From assembly GCF_016406105.1 (NCBI RefSeq), contig NZ_CP066308.1, forward strand, positions 344,501 through 408,500: a DNA stretch of 64,000 nucleotides. Direction: 5' to 3'. Origin of the DNA: Brevibacillus composti (lineage in GTDB: Bacteria > Bacillota > Bacilli > Brevibacillales > Brevibacillaceae). Below, in pieces: positions 1 through 64,000 of this stretch (its first letter is position 1; each line of letters begins with the position of its first letter). The notes below the pieces were generated by a model. It was given only the letters and a program-made list of their open reading frames with translations, made no database searches and was not told where the DNA came from. A program made the translations under genes and the position numbers.

Positions 1-1
1 C

Positions 2-625
2 AAACTGCCGGGCGTACCGGTGGTGGAGCAGGATGACCAGAAGCTGGCCGAGCTGAGCCTGGAGAAGCTGGCCGAGGATACCGGCGGCAAAGGGAATATC
101 GTGAAAATCTGGGTGGCCGGCTTTGCCCCGATGGAAAAGCGGCAAATCACCTATGAAGCGTTCCTGAAAAAATATCCGGACATCAAAGAAATCGCCGCTT
201 TCGGCAGCGCGACCAACAATACGGCGCTGGACACGCAATCCCAGATGGAAGCGATCCTCAAGAAGTACCCGAACAAAGGGGACATCACGGCGGTGTGGGC
301 TTCCTGGGATGAGTTCGCCAAAGGCGCGACTCGCGCGATTCAGCAGGCGGGCCGCACAGAGATCAAAGTCTACTCCATCGACCTCAGCGACGAGGATTTG
401 CAGTTCATTCAGGATCCGTCTACGTCTTGGGTCGCGACAGCGGCCGTGGATCCCGGCAATATCGGACGCATCCAGGCGCAGACGGTCTTCCAAAAAATCA
501 AGGGCGAGCAGGTCCCCGACAGCGTAAAGCTGAACCCGGTGCTGGTCAAACGCGAGGATTTGCCGACGGATAAAAAAATCACGATGGGCGAGCTGTCGCA
601 GTACGTAAGCGAATGGGGCAAGTGA
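2..625 (+). CDS. Sugar ABC transporter substrate-binding protein (C-terminal part)
   Basis: The gene enters from the left edge: the frame is open to base 2, so the signal peptide and N-terminal lobe lie outside. About 207 residues remain. They read like the C-terminal half of a ribose/galactose-type periplasmic binding protein (type 1 fold): an alternating strand/helix pattern with AAFGSATNNTALD and VAVDPGNIGRIQAQ segments, ending in a short tail after LSQYVSEWGK. The role is capture of a sugar outside the membrane for the ATPase and permease encoded directly downstream. The sugar cannot be read from the sequence; no kinase or isomerase follows. The family call is fairly safe, the ligand unknown. 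Confidence 0.85.
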   Translation, partial: KLPGVPVVEQDDQKLAELSLEKLAEDTGGKGNIVKIWVAGFAPMEKRQITYEAFLKKYPDIKEIAAFGSATNNTALDTQSQMEAILKKYPNKGDITAVWASWDEFAKGATRAIQQAGRTEIKVYSIDLSDEDLQFIQDPSTSWVATAAVDPGNIGRIQAQTVFQKIKGEQVPDSVKLNPVLVKREDLPTDKKITMGELSQYVSEWGK

Positions 626-650
626 TCCAGTAGATTCGGTGCAACTTATT

Positions 651-673
651 CCCGTTGATCCTTCATCAACGGG
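651..673 (+). terminator. Intercistronic hairpin between binding protein and ATPase genes
   Basis: A perfect 9-bp inverted repeat, CCCGTTGAT and ATCAACGGG, with a 5-nt loop, is followed by a pyrimidine-rich stretch rather than a clean T run. It lies 26 bases after the binding protein stop and 33 before the ATPase start. A partial terminator or 3' stabiliser here would give more binding protein than ATPase, as is common in such operons. That function is inferred. Confidence 0.45.
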
Positions 674-705
674 ATTCTTCCTTATTAAAGGAGGGGGAGA
701 GAGAA

Positions 706-2190
706 ATGACGACCTTGCAAATGAACGGCATCTCCAAAAGCTTTTCCGGCGTGCCGGCGCTCCGGTCGGTCGACTTCGAAGTCAGGGCCGGAGAAGTGCA
801 CGCCTTGCTCGGAGCCAACGGAGCGGGGAAAAGCACCTTGATGAAGATATTGACCGGTGCCTATCAGGCCGATGCGGGGCGCATTCTGATCGACGGCGCC
901 GAGTGCGCCATCCAGTCGCCGCAAGCGGCGAAGCAGCTGGGGATTGAGTGCGTCTACCAAGAGGTGGATACGGCCCTGATCCCGTACCTGAGCGTAGCCG
1001 AAAACATCCTGCTGGATCAGCAGGTACAGAAAAAAGGCTTGATTCGCTGGAGCCGCCTCTATCAGCAAGCCGAGGAGATCCTCCAGACATTTGGCTTCTC
1101 CATTCCGGTGAAAAAACAGGTGGAGGCCTGTACCCTGTCGGAAAAACAGCTGATTCTGATTGCCCGTGCCGCTGCTCAGCAGGCCCGATTCATCATTTTT
1201 GACGAACCGACGGCGCCGCTCAGCAACAAGGAGACGGAACGGCTATTTGCCATCATCGAGCAGTGCAAGCGGGCGGGCATGGGCATCATCTATATCTCCC
1301 ACCGATTGGTGGAAATCTTTCAAATCTGTGACCGGATCACGGTGATGCGGGACGGGCAGCACATCTCGACCAAAGAGACGGGCGACACCGATATCGACGA
1401 AGTCATCTCTTCGATGCTGGGCAAGTCTTTTGACGAGGAGTTTCCCAAGGCCAAGGTGCCGATCGGCAAGACCATCCTCGAGGTGCATAAGGCCAGAGGG
1501 GGCAAGGTTCGCGAGGCCGATCTGCAGGTGCGCGAAGGGGAGATCGTCGGGGTAGTCGGCCTGGTCGGGGCGGGCAAAACGGAGCTGGCCCGTCTGTTGT
1601 TTGGAGCGGATCCTTGGGAGGGTGGAGAGCTGCGGATGGGCGGACGTCCGCTGCGCCTGCGCTCGCCAAAAGACGCCGTCGAGGCGGGAATTGTGCTCGT
1701 GCCGGAGGAGAGGCGCAAGGAAGGGATTTTCGTCGAGGAATCGGTGATGCACAATCTGTCGGTAGCGAGCCTGGCCAAGTGGGCGCCCAACGGATTTATC
1801 CAAAAGAGACTGGAGTCGATCCAGGCCACGGAGATCGTGCGGACACTCGGCGTCAAGACCGCTGACATCCGCCAGCCTGTCGGCCATCTGAGCGGCGGCA
1901 ACCAGCAAAAGGTAGCAATCGGCAAATGGCTGGAAACAGACGCCCGCCTCTTTTTGTTCGACGAGCCGACCAAGGGGGTCGACATCGGAGCAAAAAGCGA
2001 GATTTACCGGCTGATCGGCAGACTGGCTCAAGAGGGAAAAGGCATCCTCTATTTTTCCTGTGAGTTTCCCGAGGTGCTGGGAATCGCGGATCGCATCCTC
2101 GTCATGTTCGAAGGCCGGATCGTCCGTGAACTGAGCCGGGAAGAGGCGACCCAGGAATTGATCATGTATTACGCCAGCGGAGGTGAGTAG
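706..2190 (+). CDS. Sugar ABC transporter ATP-binding protein (double ATPase, RbsA/MglA type)
   Basis: A 494-aa protein with two fused ABC ATPase domains, the usual form in ribose-type importers. The first half has a Walker A GANGAGKST and Walker B region FIIFDEPTA; its signature is the degenerate LSEKQ. The second half has GLVGAGKTE, a full LSGGNQQK signature and LFLFDEPTKGVD. The ATG at 706 is preceded by AAAGGAGGGGG and is preferred over an open upstream extension to 655 that crosses the hairpin. It works at the inner face of the membrane to drive the permease encoded 2 bases further on. Length matches the family (about 500 aa). Confidence 0.95.
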   Translation: MTTLQMNGISKSFSGVPALRSVDFEVRAGEVHALLGANGAGKSTLMKILTGAYQADAGRILIDGAECAIQSPQAAKQLGIECVYQEVDTALIPYLSVAENILLDQQVQKKGLIRWSRLYQQAEEILQTFGFSIPVKKQVEACTLSEKQLILIARAAAQQARFIIFDEPTAPLSNKETERLFAIIEQCKRAGMGIIYISHRLVEIFQICDRITVMRDGQHISTKETGDTDIDEVISSMLGKSFDEEFPKAKVPIGKTILEVHKARGGKVREADLQVREGEIVGVVGLVGAGKTELARLLFGADPWEGGELRMGGRPLRLRSPKDAVEAGIVLVPEERRKEGIFVEESVMHNLSVASLAKWAPNGFIQKRLESIQATEIVRTLGVKTADIRQPVGHLSGGNQQKVAIGKWLETDARLFLFDEPTKGVDIGAKSEIYRLIGRLAQEGKGILYFSCEFPEVLGIADRILVMFEGRIVRELSREEATQELIMYYASGGE

Positions 2191-2192
2191 GC

Positions 2193-3188
2193 ATGGAAGC
2201 GAAAAAGTTCAGTTTGTTTGATATTGTTTATAAATACGGAACGGTGGCCGTCATCGCCATTGTCATCCTGCTTTTCAGTCTGACCAATCCCTATTTCTTT
2301 ACCTATGGAAACATCACCGACATCCTGCGTTCGATCTCCATCGTGACGTTTGTCGCGATCGGCGTCACCTTTTCCCTGATCGTCGGGGGCTTTGACCTGT
2401 CCGTCGGTTCGACCGTTTCCCTGACCACCGTGGTCTCCGCCTCGATGATGGTCTGGCACGAGCAAGGTCCGGCGGCTACCCTGCTGATCCCGATTGCGCT
2501 GGCGGTCGTCGTGGGGCTGCTCAACGCATTGCTGGTCGTCAAAATCCGGATTCCCGACCTGTTGGCCACTCTGGCCATGCTCTACATCGTAAACGGCGTG
2601 CATATGACCTATTCAAAGGGCTACTCCATCTACGCCAACATGCCGATGCAGGACGGCACGACCGCGCCGGGCAAATTTCAGGAATGGTTCCTCTGGCTGG
2701 GGCAGGGAGAGATTTTCTCCGTTCCCGTGCCGGTAGTGCTGACCTTTTTGCTGGTAGCCGCGACCCATATCTATCTGACCTATACGCGCCAGGGACGTAT
2801 GCTGTACATGACCGGGGGGAATGCAGAGGCGGCCCGCCTGTCCGGGATTCCCGTGAATCGCTACCGCACCTGGGCCTACGTCTTGTCCGCTTTGTTTGCC
2901 GGACTGGGCGGGATGCTGCTCGCGGCCCGGATCGGGACCGGCCAGGTGAGCAGCGGCGGTTCTTTGCTGATGGATGCCGTGGCGGCCGCGTTTGTCGGGT
3001 TTTCCGTCTTTGGCGTGGGCAAGCCCAATGTGCTGGGCACCTTTGTCGGCGCGATCCTGATCGGGGTGCTGCTGAACGGGATGACGATGCTGAATTTGCC
3101 CTACTACGCCTATGATATTGTAAAAGGAATCGTGCTGGCGCTCGCGCTGGCCGTGACGTATTATCAGCTGCGCCGGAAGCGGGCGTAG
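2193..3188 (+). CDS. Sugar ABC transporter permease (RbsC type)
   Basis: A 331-aa very hydrophobic protein with about eight to ten membrane segments and the family pattern GGFDLSVGS near residue 65 and the GEAARLSGI-like loop (GNAEAARLSGI) around residue 210 that contacts the ATPase. It forms the homodimeric sugar channel. The ATG is placed by GGAGGTGAG overlapping the end of the ATPase gene, so translation is probably coupled. A strong terminator follows 20 bases after the stop, so this is the last gene of the operon. Confidence 0.94.
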   Translation: MEAKKFSLFDIVYKYGTVAVIAIVILLFSLTNPYFFTYGNITDILRSISIVTFVAIGVTFSLIVGGFDLSVGSTVSLTTVVSASMMVWHEQGPAATLLIPIALAVVVGLLNALLVVKIRIPDLLATLAMLYIVNGVHMTYSKGYSIYANMPMQDGTTAPGKFQEWFLWLGQGEIFSVPVPVVLTFLLVAATHIYLTYTRQGRMLYMTGGNAEAARLSGIPVNRYRTWAYVLSALFAGLGGMLLAARIGTGQVSSGGSLLMDAVAAAFVGFSVFGVGKPNVLGTFVGAILIGVLLNGMTMLNLPYYAYDIVKGIVLALALAVTYYQLRRKRA

Positions 3189-3208
3189 GGAAAAAGATGC
3201 AAACGGAT

Positions 3209-3238
3209 GCTCTGCCTTTTAGGCGGGGCGTTTTTTTT
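3209..3238 (+). terminator. Rho-independent terminator of the sugar ABC operon
   Basis: Nine paired bases GCTCTGCCT / AGGCGGGGC (two G-U pairs), 3-nt loop, followed by eight T. Confidence 0.9.
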
Positions 3239-3374
3239 GCGAAGGGATCACAGTGAATCGCTTTTTTGCTCGGCTCAGCTCCCGTGTCGCGCCGCGGGGA
3301 GACATGCTCCTTTCACTGCCCCACAGACAGGGAACTCGACTGGAGCGACAACAGAAACCTCCGAATTTTTATAC

Positions 3375-3403
3375 TTTAAAAACAGTTATGTATGTTATAT
3401 AAT
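3375..3403 (+). promoter_or_regulatory. Probable sigma-A promoter of the 303-aa protein gene
   Basis: TATAAT at 3398-3403 with TTTAAA at 3375-3380, spacing 17. The region is AT-rich against a GC-rich background and lies 26 bases before the first possible start codon. Confidence 0.6.
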
Positions 3404-3428
3404 CAATTTACCAAAAGAAGGGAGTTGC

Positions 3429-4340
3429 ATGTCTATGAATCGTCTGGATTCTTACCTGGAGCTGGGACTGCTCGGGATGGCACGTGGCGGCAGAGAAGGC
3501 TGGTTTTTTGCGCATTTTGGCGCGGCATTGCTGGCCGGGTATTTCATGAACCGGCAGCATGCCTTGCCGGAGCATGTGCAGCGGGGGATTGAACGGATCG
3601 GAGACGGCTTCCTGCGCCAAAATCCACAGTGGTATCGGCCGCTGCACGAATCCCAGCCGGAGCCCCATCTGCTGGAGCGTGTGATTCAGGGAATCCGGCG
3701 CAACACGGAGCAGCTGAGAACCTCCGGGCACGGACTGGCGCTGGGTGTTCTCGCTCTCAAAGCGCTGCGGGAAAAGCCCGCCCTCATCACTGCCGAGATC
3801 GTGGACGGCCTGGTGAATGTGCTGGAGTTGACCACCCAGGACAGAGCAAACCGCTACTTTGGCATCCCCGACTACTTTTCCGTGACGGAAGCGGAGGTGG
3901 CCCCATTCCTTCCGCCTTACCGCGATACGCGGGAGATGGCGGAGCGCACCTTCGGCGAGCTGCATACGGTGGTCAAAGGGCGCAAGATAGACGGGGTCAT
4001 GTACCATTTTGCCGGAGAGATTGAGCACAGCATTACCTTTGCCCAAGCGCTTACCGATCTGGAACGCTTTGGGTACAACGACATCGTGGAGGCGGGGATG
4101 GTCTGCCACCGGATTCAAATGCATCTGAACCGTCAAATGCCGGATCATCTCCGGGCAGAGCGGGTGCAGACGCCGCCGTTTGCATCGGTCTTCGCCCCGG
4201 CGTATTGGGAGAAGACGTATCGGGATCCACACGCGCTCAAGGTGCCGTATGCGGCATTGGATCTGCTCACACGGCTCTCCGGGAAGCAGCGGGATGAGGC
4301 CGAGCACGGCGTATGCAAGCTGCTGTCGATCATGGAGTAA
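3429..4340 (+). CDS. Uncharacterised 303-aa protein
   Basis: I do not recognise this protein. It is soluble, rich in helix-forming residues, and has no signal peptide or membrane span; the hydrophobic stretch near residue 25-40 (AHFGAALLAGYF) is too short and interrupted. There are several conserved-looking His/Tyr/Trp patches (NPQWYRPLHE, YRDTREMAERTFGELH, MYHFAGEIEHS). AAGGGAG at 3418-3424 serves either ATG 3429 or ATG 3435; the first is given. It has its own promoter and a terminator right after the stop, so it is a monocistronic unit. An enzyme with an all-helical fold is possible, but this is only an impression. Confidence 0.8.
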   Translation: MSMNRLDSYLELGLLGMARGGREGWFFAHFGAALLAGYFMNRQHALPEHVQRGIERIGDGFLRQNPQWYRPLHESQPEPHLLERVIQGIRRNTEQLRTSGHGLALGVLALKALREKPALITAEIVDGLVNVLELTTQDRANRYFGIPDYFSVTEAEVAPFLPPYRDTREMAERTFGELHTVVKGRKIDGVMYHFAGEIEHSITFAQALTDLERFGYNDIVEAGMVCHRIQMHLNRQMPDHLRAERVQTPPFASVFAPAYWEKTYRDPHALKVPYAALDLLTRLSGKQRDEAEHGVCKLLSIME

Positions 4341-4351
4341 AAATCATGCAG

Positions 4352-4392
4352 AAAAAGGATGAACGGCCCAAGCCGTACATCCTTTTCTTTTC
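4352..4392 (+). terminator. Rho-independent terminator
   Basis: Two stacked stems: AAAAGGATG / CATCCTTTT outside and ACGGC / GCCGT inside with a CCAA loop, followed by a T-rich tail. It lies 12 bases after the stop of the 303-aa protein gene. Confidence 0.9.
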
Positions 4393-4525
4393 TTGGAATA
4401 TCATACTATGGCGGCATGACTTATGCAGGTCCCCAAGCACCATTTTCTATGTTACCATGAATAAAATTCCCTTTTCTTCTGCCTCTCGGCTAGCGGTACT
4501 GTCCCCAGAAGGGAGGTTGCTTACC

Positions 4526-5224
4526 ATGACGAGTACCAAAATCCTTGTTGCGGACGACGATCCCAATGTGTGTGAAATTATCCGTTTGTTCTGTTCCAAA
4601 CAGCAAATGGATCTGGTAGTGGCAAATGACGGGAAGCAGGCCTTGGAACTGACGGAAAAGGAGCTTCCTGATCTGATCGTTCTCGATGTCATGATGCCTC
4701 AGATGGATGGCTTTGAAGCATGCCGAGAAATTCGCAAAAAGTGGGACATACCGATTATTATGCTGACGGCAAAGGACGAGGAATTTGACCGCGTGCTCGG
4801 TCTGGAACTGGGCGCGGATGATTACGTGACCAAACCGTTCAGTCCGCGGGAGCTGGTCGCCCGGATCCGGGCCATTATGAGAAGGTTGCAGCCGCGGGAG
4901 AAACAGGAGGAGGAACTCTGCAACCAGCTTGTGTTTGACCAGCTGGTGATCGATATCGACAAGCGGGAAGTGACGGCGGCGGAGGAGAAAGTCAATTTTC
5001 GCCCCAAAGAATTTGATCTTCTGGTCCACATGGCCCGGTCGCCGGGCAGCGTCTTTTCCCGTGAGCAATTGCTCGAACAGATATGGGGCTTTGACTATTT
5101 CGGCGATGCGCGCACGATTGATGTGCATATCAAGAAAATCAGGCAGCGGCTGCAAAAGCTGCCCTACGAGTGCATCCACACGGTCTGGGGAATTGGCTAT
5201 AAATTCGGAGTGGATGACACGTGA
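4526..5224 (+). CDS. OmpR/PhoB-family response regulator
   Basis: A 232-aa two-domain regulator. The receiver has the acidic pair DD near residue 10-11, the phosphorylation site D54 in VLDVMMPQMDG, T in MLTAKD and K in VTKPFSPRE. A winged-helix DNA-binding domain follows from about residue 130 (LTPKEFDLL-like FRPKEFDLLVHMA, then the RTIDVHIKKIRQRL recognition region). The ATG at 4526 has GGGAGGTTG 7 bases upstream; an upstream in-frame extension to 4313 runs through the preceding terminator and is rejected. The stop overlaps the start of the kinase gene (TGATG), so the two are translationally coupled. Confidence 0.94.
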   Translation: MTSTKILVADDDPNVCEIIRLFCSKQQMDLVVANDGKQALELTEKELPDLIVLDVMMPQMDGFEACREIRKKWDIPIIMLTAKDEEFDRVLGLELGADDYVTKPFSPRELVARIRAIMRRLQPREKQEEELCNQLVFDQLVIDIDKREVTAAEEKVNFRPKEFDLLVHMARSPGSVFSREQLLEQIWGFDYFGDARTIDVHIKKIRQRLQKLPYECIHTVWGIGYKFGVDDT

Positions 5225-6666
5225 TGGGGATGTCCAAAAGCATTTTTCGCCGCCTCTTGTTCAGCTTTTTGGCGACCGTGCTCATCGGCTTGGGCTTTTC
5301 CGGCATCCTCATCTCCTTTTTTGCCAAAGAGTATATCTACAATTCCCAAAAGGAAATGATGCTGCGCCATGCCAAAAAAGTGAATGCGGCCATCCAGAAC
5401 TACAGCGAGGTCAATCAGCCTCTCCTGGGAACGCTGGTATTGCTGGACGAGTCCTTTGACATGCGCATCTGGCTGTTTGATCGAAACGGAAAAATTGTGG
5501 CCACTTCGATGAAGGATGAGGTCTTTACTGGATTAGCCGTGGCCCGCTCCATCGCGGATTCGGTCCTGAAAGGAAAAAATGCGGTCTCCGAGCTGAAGAT
5601 CGAAGGCCTGGAAGACCCGATGCTGTCGGTGGCGATTCCTTGGGGAAAAGGGGAGAAGGTGTACGGGGGAATCATCCTGCACGCCCCCATCGAGGGAGTG
5701 GAGCGCACCTTCGCCCATATGAGGGAGACGATCCTCTGGGCGACCCTGTTCGGGGTGCTGCTGTCGACGGCCATGGTCTCCTATGTCTCCTGGTCGATCT
5801 CCAGGCCGCTCCGTACGATTGAGCGGACGACGGCAGAGATCGGGCGGGGAAATTACACCGAGCGCGTGAAGGTAGACACGGCCGACGAGATTGGCGACCT
5901 GGCGCAGACGATCAATACGCTGGCAGGCAGACTGGAGCGTGTCGAACAGGAGAGACATCATCTGGAGCAGGTGCGGAACGATTTTCTCGCCAATGTTTCC
6001 CATGAATTGCGCACCCCGCTCACGGCGATGCAGGGCTTTCTGGAAGCCTTGCAGGACGGCCTCGTCGAAGAGGAGGAGGCCAGACAGAAATACTACGCCG
6101 TCATGTATGCGGAGACGCTGCACATCAGTCGCCTGGTGGACGATCTGATGGATTTGATGAAGCTGGAGAACAACGAACTGACCTTGGCCAAATTCCCGGT
6201 CGATGTCGGAGGTCTGATCGAAAAGGTGGCGCTCTCCTTCCGTCCGGAAGCGGAAGAGAAGGGGATCGAGATCACTGTCGAGCGGCCTGACACCCTGCCT
6301 AAAATCTACGCCGATAAAGACCGCATCGTGCAAATTATGAAGAATCTCGTGAAAAATGCGATTAAGTTTACGGATGAAGGCACCATTGCACTGTCTGCCC
6401 AGACGGATGGAAACTGGGTCGAAATCGCCGTCTCCGATACTGGGATCGGCATCTCGGCGGATGACCAGGAGCGCGTCTGGGAGCGATTTTTCAAAGTAGA
6501 TCGCGGCCGCTCCAAGAAAAACAAGGGAACGGGACTCGGGCTCGCCATCGTCAAAGAGCTGGTCGAGCTTCACGATGGTGAGGTAACCGTAGAAAGCGAA
6601 CCGGGCAAGGGCAGCCGTTTTGTGGTCCGATTGCCCGTCTTGGATGATCAGCGTATGATCTCCTGA
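5224..6666 (+). CDS. Membrane sensor histidine kinase
   Basis: About 480 aa. A membrane helix at residues 12-33, an extracytoplasmic sensor of about 130 residues, a second helix near 168-190, HAMP, HisKA with H260 in NVSHELRTPL, and HATPase_c with N (NLVKNAIKF), G1 (DTGIGIS) and G2 (GTGLGLAIVKE) boxes. It is the partner of the regulator just upstream. The start is ambiguous between GTG 5221, ATG 5224 and ATG 5230; GGAG at 5207-5210 is a little far from all of them. What it senses is not evident. The next gene downstream encodes a lipoprotein and may be a target. Confidence 0.93.
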   Translation: MGMSKSIFRRLLFSFLATVLIGLGFSGILISFFAKEYIYNSQKEMMLRHAKKVNAAIQNYSEVNQPLLGTLVLLDESFDMRIWLFDRNGKIVATSMKDEVFTGLAVARSIADSVLKGKNAVSELKIEGLEDPMLSVAIPWGKGEKVYGGIILHAPIEGVERTFAHMRETILWATLFGVLLSTAMVSYVSWSISRPLRTIERTTAEIGRGNYTERVKVDTADEIGDLAQTINTLAGRLERVEQERHHLEQVRNDFLANVSHELRTPLTAMQGFLEALQDGLVEEEEARQKYYAVMYAETLHISRLVDDLMDLMKLENNELTLAKFPVDVGGLIEKVALSFRPEAEEKGIEITVERPDTLPKIYADKDRIVQIMKNLVKNAIKFTDEGTIALSAQTDGNWVEIAVSDTGIGISADDQERVWERFFKVDRGRSKKNKGTGLGLAIVKELVELHDGEVTVESEPGKGSRFVVRLPVLDDQRMIS

Positions 6667-6686
6667 TGGCGGGAGGTCATATTTTT

Positions 6687-6703
6687 TTCATATCTTGTTC
6701 ATG
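6687..6703 (+). promoter_or_regulatory. Direct repeat TTCATA / TTCATG, possible response-regulator box
   Basis: Two hexamers TTCATA (6687-6692) and TTCATG (6698-6703) start 11 bases apart, one helical turn, in the AT-rich gap before the lipoprotein gene. This is the layout used by OmpR/PhoP-type regulators. Binding by the regulator encoded upstream is an inference. Confidence 0.35.
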
Positions 6704-6806
6704 GTTTTTTCCCACTCTCCACACAGATTGATCACTTTTCCCAGCTACCATAAAGACGTGGCCGAAAGATGGCACGAAATGAAGCAAACGAAAGGGGAGT
6801 TCAATC

Positions 6807-7157
6807 ATGAACAAGAAATGGATATCTCTGGCGGCAGTAGCACTGCTCTTGTCCGGCAGCCTGGTGGCTTGCTCCACGCCGTCCAGCAATCCGGAGCCAG
6901 CGACCGAACAAGACGGAGGCGCAGCAGTCCCTGGTTCGACGTCTCCGACGGAATCCACTCCGTCTACGGAGAGTCCGGCTTCTTCGGATGCCTCTACACC
7001 GGATGCCACGACACCGGACGCTTCGACGGGAGCTTCGGATTCTGGATCGACGGACGCTTCTACGCCGGATGCCTCGACGGGAGCTGACAGTTCCTCCACG
7101 GGCACGGATGCAGATGCTGGTCAAACGGACGCTTCCAAGTCCAGCTCTGGCAATTAA
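6807..7157 (+). CDS. Low-complexity Ser/Thr/Asp-rich lipoprotein
   Basis: A 116-aa exported lipoprotein. Residues 1-22 form a lipoprotein signal (charged MNKK, hydrophobic core, lipobox LVAC), so the mature protein starts at Cys22 anchored to the outer face of the membrane. The rest is a linker-like sequence of Ser, Thr, Asp, Ala and Pro with repeated units such as DASTPDASTGA. No folded domain is visible. AAAGGGGAG precedes the ATG. It follows a two-component operon by 140 bases and ends in a terminator. Function unknown; such tails often act as spacers or as acidic surface polymers. Confidence 0.85.
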   Translation: MNKKWISLAAVALLLSGSLVACSTPSSNPEPATEQDGGAAVPGSTSPTESTPSTESPASSDASTPDATTPDASTGASDSGSTDASTPDASTGADSSSTGTDADAGQTDASKSSSGN

Positions 7158-7223
7158 GCAGCGGTACGCCTGTTGAGTCGCGTTTGTTACTTCACTACTA
7201 CTTCCCTCCCACTTAATATTGTA

Positions 7224-7252
7224 GGGGTGGCTTGATGCCACCTCTTTTTGTT
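7224..7252 (+). terminator. Rho-independent terminator after the lipoprotein gene
   Basis: GGGGTGGC / GCCACCTC, 8 pairs with one G-T, loop TTGAT, then TTTTT. Confidence 0.85.
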
Positions 7253-7586
7253 TAAAAAACCGAGATAACGCTGCTGCTCCGTACGGACCGAAGCAGGAGA
7301 GTGAGGTTGTTTGGGAGCAAAGCAATCGGCGGAGCGGCCGACTCTCCCCCGGCAGGTGAATTCGGCGCGGGGATGGATGATCCAGGCAAGCAAAATTTCA
7401 TTTTGATGCCGAGGGTGATGCGCAATTAGATGAAGGGCAAAAGAATGGGACGGCAAAAGGTAAAGTTTCCCTAGGTCCTGTCTTCCGATAATGTTTATGA
7501 ATAAGGAAAAAAGGCCTGTGATTTCTCAGTATAAAATTATTTAACTTAAATTTCTTGTATTTGAAAATTCGATTTTTTTTGCAAAA
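7253..7586. other. Gene-free segment: GC-rich foldable block, then AT-rich DNA
   Basis: No convincing gene on either strand. Bases 7261-7440 are GC-rich and fold well as + strand RNA: CTGCT/AGCAG near 7269-7297, a junction closed by GGAGAGT/ACTCTCC with inner arms GGTTGTTT/AAGCAATC (two G-U pairs) and TCGGC/GCCGA, then a hairpin GGCAAGCAAAAT/ATTTTGATGCC. From 7480 on the DNA is AT-rich and leads into the promoter at 7602-7630. It matched no riboswitch I know. Confidence 0.35.
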
Positions 7587-7630
7587 TGTAAGCGGTTTCT
7601 GTTGTGCGAATATATTCATTATTTTATAAT
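7587..7630 (+). promoter_or_regulatory. Ancestral alsT promoter with cre-like site, cut off by the IS
   Basis: TGTAAGCGGTTTCT at 7587-7600 matches the CcpA cre consensus at all but the last base. TTGTGC at 7602-7607 and TATAAT at 7625-7630 (17-bp spacer) make a promoter directed to the right. The IS begins 3 bases after the -10, and its far end lies 45 bases before alsT. Removing the IS puts this promoter about 50 bases upstream of alsT, hence the assignment. It may now transcribe into the IS. Confidence 0.55.
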
Positions 7631-7632
7631 TA

Positions 7633-7645
7633 GGGGCTGCTGAAC
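7633..7645 (+). repeat. Left terminal inverted repeat of the IS
   Basis: GGGGCTGCTGAAC, exact reverse complement of the right end. Preceded by TAATTA. Confidence 0.9.
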
Positions 7646-7696
7646 AGATAAAAAATATTGTAACCACAAGGGTTTTGCCTCGTTTTCATCGAAATC

Positions 7697-7740
7697 ATGT
7701 GCAAGGAAATCAACGATTTCCCTTTAAATTCCTTGCACAT
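7697..7740 (+). promoter_or_regulatory. Leader hairpin before the transposase ribosome binding site
   Basis: A perfect 12-bp inverted repeat ATGTGCAAGGAA (7697-7708) / TTCCTTGCACAT (7729-7740) whose 3' arm ends directly against the GGAG at 7741. Inside it a second hairpin GGAAATC / GATTTCC (7705-7721) shares bases with the first, so the two exclude each other. The layout suggests control of transposase translation or of read-through from outside promoters. Confidence 0.55.
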
Positions 7741-7753
7741 GGAGCGGATCTGA

Positions 7754-9250
7754 ATGTACGAATTTCTCTCTCATCGTGAAAATCAACTGCTTCTCCCTGA
7801 TGATTTTTTCTTGCCATTTGGCGGCAAGTTGAGTAAAGAAAATCGCTGGGTCAAGTTGGCTCGGTTGGTACCGTGGGCACATGCAGAGAAAAAGTATGCC
7901 AAGTCCTTCCGCATATCGTTTCGTGGACAAAAGGCCGTTTCCATCCGTGTCGCTCTCGGGGCACTCATCATTCAGGAACGTTTGCAACTGTCGGACCGGG
8001 AAACGGTCCAGCAGATTGTCGAAAACCCGTATCTGCAATACTTCATCGGGCTGGAAGGCTATCAGGATCATCCACCGTTCCACCCGTCGCTCATGACGCA
8101 TTTTCGCAAACGTTTAGGCGAACCGGTTCTCCGTGAAATCAACGAGATCATCGCGGTTGAGGCCGCTAAATCAATTCCAGATTCCGACCGTGACGATGAA
8201 CCAAAATCAGGTACAAAATCCAAAGGTAAACGTACGACCAAGCGTCACTCAACATCCGAGGAAGATCCGAACCAGGGTGTCTTGTTGCTGGATGCCACAT
8301 GTGCCCCGGCGGATGTGGCGTACCCAACCGATTTGAACTTGCTGAACGAGGCGCGTGAGAAACTGGAGGAGATCATCGATACGTTACATGCTCCACAGAT
8401 TGGTCGTTCCCGCAAACCACGGACTTATCGGGATAAAGCTCGAAAGGAGTACCTGGCCGTGGCCAAACAGCGTCGTGCAAACGGCAAGGTGATTCGTCGA
8501 GCGATCGGCAAGCAACTCCGGTATGTAGCACGTAACCTTCAAATTATCCGCAACATGGCCTCACGGCAGCCGCTGACACTTTTGAGCCGGAAACAATATC
8601 GCGACTTGCTTGTGATTCAGGAACTGTATCGACAGCAACGCATGATGTTTGAACGCAAAACGCATCAGATCGAAGATCGAATCGTGAGCATCCACCAACC
8701 GCACGTCCGCCCGGTCGTACGCGGCAAAGCGAAAGCGCGAGTAGAGTTTGGCGCCAAAGTATCGGTCAGCATGGTGAACGGTTATGCTTTTCTGGAGCGT
8801 CTATCATGGGACAGCTTCAACGAAGGGGTGACGCTGATCGAATCTGTAGAAGCATACAAGAGACGCTTTGGTTGTTACCCGAAGGCGGTACTTGCCGATC
8901 AAATCTATCGCACCCGGCAAAACAGGGCATTTTGCAAAGCGCATGGCATTCGTTTGAGCGGTCCGGCGCTTGGCCGTCCCGTACAAGGCGAAGAAGCGAC
9001 AGAACAACGGCGAGTCGCAAGACAAGATGCACGAAAACGCAACGCCATAGAAGGCAAATTTGGTGAGGGCAAGCGCAGGTATGGGCTTGGCCGTATTCGA
9101 GCATGCCTTGCGAAAACAAGTGAAACCGTCATCGCGCTTCAGCTCCTGGTGATGAACCTCGAGCGTAGGCTGCGGGATTTTTTTGTCTCCTGGTTAAACC
9201 GTCTTCTTTCCTATAGAATTCCTGCTTTTGGAAACATTTTTGAAGTTTGA
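7754..9250 (+). CDS. IS5/IS1182-family transposase
   Basis: A 498-aa DDE transposase, full length for this group. The N-terminal part (RISFRGQKAVSIRVALGALI, HPSLMTHFRKRLG) is the InsH-type N domain. Catalytic residues are likely D180 (LLDATCAPAD), D382 (VLADQIYRTR) and E433 (EGKFGEGKRRYGL). A basic low-complexity insert lies at residues 140-175. ATG 7754 is preceded by GGAG at 7741 that abuts the leader hairpin. Codon use is slightly less GC-rich than in the neighbours, as expected for a mobile gene. It acts on the inverted repeats at 7633 and 9268. Confidence 0.95.
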   Translation: MYEFLSHRENQLLLPDDFFLPFGGKLSKENRWVKLARLVPWAHAEKKYAKSFRISFRGQKAVSIRVALGALIIQERLQLSDRETVQQIVENPYLQYFIGLEGYQDHPPFHPSLMTHFRKRLGEPVLREINEIIAVEAAKSIPDSDRDDEPKSGTKSKGKRTTKRHSTSEEDPNQGVLLLDATCAPADVAYPTDLNLLNEAREKLEEIIDTLHAPQIGRSRKPRTYRDKARKEYLAVAKQRRANGKVIRRAIGKQLRYVARNLQIIRNMASRQPLTLLSRKQYRDLLVIQELYRQQRMMFERKTHQIEDRIVSIHQPHVRPVVRGKAKARVEFGAKVSVSMVNGYAFLERLSWDSFNEGVTLIESVEAYKRRFGCYPKAVLADQIYRTRQNRAFCKAHGIRLSGPALGRPVQGEEATEQRRVARQDARKRNAIEGKFGEGKRRYGLGRIRACLAKTSETVIALQLLVMNLERRLRDFFVSWLNRLLSYRIPAFGNIFEV

Positions 9251-9255
9251 AAACC

Positions 9256-9268
9256 GTTCAGCAGCCCC
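9256..9268 (+). repeat. Right terminal inverted repeat of the IS
   Basis: GTTCAGCAGCCCC, reverse complement of the left end, followed by TAATTA. Confidence 0.9.
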
Positions 9269-9313
9269 TAATTAAACAAGACTATATGTACTTTATAAAG
9301 AGGGGGTCATTTT

Positions 9314-10780
9314 TTGGAGGCATTTGTAAACGGATTAAATGACATCATCTGGAGTCAGGCACTCATTTATCTCTGTTTAGGTGTAGGGTTGTTTTATTCC
9401 ATAGCCACGCGCTTCATGCAGATTCGCCATCTGAAAGACATGTTCAAGCTGATGTTTGAAGGGAAAAGCTCCGAAGCCGGCGTATCCTCCTTCCAGGCTC
9501 TGTCCATGGCATTGTCGGGACGCGTGGGTACAGGGAACATCGCCGGGGTCGCCACAGCGATCGCCTATGGTGGACCGGGTGCCGTTTTCTGGATGTGGGT
9601 CATGGCTTTCCTGGGAGCGTCTTCCGGGTTTGTGGAGGCGACGCTTGGTCAGGTCTATAAGACCAAGCACCAAGGTCTGTTCCGCGGGGGTCCTTCTTTC
9701 TACATCGAAAAAGGCTTGAAAATGAAATGGTACGCTTTGCTGTTCGCGATTGTCACGGTGATTGCGACAGGGGTTCTGCTCCCTGGCGTGCAAGCCAACA
9801 GCATTGCATCCGGGATGGAAAATGCTTTCGGCATCAGCCCGATGGTTACCGGTATTTTCCTGGCCGCCGTTCTCGGCTTGATCATTTTCGGGGGCGTTAA
9901 GCGTATTGCCAATGTTGCGCAAGTCGTCGTTCCTTTCATGGCACTTGGTTATATTGTGGTTGCATTAATTATCGTTCTTCTTAATATTTCTCAATTGCCT
10001 AGCATGATTGCTCTCATCTTCAAAAGCGCATTCGGCGCGGAAGCAGCATTCGGGGGAATCCTCGGCGCCGCGATCATGTGGGGAGTTAAGCGCGGCATCT
10101 ACTCCAACGAAGCGGGTCAAGGTACTGCGCCGCACGCTGCTGCCGCCGCTGAAGTATCTCACCCTGCGAAACAGGGAATTGTGCAGGCTTTCTCCGTTTA
10201 TGTCGATACCCTGTTCGTATGTTCCGCCACAGCATTTATGATCCTGATTACCGGCATGTACAATGTTACTCCGGAAAATGGAGCTCCGATTGTAAACAAT
10301 CTGGGCGACATGGAGCCGGGTCCCGGCTATACACAGCAAGCGGTTGAGGCGGTCATGCCTGGCTTCGGTGCTCCGTTTGTGGCGATTGCTCTGTTGTTCT
10401 TTGCCTTTACGACGATTATGGCTTACTACTATATGGCCGAAACCAACCTGACCTATCTGAACGGCAAAGTGAGAAGAATTTGGAGCGAGCATGCTCTGAA
10501 AATCGTGATCATGGCCGTCGTTATCTACGGCAGCGTGAAGTCTGCTGGACTCGCGTGGACGCTCGGCGATATTGGGGTAGGCAGCATGGCTTGGCTGAAC
10601 ATCATCGCCATTATCCTCCTGACCAAACCGGCGCTGAAGGTGCTCAAAGACTACGAAGAGCAGAGAAAAGCCGGAAAAGACCCGGTATTCGATCCAGTGA
10701 AGCTGGGAATCGAGAATGCCGACTTCTGGGAGAAGGAATACAAGCCAGAGGATGCGGAACCAACCCGCAAAACCTCCTAA
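9314..10780 (+). CDS. alsT: Sodium:alanine (or glutamine/glycine) symporter, AGCS family
   Basis: A 488-aa transporter with about 10-11 membrane helices. Family hallmarks are near residues 60-85 (SSFQALSMALSGRVGTGNIAG split over the conserved loop), the GPGAVFWMW segment, and GIYSNEAGQGTAPHAAAAA around residue 260. It imports a small neutral amino acid with sodium. The start is TTG 9314, placed by GAGGGGG 7 bases upstream; no ATG fits. Only 45 bases separate it from the IS, so its original promoter (7602-7630) is displaced and it may now depend on a local AT-rich sequence or on transcription out of the IS. A strong terminator follows. Confidence 0.94.
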   Translation: MEAFVNGLNDIIWSQALIYLCLGVGLFYSIATRFMQIRHLKDMFKLMFEGKSSEAGVSSFQALSMALSGRVGTGNIAGVATAIAYGGPGAVFWMWVMAFLGASSGFVEATLGQVYKTKHQGLFRGGPSFYIEKGLKMKWYALLFAIVTVIATGVLLPGVQANSIASGMENAFGISPMVTGIFLAAVLGLIIFGGVKRIANVAQVVVPFMALGYIVVALIIVLLNISQLPSMIALIFKSAFGAEAAFGGILGAAIMWGVKRGIYSNEAGQGTAPHAAAAAEVSHPAKQGIVQAFSVYVDTLFVCSATAFMILITGMYNVTPENGAPIVNNLGDMEPGPGYTQQAVEAVMPGFGAPFVAIALLFFAFTTIMAYYYMAETNLTYLNGKVRRIWSEHALKIVIMAVVIYGSVKSAGLAWTLGDIGVGSMAWLNIIAIILLTKPALKVLKDYEEQRKAGKDPVFDPVKLGIENADFWEKEYKPEDAEPTRKTS

Positions 10781-10811
10781 CCCATCCAAAACGTTTTCGT
10801 CACGCTGGTTA

Positions 10812-10844
10812 ACCGGTATTGCCTCGGGCAATGCCGGTTTTTTT
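10812..10844 (+). terminator. Rho-independent terminator of alsT
   Basis: ACCGGTATTGCC / GGCAATGCCGGT, 12 pairs with one G-T, 3-nt loop, then a run of T. Confidence 0.93.
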
Positions 10845-10968
10845 CCTTCTTCTTCCCGCAGGGATAGCGGTCGCCAATAATTGGCGAAGCCCAGTTTTCT
10901 GACTCGGATCGGGCGGAAATATGGTTTAATAAAATAAGAAACCATGAAATCAAACAGAGGGATGAAGT

Positions 10969-11640
10969 ATGGAAAGAACAGATATGCCGGAAGTATTGCA
11001 ACTGGTGGGAGAAGTCATACCGGAAGGCGTCTCCGTCGCGATCTCCTACGAGCGTCGCTATATCTACTACCAGCCAAGTCCCAGCATCGATCTGAAAATC
11101 AAACCGGGCGACGTGGTGAGGGAAGGATCTGCCACCGACAGGGCGCTCACCGTGCGGAAAAAAGTATCCGAGTATGTGAAAGGAGACGTGTTTGGCGTCC
11201 CTTATTATGGCGTCTCAATGCCGGTGGTCCGCGAAGGCGACGTGATCGGCTGTATTACCGCCATCTACGCCAAGCAGATCATGCCGATCCCCGGCTTGAT
11301 GCCGGAGCCCAAGGTGCTGATCGGCAAAGGAGAAAACGGCTGGATGCCGATTCCCTTGGCTGATATCGTCTATATTCGTTCCCACGAAGGCAAGACCTGG
11401 CTGCATACGGCCACCGAATCGTATGTGAACCGCTATTCGCTGACAGAGCTGGAGCAGCTTTTATCCCCGGCCAGCTTTATCCGCTGCCATCGATCCTACA
11501 TGGTCAATTTGGAAGCGATTGGCTTTATCCACCCGCATTTTCACTCGACGTTTCTCGTCGAAATCAAGGACAAGAACCGCACTCGGGTGCCGGTTAGCCA
11601 ATCCTACGCCAGTTCATTTCGCCAACGACTGGGCTTTTAA
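10969..11640 (+). CDS. LytTR-family DNA-binding regulator with an unusual N-terminal domain
   Basis: A 223-aa protein. Residues about 120-222 are a LytTR domain (IPLADIVYIRSHEGKTWLHT, FIRCHRSYMVNLEAI, RVPVSQSYASSFRQRL). The first 110 residues are not a receiver: no DD pair or phosphorylatable D/K set is present. They look like a small PAS/GAF-type sensor (VSVAISYERRYIYYQ, VPYYGVSMPVVREGDVIGCITAIY). It therefore probably responds to a ligand, not a kinase. The ATG has AGAGGGAT upstream. It lies between alsT and a CoA-transferase gene, and may control the latter; a terminator separates them. Confidence 0.85.
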   Translation: MERTDMPEVLQLVGEVIPEGVSVAISYERRYIYYQPSPSIDLKIKPGDVVREGSATDRALTVRKKVSEYVKGDVFGVPYYGVSMPVVREGDVIGCITAIYAKQIMPIPGLMPEPKVLIGKGENGWMPIPLADIVYIRSHEGKTWLHTATESYVNRYSLTELEQLLSPASFIRCHRSYMVNLEAIGFIHPHFHSTFLVEIKDKNRTRVPVSQSYASSFRQRLGF

Positions 11641-11661
11641 GCCATATCGCTCTGCTTCGGG

Positions 11662-11689
11662 ACAAGCCGGAATCACGGCTTGTTTTTTT
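11662..11689 (+). terminator. Rho-independent terminator
   Basis: ACAAGCCG / CGGCTTGT perfect 8-bp stem, 6-nt loop, seven T. Confidence 0.9.
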
Positions 11690-11851
11690 GTTTGCCGAAA
11701 AGTGATCTGTCTCACAGGCGGGCCTGTCTTTTTTTGTTAGCTGCAGGTGAAGGGGGCTGACGACGTGCGAGCGAATAGGTGGACGTTTTTTGTCAAAAGG
11801 TAAACGGGAATCCTTTTTTCTGTTTTATCTTGAAAAATTCTGCTTTGACTC

Positions 11852-11873
11852 AAATTGAGTGACCGCTCAGTTT
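11852..11873 (+). promoter_or_regulatory. Imperfect palindrome, possible operator of the CoA-transferase gene
   Basis: AAATTGAGTGACCGCTCAGTTT: arms AAAnTGAG / CTCAnTTT around GTGACC-like centre, 54 bases before the start codon. The GACCGCTCAGT core resembles sites of TetR-type regulators of fatty acid and CoA metabolism. A TTGACT lies just upstream at 11845, but no good -10 at 17 bases was found. Confidence 0.35.
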
Positions 11874-11926
11874 GGGCTGTGTTACTGTGAGTACAACCAA
11901 GAAAGAAAGCGGCAGGTGGGTCACAG

Positions 11927-13444
11927 ATGATATGGGAGCGCTTACGTGATAAACGCCTACATGATAAAGTGGTCAGGGCCGAGGAAGCGGCCAGTTGGAT
12001 CGAAGACGGCATGACACTGGGTCTGAGCGGCTTTACCCGAGCGGGAGATGCCAAGGCTGTACCGACAGCGCTGGCGGAGAGAGCCAAGCAGGAAGGCAAG
12101 CCGTTTTCGGTCAATGTATATACGGGAGCATCGCTCGGCTGCGATATTGACGCAATCATGGCTGAGGCCGGGATCGTTCACAAGCGTCTGCCGTTTCAGG
12201 CGGATGCCGCGATGCGCAATAAGATCAACAGTGGGGAGATTCTGTTCGTCGACCAGCATTTGTCGCATACGGCTGAGCTGGTTCGACAAGGCGTCCTGGG
12301 AGAGATCGATTTTGCCATCGTGGAAGCGGTTGCTGTGACGGAAGGCGGGCTGATTATCCCGACCACTTCAGTGGGCAATTCCGATGTCTTTGTGGAACAT
12401 GCGAAGCAGGTCATCATTGAATTGAACATAGCACAACCGCTGGCCCTGCAAGGCCTGCATGATGTCTATACGATGAAAAAACAAGGGGAACGCGATCCGA
12501 TTCCGCTGACCGCTGTCGAGCAAAGAATGGGACAAGCAGGGATTCTCGTCGATCCTGCCAAAGTCAAGGGGATCGTCATTACAGAGCAGCCGGACTCTCC
12601 CTCGACGATTGTCGAGCCGGATGAGGAAACATCGATGATGGCCAGTCACCTGATCGAGTTCCTCCGCCAAGAAGTAGCGAAAGGGCGGCTGCCGCAGAAT
12701 CTGGCGCCGCTGCAGTCGGGTATTGGCACCGTGGCGAATGCGGTATTCAACGGATTTTTGGAATCGGAGTTTTCCAATCTCACGGTATTTTCGGAGGTTC
12801 TGCAAGACGCCGTATTCGATCTGATGGATGCGGGGAAAATCGCCTTTGCCTCGGGCTGCTCCATCACCCTGACCGCAGACAAGATGAAGCATGTGATGGA
12901 AAATCTGGCGGCATACCGCGACAGGCTGGTGCTGCGGCCGCAGGAGATCACGAATCATCCGGAGCTGATCCGCCGCCTCGGGCTGATCTCCATCAATACC
13001 GCTCTGGAGGTAGACATCTATGGGAATGTCAACTCCACCCATGTACTGGGGACGCGCATGATGAACGGCATCGGCGGCTCCGGCGACTTCGCCCGCAATG
13101 CCCGCCTGGCAGTCTTCGTCACCAAGTCGATTGCCAAAGGCGGCGATATCTCCAGCATCGTTCCGTTCGTCTCTCACGTGGACCACACGGAGCATGACGT
13201 CGATGTGATCGTCACCGAGCAGGGATTGGCCGATCTGCGGGGACTGGCTCCGCGTGAAAAAGCCCGGCTGATCATCGAAAAATGCGCCCATCCGCTGTAT
13301 CGGGATCAGCTTTTGGCCTATTTCGAAGAAGCCCTCACGCGCGGCGGCCATACGCCGCATGTACTGGAAAAAGCGTTTTCCTGGCATACGCAATATGCCC
13401 GGGAAGGCAGCATGCGAGCGAGAGAAATGGCTTCTGCCCGTTAA
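11927..13444 (+). CDS. Acetyl-CoA hydrolase/transferase family protein (acetyl-CoA:succinate CoA-transferase type)
   Basis: A 505-aa class I CoA-transferase. It shows the family's NVYTGASLG region near residue 65, the catalytic glutamate E290 in VFSEVLQD, and the glycine-rich MNGIGGSGDFARNA loop near residue 385. It moves CoA between acetate and succinate or related acids in the cytoplasm, linking acetate handling to the TCA cycle. ATG 11927 is preceded by GGCAGGTGG. It is transcribed alone, with a terminator shared with the convergent cydB. The exact acid pair is not readable from sequence. Confidence 0.9.
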   Translation: MIWERLRDKRLHDKVVRAEEAASWIEDGMTLGLSGFTRAGDAKAVPTALAERAKQEGKPFSVNVYTGASLGCDIDAIMAEAGIVHKRLPFQADAAMRNKINSGEILFVDQHLSHTAELVRQGVLGEIDFAIVEAVAVTEGGLIIPTTSVGNSDVFVEHAKQVIIELNIAQPLALQGLHDVYTMKKQGERDPIPLTAVEQRMGQAGILVDPAKVKGIVITEQPDSPSTIVEPDEETSMMASHLIEFLRQEVAKGRLPQNLAPLQSGIGTVANAVFNGFLESEFSNLTVFSEVLQDAVFDLMDAGKIAFASGCSITLTADKMKHVMENLAAYRDRLVLRPQEITNHPELIRRLGLISINTALEVDIYGNVNSTHVLGTRMMNGIGGSGDFARNARLAVFVTKSIAKGGDISSIVPFVSHVDHTEHDVDVIVTEQGLADLRGLAPREKARLIIEKCAHPLYRDQLLAYFEEALTRGGHTPHVLEKAFSWHTQYAREGSMRAREMASAR

Positions 13445-13456
13445 GCGGCCGCTAAC

Positions 13457-13500
13457 CGCAGCCTTACGCCCAGAAATCCTCGGCGGGGCTGCGCTTTTTT
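13457..13500 (+). terminator. Rho-independent terminator of the CoA-transferase gene
   Basis: CGCAGCC (13457-13463) / GGCTGCG (13487-13493) then CTTTTTT. The long loop may fold further. Confidence 0.8.
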
Positions 13501-13510
13501 ATCACATCCA

Positions 13511-14539
13511 TTATTTTTGCCGCACATATAGATCGTCTTTCATAAACAGCCGCCAGAAGAAGAGAAAGCCGGGAATCAGGATGGCGAAGCCGACCAGGTA
13601 GCTGACGAGCAAGGCCCGAAACGTATTCGGGTGGGTAAAGCTGGACTCGATAGTGATGTCGGGATACACGATATAAGGCAGGTGGGCCGCCCCGTAGGCG
13701 TAACTGGCCAGCAGATACTGGACGATCACCCCGATCACCGCGAGACGGGCGGGGTGGATGGGCCAGTTGCGCCGTTGCGGGAGCAAAAGCGCCAGGTATC
13801 CGATCAAAAAGCAGGCTGCCGAGGCCACTAACCAAGGGGTGTGAGTCAGCAGCCGCTCATGCAGCCAGGCGGCCTCCTCCCGCATGGTCACGACTGTCAG
13901 GACAGCCGTGAGCAGCGTGATGGGACCGAGCAGGCGGGCATCCCGCCGGTACACGCGAAATGCCTGCGGGGCTTGGGCGACATAGGAATAGTCAGCAAGC
14001 AGCAGGGAGGAAAGAAACAGGGTGCTGCTGACCGCCAGCCCGATGTAGGCATACACATGGGGGCTGGCAAGCAGCGTCCCCCAATCCAGCCGCTCGACGC
14101 CGTCGATCCGGGTGATATATCCCCCCTGCGTCAGCGGGAGAACCAGAATCAGCAGGGCAGGTATCAAAAGGCCGCTGACGCCGGAGAAAAAGGCGAGGGT
14201 CTTGTCGTATTTTCGGACCAGATGGGAAAAGACCATAAAGGCGCTGCGAATCAGGATCAAAAGCAGAATCAGGCTTCCCGGGATCAGCAGCACCGTCCCG
14301 AGCGTAGAGACGGCGCCAGGAAAGAAGGTAACCAGTCCGACCACGATCAGAACGACGAAGACATTCACCACCTCCCAAGACGGGGAGAGATAGCGGTTGG
14401 CGATGCTGGTCGCCTTGGTTTGCTCCCGGTTGAGATAGAGCAGCGACCAGAAGCCTGCTCCAAAGTCAAAAGAAGCCGCCACGGCGTAGATCACGACAAA
14501 AATCCACAGCAGCGTAATTGCCAGTATCGTATCGGTCAT
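13511..14539 (-). CDS. cydB: Cytochrome bd ubiquinol oxidase subunit II
   Basis: A 342-aa membrane protein with about eight helices. The N-terminal WIFVVIYAVAASFDFGAGFWSL segment is typical of CydB. It pairs with subunit I to make the high-affinity quinol oxidase, which reduces oxygen without pumping protons. It is the second gene of the pair, 24 bases after cydA, with AAGGAGG before its ATG. Length and sequence style fit the short Bacillus YthB-type subunits better than the 378-aa E. coli one. It converges on the CoA-transferase gene. Confidence 0.92.
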   Translation of the reverse strand: MTDTILAITLLWIFVVIYAVAASFDFGAGFWSLLYLNREQTKATSIANRYLSPSWEVVNVFVVLIVVGLVTFFPGAVSTLGTVLLIPGSLILLLILIRSAFMVFSHLVRKYDKTLAFFSGVSGLLIPALLILVLPLTQGGYITRIDGVERLDWGTLLASPHVYAYIGLAVSSTLFLSSLLLADYSYVAQAPQAFRVYRRDARLLGPITLLTAVLTVVTMREEAAWLHERLLTHTPWLVASAACFLIGYLALLLPQRRNWPIHPARLAVIGVIVQYLLASYAYGAAHLPYIVYPDITIESSFTHPNTFRALLVSYLVGFAILIPGFLFFWRLFMKDDLYVRQK

Positions 14540-14563
14540 GCCAGATGCCTCCTTGTGGCTGCT

Positions 14564-15910
14564 CTAGGGAGAAGGTTTTTCTGATGGCCGGTCGGCTGGC
14601 GCCAGCTCCAGGGGATGCCGGTCAAAATAGCTGCGGAAGACGAGGATCGTCACCAGCCCCAGGAACAGGTAGACGGCGAGAAAGGTAATGAAGAGCGGCC
14701 CGATGCCCGTCGATTGAGTAACGGAGTCCGCCGTCCGCATCACGCGGTAGATCACCCACGGCTGGCGGCCGGTACAGGCGAAAATCCACCCGAATTCGAT
14801 GCCGAGCAGAGCGAGTGGACCGCTCAGGACGAAGATGCCCAATACCCAGCGGGGAAACAGCTTACGCCGAAGCAGCTTTTTCCAAGCAAACCCGAAGAGG
14901 CCGACGACGATGAGCAGAGAGCCGATCCCTACCATCCCGTTAAACAAAGTATGAATGTACAGAGGGGGCCATTCGTCCTGGGGGAATTCGTTCAGCCCGA
15001 CGACGACCTCATCAAAACGGTTGCCGGCCAAAAAACTGAGGAGCCAGGGAATTTCGATGCCGTACTTCACTTCTTGCGTGACCGGGTCGGTAAATCCGCC
15101 GACAGCCAGCGGCGCATAGGCCTGAGTCTCAAACAGCCCCTCGGCCGCAGCCAGCTTTTCCGGCTGGTAGCGATGCAGCATCTGGGCCGAATGGTGGCCG
15201 TTCAGTGCCGTCAGAAGCGAAAAGGAGCCGCCGACAATCAGCCCGAGCAGGAGCGCTTTTTGGTGAAAGCTGTATTCCCGGCTGCGCGGCTCCGTCTTTC
15301 TCATTTTCCAAGCGGCGACCGAGGCGATAGCAAAGGCGCCGGTCATATAGGCAGAAACCACGACATGGCCCGCTGTGACGAAGAAGCTGGGATTAAAAAA
15401 GGCTGCCCACGGGTCGACGTCGACCACCTCTCCGTTTTCGATGCGAAACCCGGCCGGCGTCCCTTCGAAAGCGTGTACATTGGTGATCAGCACAGCCGAG
15501 GCAGTCGCTCCCAAAAGCACCATCAATACGGCAAATAACCGCATCCGCGGGGTGAGCCGATCGGCGGCATACACGTAGATGGACATAAACAACGCTTCCA
15601 GAAAAAAGGCGAAAATTTCGATCTGAAACGGCAGGGAAATCACTTTCCCCACCACTTCCATAAAGCCGGGCCATAGAAGGGTGAGCTGTACCCTGGCAAT
15701 CGTGCCCGATGGAATGGCGACCCCCAGCAGGATGGCTTGCCCTTTTGTCCAGCGCTTCGCCATAAGTGCGTAGTCCGCGTCGCGCGTATATTGAAAGAGA
15801 AGCTCCGCCAGCAGAATCATCAGGGGAAGTCCAACGCCCAGCGTGGCAAAGATGATGTGAAAAGCCATGGTTGTGCCAAAGGTGGCCCGTGCCAGTACGA
15901 GTTCCTCCAT
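14564..15910 (-). CDS. cydA: Cytochrome bd ubiquinol oxidase subunit I (short Q-loop, YthA type)
   Basis: About 448 aa from the ATG at 15910; an in-frame GTG at 15937 would add nine residues. Conserved haem-ligand and quinol features are visible: FGTTMAFHIIFATLG with a His near residue 19, the K..E pair in PEKLAAAEG, and EFGWIFACTGRQPWVIY. The periplasmic Q loop is short, as in the Gram-positive and cyanide-insensitive enzymes. The SD GGAAGGGG is about 14 bases from the ATG, so the start is not certain. It is first in a two-gene operon with cydB. Confidence 0.92.
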   Translation of the reverse strand: MEELVLARATFGTTMAFHIIFATLGVGLPLMILLAELLFQYTRDADYALMAKRWTKGQAILLGVAIPSGTIARVQLTLLWPGFMEVVGKVISLPFQIEIFAFFLEALFMSIYVYAADRLTPRMRLFAVLMVLLGATASAVLITNVHAFEGTPAGFRIENGEVVDVDPWAAFFNPSFFVTAGHVVVSAYMTGAFAIASVAAWKMRKTEPRSREYSFHQKALLLGLIVGGSFSLLTALNGHHSAQMLHRYQPEKLAAAEGLFETQAYAPLAVGGFTDPVTQEVKYGIEIPWLLSFLAGNRFDEVVVGLNEFPQDEWPPLYIHTLFNGMVGIGSLLIVVGLFGFAWKKLLRRKLFPRWVLGIFVLSGPLALLGIEFGWIFACTGRQPWVIYRVMRTADSVTQSTGIGPLFITFLAVYLFLGLVTILVFRSYFDRHPLELAPADRPSEKPSP

Positions 15911-15997
15911 GAGATCGATCGAACGCCCCTTCCACACAATTCCAGTGTAAATCTTTCCCTGTTAATGTCTCTAGAAAGGGAGGGAAGTATGCAGAGC

Positions 15998-16033
15998 AAA
16001 AACAACAAACCGCCTCCCGTTTCCGGAAAGCGG
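15998..16033 (-). terminator. Terminator of the doxX-pirin operon
   Basis: On the minus strand CCGCTTTCC / GGGAGGCGG pairs over nine positions (two G-U) with a 6-nt loop and a TTTGTTGTTTTT tail. Confidence 0.8.
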
Positions 16034-16103
16034 CCTGATTGTCTTTGCTTGTTATTTGCTGCGGCTGCGGCTCATGTAGGAGGAGATGTAGAAGGCAGCC
16101 TGC

Positions 16104-16877
16104 TTATTTGCGGTACAGCGGATAATCTACCGCAGTTGGCACCTGGATGGCAACGACGCGCAGCGCCTCGGCTCCCGCAGGGTCGGCTGACAGAACCACG
16201 CTGCCGTCCTCCTCGGCACTTATGACAGCAAAATCGCCGGCTTCCAGTGATTCGCTTTTCGCGGCAGAGGGGGCGTCCACTCGTCCTTTCCCGGAGACGG
16301 CGACCACAGCCAGGGAATATCCGGTGGGAAGTCTCCAGGTAAAGGAAGCTCCGGGTGGAATAGTCAGATCCTTCATCTCCGAGTCGGTCACCAGCGAAAT
16401 TGGTGCATCCGTGCCGATGATCCGTTTTACCTGTATGCCGTCCACTACATCCAGCGGGAACTGCTCGTGATCGTACTGGCTGTAAATGGGCGGCCTTTTG
16501 ACTGCCTGCGAAAGATGCGGCTCGAACCAGATCTGAAACATCTCCGTACCCGTGTAAAGCTCCTCCGCATGTTGGACCCCGGAGCCGGTCTGCATCACTT
16601 GGGCTCCGCCTGTCGATACCTGCTGCAAATTCCCCATGGTGTCGCGATGGCCGACTGTACCGTGTAGGACATAAGAAACGATTTCAAAACCGGAGTGGGG
16701 ATGCAGCGGAATTTCGAAGGTGGTCATCGACTTGGCCCAGGCCCAGTAAAAGAGCGGGCCAACCCGTTTGACAGCCGTCTCTTCATGGGAAAAGGCAATC
16801 GGTTTGCTTTCCACGATTTCCCCGTTGCCAAAATGTCCTTTGCCTTGCTGGTCTTTTGGATAGATCGAGATGTGCAT
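16104..16877 (-). CDS. Pirin-family cupin protein
   Basis: A 257-aa bicupin protein. The metal site of the N-terminal cupin is visible as HPHSGFE (about residues 59-65) and GVQHAEE (about 101-107), giving the usual three His and one Glu. Some bacterial pirins are quercetin 2,3-dioxygenases; others bind regulators or enzymes. The second cupin lacks clear ligands, as usual. It lies 44 bases after doxX on the same strand and has GAGGAACT-type SD, so the two form an operon under the MhqR-like box at 17346. That context favours a role with quinone or phenolic compounds. Confidence 0.9.
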   Translation of the reverse strand: MHISIYPKDQQGKGHFGNGEIVESKPIAFSHEETAVKRVGPLFYWAWAKSMTTFEIPLHPHSGFEIVSYVLHGTVGHRDTMGNLQQVSTGGAQVMQTGSGVQHAEELYTGTEMFQIWFEPHLSQAVKRPPIYSQYDHEQFPLDVVDGIQVKRIIGTDAPISLVTDSEMKDLTIPPGASFTWRLPTGYSLAVVAVSGKGRVDAPSAAKSESLEAGDFAVISAEEDGSVVLSADPAGAEALRVVAIQVPTAVDYPLYRK

Positions 16878-16921
16878 CGCAGTTCCTCCTTCTTGTGCGG
16901 AAACGATCCGAATGCGGGCGA

Positions 16922-17308
16922 TTACAGCAGAGTATAAGCCCCTGGTCCGATCAAAGCAACGCCCAATGCAACAGCAATCAGGACGAGATTGAACTCATAG
17001 CCGTTCTGGGTGACCCACAGACCGTTGGCCAGGTGAACCTTTACGATCGCGACCAGCATGGTGACAATGATCAGCAAAGCTCCAAGCCAGGTGCCTACGC
17101 CCACCGCGAACAGCAGTCCCCCGACCAGCTCACTCAAGCCCGCGACGAGGGCCATAGCCACGCCCGGTTTGATTCCGATGGATTCAAACCAGCCGCCCGT
17201 TCCTTTGAGGCCATACCCGCCAAACCAGCCAAACAGCTTCTGTGCACCATGACCTACGAAAAGAAGACCGACAACCAAACGAATAATCAACAAACCTGCA
17301 TCTACCAT
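16922..17308 (-). CDS. DoxX-family membrane protein
   Basis: A 128-aa protein with four membrane helices and the DoxX pattern [22 protein letters not shown] at the N-terminus. DoxX-type proteins of Bacilli (for example MhqP, CatD) are tied to quinone and electrophile stress, with redox function not settled. It is the first gene of a doxX-pirin operon. An MhqR-like 18-bp operator lies 38-55 bases upstream of its start. AGGGAGAG before the ATG is the ribosome binding site. Confidence 0.9.
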
Positions 17309-17345
17309 TTTACATTCACTCTCCCTAAAATTGTTTAAATTAAAG

Positions 17346-17363
17346 TATTTTAAATTTGAGATA
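17346..17363 (-). promoter_or_regulatory. MhqR-like operator upstream of doxX-pirin
   Basis: TATTTTAAATTTGAGATA, 15 of 18 bases identical to the box before the MarR-type gene. Position 38-55 bases before the start codon is the same as in the other two units. Confidence 0.6.
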
Positions 17364-17387
17364 TATGCCAGAAAAGGGGGCGGCCCC

Positions 17388-18014
17388 TTAGAAGGATTCC
17401 GCCAGTTTTGCCGCCTTTTCGATGCCTTCCTGGATCAATGCTTCTGCTTTGTCCGGGAATTGATTATGGCCTTCGACGATCACGGAAGACATATCTTTTA
17501 CGCCGAGGAAGCCCAGGATGGTTTGAACGTATTTCACGGACATTTCCACGGAGGCAGCCGGGCCTTCGGAGTATACGCCGCCGCGAGCATTCAACAGCGC
17601 CACTTTCTTGTCACCCAAGAGACCGACAGGACCTTCTGCCGTGTAGCGGAATGTTTTGCCTGCCTGGCAGAGGTAGTCAAAATAGGTGTGGAGCACAGCC
17701 GGCACCGAGAAGTTCCAGAGCGGGAAGGCGATCATGATTTTATCGGCCTCCATAAACTGATTCAGGTATTTGTTAACCTGATCTGCTGTTTTCTGCTCCT
17801 CTGGTGTCAAATCCATGCCTTTGCCTGCCTTGAACATGGCTGTGATTTTGTCCGAATCGTAATAGGGAAGGTTCTCTGCGAACAAGTCCAGTTCTACGAT
17901 TTCATCCTGCGGGTGTGTTTCCTTGTAGGTTTGGGCGAAAGCCTCGTACAGCTTGACGCTGACAGCTTGCTCCACAGGACGATTGTTGGCTTTGATAAAT
18001 AGTACTTTGCTCAT
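17388..18014 (-). CDS. azoR: FMN-dependent NADH azoreductase
   Basis: A 208-aa flavodoxin-like quinone/azo reductase. It has the N-terminal phosphate loop region ([10 protein letters not shown]), [19 protein letters not shown] and [12 protein letters not shown] motifs typical of AzoR. It takes two electrons from NADH to quinones or azo compounds, avoiding semiquinone radicals. It is monocistronic between doxX and the MarR gene and has an MhqR-like box at 18065-18082. B. subtilis azoR2 is a known MhqR target, so the context fits. Confidence 0.93.
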
Positions 18015-18064
18015 GTTGATGATTTTCCCCTTTCAAAACGTTAGCAACTAACATTGAAGTTGTA

Positions 18065-18082
18065 AATCTTAATTTAAAGATT
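18065..18082 (-). promoter_or_regulatory. MhqR-like operator upstream of azoR
   Basis: AATCTTAATTTAAAGATT, a near-perfect palindrome, 13 of 18 bases identical in register with the box at 18624. It lies 51-68 bases before the azoR start. Confidence 0.6.
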
Positions 18083-18131
18083 ATTATGATTGAACCCTTT
18101 TGTCAAGTGGTTGCTCACCCATAAGTGCAGT

Positions 18132-18587
18132 CTATGGCCGAAACCCTTCCTGCGCGGAGCGGCCTAGTTTTTTCAGCAACTGGATGGCCTGGTGTCTTTC
18201 CTCTGCATTCAAACCGCTGACGGCTTTTGCGATCGCCTCTTTGTGGGAGGGAAAGATGGCCGCGAGAAACTGCTCGCCTTTTTCCGTCAGCTCCGCGTAG
18301 ATCACACGCCGGTCTTCGGCGCAGGGTTTGCGGACCAACAGTTGCTTCTTTTCAAGTTTGTCCACTACGTACGTAATATTTCCGCTGGAGATCAGGATCT
18401 TTTCTCCAATTTGCTGCAGGGGCTGAGGACCTTTGTGAAAGAGCAGCTCCAGCACGCCAAATTCCGTCGGATTCAATCCGTGACTGCGGATGTGACGATT
18501 CGTCTGGGCCGTCACCCAATTGTACGCCCGGGCCAACACGACCAGCAGTTGAAGAGTGTCTTCCCGTTCTTGCTGATGTTCTGCCAT
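18132..18587 (-). CDS. mhqR: MarR-family repressor, MhqR-like
   Basis: A 151-aa winged-helix regulator with the MarR layout: helices for dimerisation at both ends and a central wHTH (GVLELLFHKGPQPLQQIGEKILISSGNITYVVDKLEKK, split here by its own wing ending at CAEDRRVIYAELTEKG). MhqR of B. subtilis represses azoreductase, DoxX-like, nitroreductase and dioxygenase genes and is released by quinones. Here the regulator sits directly beside such genes, each with the same operator, and one copy lies before the regulator itself, implying autoregulation. The MhqR name rests on this context and the operator match. Confidence 0.85.
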   Translation of the reverse strand: MAEHQQEREDTLQLLVVLARAYNWVTAQTNRHIRSHGLNPTEFGVLELLFHKGPQPLQQIGEKILISSGNITYVVDKLEKKQLLVRKPCAEDRRVIYAELTEKGEQFLAAIFPSHKEAIAKAVSGLNAEERHQAIQLLKKLGRSAQEGFRP

Positions 18588-18623
18588 ACTATGCCCCCCT
18601 TAAGATCCCTCATGTCTGTTATA

Positions 18624-18641
18624 TATCTCAAATTAGAGATA
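18624..18641 (-). promoter_or_regulatory. MhqR-like operator upstream of the MarR gene
   Basis: TATCTCAAATTAGAGATA, palindromic at 16 of 18 bases and very close to the known MhqR box TATCTCgaattcGAGATA. It lies 37-54 bases before the start codon. Confidence 0.75.
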
Positions 18642-18783
18642 ATTATACGCGCTCACACCCGTTCTTGTCAAAGCAATCACAGGAAAAGCTGGCCGTTTGC
18701 GGGTCAGGAAGGGATCTGCTCCTTGTTTTTTACTGCAGAATGCGATATATTGCATGGTAAAAAGAAGTGGAGAGGAAAAAATC

Positions 18784-19719
18784 ATGTCTTCTTCGGCACG
18801 GATACGGGGATTTATCATGGTGATCGTCGCATCCATTTTGTGGGGAGTATCGGGCACTGTCGCCCAATCGCTTATGCAGCATCATCAGTTTCAGACGGAC
18901 TGGCTGGTAGCCGTGCGTTTGCTCGCCTCCGGCATCTTGTTGCTCTTGCTCTCTCTGATGGGGGCAGGGCGTCAGAATGTTTGGGGGATTTTGCGCTCCG
19001 GAGAGGACTTTCTTCGTCTGCTTCTCTTTTCGATCCTGGGCATGCTGGCGGTGCAGTATACCTTCTTTGCCGCGATCGAAGCGGGCAATGCAGCGACGGC
19101 CACACTGCTTCAGTACCTGGGGCCGGTTTTCCTGGTCTGTTATTTTATTATCAGGCTGCGAAAAATGCCCTCTGTCGCGCAGGTGACAGCCTTGGTGCTG
19201 GCACTGGGAGGCACCTATTTTCTCATCACCGGCGGGAATCCCGGCAAGCTGACCATCTCCGTTTCGGCGCTCGCATGGGGCCTGGCTTCGGCGCTGGCGC
19301 TCGCTTTTTACACGGTCTACCCGACGCTGCTTTTGGGGCGATGGGGCTCTACCGTCGTATTGGGCTGGGCGATGCTCATCGGAGGGATCGCGCTCGGTCT
19401 GGCCACGCAGACGTGGGAGATAACCGGGATGAATTGGTCGCCTACTTCTGTCATGGCTGTGCTGTTCATCATTCTGTTCGGAACGTTGATTCCTTTCTAT
19501 CTATACGTGGATAGTCTGAACTACATCCGTCCGACCGAGACCAGTCTGCTGGCCAGTGGGGAGCCGCTGGCAGCGGTCATCACAGCGGTGGTCTGGCTGC
19601 ATGTTCCCTTTGGGCTTTTCGAGTGGATCGGGACCTTGTGCATCATCGGCACCGTTTTTGCCCTTTCCCGCCACCAGGAAAAACCAAAAGGAGTCTCGCT
19701 CAGCATGGCGGAAGACTGA
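18784..19719 (+). CDS. DMT-superfamily transporter (two EamA domains)
   Basis: A 311-aa membrane protein with ten helices in two EamA halves, starting IMVIVASILWGVSGTVAQ and with the second copy from about residue 165 (VSALAWGLASALALAFYTVYP). Such proteins export metabolites or import drugs-like solutes; the substrate is not readable. The ATG at 18784 is chosen because of GGAGAGG 9 bases upstream; the frame is open further upstream but without a ribosome binding site. It is divergent from the MarR-type gene and monocistronic with a good terminator. Confidence 0.9.
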   Translation: MSSSARIRGFIMVIVASILWGVSGTVAQSLMQHHQFQTDWLVAVRLLASGILLLLLSLMGAGRQNVWGILRSGEDFLRLLLFSILGMLAVQYTFFAAIEAGNAATATLLQYLGPVFLVCYFIIRLRKMPSVAQVTALVLALGGTYFLITGGNPGKLTISVSALAWGLASALALAFYTVYPTLLLGRWGSTVVLGWAMLIGGIALGLATQTWEITGMNWSPTSVMAVLFIILFGTLIPFYLYVDSLNYIRPTETSLLASGEPLAAVITAVVWLHVPFGLFEWIGTLCIIGTVFALSRHQEKPKGVSLSMAED

Positions 19720-19740
19720 GGAAAAGAATCATGGCATACG

Positions 19741-19772
19741 AAGCTGTCGAGGTGATCTCGGCGGCTTTTTTT
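19741..19772 (+). terminator. Rho-independent terminator of the DMT transporter gene
   Basis: AAGCTGTCGAG / CTCGGCGGCTT, 11 pairs (two G-U), 5-nt loop, seven T. Confidence 0.9.
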
Positions 19773-19898
19773 ATTTCGGTTCTTCCTGCGTCCTCCCGCC
19801 TGAGTATGGACGAAAGATTCGCCCCGGGTTTTCTTAGGCGATCCCGGGAATACCTAAGTGGTGGCCGATTTTTCCTGCCGAGTGCCATAACTTTCTCT

Positions 19899-19936
19899 TT
19901 CAAAACAAGTGTTTGTGTGATAAACTTTTGTTTGAA
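19899..19936 (+). promoter_or_regulatory. Inverted repeat in the psuK promoter region, possible operator
   Basis: TTCAAAACAAGTGTTT (19899-19914) faces AAACTTTTGTTTGAA (19922-19936), imperfect arms around a 7-bp centre, 45 bases before psuK. A direct repeat of AAAACAAGT also occurs (19902 and 19935). Since PsuK carries its own HTH domain, autoregulation through this site is plausible. Confidence 0.45.
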
Positions 19937-19980
19937 AACAAGTAGCGTGAAGATAACCCTCAGTCGAGAGGAGGAGAGCG

Positions 19981-21084
19981 ATGGAAAAAGAAAAGCTGAT
20001 TCTCCGCTACATCCGGGAAAACCCCTTTATCAGCCAGCAGGAGCTGGCGGGCAAGATGGGCATCTCCCGGTCAGCGGTCGCCGGCTATATCGCCCAATTG
20101 ACCAAGCGCGGCGAAATCAAAGGCCGGGCATACATTTTGCGCGAGGAAGAGCGCATCGTCTGCATCGGCGGCGCCAATCTGGATCGAAAAGCGCGAGCCA
20201 AGCAAGAGGTGCGGCTGCATTCGTCCAATCCCGTCACCATTTCCGAGTCCTGCGGCGGCGTGAGCCGGAATATTGCCGAAAATCTGGGCCGACTGGGCTG
20301 CAATGTGGCACTGATCAGCTGCGTCGGAGAGGATAAAGAAGGCGACTGGATCTTGCAGGAAACCAAAAAGCACGGGGTGGACATCAGTCAGGTATGGAGA
20401 CTGCCCACGCAGAGGACGGGAACCTACACGGCCCTGCTGGATCATGACGGAGAAATGGTCGTCTCGCTCGCCCATATGGACATCTACGATGCGCTTACTC
20501 CCCAGATGCTGGCTGAGCGCTGGTCCCATATTGCCGCCGCCCGGGCCGTCTACCTGGATACCAACCTGCCTGCCGACTGTCTCGCGTACGTCATCGAGCG
20601 CTGCCGGGAGGAGGGCATTCCGCTGTTTGTCGATCCGGTCTCTTCTGCCAAGGCGGAAAAGCTGCCGGAGCGTTTGGACGGGATCGATACCATTCTCCCC
20701 AACCGCGAGGAAGCGGAAATATTGGCGGGCTTCTCCATCTCGTCTGTAGAGGACTGCAGGGAGGCCAGCCGCCGCATCCGCGCGAGAGGCGTAAAACAAG
20801 TCGTCATCACGCTGGGGGGAGAAGGGATCTACTACCAGAGCGAAGAGGAATCGGAGCACCTCCCCCCTTATCCGACGGATGTCGTAGATGTGACAGGCGC
20901 CGGAGATGCCTTTGCCTCCGGGCTCTTGTACGGAGTGGTCAATGGCGAAACGCTGGCCCGCGCTTGCCGGCTGGGCATGGCCGCCTCCGCGCTAACCTTG
21001 AGCACGGGGCACTCGGTATCCCCGCATCTGGTGCCGGAGCGATTGGAACAAACCGTAAACGAATATGAAAAGGAGCGATCATAA
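19981..21084 (+). CDS. psuK: Pseudouridine kinase with N-terminal HTH domain (PfkB family)
   Basis: A 367-aa protein. Residues 1-55 are a winged HTH (NPFISQQELAGKMGISRSAV), and from about residue 60 a PfkB carbohydrate kinase begins (IVCIGGANLDRKA) and ends with the signature VTGAGDAFASGLLYG whose Asp is the catalytic base. The kinase phosphorylates pseudouridine at O5' for cleavage by PsuG, encoded directly after it. The HTH fusion suggests a combined enzyme and repressor, with the inverted repeat at 19899 as a possible target. GGAGGAGAG precedes the ATG. Confidence 0.92.
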   Translation: MEKEKLILRYIRENPFISQQELAGKMGISRSAVAGYIAQLTKRGEIKGRAYILREEERIVCIGGANLDRKARAKQEVRLHSSNPVTISESCGGVSRNIAENLGRLGCNVALISCVGEDKEGDWILQETKKHGVDISQVWRLPTQRTGTYTALLDHDGEMVVSLAHMDIYDALTPQMLAERWSHIAAARAVYLDTNLPADCLAYVIERCREEGIPLFVDPVSSAKAEKLPERLDGIDTILPNREEAEILAGFSISSVEDCREASRRIRARGVKQVVITLGGEGIYYQSEEESEHLPPYPTDVVDVTGAGDAFASGLLYGVVNGETLARACRLGMAASALTLSTGHSVSPHLVPERLEQTVNEYEKERS

Positions 21085-22002
21085 ATGAAAGAATACCTGA
21101 CCTATACAGAAGAAGTGCGGAACGCTTTGGAGAATGGCCTTCCCGTCGTCGCGCTGGAGACGACAATCATCTCGCACGGCATGCCTTATCCGCAAAATAT
21201 CGAAATGGCCAAAGAAGTGGAGCAAATCATTCGCGACAATGGCGCCGTGCCTGCCACGATCGGCATCATGGGCGGCAAGATCAAGATCGGCTTGTCGGAG
21301 AGCGAGCTGGAGGAGTTCGCCACCAATCAGTCTGTCGAAAAAGTAAGCCGCCGCGACTTCCCTTACATTTTGGCCAGCGGCAAGATCGGGGCGACCACCG
21401 TAGCGGGTACGATGATCGCGGCCCAGCTGGCGGGTATCCGCGTCTTCGCCACAGGTGGCATCGGCGGCGTGCATCGCGAAGGGGAGGTTACCTGGGACGT
21501 CTCGGCTGACTTGACCGAGCTGGCGCAGACGGGGGTAGCCGTCGTATGCGCCGGAGCCAAGTCGATTCTGGATCTGGGCCGGACGCTGGAGTACCTGGAG
21601 ACCCAAGGCGTGCCGGTCGTCGGTTATCGCACCAGCGAGTTTCCGTCCTTCTTCGCCCGGGAGAGCGGCTTCGGCGTCGATTTCCGACTGGACACTCCCG
21701 AAGAAGTAGCAGCCGTGATGGATACCAAGTGGAAACTGGGCTTGAACGGCGGTCTGGTGATTGCCAACCCAGTGCCGGAGGCGGACGCCCTGGAGCATCG
21801 TGAGATCGAGTCCTACATCCTGCAAGCCTTGCAGGAAGCCAAGGAGAATGGCATCACCGGCAAACAGGTGACCCCGTTTTTGCTCGCCAAAGTGAAACAG
21901 CTGACAGGAGGCAAGAGCCTGCAGACCAATATCGCCCTGGTGAAGCACAATGCCGCCGTCGCGGCCCAGATTGCCCGTGCGTACCAAGCCACACAGCGGT
22001 AA
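21085..22002 (+). CDS. psuG: Pseudouridine-5'-phosphate glycosidase
   Basis: A 305-aa enzyme of the PsuG (YeiN/IndA) family with its characteristic [17 protein letters not shown] start, [37 protein letters not shown] and the [10 protein letters not shown] segment. It splits pseudouridine 5'-phosphate into uracil and ribose 5-phosphate. The ATG follows the psuK stop with no gap, and the SD lies inside the psuK end, so translation is coupled. Together they salvage pseudouridine from RNA turnover. Confidence 0.96.
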
Positions 22003-22032
22003 CGTGCGCTGACTCTAGTCCATACGAAATCG

Positions 22033-22086
22033 AAGAACACCTCCCTGCATGGCGATCAACCATGCAGCGGAGGTGTTCTTTTTTTT
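22033..22086 (+). terminator. Strong terminator of psuKG
   Basis: A 20-bp stem, AAGAACACCTCC+CTGCATGG against CCATGCAG+GGAGGTGTTCTT with one bulged C, 7-nt loop, eight T. It sits between convergent psuG and dapF. Confidence 0.95.
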
Positions 22087-22103
22087 CAAGCGGGGGCTCT
22101 CAG

Positions 22104-22982
22104 CTATGGAGCGGGTGGGTTATGGTCTGGCAGCCAAGCATCGGGCAGCAGTTCTCCCCTGGCTACCAGCTTCGCGTCTCCTTCCAGATAGACGTCTCGG
22201 GCCGCATCCGCTGCGATCTGATAGGAGATGCGCAGTGTGCCCCGGCGTGTCAGCAGGGTTACGGGAGCTGACGCTTCGACTATTCCCAGTATCCCCGCGA
22301 TGATGGCCGCCGCTGTCGATCCCGAGCCGCATGCGTACGTCTCCGCCTCTACTCCGCGCTCATAGGTGCGGATTTGCAGCGTGTGTGGATCGAGAACCTC
22401 TACGAAGTTGACATTGGTCCCCTGGGGAAAGAGCGATTTGTCGTAGCGGATCTGTTTTCCCCACCGAATGAGCTGTTCATCGGCCAGCTGGGCGACGCGG
22501 TCGACGAACCAGACGGTATGCGGGACCCCGACGAAGCCGTAGTGGTACTGCGCCGCCGGGCCATCTGCGGCATAGGGCTGATGGAATTGCAGCTCGCTCA
22601 GGGAGACGTCGGGGAATTTTACCCGTACCGTCTGCGAGCCGCTCAGAATCTCGGCATGGTAGATCCCCGCCAAGGTCTCGAACGACATCGTCTCCCCGGC
22701 CGCCCCGACCAGGTGGGCGAAGCGGGACAGGCATCTGGCCCCGTTCCCGCACATCTCGCCCTCGCTGCCGTCCGCATTGAAATATCTCATCGTAAAGTCC
22801 GCGATCTCGGAAGGCTCCAGCATCATAAATCCATCCGCGCCGACAGAGGTTCCGCGCGCGCATACGTTTTTCACGAACGCGGACAGGTCAAAGCCGTCCA
22901 TGAGATGATCGCGGTTGTCGACTACGATGAAGTCGTTTCCGCAGCCGTTCATTTTGGCAAAAGGTATCCTCTTTCTCGTCAT
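22104..22982 (-). CDS. dapF: Diaminopimelate epimerase
   Basis: A 292-aa enzyme of lysine and peptidoglycan synthesis. It interconverts LL- and meso-diaminopimelate with two cysteines as acid/base, here C78 in MCGNGARC and C218 in ACGSGSTAAA; the N-terminal KMNGCGNDFIVVDNR is also typical. It lies 18 bases after a dicarboxylate/amino acid symporter gene on the same strand, and GGAGAATC before its ATG is the ribosome binding site, so the two form an operon. Such a pairing is unusual for dapF. Confidence 0.96.
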   Translation of the reverse strand: MTRKRIPFAKMNGCGNDFIVVDNRDHLMDGFDLSAFVKNVCARGTSVGADGFMMLEPSEIADFTMRYFNADGSEGEMCGNGARCLSRFAHLVGAAGETMSFETLAGIYHAEILSGSQTVRVKFPDVSLSELQFHQPYAADGPAAQYHYGFVGVPHTVWFVDRVAQLADEQLIRWGKQIRYDKSLFPQGTNVNFVEVLDPHTLQIRTYERGVEAETYACGSGSTAAAIIAGILGIVEASAPVTLLTRRGTLRISYQIAADAARDVYLEGDAKLVARGELLPDAWLPDHNPPAP

Positions 22983-23000
22983 GATGATTCTCCTGCCCGA

Positions 23001-24263
23001 TTAGACAGCCTCCTCGCGGCTGTGCATGATCTTCTTCTTCATCCATTCTTTTCCGTCGACAATCCGCGCGACCATCATGCTGGCGACGGTGTCTCCGGAG
23101 GCGTTTACCATGGTGGCGGGCGGATCGACGAGCGTGCCCAGCATCGCGATAATCGGCAGGGCCTCGGGCGGGAAGCCGTACATCGTGACGATCAGCATCT
23201 CGCCGATAAAGCCGCCGCCGGGAACGCCAGACATGACCACGCCGCTCAGCACGGCGATCATAATGGCAGTCAGGTACGTGTCCAGCCCGTGAAACGGCAT
23301 GTTAAAAAGACCGAAGATAAAGGAGATTTTCAAGATGGCGCTCAAACAGGAGCCATCCATATGGGCCGTCGCACCAAACGGCACCACAATTTCACGGATG
23401 TCCTTCGGCACGCCGATTTTTTCCGTGGCCGCCAGGTTTACCGGGATCGTGGCGACGCTGCTTCCGGTGGCAAACGAGGTCACGGCAGGAGAGACGGCGT
23501 TTTTCCAGAAGATGCGCGGCCCCGTCCTGCCAGCCGCCAGATAGGCGTAGACCGTAAAGGCGATAAAGAAGTAGAGAAAGGATACCGGATAGTATACCGC
23601 CATCGCTCTCGCGTAGGAGCCCAGCAGATCCGGGCCGAACACCCCGACCAGATTGGCAAAATAAGCGCCCAGCCCGATCGGCGCGTAGTACATCAAAATT
23701 TTGATCATTTTAATCATCACTTCGGACAGGACGGCAAGTCCGTCCGCAACTTTTCTGCCTTTTTCACCGGCCAAGCTGACGGATAAGCCGAATAAAATGG
23801 AGAAGACGATTAGAGCCAGCATATTTTTTCGAGAAAGCAAATCGCTGAAATTGGAGACCGTAAAGGCTTGGACAAACTGGTCGGCTGTATTCAGCTGGTT
23901 GATTTCCTCAGGCGCCTTCAACTCGACCTGCATGCCTTCGGCCGGTGGGAAGATCGAGACGGCTGCAAGCATGAGGCTGGCGGAGATGATGCCGGTGACG
24001 ATGAAGACGGCGAGCATGACGCCGAGGATTTTTCCCAAGCGCTTCAGGTCGACGATGTTGGCCACGGCGCTGCTGATGTTGACGAAGACGAGCGGCACGA
24101 CAATGGTGAACATCATGTTGATAAAGATGTCTCCAAAAGGTTTGAGGGCTGCCGCATCCTTCCCCATCGCCATACCGAGGATGGCCCCCAGTGCGATGCA
24201 GATCAAGAGCATAATAGGGTAGCGGTAGGACTGCCAAATACTGGTTTTCGAAGTTTCACCCAT
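23001..24263 (-). CDS. Dicarboxylate/amino acid:cation symporter (DAACS family)
   Basis: A 420-aa transporter of the GltP/SstT fold, eight helices and two re-entrant loops. Visible are the Ser-rich loop SFATGSSVATIPV and the substrate region FGATAHMDGSCLS, followed by VSGVPGGGFIGE. It carries acidic amino acids or dicarboxylates (or cystine, in some relatives) with sodium or protons. The ATG at 24263 has AAAGGGAGG 9 bases upstream; a seven-residue upstream extension lacks one. It is the first gene of an operon with dapF. The substrate is unknown; a DAP-like or cystine-like molecule is a guess from context. Confidence 0.9.
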   Translation of the reverse strand: MGETSKTSIWQSYRYPIMLLICIALGAILGMAMGKDAAALKPFGDIFINMMFTIVVPLVFVNISSAVANIVDLKRLGKILGVMLAVFIVTGIISASLMLAAVSIFPPAEGMQVELKAPEEINQLNTADQFVQAFTVSNFSDLLSRKNMLALIVFSILFGLSVSLAGEKGRKVADGLAVLSEVMIKMIKILMYYAPIGLGAYFANLVGVFGPDLLGSYARAMAVYYPVSFLYFFIAFTVYAYLAAGRTGPRIFWKNAVSPAVTSFATGSSVATIPVNLAATEKIGVPKDIREIVVPFGATAHMDGSCLSAILKISFIFGLFNMPFHGLDTYLTAIMIAVLSGVVMSGVPGGGFIGEMLIVTMYGFPPEALPIIAMLGTLVDPPATMVNASGDTVASMMVARIVDGKEWMKKKIMHSREEAV

Positions 24264-24546
24264 CGTGTGAAGCCTCCCTTTCAAGATAGTCGGATAAAGT
24301 GTGGCGCAACCAATAATGAATTTGGAATCTTCTGAAAATATAACATAACCGGCGGATGAATTCTATGTTGTACTGCAAGAAAGAAAAATTAATCTGGATA
24401 GGAGTATGGCAGGATTGTACGGAAAAAACGGAACGACTATTCAAATCAAATGAGCCTTCTCAGCTTTCATCGGGGTAGGCTGCGGCCTTTTGTCGTATTT
24501 GCCCCTCCGTTCCTGAAAGCAGCTTTTTGCGTTACATATAGTAGGG

Positions 24547-25020
24547 ATGCTGATCGTCACCCTTTCCCTATACGTAAATATCCCGGATAAAACCGTGCTG
24601 CCCAAGCTGTATCTCACCCAATGGACAGTGTCGATGATCGGAGGCCTCTTCGCGTATTACGGCATGATGTACATTCGCCGGACCAACCGCTTGCTCGTTG
24701 AACTTACCGGGAAACGACGGCCCTGTTGGTCCACTACCGCGATATCACCATGCGCAAAGAAGCGGAGGAACAAATGAAATCGGCCAATCGTCTGCTGCAG
24801 GATTTGTCCAATATGGACGGACTGACGGGCGTAGCCAACAGACGCTGTTTTGACGAGACCATTCGCCAGGATCTCGTTGATTATGTTTGATCTCGACGAA
24901 TTTAAAGCGTTCAACGACACCTACGGGCATCAAAGGGGAGACTTCTGCTTGCAGGAAGCGGCCAAAGACGCAAAAGAGGCCGTCAAACAGCCGGGGGCAA
25001 TCGTGTGCGGACAGGTGCCT
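24547..25020 (+). pseudogene. Remnant of a membrane-bound PAS/GGDEF diguanylate cyclase gene
   Basis: Three pieces of one gene in alternating frames. Bases 24547-24710 encode hydrophobic helices (LIVTLSLYV, WTVSMIGGLFAYYGMMYI). Bases 24700-24890, one frame away, encode a PAS tail and the GGDEF start (VHYRDITMRKEAEEQ, DLSNMDGLTGVANRRCFDET). From about 24870 the first frame resumes with IMFDLDEFKAFNDTYGHQRGD, then the sequence ends before any GGDEF active-site motif, at the copper operon promoter. Two frameshifts and a missing active site mean it makes no working cyclase. Confidence 0.85.
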
Positions 25021-25077
25021 TGTCCTTCTCCCCTTCCTGACAAAAGGAAAAAGGGGAATTTTTTTTGCAAAAGGGGC

Positions 25078-25107
25078 TTGAAATACCGTATGGGGGTATC
25101 GTATAAT
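25078..25107 (+). promoter_or_regulatory. copAZ promoter
   Basis: TTGAAA (25078-25083) and TATAAT (25102-25107), 18-bp spacer. The spacer is filled by the operator at 25084-25098. Confidence 0.8.
25084..25098 (+). promoter_or_regulatory. CsoR-type copper operator 1, in the promoter spacer
   Basis: TACCGTATGGGGGTA: TACC...GGTA ends around a G-rich centre, the pattern of CsoR boxes before copA/copZ genes. A bound repressor here would block polymerase directly. Confidence 0.65.
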
Positions 25108-25153
25108 CCTCTTAGAGTAAAAAATCCATATGAGGGAAAGCTAACACAGAAAT

Positions 25154-25170
25154 ATACCCCATATAGGTAT
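25154..25170 (+). promoter_or_regulatory. CsoR-type copper operator 2, in the leader
   Basis: ATACCCCATATAGGTAT, same TACC...GGTA ends as operator 1, mirror orientation of the run of C/G. It lies 21 bases before the copA start, downstream of the promoter. Confidence 0.6.
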
Positions 25171-25190
25171 GCGATTCGGAGGAATTAGAG

Positions 25191-27608
25191 ATGAGCGGCA
25201 ACAAAAAAGAAGCCACAGTCGCCATATCCGGAATGACCTGCGCAGCATGTGCCCTGCGGATTGAAAAAGGGTTAAACAAGCTCGAAGGCGTAGAGTCGGC
25301 CACCGTGAATCTGGCGCTGGAGAAATCCACGATCGTCTACGACGCGGAGAAAACCACTCTGCAGGATATCCATCAGAAAATTGAAAACCTGGGCTACGGT
25401 GTCATCACCGAAAAGGTAGAGCTGGACATCTCCGGGATGACCTGTGCAGCCTGTGCGACCCGGATCGAAAAAGGGCTGCGAAAGGTGGAGGGGGTATCTC
25501 AGGCTCACGTGAACCTCGCTCTGGAAACCGCCTCCGTCGAATACGATGCCAGCCAGACGAGTGTGGCCGACCTGATCCGCCAAGTGGAAAAGCTGGGGTA
25601 TCAGGCGACACGCAAGGATGAGAGCAGCGAGTCGGAGACAGCGGATCGGCGGGCACAGGAAATTGAACGGCAGACGGTTAAGTTTCTCTTTTCCCTGATT
25701 CTGTCCCTGCCGCTTCTCTGGGCGATGGTCAGCCACTTCTCCTTTACCTCGTTTATCTGGCTGCCGGATATGCTGATGAATCCGTGGGTGCAGCTGGCTC
25801 TGGCTACTCCGGTCCAATTCGTGGTCGGCAGGCAGTTCTACGTCGGGGCTTACAAGGCGCTGCGAAACGGAAGCGCCAATATGGATGTGCTGGTGGCGCT
25901 GGGGACATCGGCCGCCTACTTCTACAGTCTCTACATTTCCATACAATCCATTGGTTCGCAAGCCCATATGGTGGAGCTGTACTTCGAGACCAGTGCGGTA
26001 TTGATCACTTTGATCCTCTTGGGCAAATTGTTCGAAGCGAAGGCCAAGGGCCGCTCCTCGGAAGCGATCCGCAAGCTGATGGGCCTGCAGGCCAAGACAG
26101 CTGTCGTCGTGCGGGACGGTCAGGAGCTGACCATCCCTGTGGAAGAGGTGCGGTTGGGAGATATCGTCTACGTCAAGCCGGGTGAAAAGGTGCCGGTCGA
26201 TGGCATCGTGGTGGAGGGGCAGTCGGCTGTCGATGAATCGATGCTGACAGGGGAAAGCATCCCGGTAGACAAGGCAGCAGGCGATACCGTAATCGGAGCG
26301 ACGCTCAACAAAAACGGCTTCCTCCAGATCAAAGCGACGAAGGTCGGCAAAGAGACAGCGCTGGCCCAAATCATCCGCGTCGTCGAGGAGGCCCAAGGCT
26401 CCAAAGCCCCGATTCAGCGTCTGGCTGACAGCATCTCCGGCGTATTCGTACCGATTGTCGTCGGCATCGCGGTTCTTACCTTTGTCATCTGGTACTGGTT
26501 CGTATCTCCGGGCGACTTCGCATCGGCGCTGGAAAAGGCAATCGCCGTCCTGGTCATCGCCTGCCCGTGCGCCCTCGGACTTGCGACGCCTACCTCGATC
26601 ATGGCGGGCTCTGGCCGAGCGGCTGAGCTGGGTATCCTGTTTAAAGGCGGAGAGCATCTGGAGACAGCTCATCGATTGGACACCGTGGTTCTGGACAAAA
26701 CAGGCACCGTGACCAAAGGGGAGCCTGAGCTGACCGATGTCTTCAGCTACGGCATGGAAGAGAGCGAACTCTTGGCGCTGGTCGGTGCCGCTGAGAAGAA
26801 TTCGGAGCATCCGCTGGCGCAAGCCATCGTCAAAGGCATTGCCGAAAAAGGAGTAGCACCCGGAACCACGGACTCCTTTGAAGCGATCCCCGGATTCGGT
26901 ATCCGTGCAGTCGTGAAAGGCAGAGAGGTGCTGGTCGGCACACGCCGCCTGCTGGCGGAGAAGCAGATCTCGTATGCCGAAGCCGAAGAGGTCATGTCCG
27001 CTTTGGAGAAAGACGGCAAAACAGCGATGCTGGCTGCAATTGATGGCCGTCTGGCAGGGATGGTGGCCGTGGCTGACACGATCAAGCCGACCTCCCGCGA
27101 AGCCGTCAAACGGATGAAGGAGATGGGCCTGACTGTCATCATGATGACCGGGGACAACCGGCAGACGGCCGAAGCGATTGCCCGCCTGGCGGGAATCGAT
27201 CAGGTGATTGCCGAAGTACTGCCCGAAGGAAAAGCCGACGAGGTGAAAAAACTGCAGCAGCAAGGCCGCCGGGTAGCGATGGTGGGCGATGGCATCAACG
27301 ACGCTCCCGCCCTGGCGACAGCCGATATCGGCATGGCCATCGGCACCGGGACAGATGTGGCGATGGAAGCGGCTGACATCACGCTGATGCGCGGCGATCT
27401 GAACAGTGTTGCCGATGCCATCCTGATGAGCCACAAAACTATCCGCAACATCAAGCAAAACCTGTTTTGGGCCTTTGCCTACAACACGCTGGGCATCCCC
27501 TTTGCGGCGCTTGGTTTCCTCGCACCGTGGCTGGCCGGAGCGGCCATGGCCTTCAGCTCTGTATCGGTAGTCCTGAACGCCTTGCGCCTCCAGCGCGTCA
27601 AGCTGTAA
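25191..27608 (+). CDS. copA: Copper-exporting P1B-type ATPase
   Basis: An 805-aa pump. Two N-terminal heavy-metal domains carry GMTCAAC (C17/C20 and again near residue 85), then eight membrane helices with the metal site C458-P-C460, phosphorylated D502 in DKTGT, the HP nucleotide motif (SEHPLAQA), and [16 protein letters not shown]. It expels Cu(I) using ATP. GGAGGAATT precedes ATG 25191. It heads an operon with the copper chaperone gene 48 bases downstream. The promoter carries two CsoR-type operators; no csoR gene is in the window. Confidence 0.97.
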
Positions 27609-27656
27609 GCAGCCGTTTTACTCAAAAAATATGAGAAGAAAAAAGGAGAGAGTAGA

Positions 27657-27857
27657 ATGAAAAACGTAACACTGAAAGTAGAAGGCATGTCTTGCAATCA
27701 CTGCGTGAACTCGATCGAGAAAGCCCTGAAAGAGATCGGGGCTGCAGGAAAAGTGGATCTGGCGGCAAAAACGGTAGAGGTCTCCTTTGACGAGAGCAGC
27801 GTGACGGAAGCCGCGATCAAGGAAGCGATTGAAGAACAAGGCTATGACGTGGTGTAA
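27657..27857 (+). CDS. copZ: Copper chaperone CopZ
   Basis: A 66-aa heavy-metal-associated domain, beta-alpha-beta-beta-alpha-beta, with the copper site GMSCNHC at residues 10-16. It carries Cu(I) in the cytoplasm and passes it to the N-terminal domains of CopA. It follows copA with AAAGGAGAG before its ATG and ends at a strong terminator. Confidence 0.96.
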   Translation: MKNVTLKVEGMSCNHCVNSIEKALKEIGAAGKVDLAAKTVEVSFDESSVTEAAIKEAIEEQGYDVV

Positions 27858-27874
27858 CAGCGTCTAACTAAGAC

Positions 27875-27925
27875 AAAAGCCGTGTATCGGGTGAGGAAAA
27901 AACCACCCGGCACACGGCTTTTCAT
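27875..27925 (+). terminator. Rho-independent terminator of copAZ
   Basis: AAAAGCCGTGT / ACACGGCTTTT with a second stem CGGGTG / CACCCG inside. Confidence 0.92.
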
Positions 27926-27988
27926 TTCATCCGTTATCTTCTTCTGGGCGGGTCCGCATACGGACCATCGCTGTCAGAAGGAGGCTGT

Positions 27989-28102
27989 TTACACCCGCTC
28001 AGGCTTGGGACAGGTTAGCGACTTCATCGACCATGGCAGTCCCAGCCCTTTGCTCACTCCCGTGATCACAACTATTTTTCGATGATTCTGCATCTTTGTC
28101 AT
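27989..28102 (-). pseudogene. 5' remnant of a short-chain dehydrogenase gene
   Basis: The minus strand reads HRKIVVITGVSKGLG, the nucleotide-binding start of an SDR enzyme. The expected next residues AMVDEVANLSQA occur one frame away and then hit a stop at 27999. Nothing after that resembles an SDR. So about 40 codons remain with a frameshift. It lies between the copZ terminator and nagZ. Confidence 0.7.
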
Positions 28103-28119
28103 ATCCAATACCTCATTAC

Positions 28120-28254
28120 TTAATTCTTTAGTCCGATGATGATCAAACAGACCCAGCAAGCCCCGAGCAAAGCCGTGACAATTGTGGGAGGGAGGTAGCG
28201 GGTAGGTTTGTGGACGATGGTGTGGATGGTCGATAAAAACATCAAGATAAACAT
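28120..28254 (-). CDS. Possible small membrane protein (44 aa)
   Basis: A short frame with two hydrophobic stretches, MFILMFLSTIHTIVH and IVTALLGACWVCLIIIGL, separated by KPTRYLPPT. The frame also reads upstream as DAVFIGFLGA up to a stop, without a start codon or ribosome binding site, so the 5' end may be damaged. It may be a decayed membrane gene. Low confidence. Confidence 0.3.
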   Translation of the reverse strand: MFILMFLSTIHTIVHKPTRYLPPTIVTALLGACWVCLIIIGLKN

Positions 28255-28303
28255 GGCTCCGAGAAAACCGATAAAAACAGCATCGAATCATCCTTTCGGA
28301 AGC

Positions 28304-28338
28304 AAGAGCCACTGTATTGACAGACAGCGGCTCTTTTT
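28304..28338 (+). terminator. Hairpin with T run at the end of nagZ
   Basis: AAGAGCCACTGT / ACAGCGGCTCTT, 12 pairs, then TTT. The T run is on the + strand, so as an intrinsic terminator it would stop transcription entering nagZ antisense; as an RNA 3' hairpin of nagZ it lacks a U tail. Confidence 0.5.
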
Positions 28339-28341
28339 CTG

Positions 28342-30138
28342 TCACGGGGAGTAGTAAAGCCCCGTCCCGTACGGATACAAGGTGCCTCCTTTTTCAGCGG
28401 GGATCGTCACTGGCAATTTGCCGACCGGAGCGGCCTTGCCAAACAGGATAGCCGCGGTCGCCGCAAAGCTGGCCGCCCCGAAGCCGTACTGCGCCAGGTA
28501 GGCATCCGCCTCCGGATAACCCATGATGTCATAGGGATTGCGGATGGCGACGGCGATCACGGGCTTGTCGTATTTGCGGATGATCTCGTTGTACATCCGC
28601 ATCGTCCGGGTCGTCGATAAACGGGTCTGTCTGTTGGACGAATACGAGCCCATGATGATGATGTCGGCTTCGTCCAGCTGCGACCACTGCTCAGACGAGA
28701 GGCCAGGTTCTGTCAGCTTCAGTGTGACGGTATCGGCGTGATGGGCTAAAATGGCCTGGGCCAGTTCCTCTGTGTAAGATGTGGCGATGACGATGATCTT
28801 TTTCCGATCCGCGAGGGAGAGAGGCAGGATGCCGTTCTTGTTTTTCACCAAGGTAACAGAACGGGCAGCAGCCTTGGCCTCCACCTGCCGATGAGCTAGG
28901 GAGCCTACAATCTGCCCGGCGTGATGGATCAAGGTTTGTACCTCTGCCGGCTCTTCTGCTTTCACAATCCCTCGTTTTACTTTTAGAGCGATGATTCGCC
29001 GCACAGATTGATTGATCCGTTCTTCTGTGATATGACCGGTCTGGACCGCTTTCAGCACGCCGTCTGTCACGTCCGCCAGATCCATCGGCATCAGGATCAC
29101 GTCCACTCCCGCCTGAATCGCCCGAACAGCGGCGTCAACAGGGCCAAAATGGTCCGCAATCGCCAGCATGTTCATGGCATCCGTGGTCACAACACCCTCG
29201 AAGCCCAATTCGCCGCGGATGAGCCCGGTTATGACTTTGGGAGAGAGTGTGGCCGGAAGCGCGATCGGTTTGCCGTCTTTTCGGGAGATGACCCTCGTGT
29301 CGTCTACCTCTGGAAAAGTGACGTGGGCCGTCATCAAGGCATCCACGCCGGAGTTAATCGCTTGTTTAAACGGGTGCAGCTCTACCTGGTGCAAGCGGGT
29401 CTTGTCATGCGCTACCTCCGGCAGTCCCAAGTGGGAATCGACGTCCGTGTCGCCGTGACCCGGAAAATGCTTGGCTGTGGCAACGATATTGCTTCTTTGC
29501 AATCCGTTCAGATAGGCGATACCCAGGTCCGCCACCAGCTGTGGGTTTTCGCCGAAGGAACGCACCCCGATGACCGGGTTGTCCGGGTTGTTGTTCACAT
29601 CCAGGACCGGGGCGAAATTCATATTGAAGCCAAGTGCGGCGAGCTCGCTGCCGATCACCCGGCCCACCTGTTCCGCCAGTTCGGCGGAGCGGGCAGCCCC
29701 CAGGGCCATATTGCCGGGCATCGCGGTACCGCTCTGCAGGCGGGTGACGCTCCCCCCCTCCTGATCGATGGCGATGAACAGCCCATATTTTTCAGCAGCA
29801 TCCTGATACGCGTGGGTCAGCTTGACAGTCTGCTCGGTCGTTACGGTGTTTTCACGGAATAAAATCACGCCGCCGATGTGGTGCCGCTTGACCAACTGCT
29901 CGATCTCCGGCAGCATTTCCGTGACGTCTTTGTCCTTCCATTTGCGGAAATCAGGCATCATCATCTGCCCGACTTTTTCCTCCAGGCTCATGCCTTGTAG
30001 GGCGTTCTCCACGATACGGTAGTCAACAGGCTGGTTTTTGTCCCCGTTTTGCTTGGTATCTGCCAGTGCCAGGAAATGCACAAACAGGGCAGAGGCGACG
30101 AGAGCCATATAAACAACACTTCTCCGTATTTGTTTCAT
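28342..30138 (-). CDS. nagZ: Beta-N-acetylglucosaminidase, GH3 family (two-domain NagZ)
   Basis: A 598-aa exported enzyme. Residues 1-26 form a signal peptide (KQIRR, then a hydrophobic core ending ALA). The TIM-barrel carries KHFPGHGDTDVDSH with the Asp-His acid/base dyad D234/H236 and the nucleophile D320 in VTTDAMNM. A C-terminal alpha/beta domain (residues 410-598) matches the two-domain Bacillus type. It removes GlcNAc from muropeptides during cell wall recycling. Length agrees with B. subtilis NagZ. It is monocistronic and divergent from ytaF. Confidence 0.95.
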   Translation of the reverse strand: MKQIRRSVVYMALVASALFVHFLALADTKQNGDKNQPVDYRIVENALQGMSLEEKVGQMMMPDFRKWKDKDVTEMLPEIEQLVKRHHIGGVILFRENTVTTEQTVKLTHAYQDAAEKYGLFIAIDQEGGSVTRLQSGTAMPGNMALGAARSAELAEQVGRVIGSELAALGFNMNFAPVLDVNNNPDNPVIGVRSFGENPQLVADLGIAYLNGLQRSNIVATAKHFPGHGDTDVDSHLGLPEVAHDKTRLHQVELHPFKQAINSGVDALMTAHVTFPEVDDTRVISRKDGKPIALPATLSPKVITGLIRGELGFEGVVTTDAMNMLAIADHFGPVDAAVRAIQAGVDVILMPMDLADVTDGVLKAVQTGHITEERINQSVRRIIALKVKRGIVKAEEPAEVQTLIHHAGQIVGSLAHRQVEAKAAARSVTLVKNKNGILPLSLADRKKIIVIATSYTEELAQAILAHHADTVTLKLTEPGLSSEQWSQLDEADIIIMGSYSSNRQTRLSTTRTMRMYNEIIRKYDKPVIAVAIRNPYDIMGYPEADAYLAQYGFGAASFAATAAILFGKAAPVGKLPVTIPAEKGGTLYPYGTGLYYSP

Positions 30139-30357
30139 ACAGCCTCCTTTTCCCCAGCCTGTGTCGTACCCCCGCTACTGCATTCCCTGATGGATGGCTG
30201 GTATTTTCTAGAATAACAAAAATGGAAGACCATGTCATAGCACTTCGGTCTTGATACGATGTCCCCGTATCTACCGCAGCCCCATTCCCAAACGGGCACA
30301 ACGGCCAAGCCCGGAGCGTATTCTAAAGGGCAACGGGAAAAAGAGGTGATCGCATCG

Positions 30358-31017
30358 ATGAGCGGATGGCTCTCGCTTCTTCTAGTGTCCCTGGCGATCA
30401 GCATGGATAGCGTCACAGTCGGATTGACATACGGTCTCAGGAACATGCGGATTCCTCTGGCATCTCTCGCTGTCGTCGCTGGATGTTCCTTTGCCGTGGT
30501 ATATGGGGTCATGTGGGCCGGTTCGACGTTGGTCGATTGGCTGACGCCGGAGTGGGGCAAACAAATCGGGGCAGCCGTGCTGATCGGGATGGGCTTGATT
30601 ACGCTGTGGCGTCTGATCTCCGACCGGTCGGACGAGAATCAGCGGGAAGAGACGGAAACGGCGGATCAGGATGGTCCGGCGGTTGTCTCCCAATTTCGCA
30701 TATTTGGACTAATCATTCAGATTCTCAAGGACCCTTCGCATGCGGATACAGACAAATCCGGCCACATCATGGGCTGGGAAGCGGTCATGCTGGGGCTGGC
30801 CCTCTCGCTGGATGCCTTTGGCGCCGGGATCAGCTTGACGTTTTTAGGCTACCCACCCTTATCGGTAGCGGCCTGTATCGCTTTGATGAGCGGAGGCCTG
30901 CTGTTATTGGGCATTTCCCTGGGACGACAGGCAGGAAGATACAAATGGCTGTCACGCGTGACCTGGTTTCCGCCGCTATTGCTCATCTGTATCGGATTGG
31001 TGAAATTTATCACGTAG
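30358..31017 (+). CDS. ytaF: YtaF-type membrane protein (MntP-like)
   Basis: A 219-aa protein with six helices in two related halves; each half starts with a similar motif, LAISMDSVTVGLTYG and LALSLDAFGAGISLT, as in the manganese exporter MntP. B. subtilis YtaF is annotated as a sporulation membrane protein; transport of manganese or another ion is inferred. ATG 30358 is preceded by AAGAGGTGATC; an in-frame GTG at 30346 is inside that site. A terminator follows directly. Confidence 0.88.
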   Translation: MSGWLSLLLVSLAISMDSVTVGLTYGLRNMRIPLASLAVVAGCSFAVVYGVMWAGSTLVDWLTPEWGKQIGAAVLIGMGLITLWRLISDRSDENQREETETADQDGPAVVSQFRIFGLIIQILKDPSHADTDKSGHIMGWEAVMLGLALSLDAFGAGISLTFLGYPPLSVAACIALMSGGLLLLGISLGRQAGRYKWLSRVTWFPPLLLICIGLVKFIT

Positions 31018-31028
31018 AGGAATTGCGA

Positions 31029-31062
31029 AGCCCGTCCCTTCCATGCGAAGGACGGGTTTTTT
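31029..31062 (+). terminator. Rho-independent terminator of ytaF
   Basis: CCCGTCC (31031-31037) / GGACGGG (31050-31056), with further pairing in the loop, then six T. Confidence 0.88.
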
Positions 31063-31111
31063 GGGTAGACCGAAGGCTTTCCCTTTTTCATGGATGTTGG
31101 ATTCAGGGCTT

Positions 31112-31321
31112 GGGTGAGAAGAAGCGTGTTTCCCTGCTGCGCGACTCGCGCAGCCCTGCCCAGCGGAGCAGTGGATGGCGGGAAACAGGGGCGCAACCTC
31201 TGGGATGACCTCAGAGCGACACTGCTTTTGCGCACCCCCGCCAGCCGCTGCGGAGCGGACAGTCTATCATCCGTGCAGGGCGAAGACCGGAGCAGAGCAG
31301 GGAAATATGCTTCTTCTCCCC
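31112..31321 (+). ncRNA. Candidate structured RNA (about 210 nt) upstream of the calcium ATPase gene
   Basis: Bases 31116-31138 pair with 31296-31318 over 23 consecutive positions; two are G-U on the + strand (31126-31308, 31128-31306). GGG at 31112-31114 can extend the stem to CCC at 31319-31321. Inside are GCTGCGCG/CGCGCAGC (31135-31153), GGCGGG (31177-31182) with CCCGCC (31237-31242), GCGCAA/TTGCGC, CTCTG/CAGAG and CCGCT/AGCGG. AGCAGTG (31167-31173) and CACTGCT (31219-31225) give a competing or pseudoknot pairing. No protein reading is convincing. It lies about 100 bases before the ATPase start and after the ytaF terminator. It may be a cis-regulatory leader, a free RNA or a short mobile element with long inverted ends. 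Confidence 0.5.
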
Positions 31322-31417
31322 GCGGCTACTTTTTTAACATCGGCGGGACAGGTGGGTTATTTTGAGGCTCGTCTGCATAGATATGAGATGAAGTGTGAAC
31401 GTGATGGAGGGATACAG

Positions 31418-34213
31418 ATGGAGACGAGGCCCAGTCAAAAATGGTATTCGCTTGCGGCATCTGAGGTGACGAGAGCGCTGAAAAGCGACATGAACCAAGG
31501 ATTGTCGCAGGATGAGGCTGAGCGCAGGCTGTCCAAGAGCGGCGCCAACCAATTGGCGGCGAGCAAGCGAAAGCCGCTGTATGCAGTCCTGCTGGACCAG
31601 TTCAAAGATTTTATGGTCCTGATTCTGTTCGTCGCTACCCTGATTTCGTACTTTCTCGGTGAGTATCTCGATGCCATCACCATTATTGCCATTATTTTCA
31701 TTAACGGCGTGCTGGGCTTTATCCAGGAGGCGAGGGCTGAGCGCTCTTTGCAAGCCTTGAAGGATCTGGCATCTCCGATGGCGCGGGTGATCCGGGGCGG
31801 CCAGCTGTTCATGATTCCGGCCTCTCGTCTGGTGCCGGGGGACCTGGTCGTGCTGGAAGCCGGCGATCGCGTCCCGGCAGACCTGCGGCTGTTTGCCGCC
31901 AACCGGCTGGAGATTGAGGAGTCGGCCTTGACCGGGGAGTCTGTGCCTGTCGCGAAAACGGCCAAGCCGCTCGATGTTTCCTCTGCGGACGCCGTTCCGC
32001 TGGGCGATCAGAAGAACCTGGCCTTTATGGGGACGATGGTCACCGGAGGGACGGGCCAAGGACTGGTCGTCTCCACCGGGATGGCCACCGAGATCGGCAA
32101 GATCGCCCACCTGATGAATGAGGCGGAAATCGCTCAGACGCCGCTGCAGATTCGCCTGGAGCAGATGGGCAAAATCCTCGTCGTGGTGGCCGTCCTCCTG
32201 ACGGCCGTGGTCATCGGTGCCGGGGTGTGGCACGGCCACGACCTGTTTACCATGTTCCTCGCCGGCGTCAGCTTGGCTGTCGCAGCCATTCCCGAAGGCT
32301 TGCCCGCGATCGTGACTGTGGCGCTGGCACTCGGCGTACAGCGGATGATCAAGCGAAATGCCATCGTCCGCAAGCTGCCTTCTGTGGAAACGCTGGGCTG
32401 CGCGTCCGTGATTTGTTCCGACAAGACGGGGACCCTGACCCAGAACAAGATGACGGTGACGCATATTTGGCATGGGGACAGCATGTACGAGGTAGGGGGC
32501 AGTGGTTATGAGCCGCTTGGCGCCTTTACCCTGCAGGGCAAGCAAATTGCCCCCGACCGCGATCAGGTGATGGCAAAGCTGCTCCACATCGCCCAAAGCT
32601 GCAATAACGCCCAACTGACCTATGAGGAGGAAAAGGCCCGCCGCTTGCTCGGCATGGGCAAAACGGTGAAAAGATGGCAGGTCATTGGCGATCCGACAGA
32701 AGGGGCCTTGAAGGTCCTGGCCGCCAAGGGGCTGGGTTTTGAGGCCGAACGCGGAAAAGGCAGCAAGCAGGGCGTGCGGGTAGAAGAGCTGCCCTTTGAT
32801 TCCGAGCGCAAGATGATGTCCGTCGTGGAACAAATGGGGGACGGCAGCTATCAGCTCCTGACCAAAGGAGCGGCCGAGTCGCTTCTCTCCCGCTGCAGCC
32901 ACATCATGTGGAACGGACAGGTGCAGCCGCTGTCTGCCACGATGCGTCACCGGATATTGGACCAGACGGAAAAAATGGCGTCGCAGGCGCTCCGCGTGCT
33001 CGGCTTCGCCTATAAGCCGCTGCAAGGCTATCGCAGCGGCCAGTCGGCGGAACTGAAGGAGAGCGACCTGATTTTCGTCGGTCTGGCCGGGATGATCGAT
33101 CCGCCGCGCGAAGAAGTGCGGGAGGCGATCAATCTTTGCCATCAGGCGGGAATCAAGACGGTCATGATCACCGGCGACCACCGGATCACCGCCGAGGCGA
33201 TCGCCCGTCAGATCGGGCTGTTGCGCGGGTACGCCGAGATCATGGAGGGGCGGGAGCTGGACCGCCTCACCGATGAGGAGCTGGCCGAGCGTGCCGAGCG
33301 GGTCGCCGTCTACGCCCGGGTCTCGCCGGAGCACAAGCTGCGCATCGTGAAGGCTTTAAGAAGCAATGGACACGTCGTCGCGATGACCGGAGACGGGGTC
33401 AATGATGCCCCGGCCATCAAGACAGCCGATATCGGGATTGCCATGGGGATTACCGGCACCGATGTGACGAAGGAAGCCGCCGACCTCGTCCTGCGCGACG
33501 ACAATTTCGCCACGATCGTCGCCGCCGTCGAGGAAGGGCGCAACATCTACGATAACATCCGCAAGTTCATCCGCTACCTGCTCGCATCCAATGTCGGAGA
33601 AATCCTGGTGATGTTCTTTGCGATGATTCTGGGGATGCCTCTGCCGCTCGTGCCGATCCAGATTCTCTGGGTCAATCTGGTGACAGACGGTCTGCCGGCC
33701 ATGGCACTGGGCATCGATCCGCCCGAAGCGGATACGATGTACCAGAAGCCGCGCGACAAGAACGAGAACATCTTCGCCCGCGGACTGGGGTGGAAGATTA
33801 TCAGCCGTGGGTTTTTGATCGGCACGATGACCTTGCTGGCCTTCTGGCTGACCTGGCGGGAGAATCCGTCCGATCTGGTGCATGCACAGACCGTGGCCTT
33901 TGTCACTTTGGTCATGGCGCAGCTGATTCACGTCTTTGACTGCCGCAGCCAGCACAGCGTCTTTCATCGCAATATCTTTGAAAACAAGTACCTGGTGTGG
34001 GCGGTCATCTCTTCGATCGTACTGGTACTGGGCGTCGTCTACCTGGAGGCCCTGCAGCCGATCTTTAAGACAACCGATCTGTACATGAGAGACTGGGCAT
34101 TGATTCTCGTGGCTGCCGGCATTCCTACCTTTGTGGCAGGCATGGGAGGCGTGCTGCGCCGACGCCATTTCGGGGCAGCGGCCAGGTCGACTGCCCGTAC
34201 GGTTCGCTCCTGA
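31418..34213 (+). CDS. Calcium-transporting P-type ATPase (P2A type)
   Basis: A 931-aa pump of the YloB/PacL kind. It has the P2-type actuator (ALTGESVPV), PEGLPAIVTVALALGV in helix 4, phosphorylated D335 in SDKTGTLTQNKMTV, and GDGVNDAPAIKTADIGIAMG, plus the extra C-terminal helices of P2 pumps (IQILWVNLVTDGLPA carries the N/D site residues). It exports calcium or, in some relatives, manganese. ATG 31418 has GGAGGG upstream; the frame is open further upstream through the structured RNA and that extension is rejected. The following yunB lies 45 bases away, perhaps co-transcribed. Confidence 0.94.
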   Translation: METRPSQKWYSLAASEVTRALKSDMNQGLSQDEAERRLSKSGANQLAASKRKPLYAVLLDQFKDFMVLILFVATLISYFLGEYLDAITIIAIIFINGVLGFIQEARAERSLQALKDLASPMARVIRGGQLFMIPASRLVPGDLVVLEAGDRVPADLRLFAANRLEIEESALTGESVPVAKTAKPLDVSSADAVPLGDQKNLAFMGTMVTGGTGQGLVVSTGMATEIGKIAHLMNEAEIAQTPLQIRLEQMGKILVVVAVLLTAVVIGAGVWHGHDLFTMFLAGVSLAVAAIPEGLPAIVTVALALGVQRMIKRNAIVRKLPSVETLGCASVICSDKTGTLTQNKMTVTHIWHGDSMYEVGGSGYEPLGAFTLQGKQIAPDRDQVMAKLLHIAQSCNNAQLTYEEEKARRLLGMGKTVKRWQVIGDPTEGALKVLAAKGLGFEAERGKGSKQGVRVEELPFDSERKMMSVVEQMGDGSYQLLTKGAAESLLSRCSHIMWNGQVQPLSATMRHRILDQTEKMASQALRVLGFAYKPLQGYRSGQSAELKESDLIFVGLAGMIDPPREEVREAINLCHQAGIKTVMITGDHRITAEAIARQIGLLRGYAEIMEGRELDRLTDEELAERAERVAVYARVSPEHKLRIVKALRSNGHVVAMTGDGVNDAPAIKTADIGIAMGITGTDVTKEAADLVLRDDNFATIVAAVEEGRNIYDNIRKFIRYLLASNVGEILVMFFAMILGMPLPLVPIQILWVNLVTDGLPAMALGIDPPEADTMYQKPRDKNENIFARGLGWKIISRGFLIGTMTLLAFWLTWRENPSDLVHAQTVAFVTLVMAQLIHVFDCRSQHSVFHRNIFENKYLVWAVISSIVLVLGVVYLEALQPIFKTTDLYMRDWALILVAAGIPTFVAGMGGVLRRRHFGAAARSTARTVRS

Positions 34214-34258
34214 ACCCGCAGGGAAGTCCACGTCACAATAACGGGGGAGAGCGAAATC

Positions 34259-34960
34259 GTGCTGCGTTACCGAAAAGGAGGCTGGCGACGGCTTGTCAGA
34301 CGCTTGGTGCTGACGCTGGCTGTCATCGTGCTCACCTCTGTCGCTCTGTTTATTTTCGTCGAAAAACAAATCGAACCGACACTCATGCTGATCGCAGCCC
34401 AGAAAGCTGATCAGGTGGCGAAGCTGGCGATTACCGACGCGGTTACCAAGCGCTTGACCCAGCAGGGAGTGGATTTTCACGAGATCATCGTCATGGAGAA
34501 GGACAATCAGGGGAATATCATGGCGGTCAATTTTCATTTCGAGCAGTACTCGCGGATTGTAGGGGAGACCACGAGCCGGATCCAAAACCGGATGAAGGAG
34601 TTTGAGGAAGACCATGTGGAAATCAGCGTCCCGCTCGGATTGGCCACCAAAAGCGTCTTCCTGGAGCATTACGGTCCCAAAATTCCCGTCTCCCTGGTAC
34701 CGGTCGGTTCGGTGAAAACCCGTCTGGAGACAAGGCTGGAGCAGGCTGGCATCAACATGGTGCTGGTGACGGTTTATATCTACGTGGAGGTGAATCTGCG
34801 CATCATCATCCCTTTTGCGACCGAACAAAAGACCGTGACGACCATGATTCCCATTACCGAGGCGATTATCGTCGGCAAGGTGCCGGACTATCTCTACGAC
34901 AACCCTGCCGGCAAGCCGGATGTCCCTTATCCGCAGCCGGAGCCGCCAGCAAATCCTTAG
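34259..34960 (+). CDS. yunB: Sporulation protein YunB
   Basis: A 233-aa protein with one N-terminal membrane helix (residues 14-34) and an outer domain typical of YunB: KQIEPTLMLIAAQKADQVAK, ISVPLGLATKSVFLEHYGPKIP split over its conserved core, and a proline-rich tail. YunB is produced in the mother cell under sigma-E in B. subtilis and is involved in spore formation; its activity is not known. The start is GTG 34259 with CGGGGGAGAG upstream. Its presence marks the organism as a spore former. Confidence 0.92.
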   Translation: MLRYRKGGWRRLVRRLVLTLAVIVLTSVALFIFVEKQIEPTLMLIAAQKADQVAKLAITDAVTKRLTQQGVDFHEIIVMEKDNQGNIMAVNFHFEQYSRIVGETTSRIQNRMKEFEEDHVEISVPLGLATKSVFLEHYGPKIPVSLVPVGSVKTRLETRLEQAGINMVLVTVYIYVEVNLRIIIPFATEQKTVTTMIPITEAIIVGKVPDYLYDNPAGKPDVPYPQPEPPANP

Positions 34961-35061
34961 GAGAATCTGCTGCCTACCATTTTGGCGAAACGTTTGCGCA
35001 TCGGTTGTCGTCTCTTTTTCCAGGGCAACCTAAACAGGGAAAGAAAGGATGAGACGACAGC

Positions 35062-36087
35062 ATGAAAACGATCAAAAGCGTATCCATGACTATATTGGCA
35101 GCAACCCTCCTCACCGTAAACGGAGCCAGTCTCACAGCGGCAGAGCCCACAGGAGAGCTGTCTCTTTTGGTGAACGATAAAAAGCTGGAGCAACCAGCCA
35201 TTCGCGATCAACAGCAACAGACGTACCTGGTGCCGCTTCGCCAGGTGGCTGAATCGCTGGGCTTTGAAGTGAGCTGGAACCCCCAAATCAAAGCGGCGGA
35301 GGTAAAGAAGGGGGCGCTGTGGAGCTACGCCAAGCCGGGAGAAGACCGCTATCCCTACCAGCGGATGTACAAATCCCTGGGAGCTGCTCCGCAGCTGTTT
35401 GACGACAGGACCTGGGTGCCGGTCGCTTTTGTCGAACAAATTCTGCGGGCACCGGTACAGATCTCAGGCGATACGCTCCGGATTGCAAGCCAAGCGGAAG
35501 CTGAGCGGGAGACAGTGCAAAAGTCGGGGTCGATCACCCGCATACAGAAAGACAACGGCAAAATGAGGATTCTGCTCAACGGTTATCAACGCGGAATCCT
35601 GCTGCATGTGACGGAGGAAACAAAAATCGTGACGGCCGACGGCAAGCCGGGGACCACAGTCGATCTGGAACTGGGGATGGACATCGATGTGGTGCATGAC
35701 AGCATCATGGCGTTGAGCCAGCCGCCGCAGACTTCGGCCAGAGAGATCGTGATCAAAAGCAAACTGGAAACAGCGGACGTGCTGGGCACGTATGGAAATC
35801 TGGAGAAGGTCGAGCCGGAGGACGAAGGCGCAGTCCGCATCACGGTACAAGGTGAGCGCTTGACGGAGAATTCCTTTGAACGGATTCAGCTGTTGGTGAC
35901 CGATAAGACCAGAATTGTCAGCACCGAGGGAAACCGGGAGCTCACTGCGGCTGAACTGAAGCCGGAGATGAAAGTCTTTGTCTACTACAGCCCCAGACTG
36001 ACCCGCAGTGCGGTCCCGCAGGGGGTCGCGGAAAAAATCGTGGTGGAAGGTGCGGAAACATTGGCGGAGGATGCACCCGCCAAATAA
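35062..36087 (+). CDS. Exported stalk-domain protein (copper amine oxidase N-terminal-like)
   Basis: A 341-aa secreted protein. Residues 1-27 are a signal peptide ending near LTAAEP. Residues 35-145 are a stalk domain as in copper amine oxidase N-terminal-like proteins (LVPLRQVAESLGFEVSWNPQIKAAEV, WVPVAFVEQIL). The remaining 190 residues are beta-rich with two similar units (VTEETKIVTADG, VTDKTRIVSTEG), suggesting an internal duplication. In Paenibacillaceae such modules are frequent in cell-wall proteins. No catalytic motif is seen. GAAAGGATGAG precedes the ATG; a terminator follows. Confidence 0.85.
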   Translation: MKTIKSVSMTILAATLLTVNGASLTAAEPTGELSLLVNDKKLEQPAIRDQQQQTYLVPLRQVAESLGFEVSWNPQIKAAEVKKGALWSYAKPGEDRYPYQRMYKSLGAAPQLFDDRTWVPVAFVEQILRAPVQISGDTLRIASQAEAERETVQKSGSITRIQKDNGKMRILLNGYQRGILLHVTEETKIVTADGKPGTTVDLELGMDIDVVHDSIMALSQPPQTSAREIVIKSKLETADVLGTYGNLEKVEPEDEGAVRITVQGERLTENSFERIQLLVTDKTRIVSTEGNRELTAAELKPEMKVFVYYSPRLTRSAVPQGVAEKIVVEGAETLAEDAPAK

Positions 36088-36108
36088 GAGTGGGAATCAC
36101 TATGGATC

Positions 36109-36140
36109 GGGACGTTCCTTGCAGGAGGGACGTCCCTTTT
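36109..36140 (+). terminator. Rho-independent terminator
   Basis: GGGACGT (36109-36115) / ACGTCCC (36130-36136) with TCCT/AGGA inside, then TTTT. Confidence 0.82.
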
Positions 36141-36145
36141 CGCTG

Positions 36146-36334
36146 TTAAAATTGGCTGAGTAAGCGCTGCGCCTCCTGTATCCAGGCTTGCAGTCCGGTG
36201 GGGCCTTCTGAGTGGGATTTTACAGCCAAGCCGATCTGCCTGTGAAGGGGTGGCTCCACATCGAGGACGACGACACCGGATACGTCCGGCGAAAGCGTGC
36301 GAGACGTTTCCCGGGAGAGGGGGTGCTTTTTCGT
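36146..36334 (-). pseudogene. C-terminal remnant of a LysR-type regulator gene
   Basis: The minus strand encodes KHPLSRETSRT, VVVLDVEPPLHRQIGLAVK and LQAWIQEAQRLLSQF before a stop at 36146. This is the end of a LysR effector domain. The frame continues to the stop codon of the GNAT gene, where the homology ends, so about 240 upstream codons are missing. The GNAT gene or the segment carrying it may have replaced them. Confidence 0.7.
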
Positions 36335-36865
36335 CTACGGAAATAAACGCATCGCCATGTAATCTTCGTCCTGATAGACACCCTCGTGTTTCAGCGCATT
36401 TTTTTCCGTGCCGTACCGAGTAAAGCCGAGGCTCAGATAGAGCTGGCGCGCCGGTTCATTGTTGCTCGCGACCGTCAGCGAGAGCTGCTCCAGCCCCTCC
36501 AGCTCCCGGGCTTTCTCGATCAAGCGTGACAGCAGTTGTTTGGCTCCCCCCTTGCCTCTGTGGGCAGGAGTAAAATAGACGGCTACCACTGAAGCCTTGT
36601 GGCGCAGCTTGCGGTGGCTCTCCCGGATCAGCGTGCAGACGCCGGCCAAGGAGCCGTCCCAGAATGCGCCCATGGTAAAGGCATCCGGGCTTGGGGAGAG
36701 GCGTGCTTTCCACGTCTCCCGCATGTTCTGATCCTGCATCATCTCTTCGTAGGTGGTCAAAAACGCCTCCGGATTCAGCTGCAAGGCTTCCAACCGCAGA
36801 GCGACGTACTGTTCCGCGTCCTCTGGCTGCAAGATGCGAATAGTCATGTTTTGGGGGTCTTTCAC
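36335..36865 (-). CDS. GNAT-family N-acetyltransferase
   Basis: A 176-aa enzyme with the GNAT fold: beta4 and the acetyl-CoA loop are seen at VVAVYFTPAHRGKGGAKQLL, and LTVASNNEPARQLYLSLGF is the typical C-terminal part. It moves an acetyl group from acetyl-CoA to an amine; the acceptor is unknown. The start is GTG 36865 because AGGAGG lies 7 bases upstream; the ATG at 36847 has none. It stands alone, just upstream of a LysR remnant on the same strand. Confidence 0.88.
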   Translation of the reverse strand: MKDPQNMTIRILQPEDAEQYVALRLEALQLNPEAFLTTYEEMMQDQNMRETWKARLSPSPDAFTMGAFWDGSLAGVCTLIRESHRKLRHKASVVAVYFTPAHRGKGGAKQLLSRLIEKARELEGLEQLSLTVASNNEPARQLYLSLGFTRYGTEKNALKHEGVYQDEDYMAMRLFP

Positions 36866-37043
36866 GGGCGTTCCTCCTGTTCCCGCAGGATATCGCCGAT
36901 GTCCACGGCCGCGAGCATCATTCATGTTCTGTAGGACTGATGCAAATCCTGGTATTTATCGTATAAAAAAAGGGCGAAAGCCGCAATCAACACGATCAGT
37001 TCCCTGCTTATTCCCGCTGTGACGGGAAGTCCTCCCCCGGATG

Positions 37044-37088
37044 TAAGGGAATTCCCCGATTCCTTTTCCCCCGCTCACCCCCTACAAT
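37044..37088 (+). promoter_or_regulatory. nreBC promoter with possible NreC box
   Basis: The dyad TAAGGGAATTCCCCGA (37044-37059) is followed 24 bases later by a -10 TACAAT (37083-37088). The -35 position (37060-37065, TTCCTT) is poor, as expected for an activated promoter. The dyad shares 12 of 16 bases with one in the same place before the oxidase operon. Confidence 0.5.
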
Positions 37089-37122
37089 AACGATAGGATG
37101 TTTGTCTGCAAGGAGGATCACC

Positions 37123-38214
37123 ATGAACACCTGGATGGAAGAAAAGGGTACGCCGGAAGGAACCGATACGCTGCTGCAATCGATTTTTGCCCATATCAGC
37201 GATGCCGTAATGGTCGTCGATCGAAATGGCATCATCGTGGCCGTAAACGCCGCGATGGAGCGGATGTCCGGATGGTCTGAAGACGAGTTGGTCGGGAATA
37301 AGCATTTATGTGAAGTCTGTGTGGGCATGGCCACATGCCAGGAAGAGAAGTCGTGTGTGGACTGTTTCTTCAAACGTGCGCAGTTGCCCTCGTTTGAGAT
37401 GAGGCTGAAGACAAAGGACGGGCGCGAGTATCCCGTCGCGGCCAGTTCGACCACCCTGCCGGACGCGCCTGACGGAAAAAAGGTGATGATTCTCCGTGAC
37501 ATGTCCATGCAGCAGCGGATGGAAAAAGAGAGGTATCAGCACAAGCTGACCCATTTTGTGATCCAGGCCCAGGAGGAGGAGCGAAAGCGCATCTCCCGGG
37601 AGCTTCACGACGGAATCGGGCAGGCCCTCTACAGCATTCTGGTCGGTCTGAATGTCCTAAGCCATGGCAAGCTGAGCGGACCGATGAAGCAGCACGTGGC
37701 GGACATCCAGCAGATGACAGCCAAAGCCATGGAGGAAGCCAAGCGCATGGCATTGGAGCTGCGCCCCTCAGCACTGGATGATCTGGGGCTTTTGCCTGCG
37801 CTGCGTTCCCTGATCAAGCGGGTGGAAAAAAGCTTTGGCCTGACAGTGGATCTCCACGTGCACGGGGGATGGAGCCGTCATTCGGCTGCGGTGGAGACAG
37901 CGCTTTACCGCATCGTCCAGGAGGCGATGACCAATACAGCCAAATACGCACAGGCCCGCGCGCTGGGCATCGTGTTTGAAGAAAGGGAAAAGGAATTGGT
38001 GGTGACCGTCGTCGACGATGGCACTGGTTTTGACGTCGAGCAAGCCGAGAGGAATGGCTCCGGCTTGGGGCTGTTCGGGATGAAGGAGAGGGCCCAGCTG
38101 CTCGGGGGAAGTTTCGATATTCGCTCCGTAATCGGGGAAGGGACTACCGTGATCGTTCGCATACCACGGCCAAAGGAGGAAGCAAAAGATGGACATACGC
38201 GTCTTGATCGCTGA
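37123..38214 (+). CDS. nreB: NreB-type oxygen-sensing histidine kinase with Fe-S PAS domain
   Basis: A 363-aa soluble kinase. The N-terminal PAS domain (residues 17-125) carries C63-x2-C66-x11-C78-x2-C81, exactly the spacing of the four cysteines that bind the oxygen-labile [4Fe-4S] cluster in staphylococcal NreB; C72 is extra. The kinase part is of the HisKA_3 type with H162 in RELHDGIGQ, and HATPase_c boxes at the end (VVDDGTGFD, GSGLGLFGMKERAQLLGG). Without oxygen the cluster is intact and the kinase active. AAGGAGG precedes ATG 37123. Its end overlaps nreC by 26 bases. Confidence 0.93.
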   Translation: MNTWMEEKGTPEGTDTLLQSIFAHISDAVMVVDRNGIIVAVNAAMERMSGWSEDELVGNKHLCEVCVGMATCQEEKSCVDCFFKRAQLPSFEMRLKTKDGREYPVAASSTTLPDAPDGKKVMILRDMSMQQRMEKERYQHKLTHFVIQAQEEERKRISRELHDGIGQALYSILVGLNVLSHGKLSGPMKQHVADIQQMTAKAMEEAKRMALELRPSALDDLGLLPALRSLIKRVEKSFGLTVDLHVHGGWSRHSAAVETALYRIVQEAMTNTAKYAQARALGIVFEEREKELVVTVVDDGTGFDVEQAERNGSGLGLFGMKERAQLLGGSFDIRSVIGEGTTVIVRIPRPKEEAKDGHTRLDR

Positions 38215-38845
38215 CGATCACGCTGTGGTCCGGACGGGACTGGGCATGCTGATCGACGCTCAACCGGATATGAAAGTCGTCGGTTATGCCGCGGACGGCA
38301 AGGAGGCCTTTGACAAAGCGCTGGATATCCGGCCGGATGTCGTACTGATGGACCTGAGCATGCCCCCGGGGGAAAACGGTTTGTCCGCCACAGGCCGTCT
38401 GAAAGAAGCGGCCCCGGACATACAGGTACTCGTGCTGACGATGCACGACGACGAGGAGTATCTGTTTCGCGTGCTCCAGGCGGGAGCGGCCGGCTATATC
38501 CTGAAGAGCGCACCCGATCTGGATCTGATCGCGGCGATCCGCACCGTCCACAAGGGGATGGCGTATTTGTATCCGTCCGCCACCAAGTCGCTGATCGAGG
38601 AGTTCTTGCAGATGGTCAAAAACGGCGAAGAACAGGCGAAGTACGAGATTTTGACCGACCGGGAAAAGGAAGTGCTGATCCTGATCGCAAAGGGCTTCAG
38701 CAATAAGGAAATCGCCGAGCAATTGACCGTCTCCGTCAAAACGGTCGAGTCTCACAAAGCGCATATCATGGAAAAGCTCCATCTGCGCACGCGGCCGGAA
38801 CTGGTTCGGTATGCCATCAAAAAAGGGTGGCTTGATTTCGAATAG
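38189..38845 (+). CDS. nreC: NreC-type response regulator (NarL/FixJ family)
   Basis: A 218-aa regulator. The receiver has D10/D9 acidic residues, the phosphorylated D55 in VLMDLSMPP and K in YILKSA; the C-terminal LuxR-type HTH reads LTDREKEVLILIAKGFSNKEIAEQL in two overlapping motifs up to SVKTVESHKAHIMEKL. It is the partner of the oxygen-sensing kinase, overlapping it by 26 bases. In staphylococci NreC switches on nitrate and nitrite respiration; here the next operon is a ba3-type oxidase, a probable target. A strong terminator follows. Confidence 0.93.
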   Translation: MDIRVLIADDHAVVRTGLGMLIDAQPDMKVVGYAADGKEAFDKALDIRPDVVLMDLSMPPGENGLSATGRLKEAAPDIQVLVLTMHDDEEYLFRVLQAGAAGYILKSAPDLDLIAAIRTVHKGMAYLYPSATKSLIEEFLQMVKNGEEQAKYEILTDREKEVLILIAKGFSNKEIAEQLTVSVKTVESHKAHIMEKLHLRTRPELVRYAIKKGWLDFE

Positions 38846-38905
38846 GCGGCTTGCATGACGGAGCTGTGTCAAGACCACTGAAAACGATAATGTCCCTTTG
38901 AACTC

Positions 38906-38951
38906 AAAAAAGGTACAGTCCCTCAAAGAAATGAGGAGGCTGTACCTTTTT
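38906..38951 (+). terminator. Rho-independent terminator of nreBC
   Basis: AAAAAGGTACAG / CTGTACCTTTTT, 12 pairs, with CCTC/GAGG in the loop. Confidence 0.93.
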
Positions 38952-39132
38952 CTGGCCGCTGGGCAATTTGGGAGGAATTGTGAACGTATGCGCGCAGCGG
39001 GCAGAAGTGTGATCGCCATCACATCGGAGTCGGGGTGGCAGACCCTATACTGGCCTTGTACCAGCATGAACCGGCGGTTATGTCCGAAATGTGTCAAAAA
39101 ATGACGAAGATCAGGAGATTGCCGGAGGACTT

Positions 39133-39178
39133 TAGGGGTTTTCCCTGAATTACACCGCCTGTTTTCAACAGGTAGAAT
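39133..39178 (+). promoter_or_regulatory. ba3 oxidase promoter with possible NreC box
   Basis: The dyad TAGGGGTTTTCCCTGA (39133-39148) lies directly before a weak -35 (TTACAC, 39150-39155), then 17 bases, then TAGAAT (39173-39178). Geometry is within one base of the nreBC promoter. Confidence 0.5.
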
Positions 39179-39230
39179 GAAGTCGTGAAAAGGACCATGC
39201 TCGTCACGGTACGGGAAGGAGGAATGAATC

Positions 39231-39392
39231 GTGGAGACGAGAACAGAGGCAACGCGTCAAATCGATGAGGCAAAGCAGCCGCAACCGCAGTCACAAGACC
39301 TGAAAGGGACATTTATCGCTGTCTTATTGGTGGGCGCTGTCATACTCCTGAGCTGGTTTGGCGTGTTTGGACTATTCCTGGAACGTGCATAG
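39231..39392 (+). CDS. Cytochrome c oxidase subunit IIa (ba3 type)
   Basis: A 53-aa protein with one membrane helix, GTFIAVLLVGAVILLSWF, after a polar N-terminal stretch rich in Gln. The short length, single helix and position just before subunit II fit the small IIa subunit of ba3-type oxidases, which supplies the helix missing from the one-helix subunit II. The start is GTG 39231 with GAAGGAGGAATG upstream. First gene of the oxidase operon, 30 bases before subunit II. It is small enough to be missed by automatic annotation. Confidence 0.82.
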   Translation: METRTEATRQIDEAKQPQPQSQDLKGTFIAVLLVGAVILLSWFGVFGLFLERA

Positions 39393-39422
39393 TCGGGTGA
39401 GAAAAGGGAGGTTGAGGAAAAG

Positions 39423-39902
39423 ATGCATTTGCACCGTTACGAAAAAATCTGGCTGATTCTGGGCGCTGGCGGCCTTGCGCTGTTTATCGCGCTGCTTTGC
39501 GTCAATGCCTTCGCGATGGGGATGGCTCCCCCGAGCAATATGGAAATGATCGATCCGACCAAAGTGACCGCGACTCCTCCGTTTGACAATCCTGGCCTGA
39601 AAAAGATCGGTGACAATGAGTACGATGCCTACATGACGGCGTTTGCCTTTGGTTTTGCACCCAACAAAATGGAAGTGCCGGCAGGAGCGACGGTCAATTT
39701 CCACGTCACCAGCCCGGATGTCGTCCACGGGTTTCAAATACCGGGAACCAACGTCAACTTCATGGTGATGCCCGGACATATCAACTCTGCTTCGTACACG
39801 TTTGAAGAGCCGGGCGAGTACCTGATCTTGTGCAATGAATACTGCGGCGCCGGCCACCAGGTCATGGCGACCACCATTATCGTGAAGGAAAAAGGCAGGT
39901 GA
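39423..39902 (+). CDS. cbaB: Cytochrome c oxidase subunit II, ba3 type
   Basis: A 159-aa protein with one N-terminal helix (residues 10-32) and an outer cupredoxin domain. All CuA ligands are visible: H102 (VVHGF), then C137-N-E139-Y-C141-G-A-G-H145-Q-V-M148. It accepts electrons from cytochrome c and hands them to subunit I. GGGAGGTTGAGGAAAAG precedes ATG 39423. Six bases separate it from subunit I. The one-helix form is specific to B-type oxidases. Confidence 0.94.
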   Translation: MHLHRYEKIWLILGAGGLALFIALLCVNAFAMGMAPPSNMEMIDPTKVTATPPFDNPGLKKIGDNEYDAYMTAFAFGFAPNKMEVPAGATVNFHVTSPDVVHGFQIPGTNVNFMVMPGHINSASYTFEEPGEYLILCNEYCGAGHQVMATTIIVKEKGR

Positions 39903-39908
39903 TCCGAT

Positions 39909-41570
39909 ATGTTCAATCAAAAAGCAACAGAGCAGGTTCAAGTGGACCGTTCCACGGCTCGTCTGAGTCTGGCCTATATCTGGGTGGCCTACGCCGCATT
40001 CGGGCTGGCTGCACTGGCCGGGATGCTGCAAGGCATGGTGCGGGGCGGGATCGTTGAATTGCCCAGCTGGACCAACTACTATCAGATTTTGACCGCGCAC
40101 GGCGTATTGATGGCACTTATTTTTACCACCTATTTCATCATCGGCTTTCTCTTGTCGGGCGTCGCCAAAACCACGGGAGGTTCCTTGCACTTAGCGGCGC
40201 GCGGCTTCGGCTGGACGGGCTGGGTCCTGATGACGATCGGCACGGCGATGGCCGTCGTGACCATTGTGATGAATGACGCCTCCGTTCTGTACACCTTTTA
40301 TGCGCCGCTGAAAGCCTCACCCCTCTTCTACATCGGTGCCGCTTTGCTCGTCGTGGGCAGCTGGTTCGGCGGTTTTGCGATCTTCAGCAGCTACCGCAAG
40401 TGGAGACAGGAAAATCGCGGGAAAATGTCTCCGCTGTTTGTCTTCATGTCCGTCACCACCTTTGTCTTGTGGATGATTGCGACCCTGCCGGTAGCGGTCG
40501 AAGTTCTGTTCCAGCTCATTCCCTGGTCGCTCGGCTGGACGTCCAGCATCAACATCATGCTGAGCCGCACGCTGTTTTGGTTCTTTGGCCATCCGCTCGT
40601 CTACTTCTGGCTGATGCCGGCTTATATCGCCTGGTATGTCTGCCTGCCGCGCGTGATCGGCGGCCACGTCTTCAGTGATTCGCTGTCTCGTCTCGCTTTT
40701 ATCTCTCTGCTCCTGTTCTCGATACCGGTCGGATTCCACCACCAGCTGATGGAGCCAGGCATTTCTCCCGGCTGGAAGATGATCCACGTCATCCTGACGC
40801 TGATCGTCGTCATCCCGTCGCTGATGACCGCTTTCTCGATGTTCGCTACCTTCGAGACGACCGGTCGGAAAAAAGGCGGTACGGGGCTGTTCGGCTGGTT
40901 CAAAAAGCTGCCGTGGTCCGACGTTCGCTTTTTCGCTCCGTTTGTCGGGATGCTCTTCTTTATCCCGGCAGGTGCGGGCGGGATTATCAACGCCAGCAAC
41001 CAGATGAATGCGGTCGTGCACAATACGATCTGGGTCACAGGCCATTTCCACATTACCGTAGGCGCTGCAGTAGCCTTGACGTTCTTCGGCGTCAGCTTCT
41101 GGCTGATCCCGGTATTGACCGGCCGTACACTGACCGCCACTGCCAACCGGATGGGGATGGTGCAGACGGTATTCTGGTCGGTGGGGATGTTCCTGATGTC
41201 CTTTGCGATGCACTACCTGGGCCTGCAAGGTTCTCCGCGCCGCACCAGCTATACGACCTATGCGGATCACCCGCTCGCAGTGGAATGGCTGGATTATCAG
41301 CGCGTGATGGCATTTGGCGGCGGCCTTTTGTTCGTAGCCGCGATTCTGCTGATCCTGATTCTGGGCTATCTGACGTTCTTCGCTCCGAAAGGCAACACCG
41401 AATACCCGATCGCGGAGACGGAGACGAAGCAGCATACGCCTGCGATTCTCGAACGCTGGCCGGTGTGGATCGGCGTTCTGGTTCTGTTGATCGTGCTGGC
41501 TTACGGCTATCCGATTGCCGAACAGCTGACCCACAACCCGCCAGGCTCCCCGCCGTTCCGGACCTGGTAA
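39909..41570 (+). CDS. cbaA: Cytochrome c oxidase subunit I, ba3 type
   Basis: A 553-aa membrane protein with about 13 helices. Haem and copper ligands can be placed: TAHGVLMAL (low-spin haem), GHPLVYFW with the His-Tyr pair of CuB, FHHQL, and VTGHFHITVG for the two remaining haem His. It reduces oxygen to water and pumps protons with the lower stoichiometry and higher oxygen affinity of B-type enzymes. AGGTGATCC precedes the ATG. Last of a three-gene operon that probably responds to NreBC. The terminator after it is shared with a convergent gene. Confidence 0.95.
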   Translation: MFNQKATEQVQVDRSTARLSLAYIWVAYAAFGLAALAGMLQGMVRGGIVELPSWTNYYQILTAHGVLMALIFTTYFIIGFLLSGVAKTTGGSLHLAARGFGWTGWVLMTIGTAMAVVTIVMNDASVLYTFYAPLKASPLFYIGAALLVVGSWFGGFAIFSSYRKWRQENRGKMSPLFVFMSVTTFVLWMIATLPVAVEVLFQLIPWSLGWTSSINIMLSRTLFWFFGHPLVYFWLMPAYIAWYVCLPRVIGGHVFSDSLSRLAFISLLLFSIPVGFHHQLMEPGISPGWKMIHVILTLIVVIPSLMTAFSMFATFETTGRKKGGTGLFGWFKKLPWSDVRFFAPFVGMLFFIPAGAGGIINASNQMNAVVHNTIWVTGHFHITVGAAVALTFFGVSFWLIPVLTGRTLTATANRMGMVQTVFWSVGMFLMSFAMHYLGLQGSPRRTSYTTYADHPLAVEWLDYQRVMAFGGGLLFVAAILLILILGYLTFFAPKGNTEYPIAETETKQHTPAILERWPVWIGVLVLLIVLAYGYPIAEQLTHNPPGSPPFRTW

Positions 41571-41621
41571 GGAAAGTCCTCACGCTGCAGCCCGGACCGA
41601 AAATGCTCATTATCTCTAGAC

Positions 41622-41658
41622 AAAAAGCCACTCGGAATGCGATCCGGGCGGCTTTTTT
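41622..41658 (+). terminator. Rho-independent terminator of the oxidase operon
   Basis: AAAAAGCC / GGCTTTTT with CGGA/TCCG inside; T runs on both strands, so it can serve the convergent gene too. Confidence 0.88.
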
Positions 41659-41679
41659 CTGCAAAGCAATCGGTCTCCA

Positions 41680-41985
41680 TTAGGGTGAAAAAGTTGCCAG
41701 CATAGGCGGGAATATCAGCAACGCCAAGGCCGTTGACAGAAAAATACGGGTGGCGGTTTTGGAGAGCGGTCTCCCCGTATTGCTGGGAAACCACCCCGAA
41801 AATTGCAGCTTGTTTCTGTACAGGATCAGCAGCAGCAAGAAATTCGCAACGAACGCTGCCCACCAATTGGGGACTGCGCCGATCCACGCGTAGACCACAT
41901 TTTCGATCTGTCCCAGGATCATCAGACCGAGAAACATGACTAGCACCACACGGATGAGCTCCAACAAAAACCGGGCGATGATCAT
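41680..41985 (-). CDS. Small membrane protein of unknown function
   Basis: A 101-aa protein with three likely helices (residues 5-27, 38-56 and 80-97) and a polar loop around SGWFPSNTGRPLSKT. I do not recognise the family. AAAGGGGGAATC before the ATG is a good ribosome binding site, and the gene is followed by a shared terminator, so it is likely expressed. It lies beside an SDR gene on the same strand, 35 bases downstream of that gene's stop. Confidence 0.7.
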   Translation of the reverse strand: MIIARFLLELIRVVLVMFLGLMILGQIENVVYAWIGAVPNWWAAFVANFLLLLILYRNKLQFSGWFPSNTGRPLSKTATRIFLSTALALLIFPPMLATFSP

Positions 41986-42020
41986 CTCGATTCCCCCTTT
42001 TTCGCTCCCATACTTTTTTC

Positions 42021-42767
42021 TTACAAATGATAAATCATTTTTCGCGTCATGCCGCCATCCAATACCAGCTCTGCCCCCGTCAGAAAGTCGTTGTCGTCTT
42101 CGGTCAAAAAGAGGCAGGCGCGGGCCACATCTTCGGGTCTGCCCACGCGTCCGGCCGGATGCTGCTCATGATCCTCCGGGCGGAGCGCTTCTTCATCGCC
42201 GGTCTCGATCCATCCGGGGGAGATGGCATTTACCCTGATCCGGTCGGGGCCGAGGGAGAGGGCCAGGGCGTGGGTCAGCGCCAGGATGCCGCCCTTGGAC
42301 GCAGCATACGCCTCGGAATGGGGCTCCGACATGTGGGCACGCGTGGACGAGAGATTCACGATGGCCCCGCCGCCGGTTCGCCGCATCAAGAGAGCCGCTT
42401 CCCGGGAGCAGAGGAAGACGCTGCGGAGATTGGTATTCATCACGTCATCCCACTCCTCGACAGAGAGTTCATACGGCGATTTCCACCTGGAGACCCCCGC
42501 ATTGTTGATCAGAATGTCCAGATGGCTCCAGCGCTCGGCTAATTCCTCCATCAGCTTGATAATCTGCTGGGGGATGCTCACATCCACTGGCTGAAAAAAC
42601 GCCCGTCCGCCCGCTCGGGTGATCTTGGCGGCAGCGCGTTCGCCCAGCTCCGGATTCTTTTCTGCGATGCATACTCTTGCCCCGCGAGATGCGTACATGG
42701 CAGCGACGGCGTATCCTATGCCTTGCCCCGCTCCGGTGACAACCACAACTTTTTCGGAAAACGGCAT
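42021..42767 (-). CDS. Short-chain dehydrogenase/reductase (SDR)
   Basis: A 248-aa classical SDR enzyme. The NAD(P) site is TGAGQGIG, the structural motif is NNAG (LINNAGVS), and the catalytic triad is S (NLSSTRAH), Y and K in YAASKGG; ISPGW follows. An Asp/Glu after beta2 (AEKN) suggests NAD(H). The start is ATG 42767, with GGGGAGG 6 bases before; a 15-base extension begins inside that site. Substrate unknown. It is divergent from a nitroreductase gene. Confidence 0.92.
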   Translation of the reverse strand: MPFSEKVVVVTGAGQGIGYAVAAMYASRGARVCIAEKNPELGERAAAKITRAGGRAFFQPVDVSIPQQIIKLMEELAERWSHLDILINNAGVSRWKSPYELSVEEWDDVMNTNLRSVFLCSREAALLMRRTGGGAIVNLSSTRAHMSEPHSEAYAASKGGILALTHALALSLGPDRIRVNAISPGWIETGDEEALRPEDHEQHPAGRVGRPEDVARACLFLTEDDNDFLTGAELVLDGGMTRKMIYHL

Positions 42768-42947
42768 ATCGTACCTCCCCAAAAGAATAGATGACCTTGC
42801 ATGAAATTCCTCTGATTACCGAACACTGTAAGCGATGATTTTTTTCGACTCCCGTAAAAATCGAGCAACTTTTGGACGGCTAAACTCGTTTTTACCTATA
42901 GTAAAGCAAGAATGTTTGATTCTGATCACAGTAAGGAGGATGAAATC

Positions 42948-43580
42948 TTGCAAACAGACGTCAAACAGAGCACGGAACAAGTGATGGAAGCGCGCCACAG
43001 CGTCCGCAAATACGATTCCAGCGAGGAGATTCCTCGTGGAAAATTAAATGAGATCCTGCGATTGGCGGCCACGGCGCCATCCTCTTGGAACCTGCAGCAC
43101 TGGCGCTTTCTCATCGTGACCGATCCCGCCCAAAAGGAGCGTTTGCTGCCGATTGCCTACGGACAGCAGCAAGTCGTCGACGCCTATGCGACCATTGTGA
43201 TTCTGGGCGATCTGGAGGCGGATAAGTCGGCGCTCCGCGTCTACAATGACTCTCTCGAGAAAGGCTATATCAACGAGCAAGTGCGGGACACGCTGGTCGC
43301 CCAGATCGAGCAGGCCTACCAGAACAATCCGCAGCTTGCCCGGGACGAGGCGATCCGCAATGCTTCGCTGGCCGCGATGCAGCTGATGCTCGCCGCCAAA
43401 GCCAAAGGCTACGACACTTGCCCGATGGGAGGCTTTGACAGGGAGGCCCTGATCGAAGCCTTCCGGATTCCCAGCCGCTACCTGCCCGTGATGATCATCA
43501 CGATGGGGAAGGCGAGCGTCCCGGCTTATCCGACGTCTCGATTCGGTCTGGATGAGCTGGTGATTGAAAACAGCTTCTAA
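42948..43580 (+). CDS. Nitroreductase-family flavoprotein
   Basis: A 210-aa FMN enzyme: RHSVRKYDSSEEIP at the N-terminus is the FMN phosphate site, APSSWNLQHWRFLIV the second, and MGGFDREALIEAFRIP near the end the third. It reduces nitro compounds or quinones with NAD(P)H. It is like B. subtilis YodC/MhqN, but no MhqR-like box lies upstream. The start is TTG 42948, placed by AAGGAGG 8 bases before; an in-frame ATG at 42912 is upstream of that site. It is monocistronic. Confidence 0.9.
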   Translation: MQTDVKQSTEQVMEARHSVRKYDSSEEIPRGKLNEILRLAATAPSSWNLQHWRFLIVTDPAQKERLLPIAYGQQQVVDAYATIVILGDLEADKSALRVYNDSLEKGYINEQVRDTLVAQIEQAYQNNPQLARDEAIRNASLAAMQLMLAAKAKGYDTCPMGGFDREALIEAFRIPSRYLPVMIITMGKASVPAYPTSRFGLDELVIENSF

Positions 43581-43594
43581 ATTGCCGTCAAAGG

Positions 43595-43625
43595 AACGCC
43601 CAACGCCCGCCGGTTGGGCGTTTTT
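43595..43625 (+). terminator. Rho-independent terminator
   Basis: AACGCCCAAC / GTTGGGCGTT perfect 10-bp stem, 8-nt loop, TTTTT. Confidence 0.93.
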
Positions 43626-43654
43626 CTTGTTTTTCGGCCGTTTTTCCGGTGACG

Positions 43655-45058
43655 TTATATGCCGCCGAGACTCTTTGCCAGAGGCAATACGACGGTGACC
43701 GTGGTTCCCTCGCCGCGTGTGCTCGCCACTTCAAACTGACCGCCGTGCAGGCGAACCAGCTCCCTGCAAATGGATAATCCGAGACCGCTTCCCGGCTGTC
43801 TGGATTGGCCTTTGTAAAACTTCTCGGTCACATGGGGCAAGTCTGCGGGCGAGATGCCCTCTCCGGTGTCGCGGACAGAGACGCGCACATGCGTCTGATC
43901 GGTCTGTAAGGCTACCTCAATCGTACCGCCGCCGGGTGTGAATTTAAAGGCATTGTCCAGCAAATTGACAAAAATCTGCTTCATACGGTTGGGATCAACC
44001 GAAACGGGGAGGGGCGAGCCCGGGAGGTGAACATCCAGCGTCACGTTCTTTTCCTGCGATCGCACAGCAAACTGAATCCGCACGTCCTCCAGAATATCGC
44101 GCAGATCCAGCCTTTCCGTAAGCAGCTTTACCTCGCCGGACTGAAACTTGGAGAAATCGAGCAGCTCTTCGACCAGTCCGATCAGCCGGTCGGTCTCCTT
44201 GGAGATGACCTCCAGACCCAGCAGCGTCTCTTCTTTGTCCTCCAGGCCGCCCGAGATCAGCGTCTCTCCCCAGCCTTTGATCGAAGTAAGCGGAGTCCGC
44301 AATTCGTGGGAAACGGAGGAGATGAAGTCGTTTTTCATCTGCTCGTTTTTGCTGATCTCTTCCGCCATGTAGTTAAAGGTTTCGGCCAGTGTGCCGACCT
44401 CATCATCGAACCGCTTCCGGGCCCGCGCGGAGAAATTGCCCGTGGCCATCTGTGTCGCGGCGCGGGTCAATTCCTGAATCGGGCCGACGATGCGATTGGC
44501 GATGATCAGACTGAGCGAAAACGCGAAGACGACGACCACGGTTCCGACTCCGGCTCCGTACAGGGCGATCCGATAAACCGCCGCATCGAGAGGCTCCGCG
44601 GACACGGAGTAGCGCAGGACCCCCACATGATCGCCCAGATACGTCAGAGGGTGGGAGACCGCCATGACCCGCTCTTTCGTCTGCGGAGACTTGCCCACAT
44701 ACAGGCCCGAGCCGCTCTGCAGGGCTTCCGACACATCGGGCGTGTCGATTACCTCCGCGGTCTGAAATCCGTATGAGTTCAGTATGACTTTTCCGCTCAG
44801 ATCAAGCACTTCGATCTTGGCGTTTTCCTCTTTGGATATGTTCTCCAAAATGTAGCGAGCCTTGTCCTTGAGACGGTACCCGCTTGTGTATTTGTTGATG
44901 AAATTGGTAAATGTGACGGAGCGGGTCACGAGGGTTTCCGCGGCCGTGCCGAAGTAATAGGTGTGCACCGCCCAGTAAAACAGCCCCTCCAGGAGCAGGA
45001 CGATCAAGAGCAGGATCAGCCCAAAATGGATCACAAGCCGCGCTCTAATTCCCTTCAT
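43655..45058 (-). CDS. Membrane sensor histidine kinase
   Basis: A 467-aa kinase with helices at residues 11-30 and 165-188, an outer sensor between them, HAMP to about 235, HisKA with H251 in SSVSHELRTPL, and HATPase_c with N (NLLDNAFKF), G1 (DTGEGIS) and G2 (GSGLGLSICRELV) boxes. It overlaps the response regulator gene by 14 bases and is the third gene of a lipoprotein-regulator-kinase operon. The lipoprotein may be its sensor partner or its target. Signal unknown. Confidence 0.93.
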   Translation of the reverse strand: MKGIRARLVIHFGLILLLIVLLLEGLFYWAVHTYYFGTAAETLVTRSVTFTNFINKYTSGYRLKDKARYILENISKEENAKIEVLDLSGKVILNSYGFQTAEVIDTPDVSEALQSGSGLYVGKSPQTKERVMAVSHPLTYLGDHVGVLRYSVSAEPLDAAVYRIALYGAGVGTVVVVFAFSLSLIIANRIVGPIQELTRAATQMATGNFSARARKRFDDEVGTLAETFNYMAEEISKNEQMKNDFISSVSHELRTPLTSIKGWGETLISGGLEDKEETLLGLEVISKETDRLIGLVEELLDFSKFQSGEVKLLTERLDLRDILEDVRIQFAVRSQEKNVTLDVHLPGSPLPVSVDPNRMKQIFVNLLDNAFKFTPGGGTIEVALQTDQTHVRVSVRDTGEGISPADLPHVTEKFYKGQSRQPGSGLGLSICRELVRLHGGQFEVASTRGEGTTVTVVLPLAKSLGGI

Positions 45059-45755
45059 CGGCTGTTTCCTTTCTCCAGAGGTAGCCGTAGCCCCAGACGG
45101 TTTCCACGTAGGCGGGATGTGCCGGATCGTCCTCGATTTTTTGACGGATCCGGCGGATATTGACGTCGACTACCTTTAGATCGCCGACATAAAACTGGCC
45201 CCATACCTCTGTCAAGATATGATCCCGGCTGATCGCCTTGTTGGCGTTTTCGGCGAGCAGCTTCAGGATGGCAAATTCTTTGGGGGTCAAATCGATTTCC
45301 TGCTTCTGCTTCAACAGCTTGCGCTCATCGAGGAGCAGTTGGAACGGCGGAATGTCGATGACCTGCGGCTCCTCCGCGACCGCGTCGAGCGCCGTCAGCC
45401 TGCGGTGCAAGGCTTTTACGCGGGCCAGCAGCTCAGTCGGACTAAAGGGCTTGACCACGTAGTCATCGGCGCCGTATTCCAGGCCCATCACCTTGTCGGC
45501 CTCCTGGGTTTTGGCCGTCAGCATGATAATCCCCATGCGGGGGAACTTGCTGCGAAGCTCGCGGCAGACCTGAAAGCCGTCGATCCCCGGAAGCATCACG
45601 TCCAGAATCGCAATTTCAATGCCGCTTCTCGCTTCTGCGATCTCCAGGGCTTCTTCCCCGGTCGAGGCTTCGACCACCTCGCAGCCTTGCCGCTTGAGAT
45701 TGATCCTGACGAAATCGCGAATCGATTTTTCATCTTCCAACAACAGAACCTTCAT
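45045..45755 (-). CDS. OmpR/PhoB-family response regulator
   Basis: A 236-aa regulator: receiver with E7/D8, phosphorylated D52 in ILDVMLPGIDG, T in MLTAKT and K in VVKPFSP; winged-helix domain from about 135 (LTPKEFAILKLLAENANKA, KVVDVNIRRIRQKIE). It is the middle gene of an operon, 38 bases after a lipoprotein gene and overlapping the kinase gene. It should control envelope genes; its site was not identified. Confidence 0.93.
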   Translation of the reverse strand: MKVLLLEDEKSIRDFVRINLKRQGCEVVEASTGEEALEIAEARSGIEIAILDVMLPGIDGFQVCRELRSKFPRMGIIMLTAKTQEADKVMGLEYGADDYVVKPFSPTELLARVKALHRRLTALDAVAEEPQVIDIPPFQLLLDERKLLKQKQEIDLTPKEFAILKLLAENANKAISRDHILTEVWGQFYVGDLKVVDVNIRRIRQKIEDDPAHPAYVETVWGYGYLWRKETADEGN

Positions 45756-45793
45756 TGTGGTATGTCTCCTTACCTATTCGGGATCAGTCGCAG

Positions 45794-47158
45794 CTAGATC
45801 GGCCTTTTTAACTTGCGGAACAAGTGCCGGATCTCGTCTGAGGTGAGCAGCATGGCATTGTACTCGCGCAAGGCCTGTCCGCCTAAATGACCGGGCTTCT
45901 GCGGCTGGATGGCGACCAGCACCTGCTTGTTTTGTTCCGACAGCACCAAATAAGGAGTCTGTTTTCCTTCGAAAGACTTTTCGATCTTGGCCCATTCCGC
46001 CTGCGGCATCGCTTGAAAGGTGAGCAGGGTCGCCTTGTTTTCCCCGTTTTGTCCATAGTACATCATATGGACCACGGCGGAACCCGGATCCGGATTTTGC
46101 TCGATGGTATATTTGTCCTTCCATTTTTCCGGAATGCGAAAATTGAAGCCGAGCGTTTGGCTCTGGAAGTGGTCTTCGATGTGAGACAGCTCCGTTCCGC
46201 CCCTCCACTGGTAATAAGAGGAGATCCAGGGGACTTCCGCCATGGGCAGCTCATCGGTTCCCGGCGGCTGGGTGTGGATGCCGATCTCGATGATCCCGTC
46301 ATCATTGATGTCCTCGCTGCCAAGAGAATACGGCTTGAAGGTCAGATCGATTTCCTTGCCTGCCGCAACCAGCGGGCGGTGCAGCTGCCCGTCTTCGTAG
46401 ATGAGCAGCTCTGTCATCGCGGAATGGGCTCCCATACCGGCTTCGATAAAAATCCCTTTTTTCTCGGCGGAGGCTTTGCCGATGACGGCCGCTTCATAAC
46501 CGTTTACATTTCCTTCGAGGGCGATCTCTGTCCGCTTGGCAAGCATCCCCTCCGTGATCCCGTAGACCTCGGCTTTGGAGGTCAAATTGCTGTGGTCGTG
46601 GATGATGAGTACCAGCTCCTCCTGCTCATCGCCGTCAAGATCGCCGACAGCCATGACGGAGTACGACTGCTTCAGCAATTCCTGCGGGTTGTTTTCGTGA
46701 AACGAATAGACGGACAGCTCTTTGTTCAGGCCGTCTCCTCCGCCCCAGCCGACCAACATCTCGGCGATGCCGTCTCCCGTCATGTCCACATATTGCACGT
46801 AGTCCAGCTCGCGTCCGATGCCGGTAAATGAGGCGGTTTTTTTCCAGCTGCCTCCGTTCTGCGACAAGACCAGTACGCCGATCTCGTAGTCTGTTTTTTC
46901 CGTCTTGTAAAAAGCGATCACCTCAGGGGAGCCGTCGCCCGTCAAGTCATGCAGAGAGACTGCGCTGGACTCCTCCGGCTGCAGCGGCACTGTCAGCTGT
47001 GAACCGGGAGGGAGAAATTGCATGACGGCTTGATTGATCGACTGCTGATTGACATCGGCTGCAGGAGCGCGCATCAATTCAGTGGGCGTATCCGTTAAAC
47101 CGCACCCGCCGGTCCACAAAAGAGACAGGCCGGCGAGAGACAGCCAGATTTTTTTCAT
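45794..47158 (-). CDS. FG-GAP-like lipoprotein upstream of a two-component system
   Basis: A 454-aa lipoprotein: signal with lipobox WTGGC at residues 15-19, so Cys19 is lipidated. The body has several Asp-rich loops, HDLTGDGSPEV, VDMTGDGIAEM, GDLDGDEQEEL and EDINDDGIIEI, each followed by a hydrophobic strand. This is the FG-GAP/VCBS propeller pattern, with calcium-binding-like loops. The C-terminal 130 residues are different. It is encoded first in an operon with a response regulator and kinase, suggesting a role in sensing or in the response at the cell surface. Confidence 0.88.
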   Translation of the reverse strand: MKKIWLSLAGLSLLWTGGCGLTDTPTELMRAPAADVNQQSINQAVMQFLPPGSQLTVPLQPEESSAVSLHDLTGDGSPEVIAFYKTEKTDYEIGVLVLSQNGGSWKKTASFTGIGRELDYVQYVDMTGDGIAEMLVGWGGGDGLNKELSVYSFHENNPQELLKQSYSVMAVGDLDGDEQEELVLIIHDHSNLTSKAEVYGITEGMLAKRTEIALEGNVNGYEAAVIGKASAEKKGIFIEAGMGAHSAMTELLIYEDGQLHRPLVAAGKEIDLTFKPYSLGSEDINDDGIIEIGIHTQPPGTDELPMAEVPWISSYYQWRGGTELSHIEDHFQSQTLGFNFRIPEKWKDKYTIEQNPDPGSAVVHMMYYGQNGENKATLLTFQAMPQAEWAKIEKSFEGKQTPYLVLSEQNKQVLVAIQPQKPGHLGGQALREYNAMLLTSDEIRHLFRKLKRPI

Positions 47159-47407
47159 CTGTCGATTCGTTCCTTTCTATTGGTGCTCAAAATCGGGAGA
47201 GGATCCTAACTTCCTCCTCTATTGTAGCCTGTCTGTGCGGGGAAGTTGTTGCAAACCGGTAAAAAACAAATGCCCATTTCTGAAAGTGTACAGGCTGCAT
47301 CTTGCAACTATTCGCGGAGAATCACCGTTTATGTAAAAGAGAAATGAGTGGGGATTGCAAGCGAAAGCCACAGTCTGGAAGCGTAGAGACAAGGGAGGAA
47401 GAAGTGC

Positions 47408-48370
47408 ATGAACGCATGGCGTCGATCGATGCGGACAGCAGTTTGGGGAGCAGTCATTACGGCGGCCTGTACGTGGGCAGGCATCACCCCCGTGTCGGCA
47501 CAGCAGCCGATGCAAAAGCCGGCTACCGTAGAGCGTATTTTGCCGGAGCAGACGATATTGTTCAGCATACAATTCATGGATGGATTCCGGGCGAAGGTGA
47601 CGGACAACAAGACCAGAAAGACAACCTGGATCCATCTCGAACCAAACAAAGAGGAGTACCTGCGCAGGGGAATCTATGATGCAGAGGGGAAGCTGAAGAG
47701 GCAGATCAACGGATATGCGGAGACACTGGTGGAGCTCATTCCCTATGCAGCACCCGACGGATCGATCAGGTACGTGGGGAGACAGAGGCTGTGGGGGATC
47801 GATGGCGACGACCTGATTGCCCAAGCGACGAGCATTTGGACGGTAAATGAACAAAAGGCCCAGTTCCAGCATTTGGCCGTCACCCAGGGCGATCCTGACG
47901 ACATGCCTTCTCCCGACGTCTGGATCAACGAAGGTTTCAGCATGGACAAGGACATATCCTTCGTGCTCGACACGAAATATGCCGATGTGACGGGGGATGG
48001 CGTGAAAGATAATATCCTGCTCATCGGGCACAAGCCCGGGGAGCAACTGGGCATCCCGGCGGAGAATTTGCGCATCGTCGTCCGCGAGGGAAAATGGAAG
48101 CAGCAGACTCATTTCCCTGTCGGGGTGATGGACGAAGGCTTTTTGCCGAAGCTGAGCATCCGACATATCAATCAGGACGGGGTAAAAGACATCCTCGTCA
48201 CCATTCCGACCGATAGCGGCCGCGTGTACAGTGCCATCAGCTGGAAGGACAATCGTCCAGTCGCCTTGATCGATCAGGCGGAGCTGAATAATATAGGGCA
48301 ATACCGCGTCAGCGTAGATGCACAAGGAGTGGGAACCGCGGTACAGGCGGCCATCCCGGCTCAAAACTAG
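47408..48370 (+). CDS. Exported protein with FG-GAP-like loops
   Basis: A 320-aa secreted protein with a signal peptide (residues 1-32, ending PVSAQQ). It carries two Asp-rich loops, ADVTGDGVKDNILL and RHINQDGVKDILVT, of the same kind as in the lipoprotein encoded divergently 250 bases away. The N-terminal part is not recognised. AGGGAGGAAG precedes the ATG. The paired, divergent arrangement suggests related functions, possibly under the same two-component system. Confidence 0.8.
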   Translation: MNAWRRSMRTAVWGAVITAACTWAGITPVSAQQPMQKPATVERILPEQTILFSIQFMDGFRAKVTDNKTRKTTWIHLEPNKEEYLRRGIYDAEGKLKRQINGYAETLVELIPYAAPDGSIRYVGRQRLWGIDGDDLIAQATSIWTVNEQKAQFQHLAVTQGDPDDMPSPDVWINEGFSMDKDISFVLDTKYADVTGDGVKDNILLIGHKPGEQLGIPAENLRIVVREGKWKQQTHFPVGVMDEGFLPKLSIRHINQDGVKDILVTIPTDSGRVYSAISWKDNRPVALIDQAELNNIGQYRVSVDAQGVGTAVQAAIPAQN

Positions 48371-48392
48371 CAGAGAAAAATAGGAAATGGGG

Positions 48393-48430
48393 TGTCCCCG
48401 TTAGCTTTGCGGCCGGGGGCATTATTTTTT
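48393..48430 (+). terminator. Probable terminator of the exported protein gene
   Basis: TGTCCCCG (48393-48400) / CGGGGGCA (48414-48421), one G-U, then TTATTTTTT. Confidence 0.75.
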
Positions 48431-48510
48431 GCCGTCCAAATCCTGGCGGGACTGGCAAGCCCGTTCCGATTGCCCGTACGTTTTCCGATGTGGACGAAGA
48501 GGTGGGCTGT

Positions 48511-48554
48511 CAAACAAAAACCTCTCCCCCCGGTACTGCCGGGAGGAGAGGTTT
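48511..48554 (-). terminator. Terminator of the antiporter gene
   Basis: On the minus strand AAACCTCTCC+CCCGG pairs with CCGGG+GGAGAGGTTT, followed by TTGTTTG. Confidence 0.85.
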
Positions 48555-48566
48555 GGTGTTTCTTCA

Positions 48567-49733
48567 TTACGCTTCTTTTCTCAGCGGGACCTGATCGCCG
48601 CCGCCCTTTTTCTCGGTGAAGAAGATCTTCATCATCGGCGGTGTCACAATCGTAGTGACCAGCACGACGACGATCAGCACGGCGAACATGTCGGGAGCCA
48701 GGAGCTTCGCTTCCAGTCCAATGGAGGCGATGATCAAGGCTACCTCGCCGCGGGAAATCATCGCTGAGCCGATCCCCCAGGAGCTTCTCCAGCCAAAACC
48801 GGAGACTTTGGCGCCGAGACCGCCCCCGATGAATTTGGTCAGAATCGCCAGAACGCTCAGGCCGATAATCAGCCAGAAGTGGTCGAAAATGCCGGAGAAT
48901 TGCGCCGACACCCCAATCGATGTAAAGAAGACAGGCACAAACAGACTGTAGCTAAGGGTTTCGACTTTATGCGTAATTTCTTGCTTGAATTTGGTCAGGC
49001 TGATGGCAATCCCGGCGATGTAGGCGCCGATAATGGCCGCCACACCGGTGTATTCGGCCAGGTAGGCGAACAGGAAACAGATGATCAAGGCTGCGGTCAC
49101 AACCGTTTCCGTTACTTGCAGCGGAGCAAATCGCCGCAAGACCCAAGGAACGACCTTCCAGGAGAGCAGCAGGATGACGGCAAAAAAGACCACTTTTTTG
49201 AGGACGACCATGCCCAAATTGACATCGCCGCCAGCGAAGCTCATCACGAAGGCGAGAATCAAGATTACCACGACGTCGTCGATGACGGCTGCGCCGAGAA
49301 TGGTCGCGCCTTCGCGGGACTTCAATTTGCCCAGTTCTTTAAGTGCCTGGACAGAGATGCTGACACTGGTAGCCGAGAGCAGCAGGCCCAAAAAGATAGA
49401 TTCAAACGCCGGCAAGCCGATGACCATACCGGCGATATAGCCCAGCGCGAGCGGAGCAGCGATCCCGGCGAGTCCGACATTAAAGGAAGCCTTCCCGGAT
49501 CGTTTGAATTCGTCGAGATCCGTCTCCAGACCCGCGATGAACATCAACAGGATGACACCGATTTGGCTGATTTCTTTTAAGATGTCACTATCCGTCACGA
49601 CACCCAGCACAGACGGTCCCAGGATAATCCCGACCAGCAGTTTGCCGAGGACGGAGGGCTGCCCCAGTCTCGCGCTGATGTCGCCGGCGATTTTGGAAGC
49701 GAGCAGGATAATGGCTAGTTGTAAGATTAGCAT
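48567..49733 (-). CDS. Cation/proton antiporter, CPA2 (KefB/NapA) type
   Basis: A 388-aa membrane protein with about 12-13 helices. The paired acidic residues of CPA2 exchangers are seen in ILGAAVIDDVVVILIL near residue 150, and the opening LGKLLVGIILGPSVLG is typical. It lacks the C-terminal nucleotide-binding RCK/TrkA-N domain of full Kef systems. It exchanges Na+ or K+ for protons. The promoter at 49880-49908 gives a leader of about 140 bases that contains a terminator-like hairpin, so expression may be controlled by attenuation. Confidence 0.92.
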   Translation of the reverse strand: MLILQLAIILLASKIAGDISARLGQPSVLGKLLVGIILGPSVLGVVTDSDILKEISQIGVILLMFIAGLETDLDEFKRSGKASFNVGLAGIAAPLALGYIAGMVIGLPAFESIFLGLLLSATSVSISVQALKELGKLKSREGATILGAAVIDDVVVILILAFVMSFAGGDVNLGMVVLKKVVFFAVILLLSWKVVPWVLRRFAPLQVTETVVTAALIICFLFAYLAEYTGVAAIIGAYIAGIAISLTKFKQEITHKVETLSYSLFVPVFFTSIGVSAQFSGIFDHFWLIIGLSVLAILTKFIGGGLGAKVSGFGWRSSWGIGSAMISRGEVALIIASIGLEAKLLAPDMFAVLIVVVLVTTIVTPPMMKIFFTEKKGGGDQVPLRKEA

Positions 49734-49780
49734 TCGGTATCCCCACCTTTTTCAATATGTTTTGGAAACAGTGACAAACG

Positions 49781-49845
49781 AAAAAGCCTGTTACCGCTGG
49801 CTCCTTTACCGAAAAAAGGCAAAAGAAAGCCACTGGTGACAGGCT
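49781..49845 (-). promoter_or_regulatory. Terminator-like hairpin in the antiporter leader
   Basis: In the minus-strand transcript AGCCTGTCACC (49845-49835) pairs with GGTAACAGGCT (49795-49785), with a second stem TGGCT/AGCCA inside, and a U run follows at 49785-49781. It ends about 47 bases before the start codon. A U-tailed hairpin before a gene suggests attenuation or a riboswitch. No known class was recognised. Confidence 0.55.
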
Positions 49846-49879
49846 CCTCCTAAAATCTTGCGTGTGCAGTTATGATTTG

Positions 49880-49908
49880 ATTATAAACAGAAATGTCACA
49901 ATTGTAAA
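49880..49908 (-). promoter_or_regulatory. Promoter of the antiporter gene
   Basis: On the minus strand TTTACA, 17 bases, TATAAT. Confidence 0.8.
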
Positions 49909-49951
49909 CGCTTTTTCGCGATTTATCGACTGGAAATTACAAGAATCGTAG

Positions 49952-50083
49952 CTGATCGCAGCGGTTCTGCAGGTCTTTTCGCAAAAAGGCTACGCCGCCA
50001 GTACCGCCACGGATATTGCCAGGGAAGCGGATTTTTCTTTTTTGATGGCCGAAATTTACAGAAAGGACCTTTCCACCATTTGA
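49952..50083 (+). pseudogene. Remnant of a TetR-family regulator gene
   Basis: The + strand reads LIAAVLQVFSQKGYAASTATDIAREA, split here as the first helices of a TetR DNA-binding domain, directly after an in-frame TAG. It then passes into FSFLMAEIYRKDLS and a stop at 50083, without the rest of the HTH or the ligand domain. The jump suggests an internal deletion. The stop overlaps the -35 of the next promoter. Confidence 0.65.
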
Positions 50084-50108
50084 CAAAGAGAGAGTAACGT
50101 AATAAACT
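50080..50108 (+). promoter_or_regulatory. Promoter of the HTH regulator-clpP operon
   Basis: TTGACA (50080-50085), 17 bases, TAAACT (50103-50108). Confidence 0.7.
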
Positions 50109-50146
50109 GTTTTTACGTGAAGAATAAATTTCATGAGGTGTTCTAT

Positions 50147-50746
50147 GTGGAGCAGCAGGTCTTGGAAACATACACGGTCGAGTCGCCCGAGCAGGCGATG
50201 GCACTGCTCAATCCGCTCCGCGCGGAAATTCTCAGCCGATTGACGGAACCTGCGTCCGCCGCCGAGCTGGCGCGGGCGATCAACGACATCCCGCAGCGGG
50301 TCAACTACCATTTGAAGGCGCTGGAAAAGGTCGGTTTGGTTCGCCGCGTGGGAACGCGCCAGGTCCGCAATCTGGTGGAGGTGTTGTATCAGGCAATCGC
50401 ACGGACGTACATCCTGTCGGAGACGCTCAACTGGCCCAAGGAGGCGGTCGACCGCATCAAGGACCAAGGCTCCCTGTCCCATTTGGTGACGGCGGCCGAG
50501 CGGATCAAGCGGGACGCGCTGGTGCTGCTGGAAAAATCGGATCAGCAGGAGGAAATCCCCAGTGCGACAGTGGACACCCAAATCCGATTGGGGAGCAGAG
50601 AACAGCGCAGCGCTTTTGTCCAGGAGTACGTCGAGCTCGTTCGTCAGCTGGCGGAAAAATATCAGGCCGATGACGCGGGAGAGGAGCCGTATCAAGTGGT
50701 TTTAGCCGTTTATCCCAAACCTGCCCAAGGAGGAGAGGAAGAATGA
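50147..50746 (+). CDS. ArsR-like winged-helix regulator
   Basis: A 199-aa protein. Residues 15-85 form a winged helix of the HTH_5/HTH_20 kind: LLNPLRAEILSRL, EPASAAELARAI, PQRVNYHLKALEKVGLVRRVG. The C-terminal half is helical and polar with no clear metal site. The start is GTG 50147 with GAGGTG just upstream; the in-frame GTG at 50117 has no ribosome binding site and lies almost at the expected transcript start. Its stop overlaps the next ATG (ATGA), so the small protein and then clpP are likely in one operon. Confidence 0.85.
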   Translation: MEQQVLETYTVESPEQAMALLNPLRAEILSRLTEPASAAELARAINDIPQRVNYHLKALEKVGLVRRVGTRQVRNLVEVLYQAIARTYILSETLNWPKEAVDRIKDQGSLSHLVTAAERIKRDALVLLEKSDQQEEIPSATVDTQIRLGSREQRSAFVQEYVELVRQLAEKYQADDAGEEPYQVVLAVYPKPAQGGEEE

Positions 50747-51045
50747 CGCCGAATTTACAAAAGCGTGCGGTCGTGATCTGGGAGAATCGCACACAGCCGA
50801 ACGGACCGCAGGAGAGAAGCGCGCAGGAGAACAGTGCGGATCGGGAGCGGAATCTCATCCCGTTTCCCGGCAAGCAGGCAGATGCGGCCGTTCAGCGGGA
50901 AGCGACGGCGACCACATGGACAGTCGGGCCCCGGGAGAATCCTGCTGTCATCAGTATCGTATCATCCGGCTTCGATGCGGGAGAGCAAACGGCAAAGGCC
51001 GCTTCGGCACCTCGGGCCATGCTGGGCGTGAAGCACGCCGCTTAA
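50743..51045 (+). CDS. Small uncharacterised protein between an HTH regulator and clpP
   Basis: A 100-aa soluble, polar protein with no recognised domain. It is rich in Ala, Arg, Glu and Gln, with a short hydrophobic piece VISIVSSGF near residue 70. The ATG overlaps the stop of the regulator gene and AGGAGAGG lies just before it, so translation is well supported. It may be an adaptor or substrate for the ClpP encoded next; that is only a guess from position. Confidence 0.7.
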   Translation: MTPNLQKRAVVIWENRTQPNGPQERSAQENSADRERNLIPFPGKQADAAVQREATATTWTVGPRENPAVISIVSSGFDAGEQTAKAASAPRAMLGVKHAA

Positions 51046-51105
51046 TTCGGAAGGGATGCAAAAATTCGGATGGGATTCCATATAGTGAGGACGGGAGGCA
51101 AGCAC

Positions 51106-51687
51106 ATGAATCTGATACCGGTAGTCGTAGAGCAGACCAGTTATGGAGAGCGCTCCTACGATATTTATTCCAGGCTGTTAAAGGATCGGATCATCTTCCT
51201 CGGCAGTGCCATCGATGATCAGGTGGCCAATGCGGTGGTCGCCCAGATGCTGTTTTTGACGGCAGAAGACCCGGAAAAGGATATTCACCTCTACATCAAT
51301 TCGCCGGGCGGCTCCATCACAGCGGGGATGGCCATCTATGACACGATGCAGTTCATCAAGCCCGATGTCTCTACCATCTGCATCGGCATGGCCGCTTCGA
51401 TGGGGGCCTTTCTGCTCATCGCGGGCGCTGCCGGCAAGCGCTATGCACTGCCCAATGCGGAAATCATGATCCATCAGCCCTGGGGCGGCAGCCAGGGGCA
51501 GGCCAGCGACATCAAAATCCAGGCGGAGCGCATCTTGCGCCAGCGCCGCCAGCTGTATGAGATCATGGCGAAACATACGGGCCAGTCCGTGGAGAAGATA
51601 GAGCGCGACTCCGACCGGGATTTCTTCATGGGCGCGGAGGAAGCGCGGGCCTACGGGATCGTGGACAAAGTGATCGAAAAGCTGTAG
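51106..51687 (+). CDS. clpP: ATP-dependent Clp protease proteolytic subunit
   Basis: A 193-aa serine protease, standard ClpP length. The triad S98 (AASMG), H123 (MIHQPWGG) and D172 (SDRDFF) is complete with canonical numbering, and NSPGGS and the [13 protein letters not shown]-terminal region for ring assembly are present. It forms the double-heptamer chamber fed by Clp ATPases. ATG 51106 has GGGAGGC upstream. It is third in an operon with an ArsR-like regulator and a small protein, unlike the usual stand-alone clpP, so it may be a second copy; the window alone cannot show this. Confidence 0.95.
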
Positions 51688-51700
51688 AAGATGCGGGGAG

Positions 51701-51729
51701 AACCACAGCCGAAGGAGGCTGTGGTTTTT
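51701..51729 (+). terminator. Rho-independent terminator of clpP
   Basis: AACCACAGCC / GGCTGTGGTT perfect 10-bp stem, 6-nt loop, T run. Confidence 0.95.
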
Positions 51730-51775
51730 GGTTATCAATCCCATTGACAGCATGATTACAATTAGGTTATTAACA

Positions 51776-52075
51776 ATGCCATATTTGGAGGAAAAGGCCA
51801 AAAACCTTGAGCAGTTGCTCGCCCAATTAAAAGAAAGCAAAGATATCGCAGCCAATGTGCAGAGCGAGCTGGCCAAAATGGACGAACGCTTTCTCGCCTA
51901 CAGAGCCGAGAGCCAGAAGGCGATGGAGGCCTACCAAAGTGGAGACAGAACCATGGACGCTTCCTCCGTCACGGAAGAACAGCTGGCCTCGATGGAAGAG
52001 GTCCATGCTTCGGCAGCTTCTCTCGCCAGGCAGGCGGAGGAACTGGAAAAATTGCTGGAGCGGTTTCGCGTATAG
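51776..52075 (+). CDS. Small coiled-coil protein
   Basis: About 99 aa, almost all helical and heptad-like: EEKAKNLEQLLAQLKES, LAKMDERFLAYRAES, ASLARQAEELEKLLERF. No known domain. The start is unclear: ATG 51776 has only a weak AGGTT upstream; TTGACA at 51744 and TTATTA near 51767 would form a promoter whose transcript begins close to this ATG, in which case a TTG further in (51806) could be used. It lies between the clpP terminator and a shared terminator. Confidence 0.6.
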   Translation: MPYLEEKAKNLEQLLAQLKESKDIAANVQSELAKMDERFLAYRAESQKAMEAYQSGDRTMDASSVTEEQLASMEEVHASAASLARQAEELEKLLERFRV

Positions 52076-52120
52076 TCAGCATGAAAGCATGAATACCTGT
52101 CGCAATCAGCGGCACGTAAA

Positions 52121-52174
52121 AAGGGCTGTCCCGCCAGGCGAATGTTTCGCTTGGCAGGGACAGCCCTTGTTTTG
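52121..52174 (+). terminator. Bidirectional terminator
   Basis: A stem of about 20 pairs, AAGGGCTGTCCC...GGGACAGCCCTT, with CCA/TGG and GCGAA/TTCGC inside; T runs on both strands. It serves the coiled-coil gene and the subtilase gene. Confidence 0.93.
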
Positions 52175-52179
52175 GCTGA

Positions 52180-55100
52180 TCAGACTTCGGCTTCGGAGGC
52201 CTTCAGCTTTACTTTGACTTTCACTTGTTTGGATTCATCCTCATTATTCTTGGACGTGAGGGCAACCCACAAGGTGACCGTTTTTTCGCCCTTTTCCGGG
52301 AGGGAAACCAGTACGCCGTCATGTCCGATCAGGTCGGGGTGCGAGCTTTTGGCGACCGCGTAGGAGACTTCATCTGTGTCCTGCGGCAGTTCCAGCACGG
52401 CCTCGCCGATCTTCTCGGTATTGACCACTTCGGCGGCGAAGTCATCGGCGATCTCCTCGAGTTGTTTCGCCTGTTTTTTCACGCTCCGCTTGTAAGCCTC
52501 GTCATTCATTTCCACTTTGAACGATTTCCAGATCTCATAGCTTTCGATCAGCTGCTCGCCCAAGGGCAGTTCGGGGTCTACCACATGACCGGCCAGACGC
52601 AGTTTGTAGACGCCCGGCTCCAGTTTTTTCGGTACGAGAGAGCCGCTGACATAAGTGCCGTCGATGTTGGAAAAGGTGATCGGACCTGGCGCGAATGGCT
52701 GGTAGTTGTTAAACAGGACCCCCAGTGTGCCGATGTATTTGTCATCCAAATCCCACGCTTCCAGCTCAATCACATTGACGCCCTCCGCTTGCAGCAGCGC
52801 TTCTACCTCGATCGTGTCGTCTTCGCCATCCCCATCCGGAGAGAGGATCGTGCTGGAGAGCGTCATGTTGTCAAAGCCGAAGTGCGTTTCCTCAGGCTCG
52901 TCTCCCACATGGACGACGAATGGCAGGTGGAGATCCGGATATTTGGAATTCGTGCTGCGCAGGACAACCTCGCCTTCGTACACGCCTTCCTCCGCATCCT
53001 TTTTCGGCTCCACGGTCAGCTTGAAGGTTCTGGTTTTTCCGCCCCATACCGTCAATGTCTTGGCGCTAAGCCTCACTTTGAGATTGTCGGGATCAGGCGT
53101 ATCTCCCGGACGGTAAGGGTCGCCTGTCACCGAATCGTGCATGATTACTTCCGCCCGGTATTTGACGGACTTGTCCGACGTATTTTTTACCTGCAGCGTC
53201 TGGGATACGGCTTTGCTGCCCGGCTTGAGCAGGCCGAAGCTGTAATTGGAGCCGTAGTAATCAATCGTCTCCGGTTCGTAGTTCTCGTTCAGAATCGTCA
53301 GCTTCTCCACGGTCTGCAGCACAGCGGGCGTCTTCATGGCGGCGAATCCGTCGACGCGGCCGGCTCCCTGGGAATAGACGTCGTACAGCACGTCCTCATC
53401 CTCGTACAGCGTCTTCGCCGTGTTGGACAGAGCGGCCTTCACGTCAAACGGCGTCCATTCCGGACGGGCTTCTTTCAGCAGCAGGGCGAGTCCGGCCACG
53501 TGCGGAGCGGCCATGCTGGTGCCGTTGTTGCGGGCATAGGCTTTATCGTAGCTGGCATTGTCAATCAGCTTGGCCCAGGCCGGGTAGGCTGACAGCACAG
53601 AGACGCCCGGTGCGCCAACATCCGGCTTGATCGAGTAATTGTCACCCAGCACCGGACCGCGCGAGCTGAAGCTGGCGACCTGGTCTCCCGGATCCTGTGT
53701 GGCAGGGTAGTCCCCCGAGAAGGTGAGCGTCACGGTCTTGCCGGGTGATTCGAGCAGCTTGCGTGCCAGGGCCCGTCCCTCTGCTCCTTTCATGTCAAAG
53801 GAAGGGATAGCGTCCATCTGATCGCCCAGGACGGTATCGATGTATCCGCCCCGCTCATCCGGAGGCAGATCCAGGTCCGCTTGTCCATCGCCGTCTGCGT
53901 CATTTCCATTAAAGATGACGACCGCTACGGCCCCCGCCTTTTTGGCGTTGGCGATCTTGTCTACGAATGGCAGCGTACCGCGCGAGACGAGAGCGATTTT
54001 GCCGTCCACGTCGACTTTCGCGAAATCCTGCGGGGAGCCGAGGTTGGCGTAGACGACCGGGAGAGGAGCGGTGCCGATGGTCTCGCGGAAATTCTCTTGT
54101 TTGATCTGCCACGCGAATACGTGGAATTGATAGTGATCACCCAGCGACGAGCTGGCAGACGCATCGTACAGCACGCTGGGGGAATTGACGGCCGCGACCG
54201 AGATCGGCAGCTTGGCTCCTGCCGGGGAACCGGCGGTGTAGTACCATCTGCCAGGCTCGTCGGAAGCCGCGTTGCCATTGGCAATGACGGTGATCACCCC
54301 GGCGCGCATCGCGTAGTTGACGGCGATCGAGTCAGGGGAATCCGCGTTTTTCTCATTGTCGGCGCCAAGCGACAGGTTGATGACGTCCATGCCGTCTCTG
54401 ACCGCTTTCTCGATACCGTCGATCACCTGCGCAGAGGTACCGCCATTTCGGCCGAGAACGCGGTAGGCGTAGAGGTCCGCTTCATACGCGATCCCTTTTA
54501 CCTGCACGTCGGAGCTGTTGTTTTGGGCTCGGCCCACAATGGTGCCGGCGACATGCGTACCGTGAGACGAGCCTTCGTAGCCGCCCTCCCAGGTCGCGTC
54601 GTCCTCCTCGGAGATGGGCGCTTCCTCGTAGGGATCGCGGTCGTTGTCGTACGAGTCGTAGCCGCCTTTGTAGGCGTCTTTCAGGTCTGGATGGAGGTAA
54701 TCGACACCGGTATCGATCACGCCGACCTTCAGGCCTTTCCCGCTCAGGCCGGCTTCCCACATATCCAGCACGCCGATCTGCTTCAGCGGGGCGATGTCGT
54801 ATTTGACGTCCCCATTTTTGCTCAGGAGGTGAATATCTACGTCGGGAACCGTATAGACGGTGTTTTCAAAAACAGCTTTGACTTGTGGAAGGCTGGCCAG
54901 TTTTTCGATCTCATTTGCGGGCAGGGTCAGCTCCATTCCGTTAAATACATGGGAAAAGGAGCGCTCTATCTGGAGATCGATGTCTTTTTTGCGAGCTTCT
55001 CGGACAAAGGAGGATTGTTCCCGTGTGACGCGTGCTTCGGCTGCCCGAGCCGATGAGCGGGAGCCGCGCCTGTATTCTTGGCTGCCTGCGGCCGGTTCGC

Positions 55101-55329
55101 CTTTGAGCTGCACAATAACGCTGACTTCCTTGCTCGATTTGGTGTTGAGGCGGGGAGAGATTTTGGCGGCGGCAGCCCCCTGCTCTGCCTGAACCTGTGT
55201 CACGCTGTTCAGCTTGGACAGTTCGCGTTTGCTCCACTCCTCGGCGGCATGCACCTGGCTCGGGGCTGCGGTGAATAGCAAGGCTGCGGTGAGAGAGAAA
55301 GGGATGAATGATTTCGTTGACCTTTTCAC
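52180..55329 (-). CDS. Secreted subtilisin-like protease (S8, Vpr-like, with PA insert)
   Basis: A 1049-aa exported protease. Signal peptide to about residue 28; inhibitor I9-like propeptide (residues 67-165); catalytic D206 (VIDTGVD), H256 (GSSHGTHVAGT) and S605 (NGTSMAAPHVAG), with oxyanion N351. A protease-associated domain is inserted at about 390-545. It contains the calcium-loop-like NGNDADGDGQAD. Beta-sandwich domains fill the C-terminal 350 residues, including a second DGDGEDD loop. It degrades proteins outside the cell. GGAGGATAAG before the ATG is the ribosome binding site. Longer at the C-terminus than B. subtilis Vpr. Confidence 0.94.
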   Translation of the reverse strand: MKRSTKSFIPFSLTAALLFTAAPSQVHAAEEWSKRELSKLNSVTQVQAEQGAAAAKISPRLNTKSSKEVSVIVQLKGEPAAGSQEYRRGSRSSARAAEARVTREQSSFVREARKKDIDLQIERSFSHVFNGMELTLPANEIEKLASLPQVKAVFENTVYTVPDVDIHLLSKNGDVKYDIAPLKQIGVLDMWEAGLSGKGLKVGVIDTGVDYLHPDLKDAYKGGYDSYDNDRDPYEEAPISEEDDATWEGGYEGSSHGTHVAGTIVGRAQNNSSDVQVKGIAYEADLYAYRVLGRNGGTSAQVIDGIEKAVRDGMDVINLSLGADNEKNADSPDSIAVNYAMRAGVITVIANGNAASDEPGRWYYTAGSPAGAKLPISVAAVNSPSVLYDASASSSLGDHYQFHVFAWQIKQENFRETIGTAPLPVVYANLGSPQDFAKVDVDGKIALVSRGTLPFVDKIANAKKAGAVAVVIFNGNDADGDGQADLDLPPDERGGYIDTVLGDQMDAIPSFDMKGAEGRALARKLLESPGKTVTLTFSGDYPATQDPGDQVASFSSRGPVLGDNYSIKPDVGAPGVSVLSAYPAWAKLIDNASYDKAYARNNGTSMAAPHVAGLALLLKEARPEWTPFDVKAALSNTAKTLYEDEDVLYDVYSQGAGRVDGFAAMKTPAVLQTVEKLTILNENYEPETIDYYGSNYSFGLLKPGSKAVSQTLQVKNTSDKSVKYRAEVIMHDSVTGDPYRPGDTPDPDNLKVRLSAKTLTVWGGKTRTFKLTVEPKKDAEEGVYEGEVVLRSTNSKYPDLHLPFVVHVGDEPEETHFGFDNMTLSSTILSPDGDGEDDTIEVEALLQAEGVNVIELEAWDLDDKYIGTLGVLFNNYQPFAPGPITFSNIDGTYVSGSLVPKKLEPGVYKLRLAGHVVDPELPLGEQLIESYEIWKSFKVEMNDEAYKRSVKKQAKQLEEIADDFAAEVVNTEKIGEAVLELPQDTDEVSYAVAKSSHPDLIGHDGVLVSLPEKGEKTVTLWVALTSKNNEDESKQVKVKVKLKASEAEV

Positions 55330-55451
55330 AGCTTATCCTCCAGTCATCGGATATAAATTGAAAACATTTGGTAAATATTACACCATCCCATCCTTTTTTC
55401 CTCTAGTAAAAAAGTAATTTTTCAGGAAAGAATGCCCTTTTTTGTGCGGGC

Positions 55452-55488
55452 AAATAAAAACCTCCCTTTCCGATTTCGAAAAGGGAGG
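55452..55488 (-). terminator. Terminator of the membrane-anchored protein gene
   Basis: On the minus strand CCTCCCTTTTCGA / CGGAAAGGGAGG, then TTTTTATTT. Confidence 0.88.
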
Positions 55489-55524
55489 ACAGTGAAAAAT
55501 CCCGCTGTTTTTGGATAGTGCCGG

Positions 55525-57177
55525 TTACTGCATCGGCATAAACTCTTGGACCAGCTCCATGTTTTTCATCATGAAAGACTGGGCAGAAATCGCCACCTGC
55601 TGCTGAATTTCCATCATCTCCGCATCGGTCATCGTCGCGATATTGACGGAGTTGTCAGCGGCAAGGGACGGGACGGAGACCGGTTTGCCGAATTCTTCTT
55701 TGGTCTTGATGGCGAGACTGATGCTCTTCGGCATGTCATGCGTTGGCTGGTCAAAGTTCAGTTTGAACGAGCCTTCGGCGTCGCGGCCGTTTGCTGTCTT
55801 GGTCATCGCGGACGTGAGGTTGCCGGACAGGGAGATGGCCTCTGGGTCGGTGTCTGATTTTGCCTTCAGCGTGAAGTCCAGCTTGCTGTCTTCCTTGTCA
55901 GCCTGCTTGGCTGTCTCGAACTTGGCCGTAAGATCGAAAAGCACCTCCGGCTGAGCGTCGAAGAGGAAGCTGAGGGTTCCGCTTGTTTTGTCTTTTTGTT
56001 TGTCGGCTTTGTAGCGGACGGTCATCTCGCCCTTTTCGCCGTCCTCATCGACGAACAACGAGTAGCGCTGGAAGGTCTCCGTTCCTTTTTGGAAGGAAGC
56101 GCTGGACCAGACCGTCTTTTCCTCCTTGCTGGCATCGTCCAGGAAGACCAGCTTGCGGGACAGAATCTGGTGATCGCTGTCTACGAGGACGATCATTTTC
56201 AATTGATCTTTCGAGGCTTTTGTATCCTTGAATTCGGCGACCATGTCGTCGAAGGTCTTGGTGTACTCCTTCTTGAAGTCGTCCTTGGAAAGCTCTTGGA
56301 CATCCGGATACCCGCTGTCGATCAACAGTTTGGCTACGTTTTGGTAACGGCTGTAAAGCAGTTCGAACAGCTTTTCATCCGCTTTGGCCTTTTCAGCCAA
56401 GTCGATGAACAGCTTCTGTCCTTCCGCGTCGGAGAACGTCACCGTCAGCTCGCGAACGCTGGCTTCATAGCCTTCCTCGGAAAAGCTGGCGTTTTTATTC
56501 AGCGTGATCTGTTCATCCTTGAGGCTTTCGGCATACAGCTTCGCGTAGGGCGCGAGGATGGCCGTGACCTCCTGACGGTCGAATTTAATCGCTTCGTACA
56601 TGTCTTTATTGGTAACAAAACGCTTCGGCAGTTCCTCGCCAAATTTCGCTTTGATCGCATCGCGGTCTTTTAGATCGAGAAAACCGTATTTGGGATAAAA
56701 GTCGGGGAGGCGAAAACCAATTTTGGTGTCATCGATGAAGTAGTCGAGCTGAAGCAGTTTGTTTTCTTTGAGATGAACTTCGACATTCCCGGCTTGCTGC
56801 CGCTTTTGGTCGTCGGTCTGGGATGATACGACGAGCTTGGCGCTCTGGAGCAGATCCAGAACTTTCAGAGCCTGCGGGTCAGGCAGGTCTGCATCGATAT
56901 GGAATTGGCTCAGCTCCACCGTCGAGCTGACGGGCTGATCCAGATAAGGCTTCACATAGTCTTCGTACTCCTGAAAGGATTGGGAGACGTCATCCGCTAA
57001 CTGCTTGATGCTGTTCGCTTCCGCCTCCAGGTACATCGTTTTGGGACTCTTGAACAGATCCAGCTTGGCATAGGCCGTGCCCAATCCGGCAAGAATCGCG
57101 ATCCCCGCTACACCAGCAATCAGCAGCCCTTTTTTGGAACTTTTTTGCGGCGGGGTCACGTTTGTCGTGGTCTCCAT
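55525..57177 (-). CDS. Large membrane-anchored protein of unknown function
   Basis: A 550-aa protein. A short Thr/Lys-rich cytoplasmic tip is followed by one helix (LLIAGVAGIAILAGLGTAYA, residues 18-37) and a large outer domain rich in Lys, Asp and Glu without catalytic motifs. The fold pattern is mixed beta/alpha (VELSQFHIDADL, NVEVHLKENKLLQLDYF). It resembles uncharacterised Bacillales proteins of this size; I cannot name the family with certainty. The start is ATG 57177 with GAGGAGGAAG before it; the frame is open for 105 codons upstream without signals. Possibly stress or envelope related. Confidence 0.8.
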   Translation of the reverse strand: METTTNVTPPQKSSKKGLLIAGVAGIAILAGLGTAYAKLDLFKSPKTMYLEAEANSIKQLADDVSQSFQEYEDYVKPYLDQPVSSTVELSQFHIDADLPDPQALKVLDLLQSAKLVVSSQTDDQKRQQAGNVEVHLKENKLLQLDYFIDDTKIGFRLPDFYPKYGFLDLKDRDAIKAKFGEELPKRFVTNKDMYEAIKFDRQEVTAILAPYAKLYAESLKDEQITLNKNASFSEEGYEASVRELTVTFSDAEGQKLFIDLAEKAKADEKLFELLYSRYQNVAKLLIDSGYPDVQELSKDDFKKEYTKTFDDMVAEFKDTKASKDQLKMIVLVDSDHQILSRKLVFLDDASKEEKTVWSSASFQKGTETFQRYSLFVDEDGEKGEMTVRYKADKQKDKTSGTLSFLFDAQPEVLFDLTAKFETAKQADKEDSKLDFTLKAKSDTDPEAISLSGNLTSAMTKTANGRDAEGSFKLNFDQPTHDMPKSISLAIKTKEEFGKPVSVPSLAADNSVNIATMTDAEMMEIQQQVAISAQSFMMKNMELVQEFMPMQ

Positions 57178-57419
57178 TTTCTTCCTCCTCAATCTTGTTC
57201 TCTCTATATGGGTCGAAAGTGATCTTTTTCGCACCCGATTTCGTATTGTACCACAAGAGAGTTGAAAAGATGTCGAAAATTGGTAAATCCCCGAAAAAGG
57301 GGAAAAATGAACCAGGAAAATAGAGGGGGGTGATCCGTTTTCCGTCATGCTCTTCCTGTAATCCCATCTTAATGGCAAAATAAGAGGGGGTATCCTTCCC
57401 GCGACGAGGAGGTGTGACA

Positions 57420-58319
57420 TTGGATTTTCGCGTATTGCAGACCTTTGTAATGGCTGCGACGACAGAAAACTTTCATCAGACGGCCGAAGCATTGTTTATC
57501 GCCCAGCCCACCGTAAGCCAGCACATTCGCCTTCTGGAAAAAGAACTGGGCATCAAGCTGTTCGAACGGGTGGGCAAACGGGTGCGGCTGACGCCGGCCG
57601 GCAAGCGCTATCTGCCGCATGCAAAAGGAATTCTGGAGCAGTGGCATAACGGCATCGAGGATTTGATCGCCTGGCGGCAGGGCTATCGGGATAAGCTGCA
57701 CCTCGCCGTCTCTCCGATTATTGCTCGTACCCGGTTATCTCACTTGATCCATCGATATACGAAGCTGTATCCGGATGTCGACCTGTCGATCAAGCTGGCG
57801 GATTCGGTCGAGATCGGGCCGCTGGTGCAAAACGGCCAGGCCGATATTGGCCTGACCCGGATGGTCCCCGGCGAACTGCAGCTTTCCGTCTATAAGCTGT
57901 ACGAGGATCCGGTCGTGTTTGCCGTGCCGCACAACGGGGGCGATATGGAGGCGCCACTGCCGGATTGGGAGCATGAGCTGCAATCCCAGCGATTGTTGAC
58001 CCATAACCATCCCGTATACTGGGACGATCTGCTCCTGATGCTCAGGCAGCGGGGCCTCTCTCTTCGCACCATGGCGGTTTCCCACGTGGATATTACCAAG
58101 CGCTTCATCGAAGAGGGGCTGGGAGTCTCCTTCCTGCCGCGCTCGTCCATTACGCGGGAGCTGTTTGAAAATCGCTTTATCGAATTGCCGACGCCCGGGC
58201 TGACCATCCCCAAAGCGGCTTCGTACCTGCTCGTTCCCAAAACGGGCATCAGCAAATCGGTCCAAGGCTTTATCGACATCCTGGAGGTGCTGTATGCGCC
58301 GATGGATGTGATTCACTAG
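57420..58319 (+). CDS. LysR-family transcriptional regulator
   Basis: A 299-aa regulator. The N-terminal winged helix is typical (FVMAATTENFHQTAEALFIAQPTVSQHIRLLEKE in overlapping parts) and the effector domain runs from about residue 90. TTG 57420 is chosen because GGAGG lies 7 bases before; GTG 57414 is inside the site. It lies 123 bases upstream of a citrate synthase gene on the same strand, so it is a good candidate regulator of it, like CitR with citA in B. subtilis, although there the two genes are divergent. Confidence 0.9.
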   Translation: MDFRVLQTFVMAATTENFHQTAEALFIAQPTVSQHIRLLEKELGIKLFERVGKRVRLTPAGKRYLPHAKGILEQWHNGIEDLIAWRQGYRDKLHLAVSPIIARTRLSHLIHRYTKLYPDVDLSIKLADSVEIGPLVQNGQADIGLTRMVPGELQLSVYKLYEDPVVFAVPHNGGDMEAPLPDWEHELQSQRLLTHNHPVYWDDLLLMLRQRGLSLRTMAVSHVDITKRFIEEGLGVSFLPRSSITRELFENRFIELPTPGLTIPKAASYLLVPKTGISKSVQGFIDILEVLYAPMDVIH

Positions 58320-58442
58320 CGCGCCAGTTTTGTCCATTGATCGGAGAATGTGATCAAAAACCGTGGTTTCTTCTATTTCCATTCATAATTTCGTATCGAT
58401 ATACTGAAGAGTAGGATACGGAGAGTAAAAGGAGTGGTAATC

Positions 58443-59543
58443 ATGAGTACAAATACGCTGGCGATTGGCCTGGAAGGCATTGCAGTGGCGGAGACCGACT
58501 TGAGTCTTGTGGACGGAACCAATGGCTTGCTGGTTTACCGTGGCCATTGGGCCCGCGACCTGGCGATTCATCATACATTTGAAGAGGTTGCCCATCTTCT
58601 CTGGTACGGTCATCTGCCGAGCGAGCAGGAATTGGCCGATCTGCAAGAAAAGCTGAAAGCAAATCGGGAGCTGCCTGCCCATGTAAAAGGCATCATCGAT
58701 CTGATTCCGGCCGACGTGGACATGATGAGCGTGCTGCGAACAGCCGTGTCTGCTCTGGGTACGCCGGCCCATGCCTGGCCGCCAAGCCTGGAGCAGGTGA
58801 TCGGCCTGACCGCCAAATTGCCGACGATCGTCGCGCATCGCTACGCCCGCCTGGAAGGCCGCGAGCCGCTCGGTCCACGCGCCGACCTGAACCACACGGC
58901 GAACTACCTGTATATGCTGAAGGGAACGGAGCCTAACCCGGCTCACGTCCGTGCTCTGGATGCTTACCTGATCCTGACCCAGGAGCATGGGATGAATGCC
59001 TCTACCTTCTCCGGCCGCGTGGTCAGTTCGACCCAATCCGATCTGATATCCGCGATTACAGCGGCAATCGGAGCGTTGAAGGGACCGCTTCACGGCGGAG
59101 CCCCTTCCGAGGTCACTGAAATGATCGAAGCGATCGGCACCAAGGAAAATGCCGAGCCTTGGCTCCGCGCCAAGCTGGAGAGCGGCGGCCGCCTGATGGG
59201 CTTCGGCCATCGCGTGTACAAGACGATCGACCCCCGCGCGACTGCCCTGCGCGTCGTAGCATCGGAGCTCTCCGCAGACGATCCGTGGTTTGACCTGGCG
59301 ACGCATGTCGAAAAGGTCGGCCTAAAGCTGCTGGAAGAGTATAAGCCGAACCGGAAATTGAATACCAACGTAGAATTTTTCGCTGCTGCGGTGATGCGCG
59401 CCGTCGGATTGGATGACTCTCTCTTTACGCCGACTTTTGCCGTCAGCCGTGTCGTCGGATGGAGTGCCCATGTTCTGGAGCAGGCGAGCAACAATCGCAT
59501 CATTCGTCCGCAATCCAACTACATCGGCTCCATGCCGGAATAA
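58443..59543 (+). CDS. citA: Citrate synthase-family protein (CitA-like)
   Basis: A 366-aa type I short-form citrate synthase. Active-site His are present: H182 (EHGMNAST), H217 (GPLHGGA) and H256 (GFGHRVYK). The position of the catalytic Asp of the family (usually NVDF) reads NVEF with E311. It condenses acetyl-CoA with oxaloacetate, or propionyl-CoA in methylcitrate synthases. AAAGGAGTGG lies before ATG 58443. It follows the LysR gene and ends in a terminator. Confidence 0.9.
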   Translation: MSTNTLAIGLEGIAVAETDLSLVDGTNGLLVYRGHWARDLAIHHTFEEVAHLLWYGHLPSEQELADLQEKLKANRELPAHVKGIIDLIPADVDMMSVLRTAVSALGTPAHAWPPSLEQVIGLTAKLPTIVAHRYARLEGREPLGPRADLNHTANYLYMLKGTEPNPAHVRALDAYLILTQEHGMNASTFSGRVVSSTQSDLISAITAAIGALKGPLHGGAPSEVTEMIEAIGTKENAEPWLRAKLESGGRLMGFGHRVYKTIDPRATALRVVASELSADDPWFDLATHVEKVGLKLLEEYKPNRKLNTNVEFFAAAVMRAVGLDDSLFTPTFAVSRVVGWSAHVLEQASNNRIIRPQSNYIGSMPE

Positions 59544-59562
59544 AAATCGTCAGAGCGCAATC

Positions 59563-59605
59563 CCCCTGTGCCCGGTGCATGCCGGAACAGGGGCTTCTAT
59601 TTTTC
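59563..59605 (+). terminator. Terminator of the citrate synthase gene
   Basis: CCCCTGT+CCCGG / CCGG+ACAGGGG with a small internal loop, then TTCTATTTTT. Confidence 0.85.
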
Positions 59606-59739
59606 TGCCGGGCGCAACGATTCGCACATGTCCGCCAGAGGGTGGGGAAAGTGTCGGGAGCCTTTGCGATCCGCCTCGACTTCTGCCATGATAATGGGGA
59701 AGTCAGGTACATATACAGATAAGGAGTTGACGCCAAACG

Positions 59740-60768
59740 ATGACGAATATCAAGCTGGATTCCCCTTTTCAGTACAAAGGCTTGACGCTGAAAAACCGCA
59801 TTGTCATGCCCCCGATGTGCCAATATTCGGTAGAGGCAAAGGACGGGGCGCCAAACGACTGGCATTTTGTCCACTACGTCTCCCGCGCGGTCGGCGGGGC
59901 CGGTCTGATCATCATGGAGATGACGGATGTTCACCCGGATGGACGCATTACGGATTACGATCTCGGTTTATGGTCCGACGAACAGATTCCCGCGTTTGCG
60001 CGGATCATCTCCGAGGTGCAAAAATACGGGGCGAAGATCGGCATACAGATTGGTCATGCCGGCCGGAAAGCGCAGGATGCGGAAGAGCCTGTAGCGCCGT
60101 CGCCGATTCCCTTTAACGAACAGTTCAAAACCCCGCGGGCGCTGACCACGGCGGAAGTAAAAGAGATGGTCATCCAGTTTCGCGAAGCGGTGCGGCGGGC
60201 TGTGGAGGCGGGCGTGGACACCATCGAGCTGCACGGTGCACACGGGTACCTGATCCATCAATTCCATTCGCCGCTGACGAACAAGCGGGACGATGAGTAT
60301 GGACAAGATCCGGCTCTGTTCGGGATCGAAACGATTCGGGCGGTCAAAAGCGCAATGCCGGCTGACATGCCGCTGATCATGCGCATCTCTGCGGTCGAGT
60401 ACGTGGATGGGGGCTACGGACTTGAATACAGCACGGAGCTGTGCCGCCGCTATCGGGATGCGGGCGTGGATATTTTCCACATCACCAGCGGCGGAGAGGG
60501 TCCGATCGGTTCAGCCGGCCGTCCGGGCATTCATCCCGGCTATCAGGTGCCGATGGCGCGGGCGATCAAGGAAGCGCTGGATGTGCCTGTCATTGCCGTA
60601 GGCATCCTGGATGATCCGCAGCTGGCAGCCGCTACGCTGGGGAATGGAGATGCAGACCTGGTCGCAATCGGCCGCGCGATGCTCCGCGACCCGTACTGGG
60701 CGCATCATGCGATCAAGCAGCTGAAGGGAGAGCTGGCAGCTCCCAAGCAGTACGCCCGGGCATTTTAA
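59740..60768 (+). CDS. namA: NADPH dehydrogenase, old yellow enzyme family (NamA/YqjM)
   Basis: A 342-aa FMN enzyme. The residues that define the YqjM class are present: C27 and Y29 in PPMCQYS, and H165/H168 in ELHGAHGYLIHQ. It reduces activated C=C bonds of enals, enones and nitro compounds using NADPH. AAGGAGTTG lies 12 bases before the ATG, slightly far. It is monocistronic with two terminators downstream. No MhqR-like box was seen before it. Confidence 0.95.
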   Translation: MTNIKLDSPFQYKGLTLKNRIVMPPMCQYSVEAKDGAPNDWHFVHYVSRAVGGAGLIIMEMTDVHPDGRITDYDLGLWSDEQIPAFARIISEVQKYGAKIGIQIGHAGRKAQDAEEPVAPSPIPFNEQFKTPRALTTAEVKEMVIQFREAVRRAVEAGVDTIELHGAHGYLIHQFHSPLTNKRDDEYGQDPALFGIETIRAVKSAMPADMPLIMRISAVEYVDGGYGLEYSTELCRRYRDAGVDIFHITSGGEGPIGSAGRPGIHPGYQVPMARAIKEALDVPVIAVGILDDPQLAAATLGNGDADLVAIGRAMLRDPYWAHHAIKQLKGELAAPKQYARAF

Positions 60769-60796
60769 AATACGGCGGAATAGGTTCCTAAAAGAG

Positions 60797-60825
60797 AGGA
60801 CTTCACATGGGGAAGTCCTTTTATT
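60797..60825 (+). terminator. Terminator 1 of namA
   Basis: AGGACTTC / GAAGTCCT with TTTTA after it. Confidence 0.82.
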
Positions 60826-60850
60826 AACACAGACGGATGGACAAGTTTGG

Positions 60851-60879
60851 GGATAGCCAAAAGGCTGTCCTGTTTTTTT
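60851..60879 (+). terminator. Terminator 2 of namA
   Basis: GGATAGCC / GGCTGTCC (one G-U), AAAA loop, TGTTTTTTT tail. Confidence 0.88.
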
Positions 60880-60951
60880 GTGTGAATCTATCATTGATGG
60901 GGAACATGATTCTTCTCCCTGCGCCCTCGTACACAGGGGATACTTTAATAG

Positions 60952-60980
60952 TTGACAGGCTGAGATGCACTTTCTATAAT
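60952..60980 (+). promoter_or_regulatory. Full-consensus sigma-A promoter of the DUF2325 gene
   Basis: TTGACA and TATAAT, both perfect, 17-bp spacer. Confidence 0.9.
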
Positions 60981-61069
60981 TAAACAAAAACCTATGCTAA
61001 TACTCGGAATTAGAAAGAAGACCGCAGCAACAGGCGGCTTCGCTTTTATCAAAGGAGGGGAGAAGGCAT

Positions 61070-61339
61070 ATGTCGGCTGTACTGGTTATCGGAGGAGATC
61101 GATTAGGCAATATTACGGATCTGCTGCATGGCCGCGGTTATCAGCAAATCTATCATGTGACGGGCAGAAAGCACTCCCAATACAAGGTGAACATCCCGTC
61201 TGACACCAAAATGATCGTAGTGTTCACGGACTTCGTCAATCACAATCTGTCCTATCATGTGAAAAGTCAGGCCAAAGCCAAAAAACTCCCCATCCTGTTT
61301 TGCAGACGGTCGTGTACGATGATGGAAAAGATGTTGTAA
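61070..61339 (+). CDS. DUF2325-domain protein
   Basis: An 89-aa protein that is entirely one DUF2325 domain: VLVIGGDRLGNI at the start (a nucleotide-fold-like glycine loop), RKHSQYKVNIPSDTKMIVVFTDFVNHNL in overlapping pieces, and a C-terminal PILFCRRSCTMM with two cysteines. Function is unknown. GGAGGGGAG lies before the ATG. The gene has a perfect sigma-A promoter and a leader of about 80 bases, so high constitutive expression is expected. Confidence 0.88.
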   Translation: MSAVLVIGGDRLGNITDLLHGRGYQQIYHVTGRKHSQYKVNIPSDTKMIVVFTDFVNHNLSYHVKSQAKAKKLPILFCRRSCTMMEKML

Positions 61340-61342
61340 GGG

Positions 61343-61394
61343 AAAAACCAACCGATAGCCTCGGCTCTACCGCAGGCGAGCAGGTTGGTTTTTT
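61343..61394 (+). terminator. Rho-independent terminator
   Basis: AAACCAACC (61345-61353) / GGTTGGTTT (61383-61391) with an inner GC-rich stem, then T run. Confidence 0.88.
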
Positions 61395-61439
61395 GGTTTG
61401 CGAAGAGGATTTCCTTTCCGTTTTCCGGCAGAAAGAGGA

Positions 61440-61455
61440 TTAAACGATCGTTTAA
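61440..61455. promoter_or_regulatory. Perfect 16-bp palindrome without an obvious gene
   Basis: TTAAACGATCGTTTAA. Its form is that of a TetR-type operator. It lies between two genes that both end here, so it is not in the promoter of either. Confidence 0.4.
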
Positions 61456-61591
61456 GACGGGGCAACCGTGTTTTTTACCCGGCAACCACGGGCGAAAGTT
61501 ATCCATGTATATCTTATGTAAGAGAGGGCAATCTCGCGGGAATGGCAGCGCTGTGCAGCTGCGTAATTCTCGGCGTATGGAAAATTCGGGC

Positions 61592-62677
61592 CTAGCTCCC
61601 GTCCGCCACGTGCTTCGGCAGATGGCAGCTCGGGTCCGGCATATCGATAAATTCATGGATATCGACGGCCAGACTCTCCAGACGCGCAGGTACGCCCCGG
61701 TAAAAAACAAAGCGGCCCCGCCTTTCGCTCCAGGCGAATCCGGCGTCGACGATCAGCTTCATGTGCTTGACCACGGCCGGTTCACTGATTCCGTGCAAGC
61801 AGGCGAGCTGCTGTATGCAGTAGGGATGATTAAGCAGCGATTTTAAGATCGCGATCCGGGTCGGGTCACTGAACACCTTCATTTTCGCTACGAAGTCAGC
61901 GGCGATGACCGGCTTCTCCGCACGCCCCGGCACATCCACGTGCAGGCCGGTGGTAATCCGCTGAGGATAGACGCCGAGCAGCAGATGAGGCGCGAGAAAG
62001 CTGGAGACAAACAGATGGATGTGAGAGAGATCTTCATAGGCGAATTGATAGGTTCTGGCCTTGTGAAACTGCAAAAAGCGATCCCGGACATGCAGACGAG
62101 GATGGACCTGGGAGAGGAAGGCGATCGGATCTTTTTGCAGGGCCTCCTGGCTTTCATGGACCGAGCGGATCAGCCAAGGCTCGATGCGGCGTTCCTCTTC
62201 TTTAAAAAAGGGCAGATAGGCGTGGCAAAATTCCAGAAACAAGCGGTGTGCCCGCAGCGGACGGCGGATCAGCTCGCGGTGCACCGGCTTCAGCTGCTCG
62301 AATGCTTCATCGGTATGGCCGTCCATCCAGCTTTTCACTTGGAGGCGATGGTGCACGGGCCCCATCATCGCCTCGACGAATTCCTCCGGACTCATCCTCT
62401 CGATTCTCTCCAGACCGGCTTCGACGGAATGCTGATAGGTTTCGTCCCAGGGAAAAAGAAAGTCCATCACTTCCAGGAAGTGATTGGAGATGGCATCAAA
62501 TGCCTGGAGATCGCGGAGCAGCGGGCGGGGCAGCCGATCCTGCGTCTCCCTCACCCAGCGGATGCGGGTGGTATGATGTTCGGGATGGGCAAGCACGTGC
62601 AGACTGAGGAAAAATTCATATCCGGGTATATAGGAGACGGTGACGCGCTTTCGCAACCACTGCTGCAAGTCATGCAT
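61592..62677 (-). CDS. ArsR-like regulator with long N-terminal domain
   Basis: A 361-aa protein. The C-terminal part (from about residue 268) is an ArsR-type winged helix: KMKVFSDPTRIAILKSLL, CIQQLACLHGISEPAVVKHMKLIVDAGF, RGRFVFYRG. The first 260 residues are mostly helical and have no metal motif; they resemble the extra domain of DUF5937-type ArsR proteins. GAAGGAGGAAGG lies before ATG 62677. The palindrome at 62703 may be its own operator. Target genes are not evident; it is followed on the left by a gene-free stretch. Confidence 0.85.
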   Translation of the reverse strand: MHDLQQWLRKRVTVSYIPGYEFFLSLHVLAHPEHHTTRIRWVRETQDRLPRPLLRDLQAFDAISNHFLEVMDFLFPWDETYQHSVEAGLERIERMSPEEFVEAMMGPVHHRLQVKSWMDGHTDEAFEQLKPVHRELIRRPLRAHRLFLEFCHAYLPFFKEEERRIEPWLIRSVHESQEALQKDPIAFLSQVHPRLHVRDRFLQFHKARTYQFAYEDLSHIHLFVSSFLAPHLLLGVYPQRITTGLHVDVPGRAEKPVIAADFVAKMKVFSDPTRIAILKSLLNHPYCIQQLACLHGISEPAVVKHMKLIVDAGFAWSERRGRFVFYRGVPARLESLAVDIHEFIDMPDPSCHLPKHVADGS

Positions 62678-62702
62678 AGACCTTCCTCCTTCATCATGAA
62701 TT

Positions 62703-62714
62703 AACCATTTGGTT
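62703..62714 (-). promoter_or_regulatory. Possible autoregulatory operator of the ArsR-like gene
   Basis: AACCATTTGGTT, 5-bp arms around TT, 26 bases before the start codon and 8 bases after a TACAAT -10 of the same strand. Confidence 0.4.
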
Positions 62715-62788
62715 TATTGTAGGAAACAAAAGGCAAAAGTGTAGACATTATGCACGGATGAGCCGATTCTGTCAATCCCGCAGGAACA

Positions 62789-62829
62789 GGCCCCGCGGGC
62801 GCACTTTCACAGTGCGTTGCCGCAGGGCC
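62789..62829 (-). terminator. Long GC-rich hairpin after the DUF4129 gene
   Basis: GGCCCTGCGG...CGCAC pairs with GTGCG...CGCGGGGCC. There is no T run on either side, so it is not a standard intrinsic terminator, but it lies just past the stop. Confidence 0.4.
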
Positions 62830-62836
62830 ACTCGCG

Positions 62837-64000
62837 TCAGTCTGTCATTTTCCGTATCTCCGCTACGCTGTGCTGCAGATCAGCCAGCTCTTCATTCGTC
62901 AGCAGTTTTTCCATATAGCGGGATTGCTCGTAGTACCGGGTAATCCGGGCCGCATATTCCAGCCGACCAGATGTTGTCCAGCGCTGTTGCAGGCGGCACA
63001 GGTATTCGTGCGGCGTCTCATACGGTGCGATGCCGAGGCCGGCATCCGCCATGTGCAGCAAAAACTGATAGTAGCCGTAGCGCACCGGATCGTCCTCCTG
63101 GCGGTGCGCCTTTGCCCGCAGCGCCTCCAGATCCCAGATGGGAGGCATTGTGCCCGCCTTCTCCGGCGGCAGCTCATGCAGGGTGGCTTCGACGGCTTCG
63201 GCCGGGGCCACGCTCACTGGGACTTGCGCTCCACCTCTTCGCTTCCAGATCGCCCAGCCGAGTCCGATCCCGACCAGGAGCACGCAGGCGGCGATGAGAT
63301 AGGGCTGCCACAGAGTGAAGAGAGCCTCCCCTGTATAGGCCGCTTCCTCCAGAGGAAGTTCCTCGCGATTTCCCGAAGACTGCTCGAGCAGATCCTGGAC
63401 TTTGCGGTTGCTGCCGAGCGAAGCCGACAGTTTTTCAATCCAGTCGCCTATTCCCTTGAGCAAGGGGCCAAAGATCCAGGACAGCGCGGCTCCGAGCGGC
63501 TTTTTCATCCATCCCCAAAGCAAGGAGAGCACCCACAGTCCCATGCCCGCCGCTGCGGCATAGCCAGCTGCCAGCAGCAGACGGGAGCCGATCAGCTGGA
63601 CCCCGAGAAAAGCCGGCACGCGGGGCACGCGGACAGATAAGGAGGCCGTATCCTCCCTGGTCAGATATTCGCCCAGGCTGGCGAGCATATAGCCGGCTAC
63701 GAGCAGGGAGATCACCGGATAGAGCTCGGCGGCCTGAAAGGGAGCGCCGCTCCGCAGCGGGCCGAACAGGGAAGCGATCGCCAGATGAGCCAGGCTGATG
63801 CAGAGTGTCATGATCCATGCGTTCAAAAGCGTCGCTTGGGAGTAGGATGAGGCGGCGAGACTGTGCACCCGCCAATAAAAGAGAGCGGCGGCCAGGGCGG
63901 CGAGGAGCACGGAATCAAGGGTCTGGTAGATCAATACCCCCACCGCAAACACAAGCGGGTAGAGCAGCAGGTGAAGCAAGAGATTGCGGGCCCCGCCATC
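62837..64000 (-). CDS. DUF4129-containing membrane protein (5' end outside the window)
   Basis: The frame is open to the right edge, so the N-terminus lies outside; a TTG at 63979 is not needed as a start. The 388 residues seen comprise about six membrane helices (to residue 170), a linker, another helix (LIAACVLLVGIGLGWAIW), and a C-terminal DUF4129 domain from about 300 (DDPVRYGYYQFLLHMADAGLG, ETPHEYLCRL, EYAARITRYYEQSRYM). Such genes often belong to an operon with a transglutaminase-like protein and DUF58; the next gene to the right would test this. Confidence 0.85.
   Translation of the reverse strand, partial: DGGARNLLLHLLLYPLVFAVGVLIYQTLDSVLLAALAAALFYWRVHSLAASSYSQATLLNAWIMTLCISLAHLAIASLFGPLRSGAPFQAAELYPVISLLVAGYMLASLGEYLTREDTASLSVRVPRVPAFLGVQLIGSRLLLAAGYAAAAGMGLWVLSLLWGWMKKPLGAALSWIFGPLLKGIGDWIEKLSASLGSNRKVQDLLEQSSGNREELPLEEAAYTGEALFTLWQPYLIAACVLLVGIGLGWAIWKRRGGAQVPVSVAPAEAVEATLHELPPEKAGTMPPIWDLEALRAKAHRQEDDPVRYGYYQFLLHMADAGLGIAPYETPHEYLCRLQQRWTTSGRLEYAARITRYYEQSRYMEKLLTNEELADLQHSVAEIRKMTD

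Follow-up and report, generated by a model that had tools for sequence, protein, structure and literature searches.

Introduction

HEARO and omega RNAs are structured RNAs that occur in many copies and are tied to mobile DNA, and BIMEs are laid out as two types of palindrome that alternate, with linkers between them. Among repeats that carry no gene, the MITE class is characterized, in PMC3446304 and PMC3733652, as short, dispersed and intergenic, with inverted ends and no coding capacity; PMC3733652 also gives 20-40 bp as the length of a REP unit.

The repeat described here occupies positions 31112-31321 of the window, the whole 64-kb stretch of Brevibacillus composti DNA under analysis. In common with MITEs, such as bcr1-bcr3 of the Bacillus cereus group, it is short, non-coding and dispersed through intergenic DNA, and inverted repeats are visible by eye at the outer ends of its paired units. 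It differs from them (from bcr1 by description, not by sequence comparison) in that each end is itself a branched hairpin of roughly 200 nt, which keeps its loop motifs and shows heavy compensatory change between families, and in that no parent transposon was found in the three long G008 pairs examined, nor a target site duplication at 49 B. brevis-type unit ends lying outside arrays. Like REP and BIME elements, the repeat has palindromes of two related types that face in alternate directions, as well as conserved linkers, and forms solos, pairs and arrays; unlike them, it has a unit of about 200 nt, five to ten times longer than the REP length given in PMC3733652, and shows no link to a Y1 transposase in 26 genomes of the genus. 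The likeness to HEARO and omega RNAs lies in its being structured and multi-copy, whereas none of 4227 Rfam models, those RNAs included, reached its family's gathering score on the repeat, so that the match to a known family that the first-pass annotation of the window had named as a test did not appear. We rate the repeat as being of the MITE/BIME kind, and the regulatory role proposed for it as unsupported.

The copy number reached in one genome, the occurrence in several Bacilli families and the lack of an Rfam match suggest an uncatalogued large class of structured mobile DNA. Such a repeat offers a handle on how short gene-less repeats spread, and its paired architecture a testable case of selection on fold; it can also mislead riboswitch searches, as happened with the window copy.

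Results and discussion

A structured repeat dispersed through the Brevibacillus composti genome

The first-pass annotation had placed a long-range stem enclosing inner stems at 31112-31321, and these are present in the sequence. Positions 31116-31138 and 31296-31318 are complementary over 23 positions, two of which set G opposite T on the + strand and therefore form the G-U pairs specific to + strand RNA that had been claimed. A stem search gave longer arms (31113-31159/31275-31321) and returned inner stems with the limits listed for the middle and inner stems in Table 1. The + strand of 31112-31350 folds at -122.2 kcal/mol, as against -93.3 +/- 4.9 kcal/mol in 200 dinucleotide shuffles (z = -5.86), none of which was equally stable. 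The T6 run and the GGCGGG after the hairpin fall outside the repeat.

Searching the B. composti genome with the window copy by BLAST yielded 68 matches at E up to 0.001, a count that takes in short and partial matches and those on the reverse strand, the full-length matches being 73-82% identical to the query. An iterated nucleotide HMM (nhmmer), applied to 32 stretches (31 fetched plus the window), gave 62 non-overlapping hits at E up to 1; 53 of these scored at least 30 bits and 34 were full length, at about 200 nt, the remaining hits being fragments or copies that keep mainly both ends. The window copy scored 154 bits over model positions 1-212. With a covariance model, R1, built from 31 copies among which it was itself included, it scored 203.8 bits on the + strand and 34.3 bits on the - strand.

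By our own gene calls, 23 of the 28 clusters in this genome overlap no called gene, and five, including the window copy, overlap a called frame. Their flanking genes are co-directional in 21 cases, convergent in five, divergent in one and unclassified in one; for comparison, the 41 gaps between genes in the window divide into 24 co-directional, nine convergent and eight divergent. The clusters comprise 12 minus-plus pairs (some with a partial member), one longer array, 14 single copies and one cluster with two plus members. Twenty-one of the 28 fall within the terminal half of the contig, closest to its two ends, and there a switch in gene strand suggests a replication origin.

Two related hairpins arranged head to head

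Copies of the repeat often form head-to-head pairs of two related hairpins, which we term P and Q. In genome G008, 44 of 55 listed rows form 22 pairs spaced within 3 kb, all of them in minus-plus order. In 20 of the 22 pairs one hairpin starts with GAAGAAG and its partner with GAAGAAT; at loci L177 and L196 both hairpins are of the GAAGAAG kind. In 19 pairs the linker measures 135 to 697 nt; the three others have linkers of about 1.1 to 2.4 kb. Outside the genus, 10 of 20 stretches hold a partner, and every such pair is head to head, with two pairs in succession at L324; among the rows listed for G087 and G127 there are 4 and 5 head-to-head pairs, respectively, and no other order.

In nine genomes that we label the B. 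brevis group (G002, G004-G006, G012-G014, G018 and G019), the pair constitutes a compact unit of 490-510 bp with inverted ends, composed of P, about 57 nt and Q, that stands singly or in tandem arrays, some of them joined by a conserved outer linker; the partner P is the more diverged. By eye, inverted outer ends are present at 67 distinct listed unit ends. Other layouts occur as well: L199 carries a same-direction array that leaves no room for P. Single hairpins have also been amplified alone, giving three P and one Q at L154, three Q and one P at L127, and one Q and two P at L117. By eye, P exists in orthologous copies at L243-L247 and L104 with either of two sequence blocks, as though sequence passed from copy to copy.

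The window copy stands alone, as a solo. Its left flank, GGGCTTGGGTGA, and right flank, CCCCGCGGCTAC, both look by eye like the ends that face outwards in paired copies, and the left one is unlike the inner flanks of such copies; flanks of the outer type on both sides fit a pair that may have been cut to one hairpin by internal deletion. The parts of the copy are given in Table 1.

Table 1. The window copy and its parts, in window positions.
Feature	Positions	Strand	Partner	Basis
Solo copy, flanked on each side by outer-type sequence	31106..31329	+		Flanks compared by eye
Full-length hairpin unit, ~200 nt, best covariance model match	31118..31317	+		nhmmer and cmsearch with R1
Outer stem, 5' side	31121..31135	+	31299-31313	Helix 1: compensatory change in 9/15 pairs
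Outer stem, 3' side	31299..31313	+		Covariation analysis, 37 genus copies
Conserved motif CAGCGGAG	31161..31168	+		5/8 columns (nearly) invariant, 46 sequences
Middle stem, 5' side	31168..31182	+	31237-31251	Helix 5: compensatory change in 13/15 pairs
Inner stem, 5' side	31188..31196	+	31228-31236	Helix 6: compensatory change in 5/8 pairs
Inner stem, 3' side	31228..31236	+		Covariation analysis, 37 genus copies
Middle stem, 3' side	31237..31251	+		Covariation analysis, 37 genus copies
Conserved motif GGAGCGGACAGT, facing CAGCGGAG	31252..31263	+		9/12 columns (nearly) invariant, 46 sequences

The repeat is scattered, its paired units have inverted ends, and it takes the form of pairs, arrays, solos and deleted copies, a pattern that fits a non-autonomous mobile element. 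The segment is a solo copy of a dispersed, non-coding repeat of conserved structure, which we consider to be probably a giant element akin to BIMEs and MITEs, non-autonomous and mobilized in trans. Its basic unit is the branched hairpin of roughly 200 nt, often doubled as P and Q head to head around a variable linker with inverted outer ends, and otherwise present in tandem arrays, solos and internally deleted copies; other machinery, acting in trans, would have carried such copies into intergenic DNA. A short mobile element was among the readings that the first-pass annotation had offered, and the dispersed copies, the inverted ends of paired units and differences in presence at orthologous loci (see below) support it.

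The fold is conserved while its sequence changes

An RNAalifold consensus of 37 copies from the genus contains 44 pairs, 28 of them with compensatory change; 96.8% of cells pair (97.5% in the outer stem), and none of 500 shuffles reached any of five measures. In an alignment of 46 sequences from several families, made by sequence alone at 48% mean identity, compensatory change appears in 17 of 18 predicted pairs; not one shuffle out of 500 did as well, and the covariation signal is lost when the partners are slid out of register. Such counts, within the genus and across families alike, can be inflated by shared ancestry and by exchange between copies. The first six pairs of the middle stem (helix 2 of the cross-family alignment) are all compensated across families. 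Compensatory change in homologues, which had been proposed as a test of the structure, is therefore present, and the fold is strongly supported, being kept although the sequence changes. Conserved along with it are the motifs CAGCGGAG and GGAGCGGACAG, both of which, with two changes allowed in each, occur in the expected order in 37 of the 46 rows, and in 19 of the 23 aligned copies from outside the genus.

We propose that pairing is kept while the stem sequences change because the fold is what is recognized, either by the mobilizing machinery or by a protein bound to a transcript. That pairing is under selection in stems of divergent sequence points to a fold that is read, either as RNA or as single-stranded DNA. 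If RNA is the form under selection, G-U pairs should exceed A-C mismatches on the transcribed strand. Counted on the strand that runs from the inner to the outer end, over pairs predicted on both strands, the ratio of G-U to A-C is 28:3 by cells and 15:0 by columns in 31 copies of B. composti, and 33:6 and 16:2 in the 37 genus copies, columns and copies in these counts not being independent of one another. In G008 it is 38:6 in P and 18:11 in Q, despite their opposite strands. Sets of the B. brevis type lean weakly the same way (67:49 and 51:32), and the 46-sequence set gives 19:3 or 125:135 depending on the setting. Folding energies are inconsistent between sets: in G008 the + strand is the better folder for 24 of 24 P and 19 of 20 Q, and it is so for 21 of 33 B. 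composti copies, but among B. brevis-type hairpins it wins in only 8 of 68 P and 18 of 79 Q. There is thus some lean toward RNA rather than single-stranded DNA as the selected form, and a free RNA, which the first-pass annotation had also considered, is a possible reading of the hairpin.

One extension of the mobile-repeat explanation, which we raise tentatively, is that the twin units are structured RNAs, expressed divergently and mobile among the genomes of Bacilli, whose fold recruits the protein that copies them. P and Q would then be transcribed outwards from the common linker, and the shared fold, with its internal loop of CAGCGGAG and GGAGCGGACAGT, would recruit a protein, of the host or of a mobile element, by which the unit is copied into new sites; the 3' limit of each RNA would fall in variable flanking DNA, making a guide-like use of the flank possible.

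The main rival to a mobile repeat is a family of RNAs maintained by the host, and a host-level RNA function could preserve the fold. P and Q would in that case be structured small RNA genes, divergently transcribed and with a cellular role, and the differences in copy number would be secondary. The G-U excess on the inner-to-outer strand in the B. composti and genus copies speaks for such genes, as do the lean of both G008 hairpins on their opposite strands and the joint retention of the two motifs outside the genus; yet the lean is weak, and the + strand seldom the better folder, in B. brevis-type sets, and the cross-family strand result changes with the setting. Two promoters, moreover, would hardly fit into linkers of about 57 nt, 31000-31450 contains a single promoter-like match, downstream of the window copy, and the arrays and solos resemble mobile DNA, so that we regard a host-kept gene family as rather unlikely.

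Insertion sites and the search for a partner transposase

A 3.2-kb query holding one G002 unit gave 24-41 matches in each of eight B. brevis-group genomes, counts that include matches to the query flanks; among those listed, unit matches elsewhere are 85-92% identical, mostly over 490-510 bp. At the orthologous locus, five of the eight other group genomes carry the full unit, two (G005 and G013) seem broken at contig ends, and G018 has a short stretch only, with no unit. Because the other group genomes share the insertion, the empty state of G018 may reflect deletion or loss. At a second locus none of eight genomes clearly lacks the unit, G006 and G004 missing 64-79 bases within it and G005 and G013 being split between contigs; neither of these two loci offered a clean empty site. 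Many copies lie at the same locus in several species, and much of the repeat family may therefore be old.

The first-pass annotation had anticipated that a mobile element would leave dispersed copies flanked by target duplications, and of these the copies were found, whereas duplications did not rise above chance. Of the 67 B. brevis-type unit ends, 49 stand outside arrays, and the words shared by their two flanks are no longer than those shared by mismatched flanks, 132 of 200 shuffles scoring as high; the sample contains no recent insertion, and duplications that are old and decayed could have escaped the test. Leaving in the 18 array members produces an apparent excess of duplications, caused by neighbouring units.

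No autonomous partner or transposase was identified. The three long middle sections of G008 pairs contain two different insertion sequences and, in one case, none, with no gene recurring, so that an autonomous parent inside long pairs found no backing in these three. At L178 (1860-3367) a Y1_Tnp gene (PF01797) lies between P and Q, beside what we take to be a TnpB-like gene; between P and Q at L177 (2449-3675) and in the L180 linker lie, presumably, an ISL3-like gene and an IS1595-like fragment. Against a mobile repeat stand the lack of a target duplication, clean empty site or transposase in the genomes compared, the 14 of 28 B. composti clusters that are single, and the existence of same-direction arrays.

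In favour of a giant BIME-like element spread by an IS200/REP-type Y1 transposase are the alternating orientation of the two hairpin types, the conservation of both inner and outer linkers, and the tandem arrays, which recall BIMEs, but we hold it to be quite improbable: Y1_Tnp is missing from 10 of 26 genus genomes, among them the copy-rich G012, G013 and G014 (24-29 unit-query matches each), the single Y1_Tnp gene of B. composti has no copy of the repeat within 1.5 kb, and units of about 200 nt are far from 20-40. A Y1 (RAYT) transposase as partner is accordingly not supported, and the absences are not decisive, because PMC3733652 notes no obvious correlation between such transposases and repeats.

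Distribution among Bacilli

The family extends beyond one species. R1 finds matches in 26 of 26 genus genomes (only three in G015 and one in G016), in 36 of 39 family genomes and in 26 of 200 class genomes, of which 14 belong to other families; as the self-complementary unit also lets R1 match the opposite strand of true copies, its match counts are inflated and are not copy numbers. A second covariance model with fewer pairs, R2, matched 24 of 31 chosen genomes, namely each of the 14 that were positive at class level and 10 of the 13 from the family, nine of the genomes not being independent, since R2 was built partly from them (G027, G033, G087, G091, G121, G127, G201, G207 and G211). It matched none of four genomes chosen as negatives and none of three family genomes missed by R1. 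Among the positives, G120 gave a single weak match, and the one copy in G121 is Brevibacillus-like and may have come from contamination or transfer. All 79 candidates scored in five genomes matched R2, and G087 has at least 57 places listed in one 4.1-Mb genome. A phylum-wide search with R2 was positive in 1 of 398 genomes, that of B. composti itself, with only six candidates scored per genome, and says little about Bacillota outside the class.

Of 72 named stretches, 70 are titled Brevibacillus. The others are L141, a Chloroflexota contig in which the HMM had no hit, and L147 (also L304), from a metagenome-assembled genome of Candidatus Carbobacillus altaicus, where a Brevibacillus-like copy on a 10.6-kb contig may likewise be contamination or transfer; G121 may be this genome. 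Neither the window copy nor one outside copy (L311) matched phages or plasmids, and two motif patterns found nothing in viral contigs; a phage or plasmid origin was set aside accordingly. The published work found, taken from top-ranked hits with coverage mostly of papers outside subscription, describes no such repeat in Brevibacillus, and as far as this literature and Rfam show, the structured repeat, which is real, is undescribed. One named Brevibacillus locus (L156) also contains two PyrR binding sites (RF00515), at 5121-5243 and 5833-5934.

The hairpin and the downstream ATPase gene

The first-pass annotation had offered a metal-responsive leader as one of its readings and had pointed to a competing, switch-like pair. 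Using the first 982 bases of the ATPase gene as query, we found one orthologue in each of the 26 genus genomes, and the hairpin lies directly upstream in two: the solo of B. composti and a P/Q pair in G008. The other 24 have no hairpin there; at L227 a copy lies more than 1 kb from the ATPase gene, beyond ytaF-like sequence, and at L225 and L226, both among the 24, the upstream neighbour is not ytaF. In the listed loci without the hairpin the upstream interval is short, with for example 68 and 41 bases in G024 and G001 between the terminator and the conserved region upstream of the ATPase gene. Across the whole window no Rfam family, yybP-ykoY and M-box included, reached its gathering score, and a permissive scan of 31050-31400 returned nothing. 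The competing AGCAGTG/CACTGCT pair does exist in the window copy (31167-31173/31220-31226), but it finds no support in the 37 related copies, where its positions pair at 63.3%, as against 63.9% in shuffled columns.

The hairpin is not a regulatory leader of the ATPase gene: its position and strong fold notwithstanding, a metal-responsive riboswitch deserves practically no credence for an element that is missing upstream of 24 of 26 orthologues, has many copies elsewhere in the genome, matches nothing in Rfam and does not conserve its proposed switching pair.

Two further observations concern the window copy. Its GCTGCGCG/CGCGCAGC hairpin, with a one-base loop, is unique among 31 aligned copies of B. 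composti, most of the others having GCGACT-GTGGAGCCC at that place. The open frame of the ATPase gene, 31175-34213, can be read from within the repeat hairpin, so that annotation may extend the gene into the repeat.
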